From: Actinomycetes bacterium
GTDB lineage: Bacteria > Actinomycetota > CALGFH01
Direction of reading: 5' to 3'
NCBI GenBank assembly: GCA_030152105.1
Contig: JASLIH010000278.1
Coordinates: forward strand, 1-9,077
Length of the DNA: 9,077 bases
The position numbers and the translations under genes were made by a program. Of the stretch, positions 1-9,077 are shown piece by piece; position 1 is the first letter of the stretch, and every line of letters begins with the position of its first letter. The notes beneath the pieces were generated by a model. That model was not told the DNA's origin, did not search any database, and saw only the letters and a program-made list of their open reading frames with translations.

Positions 1-82
1 CGCCACCCCGGCCCCAGAGCCCGAGCACCAGCCCCGCCACCGCCCCGGCGAGCAGGCCGATCACCACCGTCTCCCAGCGCAC
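1..82 (-). CDS. N-terminus of an unidentified membrane-anchored protein (partial)
   Basis: The reverse strand reads from a GTG at 82 into 27 open codons and leaves the window at the left edge. The start is preceded by a good ribosome binding site (GGAAGGA on the minus strand, about 7 bases upstream). After a short polar start (RWET), residues 5-22 are hydrophobic and rich in Val, Gly, Leu and Ala, followed by Trp-Gly-Arg, which fits an N-terminal membrane anchor or uncleaved signal. An in-frame GTG at 109 is an alternative start and would add a charged segment (DQRRKDAA). Too little is visible to name a family. It lies downstream of the 220-942 gene on the same strand, but hairpins in between suggest separate transcription. 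Confidence 0.6.
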   Translation of the reverse strand, partial: MRWETVVIGLLAGAVAGLVLGLWGRGG

Positions 83-146
83 GGCCGCGTCCTTCCGTCT
101 CTGATCCACCCGTCCCGATCCACCGGGGCACCCCCCTGGGGTTCCA

Positions 147-166
147 CGGACCCCTCCGGGGGTCCG
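147..166. terminator. Perfect 8-bp GC hairpin between two minus-strand genes
   Basis: CGGACCCC (147-154) pairs exactly with GGGGTCCG (159-166) around a 4-base loop. Read on the plus strand the loop is C(TCCG)G, a UNCG-type tetraloop; on the minus strand, the direction of the flanking genes, it is CGGA. There is no T-run on either side, so if it terminates transcription it would be the U-less type common in GC-rich actinobacteria. It lies about 54 bases past the stop of the 220-942 gene and upstream of the 1-82 gene. A role in mRNA 3'-end stability or as an operator is equally possible. Confidence 0.45.
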
Positions 167-203
167 AGTTGGCCGGGACCCTACCAACAGGGTGCGACAA
201 CCA

Positions 204-218
204 CCCCTGCTGGAGGGG
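204..218 (-). terminator. Short hairpin just after the 220-942 stop codon
   Basis: CCCCT (204-208) pairs with AGGGG (214-218), giving a 5-bp stem and 5-base loop two bases beyond the stop codon. On the minus strand it is followed by TGGTTGT, a weak T-rich tail, so it could act as an intrinsic terminator. A further inverted repeat, ACCCT (178-182) with AGGGT (189-193), lies next to it. The 137-base gap between the two genes therefore consists largely of small hairpins. Confidence 0.45.
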
Positions 219-219
219 C

Positions 220-942
220 TCAGTTCTGGGTGGCGGCGGCCAGGGAGGCCGGAGGCTCGGGGCCGCACATGGCGGCGGCCGCCGCGATCAGGGCGGGGGC
301 GGTGCCGGTGAGGGCGAACCAGGCCGGCGAGGGCGACATGCGGGCCGGGATGTCGAGGGCGCCCAGCATGGCCAGAGGGGCCAGGGCGGTCGACCAGAGG
401 GCCTGGCGCCACTCGGGCGGGTCGGCGGCGGCCAGCATCGACGGCCAGCGGTGGGCGACCAGGGCCCCGAAGCGCCTGGCGAAGCCGGCCAGGTCGACCT
501 GTCCTGGCGGCAGGCCGGCCAGCTCCTCGATCAGGGTGTCGCGCTCGTGCCACAGCAGCCGGCCGAGCTCGGCCCGGGGTGCCCAGTCGCCCCAGTCGAC
601 CCCTTCCCACCAGGCGGCGAAGACGAAGCCGAGCTGGGCGGCGTCGGGCAGGTCGAGGAACTCGCGGCCCAGGTCGGTGAGCTGGAGCAGCCCGCCCTCG
701 GCCTCGGTGAGCCGGCCGGCGTCGCACAGCGACCGCAGCAGGCTGGTCCGCCGCCGAGCAAGGGCCAGGCCGTCGGGGCTGTCACCGCCGGCGCCGCCAC
801 CCGGGAGCCGCTCCCTGACCGTGCGCAGGCTGGCCTGGTCGAGGTCGCCCCAGCCGGTGAGGGGCAGGCCCTCGTCGGCCAGGCAGCACAGGAACTCGCG
901 GACGTCGTCGGTGAGGCCGCCGAACGGGCCGGTGAGCAGCAC
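220..942 (-). CDS. Conserved-type protein of unknown function, possible winged-helix character
   Basis: A 240-residue protein that starts at a GTG at 942. It is the only start codon in frame before an upstream stop near 1031; its ribosome binding site is weak. I do not recognise a named family with certainty. The first third (LTGWGDLDQASLRTVRERL, about 28-46) and the following segment (LLQLTDLGREFLDLP, about 85-99, then AWWEG) resemble a winged-helix-like pattern I associate with uncharacterised actinobacterial proteins, including C-terminal parts of plasmid pRiA4b ORF-3-like proteins; this is from memory and weak. The middle is rich in Trp and the end in Ala. No signal peptide or clear membrane helix is seen, so it is probably cytoplasmic. 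It is transcribed away from the DUF3107 gene, with 147 bases between them. The high-GC opposite-strand frames here look like shadows because this frame has the more protein-like composition. Confidence 0.7.
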   Translation of the reverse strand: MLLTGPFGGLTDDVREFLCCLADEGLPLTGWGDLDQASLRTVRERLPGGGAGGDSPDGLALARRRTSLLRSLCDAGRLTEAEGGLLQLTDLGREFLDLPDAAQLGFVFAAWWEGVDWGDWAPRAELGRLLWHERDTLIEELAGLPPGQVDLAGFARRFGALVAHRWPSMLAAADPPEWRQALWSTALAPLAMLGALDIPARMSPSPAWFALTGTAPALIAAAAAMCGPEPPASLAAATQN

Positions 943-1089
943 GGATGGGGCCTCGCTTCCTCGCGGTGGGTGGCTGTGTCTCTGGTTCGAGATTCGGTAC
1001 GGCCCCGGCCTCCCTTGAGCGACCTGGTGCTACGCTCGGCCTCCCGCAGTTCCCGGCGCAGGCCACCCGACCAGGAGGACGAGGAGCAT
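943..1089. promoter_or_regulatory. Divergent intergenic region with the DUF3107 ribosome binding site
   Basis: This 147-base region separates two divergent genes and must hold both promoters. On the plus strand TACGCT (1031-1036) is a possible -10 element, but I find no convincing -35 at normal spacing. Two purine-rich ribosome binding sequences precede the DUF3107 start: AGGAGGA at 1073-1079, 10 bases from the ATG, and GAGGAG at 1081-1086, only 3 bases away. I see no clear minus-strand promoter. Confidence 0.3.
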
Positions 1090-1320
1090 ATGGAGGTCAA
1101 GCTCGGGGTCACCTACAGCCCCAAGGAGCTGGTGGTCGAGACCGACCAGTCGCCCGACGACGTGGCCAAGCTGGTCGAGGAGGCGGTTGGCGGCAAGTCG
1201 AAGGTGCTGTGGCTGTCCGACACCAAGGGCCGCCGGGTGGGCGTGCCCACCGAGAAGCTGGCCTACATCGAGCTCGGCGAGGAGCACCCCGACAAGCGGG
1301 TCGGCTTCAGCTCGCTCTGA
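1090..1320 (+). CDS. DUF3107 family small protein
   Basis: A 76-residue acidic protein beginning MEVKLGVTYSPKELVVET. The composition, size and pattern match DUF3107, a family confined as far as I know to actinobacteria; the Mycobacterium tuberculosis member is Rv3208A (TB9.4). Features visible here are the start (VKLGV), the run SPDDVAKLVEEAV (about 20-32), the core KVLWLSDTKGRRVGVPTEKLAYIELG (about 37-62, typical of the family), and a hydrophilic C-terminus ending in GFSSL. The function is unknown; no catalytic motif, signal peptide or membrane segment is seen. The ATG at 1090 is chosen because it follows two purine-rich ribosome binding sequences and gives the usual family length. In mycobacteria this gene lies near a TetR regulator and the helicase gene rhlE; here an RhlE-like helicase lies about 2 kb downstream but no TetR gene is in view. 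It converges with the next gene, 17 bases between the stops. Confidence 0.88.
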   Translation: MEVKLGVTYSPKELVVETDQSPDDVAKLVEEAVGGKSKVLWLSDTKGRRVGVPTEKLAYIELGEEHPDKRVGFSSL

Positions 1321-1322
1321 GC

Positions 1323-1337
1323 CCTCGCGGCCCGAGG
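1323..1337. terminator. Small hairpin between convergent stop codons
   Basis: CCTCG (1323-1327) pairs with CGAGG (1333-1337) around a 5-base loop. It occupies nearly the whole 17-base gap between the DUF3107 stop (1320) and the stop of the minus-strand gene (1338). The location suggests a shared bidirectional terminator, but the stem is only 5 bp and there is no T-run. Confidence 0.3.
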
Positions 1338-2471
1338 TCAGGTCTCGGTGACCGCGTACAGCCGGGAGCCAAGGCTGAGGATCGAGGCGTCAGCGGTCCC
1401 GCCGCGAGCCGCCACCCCGGTCAGGAGCTGCAGCCGGGTCACGCCGGCGGGCGACGCCACCTTCCCGCTCCAGGTGGTCCCGGTTCGCTCGGCCACGAAC
1501 GCTCTGAACGGTGCCTGCGTGGTCCAGCCGACCACCACCTGGCCGGCGGCGACGGCGATCCGTGGCCGGTGGTTCTGCGCGGCCGAGGTCAGGAAGGTGT
1601 GGCTCAGGAACGTCCCGCTGGCGTTGTTGGCCTGCACCGTGCGGCCGTCCCGGTTCCAGGCGACGTAGGTGGTCCTCCCGACCACCTGCACCTCGGGCCA
1701 GAAGTTCTGGGACCCGGCGGTGGCCAGGCTGGCCGAGACCCAGTTGCCGTCCTGGTCGCCAAGGGCCCGCCGCAGGTCGGAATCGGCGGCCTCGAAGTCC
1801 GAGCCGCCCCTGGCCCAGACCAGCCGGACCGGGAAGGTGGTGGCCGGGGTGAGGGCGAGGGAGGGCGCGCTGTCCCAGGCCGGGTTGGTGGTGACCCGCT
1901 CCCTGGGCGAGAAGGTCCCGCCGATGGTGTAGGCCTGGAACAGCTCGGTCTGGTCGAACTCGTCGCCGGGGCCGCCGCCCGGGCCGATGTGCTCGCGCCA
2001 GGTCGCCCACCACCGGCCGCCGGTCGCGACCACGTCGCCCTGGGCGAGGGAGCCGTCGGGCCCCATGGTGGTCGACAGCAGCCGGCCCTGGATGTAGGTC
2101 CCGTTGGCCTGGCGCTTGGAGATGCGCAGGCGCAGGGCCGAGTCGATGTAGAGCAGGTAGGTGCCGGTGGTGTCCCAGGCGACGGCGACCACGAACCCTC
2201 GGTAGGGCGTCGTCTCCACCGTCCAGCTCGTCCCCGATCCCTGGAAGTACCGGATGGCGAAGCTCTCGTTGCAGCCGGTCCCCCACAGGTCGCTGAAGCC
2301 GTGGGTCGCCCCGGACGCGTCCTGGGCCTGGTCGACGTTGAAGGCGTCGAACTCGCAGGTCGGGTTGTCGATGGTCACCGGCGGGCCGAACGCGCCGATG
2401 GCCCGCGCGGGCGTGGCCAGGACCCCCACCAGCAGCAGCCCCACCAACAGTGCGGCCCACCGGCGTGCCAT
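1338..2471 (-). CDS. Secreted beta-propeller-like protein of unknown function
   Basis: A 377-residue exported protein. The start ATG at 2471 follows GAGAGG on the minus strand, 8 bases away, and gives a textbook signal peptide: ARR at residues 2-4, a Leu/Val/Gly-rich core at about 6-19, and a cleavage site after Ala-Arg-Ala (22-24). The mature part is rich in Gly, Thr, Trp and aromatic strands repeated at fairly regular spacing, with phrases such as WWATWREH, VRLVWARGG, TYVAWNRDGRT and VVVGWTTQ. Asp-box-like turns (for example DQDGNW near 240, and TGTTWSG near the C-terminus) suggest a BNR/sialidase-like propeller fold; no sialidase active site is recognisable, so no enzyme activity is claimed. 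There is no lipobox, membrane anchor or sortase motif, so release outside the cell is likely. It lies 26 bases downstream of the SnoaL-like gene on the same strand, probably in one transcript. The large opposite-strand reading frames here are judged shadows. Confidence 0.82.
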   Translation of the reverse strand: MARRWAALLVGLLLVGVLATPARAIGAFGPPVTIDNPTCEFDAFNVDQAQDASGATHGFSDLWGTGCNESFAIRYFQGSGTSWTVETTPYRGFVVAVAWDTTGTYLLYIDSALRLRISKRQANGTYIQGRLLSTTMGPDGSLAQGDVVATGGRWWATWREHIGPGGGPGDEFDQTELFQAYTIGGTFSPRERVTTNPAWDSAPSLALTPATTFPVRLVWARGGSDFEAADSDLRRALGDQDGNWVSASLATAGSQNFWPEVQVVGRTTYVAWNRDGRTVQANNASGTFLSHTFLTSAAQNHRPRIAVAAGQVVVGWTTQAPFRAFVAERTGTTWSGKVASPAGVTRLQLLTGVAARGGTADASILSLGSRLYAVTET

Positions 2472-2497
2472 CCGCAGCACCTCTCTTCTCGCTCGCC

Positions 2498-2839
2498 CTA
2501 GCCGAAGTCGCGGTGGTAGACGATGCCGTCGCGGCCGACCTCGACCACCGAGACGCCGGGGACGCCCGAGGAGCGACGGCCGCCGTCGGTGTAGGCGCTG
2601 GTCCACTCGGCCAGGACGGTCTGGTCGGCCCCGACCTGGCGCTTGACGGTCAGCTCGACCGGCCCCCGGACCGCGTACACCGAGGCCAGGTAGGTGCGGA
2701 TCTCGTCTCGGCCGCGGTGGGGGACGTTGTCCGGCTCGTAGTACACGGCGTCGGGCGCGTACAGCGCCGCGGCGGCGTCGGCGTCGGCCGTGGCGTGGGC
2801 CTGGCGGAACGCCTCGAAGACCTCGGCCGGGCTGGCCAT
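2498..2839 (-). CDS. SnoaL/NTF2-like domain protein
   Basis: A 113-residue protein with the pattern of the SnoaL-like (NTF2 superfamily) alpha+beta barrel. The N-terminal helices read FEAFRQAHATADADAAAALYAPDAVYYEP (about 8-36), followed by the typical HRGRDEIRTYLASVY (about 41-55) and beta strands (ELTVKRQV, TVLAEWTS, VSVVEVGRDGIVYHRDFG). The family includes polyketide cyclases, isomerases and many non-enzymatic or uncharacterised proteins, and the substrate cannot be told from sequence. The ATG at 2839 is chosen because AGGAGGT lies about 9 bases upstream on the minus strand and because the length is normal for a one-domain member. No signal peptide: cytoplasmic. It is the first gene of a likely two-gene minus-strand operon with the secreted protein at 1338-2471 and diverges from the rhodanese gene. 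Confidence 0.85.
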   Translation of the reverse strand: MASPAEVFEAFRQAHATADADAAAALYAPDAVYYEPDNVPHRGRDEIRTYLASVYAVRGPVELTVKRQVGADQTVLAEWTSAYTDGGRRSSGVPGVSVVEVGRDGIVYHRDFG

Positions 2840-2938
2840 CCGGGTGCGACCTCCTGTGCGCTCGATCGCCGCGAAGCGTACCGCAGGCGGTAGCATGAGC
2901 GCCTCAGGCCGACGACCGCCGGGAGAGGAACCGCCAGG
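2840..2938. promoter_or_regulatory. Divergent promoter region with an inverted repeat around a -10-like box
   Basis: This 99-base region separates the SnoaL-like gene (left) and the rhodanese gene (right). TAGCAT at 2891-2896 is a plausible plus-strand -10 element. It lies between the arms of an inverted repeat, AGGCG (2885-2889) and CGCCT (2900-2904). On the minus strand TACGCT (complement of 2875-2880) is a possible -10. Neither has a good -35. The arms are only 5 bases long, so an operator role is speculative. Confidence 0.3.
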
Positions 2939-3283
2939 GTGCGACAGAGCCATCCGCTGCTGGAGGAGGTCGACGCGCCGGCGCTGGCCACGGCCATGGC
3001 CACCGACGACCCGCCGCTGCTGGTCGACGTGCGCACCGAGCCGGAGCGGGCCGTCGCGGCCATCCAGCCGTCGCTGCACATCGGCCTCGACCGGTTCGTC
3101 GAGCGGGCTCCCGACGAGATCCCGAGGGACCGCGACGTGGTTGTCTACTGCCACGTCGGGGCCCGCAGCGCCCAGGCGGCGGTCTGGCTCAAGGCCAGCG
3201 GCTGGTCCCGGGTCCGCAGCCTGGCCGGCGGGATCGACGCCTGGAGCGAGCAGGTGGACCCGGAGGTCCCCCGCTACCGCTGA
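2939..3283 (+). CDS. Single-domain rhodanese-like protein
   Basis: A 114-residue protein that is one rhodanese domain. Key features are LLVDVRTEPE (27-36; the Asp30 and Arg32 pattern of the family), VVVYCHVGARS (67-77) with the predicted catalytic Cys71 in the six-residue active-site loop, and the C-terminal LAGGIDAWS (95-103) that closes the fold. Such proteins carry sulfane sulfur as a cysteine persulfide and pass it to acceptors such as cyanide, thiols or sulfur-transfer enzymes; the physiological acceptor here is unknown. The intact loop Cys argues for an active enzyme rather than an inactive regulatory domain. No signal peptide: cytoplasmic. The GTG at 2939 follows GGGAGAGG by 10 bases and gives the normal length. 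The helicase gene begins 65 bases downstream on the same strand, but a possible promoter lies between them. Confidence 0.9.
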   Translation: MRQSHPLLEEVDAPALATAMATDDPPLLVDVRTEPERAVAAIQPSLHIGLDRFVERAPDEIPRDRDVVVYCHVGARSAQAAVWLKASGWSRVRSLAGGIDAWSEQVDPEVPRYR

Positions 3284-3302
3284 AGCCGGATGGCGGACCC
3301 GC

Positions 3303-3348
3303 TACCATGTATGGTTGAGCCTACGCAACAATGCAACCAGGAGGTTGT
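3303..3348 (+). promoter_or_regulatory. Helicase leader: dyad at the -10 region and a hairpin over the ribosome binding site
   Basis: Two -10-like boxes, TACCAT (3303-3308) and TATGGT (3310-3315), overlap a perfect dyad, ACCAT-GT-ATGGT (3304-3315). Downstream, CAACC (3334-3338) pairs with GGTTG (3343-3347) around the loop AGGA, so the Shine-Dalgarno AGGAGG (3339-3344) is partly in the loop and partly in the stem. Another GGTTG (3313-3317) and another CAAC (3326-3329) could form competing pairings. The bases are seen directly; a regulatory role is inferred. Confidence 0.4.
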
Positions 3349-4734
3349 TTGAGTCCAACGTCAAGTACCGTCGCTCCCCCACCCACCGAGCAGCACAGCT
3401 TCGCCGATCTCGGCGCCACCCCGACCACGTTGACCTCGCTGGCCCGGGTCGGGATCGAGCACCCCTTCCCCATCCAGACCCTCTGCCTGCCGCTCGCGCT
3501 GGCCGGGGTCGACCTCATCGGCCAGGCCCGCACCGGCACCGGCAAGACCCTCGCCTTCGGAATCCCGATCGTGCAGGAGGTCGAGCCCGAGCTGCCCGAG
3601 GTGCAGGCGCTGGTCGTCGTGCCCACCCGGGAGCTCTGCCTCCAGGTCGCTGGCGACATCGACACCGCCGGCCGTGACGCCGGCGTGCGCGCGGTCGCGA
3701 TCGTCGGCGGGCGCCCGCTCGGCCCCCAGATCGTCGCCCTCAACGAGGGCGCCCAGGTCGTGGTCGGCACCCCCGGTCGCGTGCTGGACCACATGCGCCA
3801 GGGCTACCTCAAGCTCGACAAGCTTCGCATCCTGGTCGTGGACGAGGCCGACGAGATGCTCGACCTCGGGTTCCTGCCCGACGTGGAGACGATCATCGCC
3901 GCCACCCCCGAGCACCGCCAGACGATGCTGTTCTCGGCCACCATGCCCAAGGCCGTGGTCGGGCTGGCCCGGCGCTACGCCAAGCGGCCGACCTTCGTCC
4001 ACGCCGAGCCCGAGGGCGAGCAGGCCACCGTGCCCGCCACCCGGCAGATGTTCTTCCAGGTCCACCCCCTCAACCGCTTCCAGGTGCTCTGCCGCATCCT
4101 GGACGCCCCCGACCGCGACCGGGTGGCCGTGTTCCGGCGCACCAAGCGCGGGGTCGACCGCACCATCAAGGGCCTGGTCGACGAGGGCTACCGGGCTGGG
4201 GCCCTGCACGGCGACATGCCCCAGGTGGCCCGTGAGAAGGTCATGCGCTCGTTCCGCAAGGGCAAGCTGGACGTGCTGGTCTGCACTGACGTGGCCTCGC
4301 GGGGCCTTGACATCGCCGGCCTGTCGCACGTGATCAACTACGACACCCCCGAGGACGACCGCGCCTACGTCCACCGGATCGGCCGGACCGGCCGGGCCGG
4401 GGCCGCCGGGGTCGCGGTCACCTTCGTGGCCTGGAACGAGCTGGACACGGCCGACCTGATCCGGCGCCGTCTCGAGCTGACCGACGAGCCCGTCCACGAG
4501 GTCTACTCGACCAGCCCACTGCTGAGCGAGCTGTTCGACCTCCCGACCGTCGAGGAGGCGGCCGCCGCCCGGGCCGCGGCCGCGCCCGCAAAGGCCGACA
4601 AGCCCGCCAAGGCAGACAAGCCCGAGGCGCCCGCCGAGGAGGAGCCGGCCCGTCGCCGCTCCCGCTCGGCCGCCCGCCGCCGGCGCCGCCGCCGCATCCC
4701 GGCCGGCGAGCGCCCTTCGGCCGCCACCGGGTAG
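3349..4734 (+). CDS. DEAD-box ATP-dependent RNA helicase, RhlE-like
   Basis: A 461-residue DEAD-box RNA helicase with all core motifs (numbering from the TTG at 3349): Q motif with Phe18 and Gln43, motif I ARTGTGKT (60-67), Ia PTREL (92-96), Ib GTPGR, motif II DEAD (165-168), motif III SAT (196-198), motif V TDVASRGLDI (near 308), motif VI HRIGRTGR (342-349). It unwinds short RNA duplexes using ATP, probably in ribosome assembly or mRNA turnover. After the core comes an Ala/Lys/Pro-rich linker with a twofold AKADKP repeat and a very basic Arg-rich tail (about 430-453), usual for RNA anchoring. Start choice: TTG at 3349 is 4 bases after AGGAGG; the ATG at 3331 would add six residues but has no ribosome binding site and lies in the leader hairpin region. 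It ends in tandem stops TAGTAG. The family is certain; RhlE rather than another DEAD subfamily rests on overall pattern and on the DUF3107 neighbour. Confidence 0.93.
   Translation: MSPTSSTVAPPPTEQHSFADLGATPTTLTSLARVGIEHPFPIQTLCLPLALAGVDLIGQARTGTGKTLAFGIPIVQEVEPELPEVQALVVVPTRELCLQVAGDIDTAGRDAGVRAVAIVGGRPLGPQIVALNEGAQVVVGTPGRVLDHMRQGYLKLDKLRILVVDEADEMLDLGFLPDVETIIAATPEHRQTMLFSATMPKAVVGLARRYAKRPTFVHAEPEGEQATVPATRQMFFQVHPLNRFQVLCRILDAPDRDRVAVFRRTKRGVDRTIKGLVDEGYRAGALHGDMPQVAREKVMRSFRKGKLDVLVCTDVASRGLDIAGLSHVINYDTPEDDRAYVHRIGRTGRAGAAGVAVTFVAWNELDTADLIRRRLELTDEPVHEVYSTSPLLSELFDLPTVEEAAAARAAAAPAKADKPAKADKPEAPAEEEPARRRSRSAARRRRRRRIPAGERPSAATG
4588..4623 (+). repeat. Two tandem 18-bp units encoding AKADKP
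   Basis: Two adjacent 18-base units, 4588-4605 and 4606-4623, differ at two wobble bases and each encode Ala-Lys-Ala-Asp-Lys-Pro in the helicase linker. It looks like a recent small duplication in a low-complexity linker. Confidence 0.7.
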
Positions 4735-4738
4735 TAGG

Positions 4739-4764
4739 GGAATCGTACGACGTCGGGGCGAGTT
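4739..4764 (+). promoter_or_regulatory. SigR-type ECF promoter (GGAAT-N18-GTT) before the sigma gene
   Basis: GGAAT at 4739-4743 (preceded by GG) is followed after exactly 18 bases by GTT at 4762-4764. This equals the consensus known for Streptomyces SigR and closely matches that of mycobacterial SigH. It starts one base after the helicase's tandem stop codons and would begin transcription near 4771-4774, some 40 bases before the sigma start. It points to autoregulation of the sigma/anti-sigma operon. Confidence 0.75.
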
Positions 4765-4814
4765 CACCTCAGCGAGGAGGCGGCACCGCCCGGCGAATGT
4801 GAGTGAGGTCTCCC

Positions 4815-5354
4815 GTGGACCTTGAGGGATTTGAGGCGGCGACCGTTCCGCACATGAACGCGCTGTACGACGCCGCCCTGCGGCTGGCCGGGGACCAGGC
4901 GACCGCCCAGGACCTGACCCAGGAGACCTACCTCCGGGCGTTGCGGTCCTTCGGGACCTTCACGCCGGGCACCAACAGCCGGGCCTGGCTGCTGCGCATC
5001 CAGTACAACCTGTTCTGCACGCAGTACCGGCGCGGGCGGCGGATGCCGCTGGTCTGGCTGGACGAGGGCGAGGCCGACCCGGCGCTCGACCTGCCCAGCG
5101 CCGAGCCCGGGCCCGAGGAGGAGACTGTCCGCGAGCTGGACCGGGAGGCGGTGCGGCGGGCGATCGCCCGCCTGCCAGAGGACTTCCGCACGGCCGTGAC
5201 CCTGGTCGACATCCACGGCCTGTCCTGCGCCGAGGCGGCCACCGTGCTGAGCGTGCCCCGCGGCACCATCCTGTCGCGCCTCCACCGGGCCCGGCGTCGC
5301 CTCGAGGCGATGCTGCTCCCTGAGCTTGGAAGGGTGCAGGCAGATGACCTGTGA
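4815..5354 (+). CDS. ECF sigma factor, SigR/SigH-like
   Basis: A 179-residue ECF sigma factor with only regions 2 and 4. Region 2 (about 6-76) has FEAATVPHMNALYDAALRL, DLTQETYLRALRSF (33-46) and GTNSRAWLLRI (52-62). Region 4 (about 110-165) has LPEDFRTAVTLVDIHGLS (120-137) and the recognition helix PRGTILSRLHRARRRL (148-163). The GTN-AWL-RI and LPE-FR-AV-L-D patterns closely follow Streptomyces SigR, the thiol-oxidative stress sigma factor, and mycobacterial SigH. It should direct RNA polymerase to GGAAT-N18-GTT promoters, three of which lie in this window. Start choice: GTG at 4815 follows TGAGGT by 5 bases and gives the usual N-terminus; GTG at 4803 is possible but has no ribosome binding site at normal distance. 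Its end overlaps the anti-sigma gene by 11 bases, indicating translational coupling. The exact ECF group is an inference. Confidence 0.93.
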   Translation: MDLEGFEAATVPHMNALYDAALRLAGDQATAQDLTQETYLRALRSFGTFTPGTNSRAWLLRIQYNLFCTQYRRGRRMPLVWLDEGEADPALDLPSAEPGPEEETVRELDREAVRRAIARLPEDFRTAVTLVDIHGLSCAEAATVLSVPRGTILSRLHRARRRLEAMLLPELGRVQADDL

Positions 5355-6138
5355 GGACTTCCAGCTCCGGCTCACCGCGTTCAGCCTCGGCGAGCTGGAG
5401 CAGGGCGAGGTGTCGGACGCCCGCGACCACGTCGCCACCTGCGACGACTGCGCCTCCAGGCTGCTGCTGGACCGCCAGCTGACGGCGCTGCTGCGGGCCT
5501 CGGCGGTCCCGGCCCCGCAGGAGACGGTGACGGCCGTCCTGGCCACCGTCCGGGCCGAGGCAGAGGCCGGAGCCGGCCGGCTGGCGCCTTCCCCTCGCCA
5601 GCCGGCCCGGCGCCGCCACTGGCTGGCCCTGGCCGCGGCCATGCTGGCCGCCGCCGCCGTGCTCGCCGTCGCCCTGCTGCTGGTCCCGGCCCCGGACCCG
5701 GGCAGCCCGCTGTCCGCGGCCTGGAGCTCCTATCACTCTCGGGGCGAGGACGGTCTCGGCACCCCGACCCAGGCCCAGGCCGAGCGGCTGTTCGCCGTCC
5801 TGGGGCCGGACTCGCGCACCCCCGACCTGGCCGCCTTCGGCCTCACCAAGGACGGCTGGGAGGCCCGCGACCTGGCCGGGCACCTGGCCGCGGTGGCCGA
5901 GTACCGCGACCCCGACGGCGGGCGGGTCACCCTGATGCGCTGGCGGGGCGACCTGCCCCAGGTGGCCAAGGGCACCGAGGGCGGCCAGCTGGCCGCCTAC
6001 ACCTGGGGCCGGCACACCAGCTACTGGTGGGAGGCCGACGGCCTCGTCTGGTGCCTGGTCGGCACCATCGACCAGGATCGGCTGTACGGCATCGCCGAGC
6101 ACCTGGGTGGGGAATCGTCCCCCGCCCCGGCGGGTTAG
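5344..6138 (+). CDS. Membrane-anchored zinc-binding (ZAS-type) anti-sigma factor, RsrA-like N-terminus
   Basis: A 264-residue protein with the layout of a transmembrane anti-sigma factor. Residues 1-50 form the sigma-binding domain with His29-X3-Cys33-X2-Cys36 (HVATCDDC), the ZAS motif, plus Cys3. The 26-residue step from Cys3 to His29 equals that from Cys11 to His37 in Streptomyces RsrA (whose other ligands are Cys41 and Cys44), so the four ligands needed for redox-sensitive zinc binding appear present. After a linker and a basic RRRHW stretch, residues about 93-114 form one Ala/Leu/Val-rich membrane helix; residues 115-264 would be extracytoplasmic and include a conserved-looking YWWEADGLVWCLVG segment with one Cys. 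It should hold the sigma factor inactive until a signal releases it. The ATG at 5344 follows GGAAGGG by 9 bases and overlaps the sigma stop. RsrA itself is soluble, so the membrane anchor is unusual for that group. Its last bases carry the next gene's promoter. Confidence 0.88.
   Translation: MTCEDFQLRLTAFSLGELEQGEVSDARDHVATCDDCASRLLLDRQLTALLRASAVPAPQETVTAVLATVRAEAEAGAGRLAPSPRQPARRRHWLALAAAMLAAAAVLAVALLLVPAPDPGSPLSAAWSSYHSRGEDGLGTPTQAQAERLFAVLGPDSRTPDLAAFGLTKDGWEARDLAGHLAAVAEYRDPDGGRVTLMRWRGDLPQVAKGTEGGQLAAYTWGRHTSYWWEADGLVWCLVGTIDQDRLYGIAEHLGGESSPAPAG
6111..6136 (+). promoter_or_regulatory. SigR-type ECF promoter (GGAAT-N18-GTT) before the cupredoxin gene
   Basis: GGAAT at 6111-6115 is followed after exactly 18 bases by GTT at 6134-6136. 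The site lies within the last codons of the anti-sigma gene, and the final T of GTT is the first base of its TAG stop. As at the sigma promoter, the -35 reads GGGGAATCGT. Transcription would start near 6143-6146, leaving about 40 bases before the ATG at 6185, with AGGAGGT at 6174-6180. Confidence 0.72.
6121..6134 (+). terminator. GC hairpin at the end of the anti-sigma gene
   Basis: CCCGCC (6121-6126) and GGCGGG (6129-6134) are a perfect inverted repeat; with a realistic 4-base loop the stem is 5 bp, followed by TTAGGG. It could weakly terminate the sigma/anti-sigma transcript. It lies inside the spacer of the next promoter, so part of the GC symmetry may be chance in this sequence. Confidence 0.25.
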
Positions 6139-6184
6139 GGTGCTGAGGCCGCGACCGCGGCCCACCCAAGCTCAGGAGGTCCGA

Positions 6185-6613
6185 ATGCGTCGAAGCATGC
6201 TCGTCGGGGTGGTGCTGGCCGGGGTGCTGGCCCTGGTCGCGGCCGGCTGCGGTGGTGGCAACGACAACGGTGGCGGGAGCGCGGCCGCGACCACCGCCGC
6301 CCCGGAGACCACCGCCGCGTCCGCGACCACCGCCGCCGGCGGGGGCGGCGAGAACGAGATCAAGCTCGCCGCGGCCAACACCGCCTGGGACACCGACAAC
6401 CTCGCCATGACGGCCGGGGCCGAGGTCAAGGTCGAGATCGAAAACGCCGACAGCATCGAGCACAACTTCACCTTCGCCGCGGCCAACGCCAACCAGGACG
6501 TCGAGGGCGGCGAGAACGCCACCGTCACCCTGACCGCGCCGGCGGCCGGCACCTACCCGTTCTTCTGCAAGTACCACCCGGCGGCGATGAAGGGAACAGT
6601 CACGGTCACCTGA
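6185..6613 (+). CDS. Cupredoxin-domain lipoprotein (plastocyanin-like blue copper protein)
   Basis: A 142-residue lipoprotein with a type-1 copper domain. The N-terminus is a lipoprotein signal (RRSMLVGVVLAGVLALVAAGC), with lipidation expected at Cys22. A Thr/Ala/Gly-rich spacer follows (about 23-55), then the cupredoxin barrel (56-142). The predicted copper ligands are His93 (IEHNF), Cys128 and His131 (FFCKYH) and Met135 (PAAMKG), the His-Cys-His-Met set of plastocyanin and amicyanin, with Cys-X2-His-X3-Met spacing. The protein would carry single electrons, or bind copper, at the outer face of the membrane; its partner is unknown and no oxidase or nitrite reductase is nearby. The ATG at 6185 follows AGGAGGT by 4 bases. 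It has its own SigR-type promoter overlapping the end of the anti-sigma gene, so it is probably a target of that sigma factor and may also be reached by read-through. Confidence 0.9.
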   Translation: MRRSMLVGVVLAGVLALVAAGCGGGNDNGGGSAAATTAAPETTAASATTAAGGGGENEIKLAAANTAWDTDNLAMTAGAEVKVEIENADSIEHNFTFAAANANQDVEGGENATVTLTAPAAGTYPFFCKYHPAAMKGTVTVT

Positions 6614-6638
6614 ACACCTCAACGGTTTTCGTGCTCTA

Positions 6639-6664
6639 GGAATTTGGGGTCGGCGCCCTCTGTT
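6639..6664 (+). promoter_or_regulatory. SigR-type ECF promoter (GGAAT-N18-GTT) before lon
   Basis: GGAAT at 6639-6643 is followed after exactly 18 bases by GTT at 6662-6664, in the 87-base gap between the cupredoxin gene and lon. Transcription would start near 6671-6674, about 28 bases before the lon ATG. In Streptomyces coelicolor, lon and other protein quality-control genes belong to the SigR regulon, which supports this assignment. No CIRCE or HAIR heat-shock operator is seen in the gap. Confidence 0.75.
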
Positions 6665-6669
6665 GATGA

Positions 6670-6682
6670 GGGTGTCGCACCC
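6670..6682 (+). other. Short hairpin at the predicted 5' end of the lon mRNA
   Basis: GGGTG (6670-6674) and CACCC (6678-6682) form a perfect 5-bp stem with the loop TCG. It sits at or just after the predicted start of the lon transcript, so it could be a 5'-end stabilising hairpin or a small operator. It is short and could be chance. Confidence 0.35.
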
Positions 6683-6700
6683 CTTTGACCTGGAGAATGC

Positions 6701-9046
<2,346 letters not shown>

Positions 9047-9077
9047 GCCCGGGTCTCCCGCGGCGACGGCTCCGACC

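Follow-up and report, generated by a model that had tools for sequence, protein, structure and literature searches.

The closest described system is the SigR/RsrA pair of Streptomyces coelicolor, called SigH/RshA in mycobacteria and corynebacteria, in which the sigma factor and its anti-sigma factor are expressed from a promoter of their own with the core GGAAT-N18-GTT. In S. coelicolor, lon and rpmE are among the SigR targets. Published targets in Streptomyces are trxBA, methionine sulfoxide reductases, infC and, generally, chaperones and proteases (PMC5472188). The core GGAAT-N18-GTT is described as a SigR promoter element (PMC2375139), the S. coelicolor consensus is written GGGAAT(G/C)-N16-(C/G)GTTG (PMC3489674), and the zinc ligands of RsrA are Cys11-His37-Cys41-Cys44 (PMC4960319). 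The window, by which we mean the whole 9,077-nt stretch of an actinomycete contig that was analyzed, has the same core in front of a sigma/anti-sigma pair, and again in front of a cupredoxin lipoprotein gene and of lon. Our reading, which we hold to be likely from the sequence comparisons that follow, is that two ECF regulons sharing one core meet here, with the window sigma factor acting on its own operon and on the cupredoxin gene, and canonical SigR acting on lon.

All three sites are exact, lie on the + strand upstream of genes on that strand, and are listed with the other features in Table 1. The first-pass annotation of this DNA had reported these sites, and was also right that the first two, before the sigma/anti-sigma operon and the cupredoxin gene, have GGGGAATCGT in common and that the only other GGAAT words in the window are at 1779, 3559 and 6764; the - strand of the window holds no exact GGAAT-N18-GTT and no GGAAT word. 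Against the 3 exact sites, 200 dinucleotide shuffles gave a mean of 0.03, and no shuffle got to 3. From the end of GTT there are 38 or 50 nt to the sigma start (GTG 4803 or 4815), 48 nt to the cupredoxin start (ATG 6185) and 36 nt to the lon start (ATG 6701). The helicase stop codon (end 4734) and site 1 are 4 nt apart, and site 2 lies wholly within the 3'-terminal codons of the anti-sigma ORF, which ends at 6138. Within the window GTTG is found at the lon site only, with sites 1 and 2 reading GTTC and GTTA. An Rfam search of the window returned no matches at gathering scores.

Table 1. Features of the window, with positions counted from its first nucleotide
Feature	Position	Strand	Remarks
Promoter 1	4739..4764	+	Class A, GGGGAATC...GAGTTC; before sigma/anti-sigma operon; orthologous in G001, G002, G003
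ECF sigma factor, 179 aa	4815..5354 (alternative GTG 4803)	+	Pfam Sigma70_r2 and r4_2; SigR paralogue, not SigR
Anti-sigma factor, 264 aa	5344..6138	+	ZAS domain, one membrane helix, outer domain
Zinc-site stretch of anti-sigma, Cys3-x25-His29-x3-Cys33-x2-Cys36	5350..5451	+	Alignment
Predicted transmembrane helix, residues 92-114	5617..5685	+	Hydropathy maximum 2.82
Outer domain, residues 132-255	5737..6108	+	Predicted fold like RseB/MucB C-terminal domain
Promoter 2	6111..6136	+	Class A, GGGGAATC...GGGTTA; within anti-sigma 3' end, before cupredoxin
Cupredoxin lipoprotein, 142 aa	6185..6613	+	Pfam Cupredoxin_1 (PF13473), 61.9 bits vs 27
Promoter 3	6639..6664	+	SigR class, AGGAATT...CTGTTGA; before lon
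lon, ATP-dependent protease, 781 aa	6701..9046	+	TIGR00763, 836 bits vs 608.05

For genome-wide scans, the relatives G001, G002 and G003 stand in place of the window's own genome. A scan of genome contigs found one close relative, L001, with a sigma factor 93% identical, and its genome is G001; among 100 relatives, orthologues of the window sigma factor are otherwise present in G002 (91%) and G003 (73%). Forty of the other 97 have a sigma match at E 1e-25, none more than 48% identical, and as the relatives are draft genomes, missing sequence may partly explain the absence of the window sigma factor there. G001, G002 and G003 each have all three sites, in unchanged order and next to orthologous sigma, cupredoxin and lon genes, and between the window and G003, the most distant, the core is identical at 24 of 24 bases and the spacers at 17 of 54. 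Counts of exact sites over the whole genome exceed those of a reversed-pattern control in G001 (20 vs 4) and G002 (30 vs 2), with a weak excess in G003 (21 vs 10). When spacers of 15 to 21 were compared, in G001 and G002, only 18 gave a peak, with 20 sites vs 4-7 per other length in G001 and 30 vs 5-14 in G002. Because of the conserved order, the greater identity of core than of spacer, the genome-wide excess and the peak at spacer 18, it is very probable that the three sites are promoter elements kept by selection. A chance origin is ruled out by the shuffles together with the core versus spacer conservation.

Gene names at the core sites of these genomes were mostly read off translations rather than obtained from family searches. 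So named, the core in G001-G003 precedes canonical sigR, trxA, trxB, rpmE, lon and an ABC transporter gene, and it is also found before msrA (G002), infC (G003), a UBP-type zinc finger gene (G001, G002), several cupredoxin genes, a small lipoprotein gene (G001, G002) and a Lipoprotein_15-like gene (G003). The thioredoxin, msr, rpmE, infC and lon genes among these recall the SigR regulon, in relatives that encode a canonical SigR as well. The proposal that the sites follow a SigR-type consensus is upheld by the matches at sigR, trxA, trxB, rpmE, msrA, infC and lon, and the sites have the look of genuine ECF promoters of the SigR type. Thioredoxin, mycothiol and protease genes had been named as targets to look for genome-wide; trxA, trxB and lon were matched in G001-G003, and no mycothiol gene was recognized there. 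The 8 site loci without a clear ORF that were scanned contained no tRNA or tmRNA gene.

The window sigma factor belongs to the ECF family, scoring 78 bits against TIGR02937 (cut-off 42.9) and above the cut-offs of PF04542 and PF08281, and each of its 16 nearest homologues in the database has a length of 179 aa. On TIGR02947, the model for actinobacterial SigH/SigR, it scores 118 bits and its three orthologues 121-138, below the cut-off of 251.55, with a sigma factor on G001 contig C33 as the positive control at 266.3 bits. The C33 SigR is on a different contig from the G001 orthologue of the window sigma factor, its gene has a GGAAT-N18-GTT of its own, and it is adjoined by an RsrA-like gene with 58.8 bits against the cut-off of 62.5 in TIGR03988; the RsrA-like gene beside SigR in G003 (C53) is also just under, at 59.9. 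A tree was made of 38 rows, namely the window sigma factor, 3 orthologues, 3 paralogues (C188, C105, C133) and 31 SigR-side rows, 4 of them from G001-G003 and 27 from other genomes, with one of the 27 (L081) on a long branch. The 7-row group of the window sigma factor is separated from the 31 SigR-side rows with support 100/100. That the window sigma factor might be SigR itself is ruled out by the cut-off, the tree and the separate SigR. Given the separate tree group and the canonical SigR/RsrA-like pair elsewhere, the window pair is, as judged by sequence, a second system beside SigR/RsrA, where a SigR in the window's own organism is assumed from the relatives.

The anti-sigma factor has the anti-sigma fold with the HxxxCxxC of the ZAS family, and C-x25-H-x3-C-x2-C is kept in 41 of 41 aligned sequences, so that the CHCC ligands have the spacing found in RsrA of S. 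coelicolor. Against the RsrA model TIGR03988 it scores 24.5 bits (cut-off 62.5), and unlike the soluble single-domain RsrA it has a hydrophobic helix plus an outer domain; a structure model puts the helix at 90-111, with low confidence there. The window pair thus differs from SigR/RsrA in a sigma factor that neither reaches the family cut-off nor groups with the SigR clade, in a membrane-anchored anti-sigma factor with an outer domain, and in the flanks of its own promoters. In the RseA/RseB and MucA/MucB systems, RseB and MucB are separate periplasmic proteins, whereas here a domain with the predicted fold of their C-terminal domain would be fused to the anti-sigma factor. Many database homologues are labelled RsiW, and in RsiW/SigW of Bacillus subtilis there is likewise a membrane-bound anti-sigma factor with a zinc motif, paired with an envelope-stress ECF sigma factor; the window sigma factor scores 80 against the SigW model (cut-off 209), and the zinc of RsiW is thought to be structural (PMC7406223). 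In SigL/RslA of Mycobacterium tuberculosis, RslA has His25 as the fourth zinc ligand where there is Cys here (PMC2877774). SigL is from a different sigma group. Literature searches on an ECF sigma factor with cupredoxin/anti-sigma or with plastocyanin/copper gave, among the matches listed and as judged by title or abstract, none recognized as this system. What is unusual here is the architecture of the anti-sigma factor and the closeness of two sister regulons sharing one core; otherwise the locus is ordinary in principle. The locus also hints at a route by which a thiol sensor of the cytoplasm can be turned into a membrane protein.

The bases next to the core divide the sites into two classes. 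For flank scoring, 59 of 74 sites were aligned by gene family, and 15 with no confident gene name were left out (L036, L116, L122, L124, L130, L133, L135, L140, L145-L149, L153, L162). The promoters of the sigma factor and of four cupredoxin families, 14 sites in all, read GGGAATC-N15-RRGTT[C/A] with two exceptions, a pattern we call class A; the promoters of sigR, trxA, trxB, rpmE and msrA read GGAAT[A/G/T]...GTT, mostly GTTG, and are called SigR class. The base after GGAAT is C at 14/14 sigma/cupredoxin sites vs 0/13 SigR-core sites, and a pair of purines stands directly before GTT at 14/14 vs 0/13, where sites within one family are orthologues and not independent draws. G precedes GGAAT, and C or A follows GTT, at 13/14 sigma/cupredoxin sites each, and G follows GTT in 10/13 SigR-core sites. 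Leave-one-family-out scoring on eight flanking positions placed 9 of 10 families correctly, with msrA on the wrong side (+0.8), and the observed five/five split has the largest mean leave-one-out margin of 126 possible (6.8, next 4.3), figures that describe the split rather than test it, because these very data first showed the classes. Scans for the class A pattern gave 17 occurrences in the 16.6 Mb of G001-G003 and 41 in the 278.5 Mb of the 97 other genomes, with reversed controls of 0 and 7; the flank classes were found post hoc in genomes that also describe them, so that neither this enrichment nor the rank among the 126 splits is an independent test. The SigR-class pattern is present in 82 of 100 relatives, in many of which the reversed control is as high as the count, and is therefore uninformative.

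At best, the flank split is local to this lineage, because the S. coelicolor consensus, which partly overlaps class A, allows C at the sixth base and G ahead of GTT (PMC3489674), and because one relative's sigR has GGGAATC. The latter came from the sigR upstreams of 27 relatives outside G001-G003, taken as extra SigR promoters; GGAAT-N17-19-GTT was present in 2 of the 27, and one of these, reading GGGAATC...CCGTTG, has C at the sixth base, which weakened a rule built on C only. The sixth base alone was dropped as a discriminator, C being permitted there in the S. coelicolor consensus (PMC3489674). The same tolerance of C would suit a cascade in which all three promoters answer to the canonical SigR, present in G001, and the window sigma factor is a SigR target with different targets of its own. 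We consider this unlikely, since class A flanks are at 0/13 SigR-core sites in these genomes, and class A is sparse in the 97 relatives, of which 27 have a SigR-side sigma factor (one long-branch). ECF cascades are known; the usual arrangement for sigma/anti-sigma operons, however, is autoregulation. Related sigma factors often cross-recognize promoters, a point against the two-regulon reading.

The lon promoter falls in the SigR class at 4/4 sites, those of the window and of its three relatives, with the window site scoring -7.3. A wider scan upstream of lon, which tests its promoter independently, covered 30 loci of 64 lon matches, the 34 left out including a partial 78% match in G027 without a gene start. 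GGAA[T/C]-N17-19-GTT lies within 300 nt upstream in 19 of the 30 lon genes vs 0.52 expected from shuffles; four more-distant loci carry GGAAC, and eleven are without such a site. Where lon is at least 66% identical to that of the window, 15 of 15 genes have GGAAT[A/G]-N17-19-GTT within 300 nt, which extends the SigR-type promoter before lon to 15 related genomes. Twelve of these are outside G001-G003, and their best match to the window sigma factor is 39-47% identical or, in G070, absent at E 1e-25. The lon promoter is thus found without the window sigma factor, and on this distribution it probably predates its association with that factor. None of the 12 has C at the sixth base, and none has two purines before GTT. 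The base after GTT is G in 5 of them and T in 7, and G precedes GGAAT in 7, a mixture because of which G before GGAAT and G after GTT are no general marks of SigR.

These results divide the first-pass proposal that one sigma factor drives itself, the copper protein and lon: its sigma/cupredoxin half stays the best reading, and its lon half does not. A single local regulon has in its favor the identical core and spacing at three neighboring genes, an arrangement that the window shares with three relatives, but with SigR-class lon flanks at 4/4 sites and the lon promoter kept in 12 genomes where the window sigma factor has no close orthologue, we regard it as unlikely.

Under the two-regulon reading that we favor, the window sigma factor, a SigR paralogue, would start at promoter 1 to transcribe the operon that encodes it and its anti-sigma factor, and at promoter 2 to transcribe the neighboring cupredoxin lipoprotein gene, while promoter 3 before lon would serve the canonical SigR, whose gene lies elsewhere. 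In the resting state, the anti-sigma factor would hold the sigma factor at the membrane through its CHCC zinc domain. Release may follow when the zinc cysteines are oxidized inside the cell, or when a change is sensed by the outer RseB-like domain, and the freed sigma factor would amplify itself and load the cell surface with the copper-binding protein. We infer the assignment of sigma factors to sites, the signal, the release step and the role of the cupredoxin. If the reading is true, the locus offers a natural example of sister sigma factors that use the same promoter core within a single genome, and the avoidance of cross-talk between paralogous ECF sigma factors becomes directly testable through a few flanking bases.

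A wider, tentative idea, which we find possible rather than probable, is that a SigR-like system, once duplicated, turned into an envelope copper/redox arm of the response to thiol stress, with a regulon of itself, several cupredoxins and small lipoproteins set apart from that of SigR only by promoter flanks. Its anti-sigma factor would take two inputs, with an RsrA-type thiol/zinc sensor on the cytoplasmic side joined by one membrane helix to an RseB-like envelope sensor on the other. The flanking bases would keep the regulons apart, so that the neighboring lon stays with SigR. The sites of the small lipoprotein, the Lipoprotein_15-like gene and C188-949 score class A. Also on the class A side are sites of MFS (2 sites), cysteine-synthase-like, substrate-binding-protein, DUF6069-like and NlpC-like genes. 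Several of the latter do not fit an envelope/copper theme, which tells against the two-regulon reading.

The cupredoxin of the window has an AAGC lipobox-like motif and the type-1 copper ligand motifs EHNF ... CKYHPAAM (His, Cys, His, Met). Another cupredoxin gene with a class A site has the C188 and C105 sigma genes directly upstream of it, which would agree with a paralogous ECF sigma factor of the G001 C188 type driving class A promoters, alone or shared with the window sigma factor; the promoter that precedes the window sigma gene is itself class A, as it is in the three relatives, which leaves that arrangement very improbable. In G001 and G002, with 14 Cupredoxin_1 matches each, the three that have class A sites in front are the three that score best, and in G003 a class A site is found only at the best (C289) of 23 matches. 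As a separate observation, a further cupredoxin-like gene of G003 (C90, named from its C-x2-H-x2-M motif) is absent among the Cupredoxin_1 matches listed. It too has a class A site.

The related genome G003, which carries an orthologue of the window sigma factor, seems to have two canonical SigR genes, each with a small zinc-motif gene downstream of it. The zinc-motif gene on C53 scores 59.9 bits against the RsrA model TIGR03988, for which the cut-off is 62.5, and this score pertains to that zinc-motif gene only of the two. In G001 and G002, a paralogous ECF sigma gene is directly followed by another cupredoxin gene with a site of class A, the class of the window sigma and cupredoxin promoters, and in G001 a CHRD-domain protein is encoded farther along. 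A search of the 900 nt downstream of the paralogous sigma found no zinc-motif anti-sigma.

Class A by score are also L047, L134, L035, and L037 (MFS transporter, cysteine-synthase-like, and substrate-binding-protein loci), which fall outside an envelope/copper theme. A further class A site is kept in both G001 and G002 with no convincing gene downstream, and its product is possibly a small RNA or a short protein.

Among SigR-class sites, L052 has a 16S rRNA gene about 680 nt downstream and may be a candidate thiol-stress input to an rRNA operon. At the similar L127, the contig end is close by and no rRNA is in view. In the window, promoter 1, that of the sigma gene, lies immediately behind the helicase stop codon, 4 nt from the helicase end.

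Locations of the features discussed
Feature	Source	Positions
DEAD-box RNA helicase	window	3352-4734
Paralogous ECF sigma, L168	G001 C188	
Paralogous ECF sigma, L169	G002 C105	
Apparent SigR gene, L166	G003 C205	
Apparent SigR gene, L167	G003 C53	
Conserved class A site, L042	G001 C188	949-974
Conserved class A site, L114	G002 C105	5036-5061
SigR-class site, L052	G001 C423	1758-1783
Site similar to L052, L127	G002 C668	410-435
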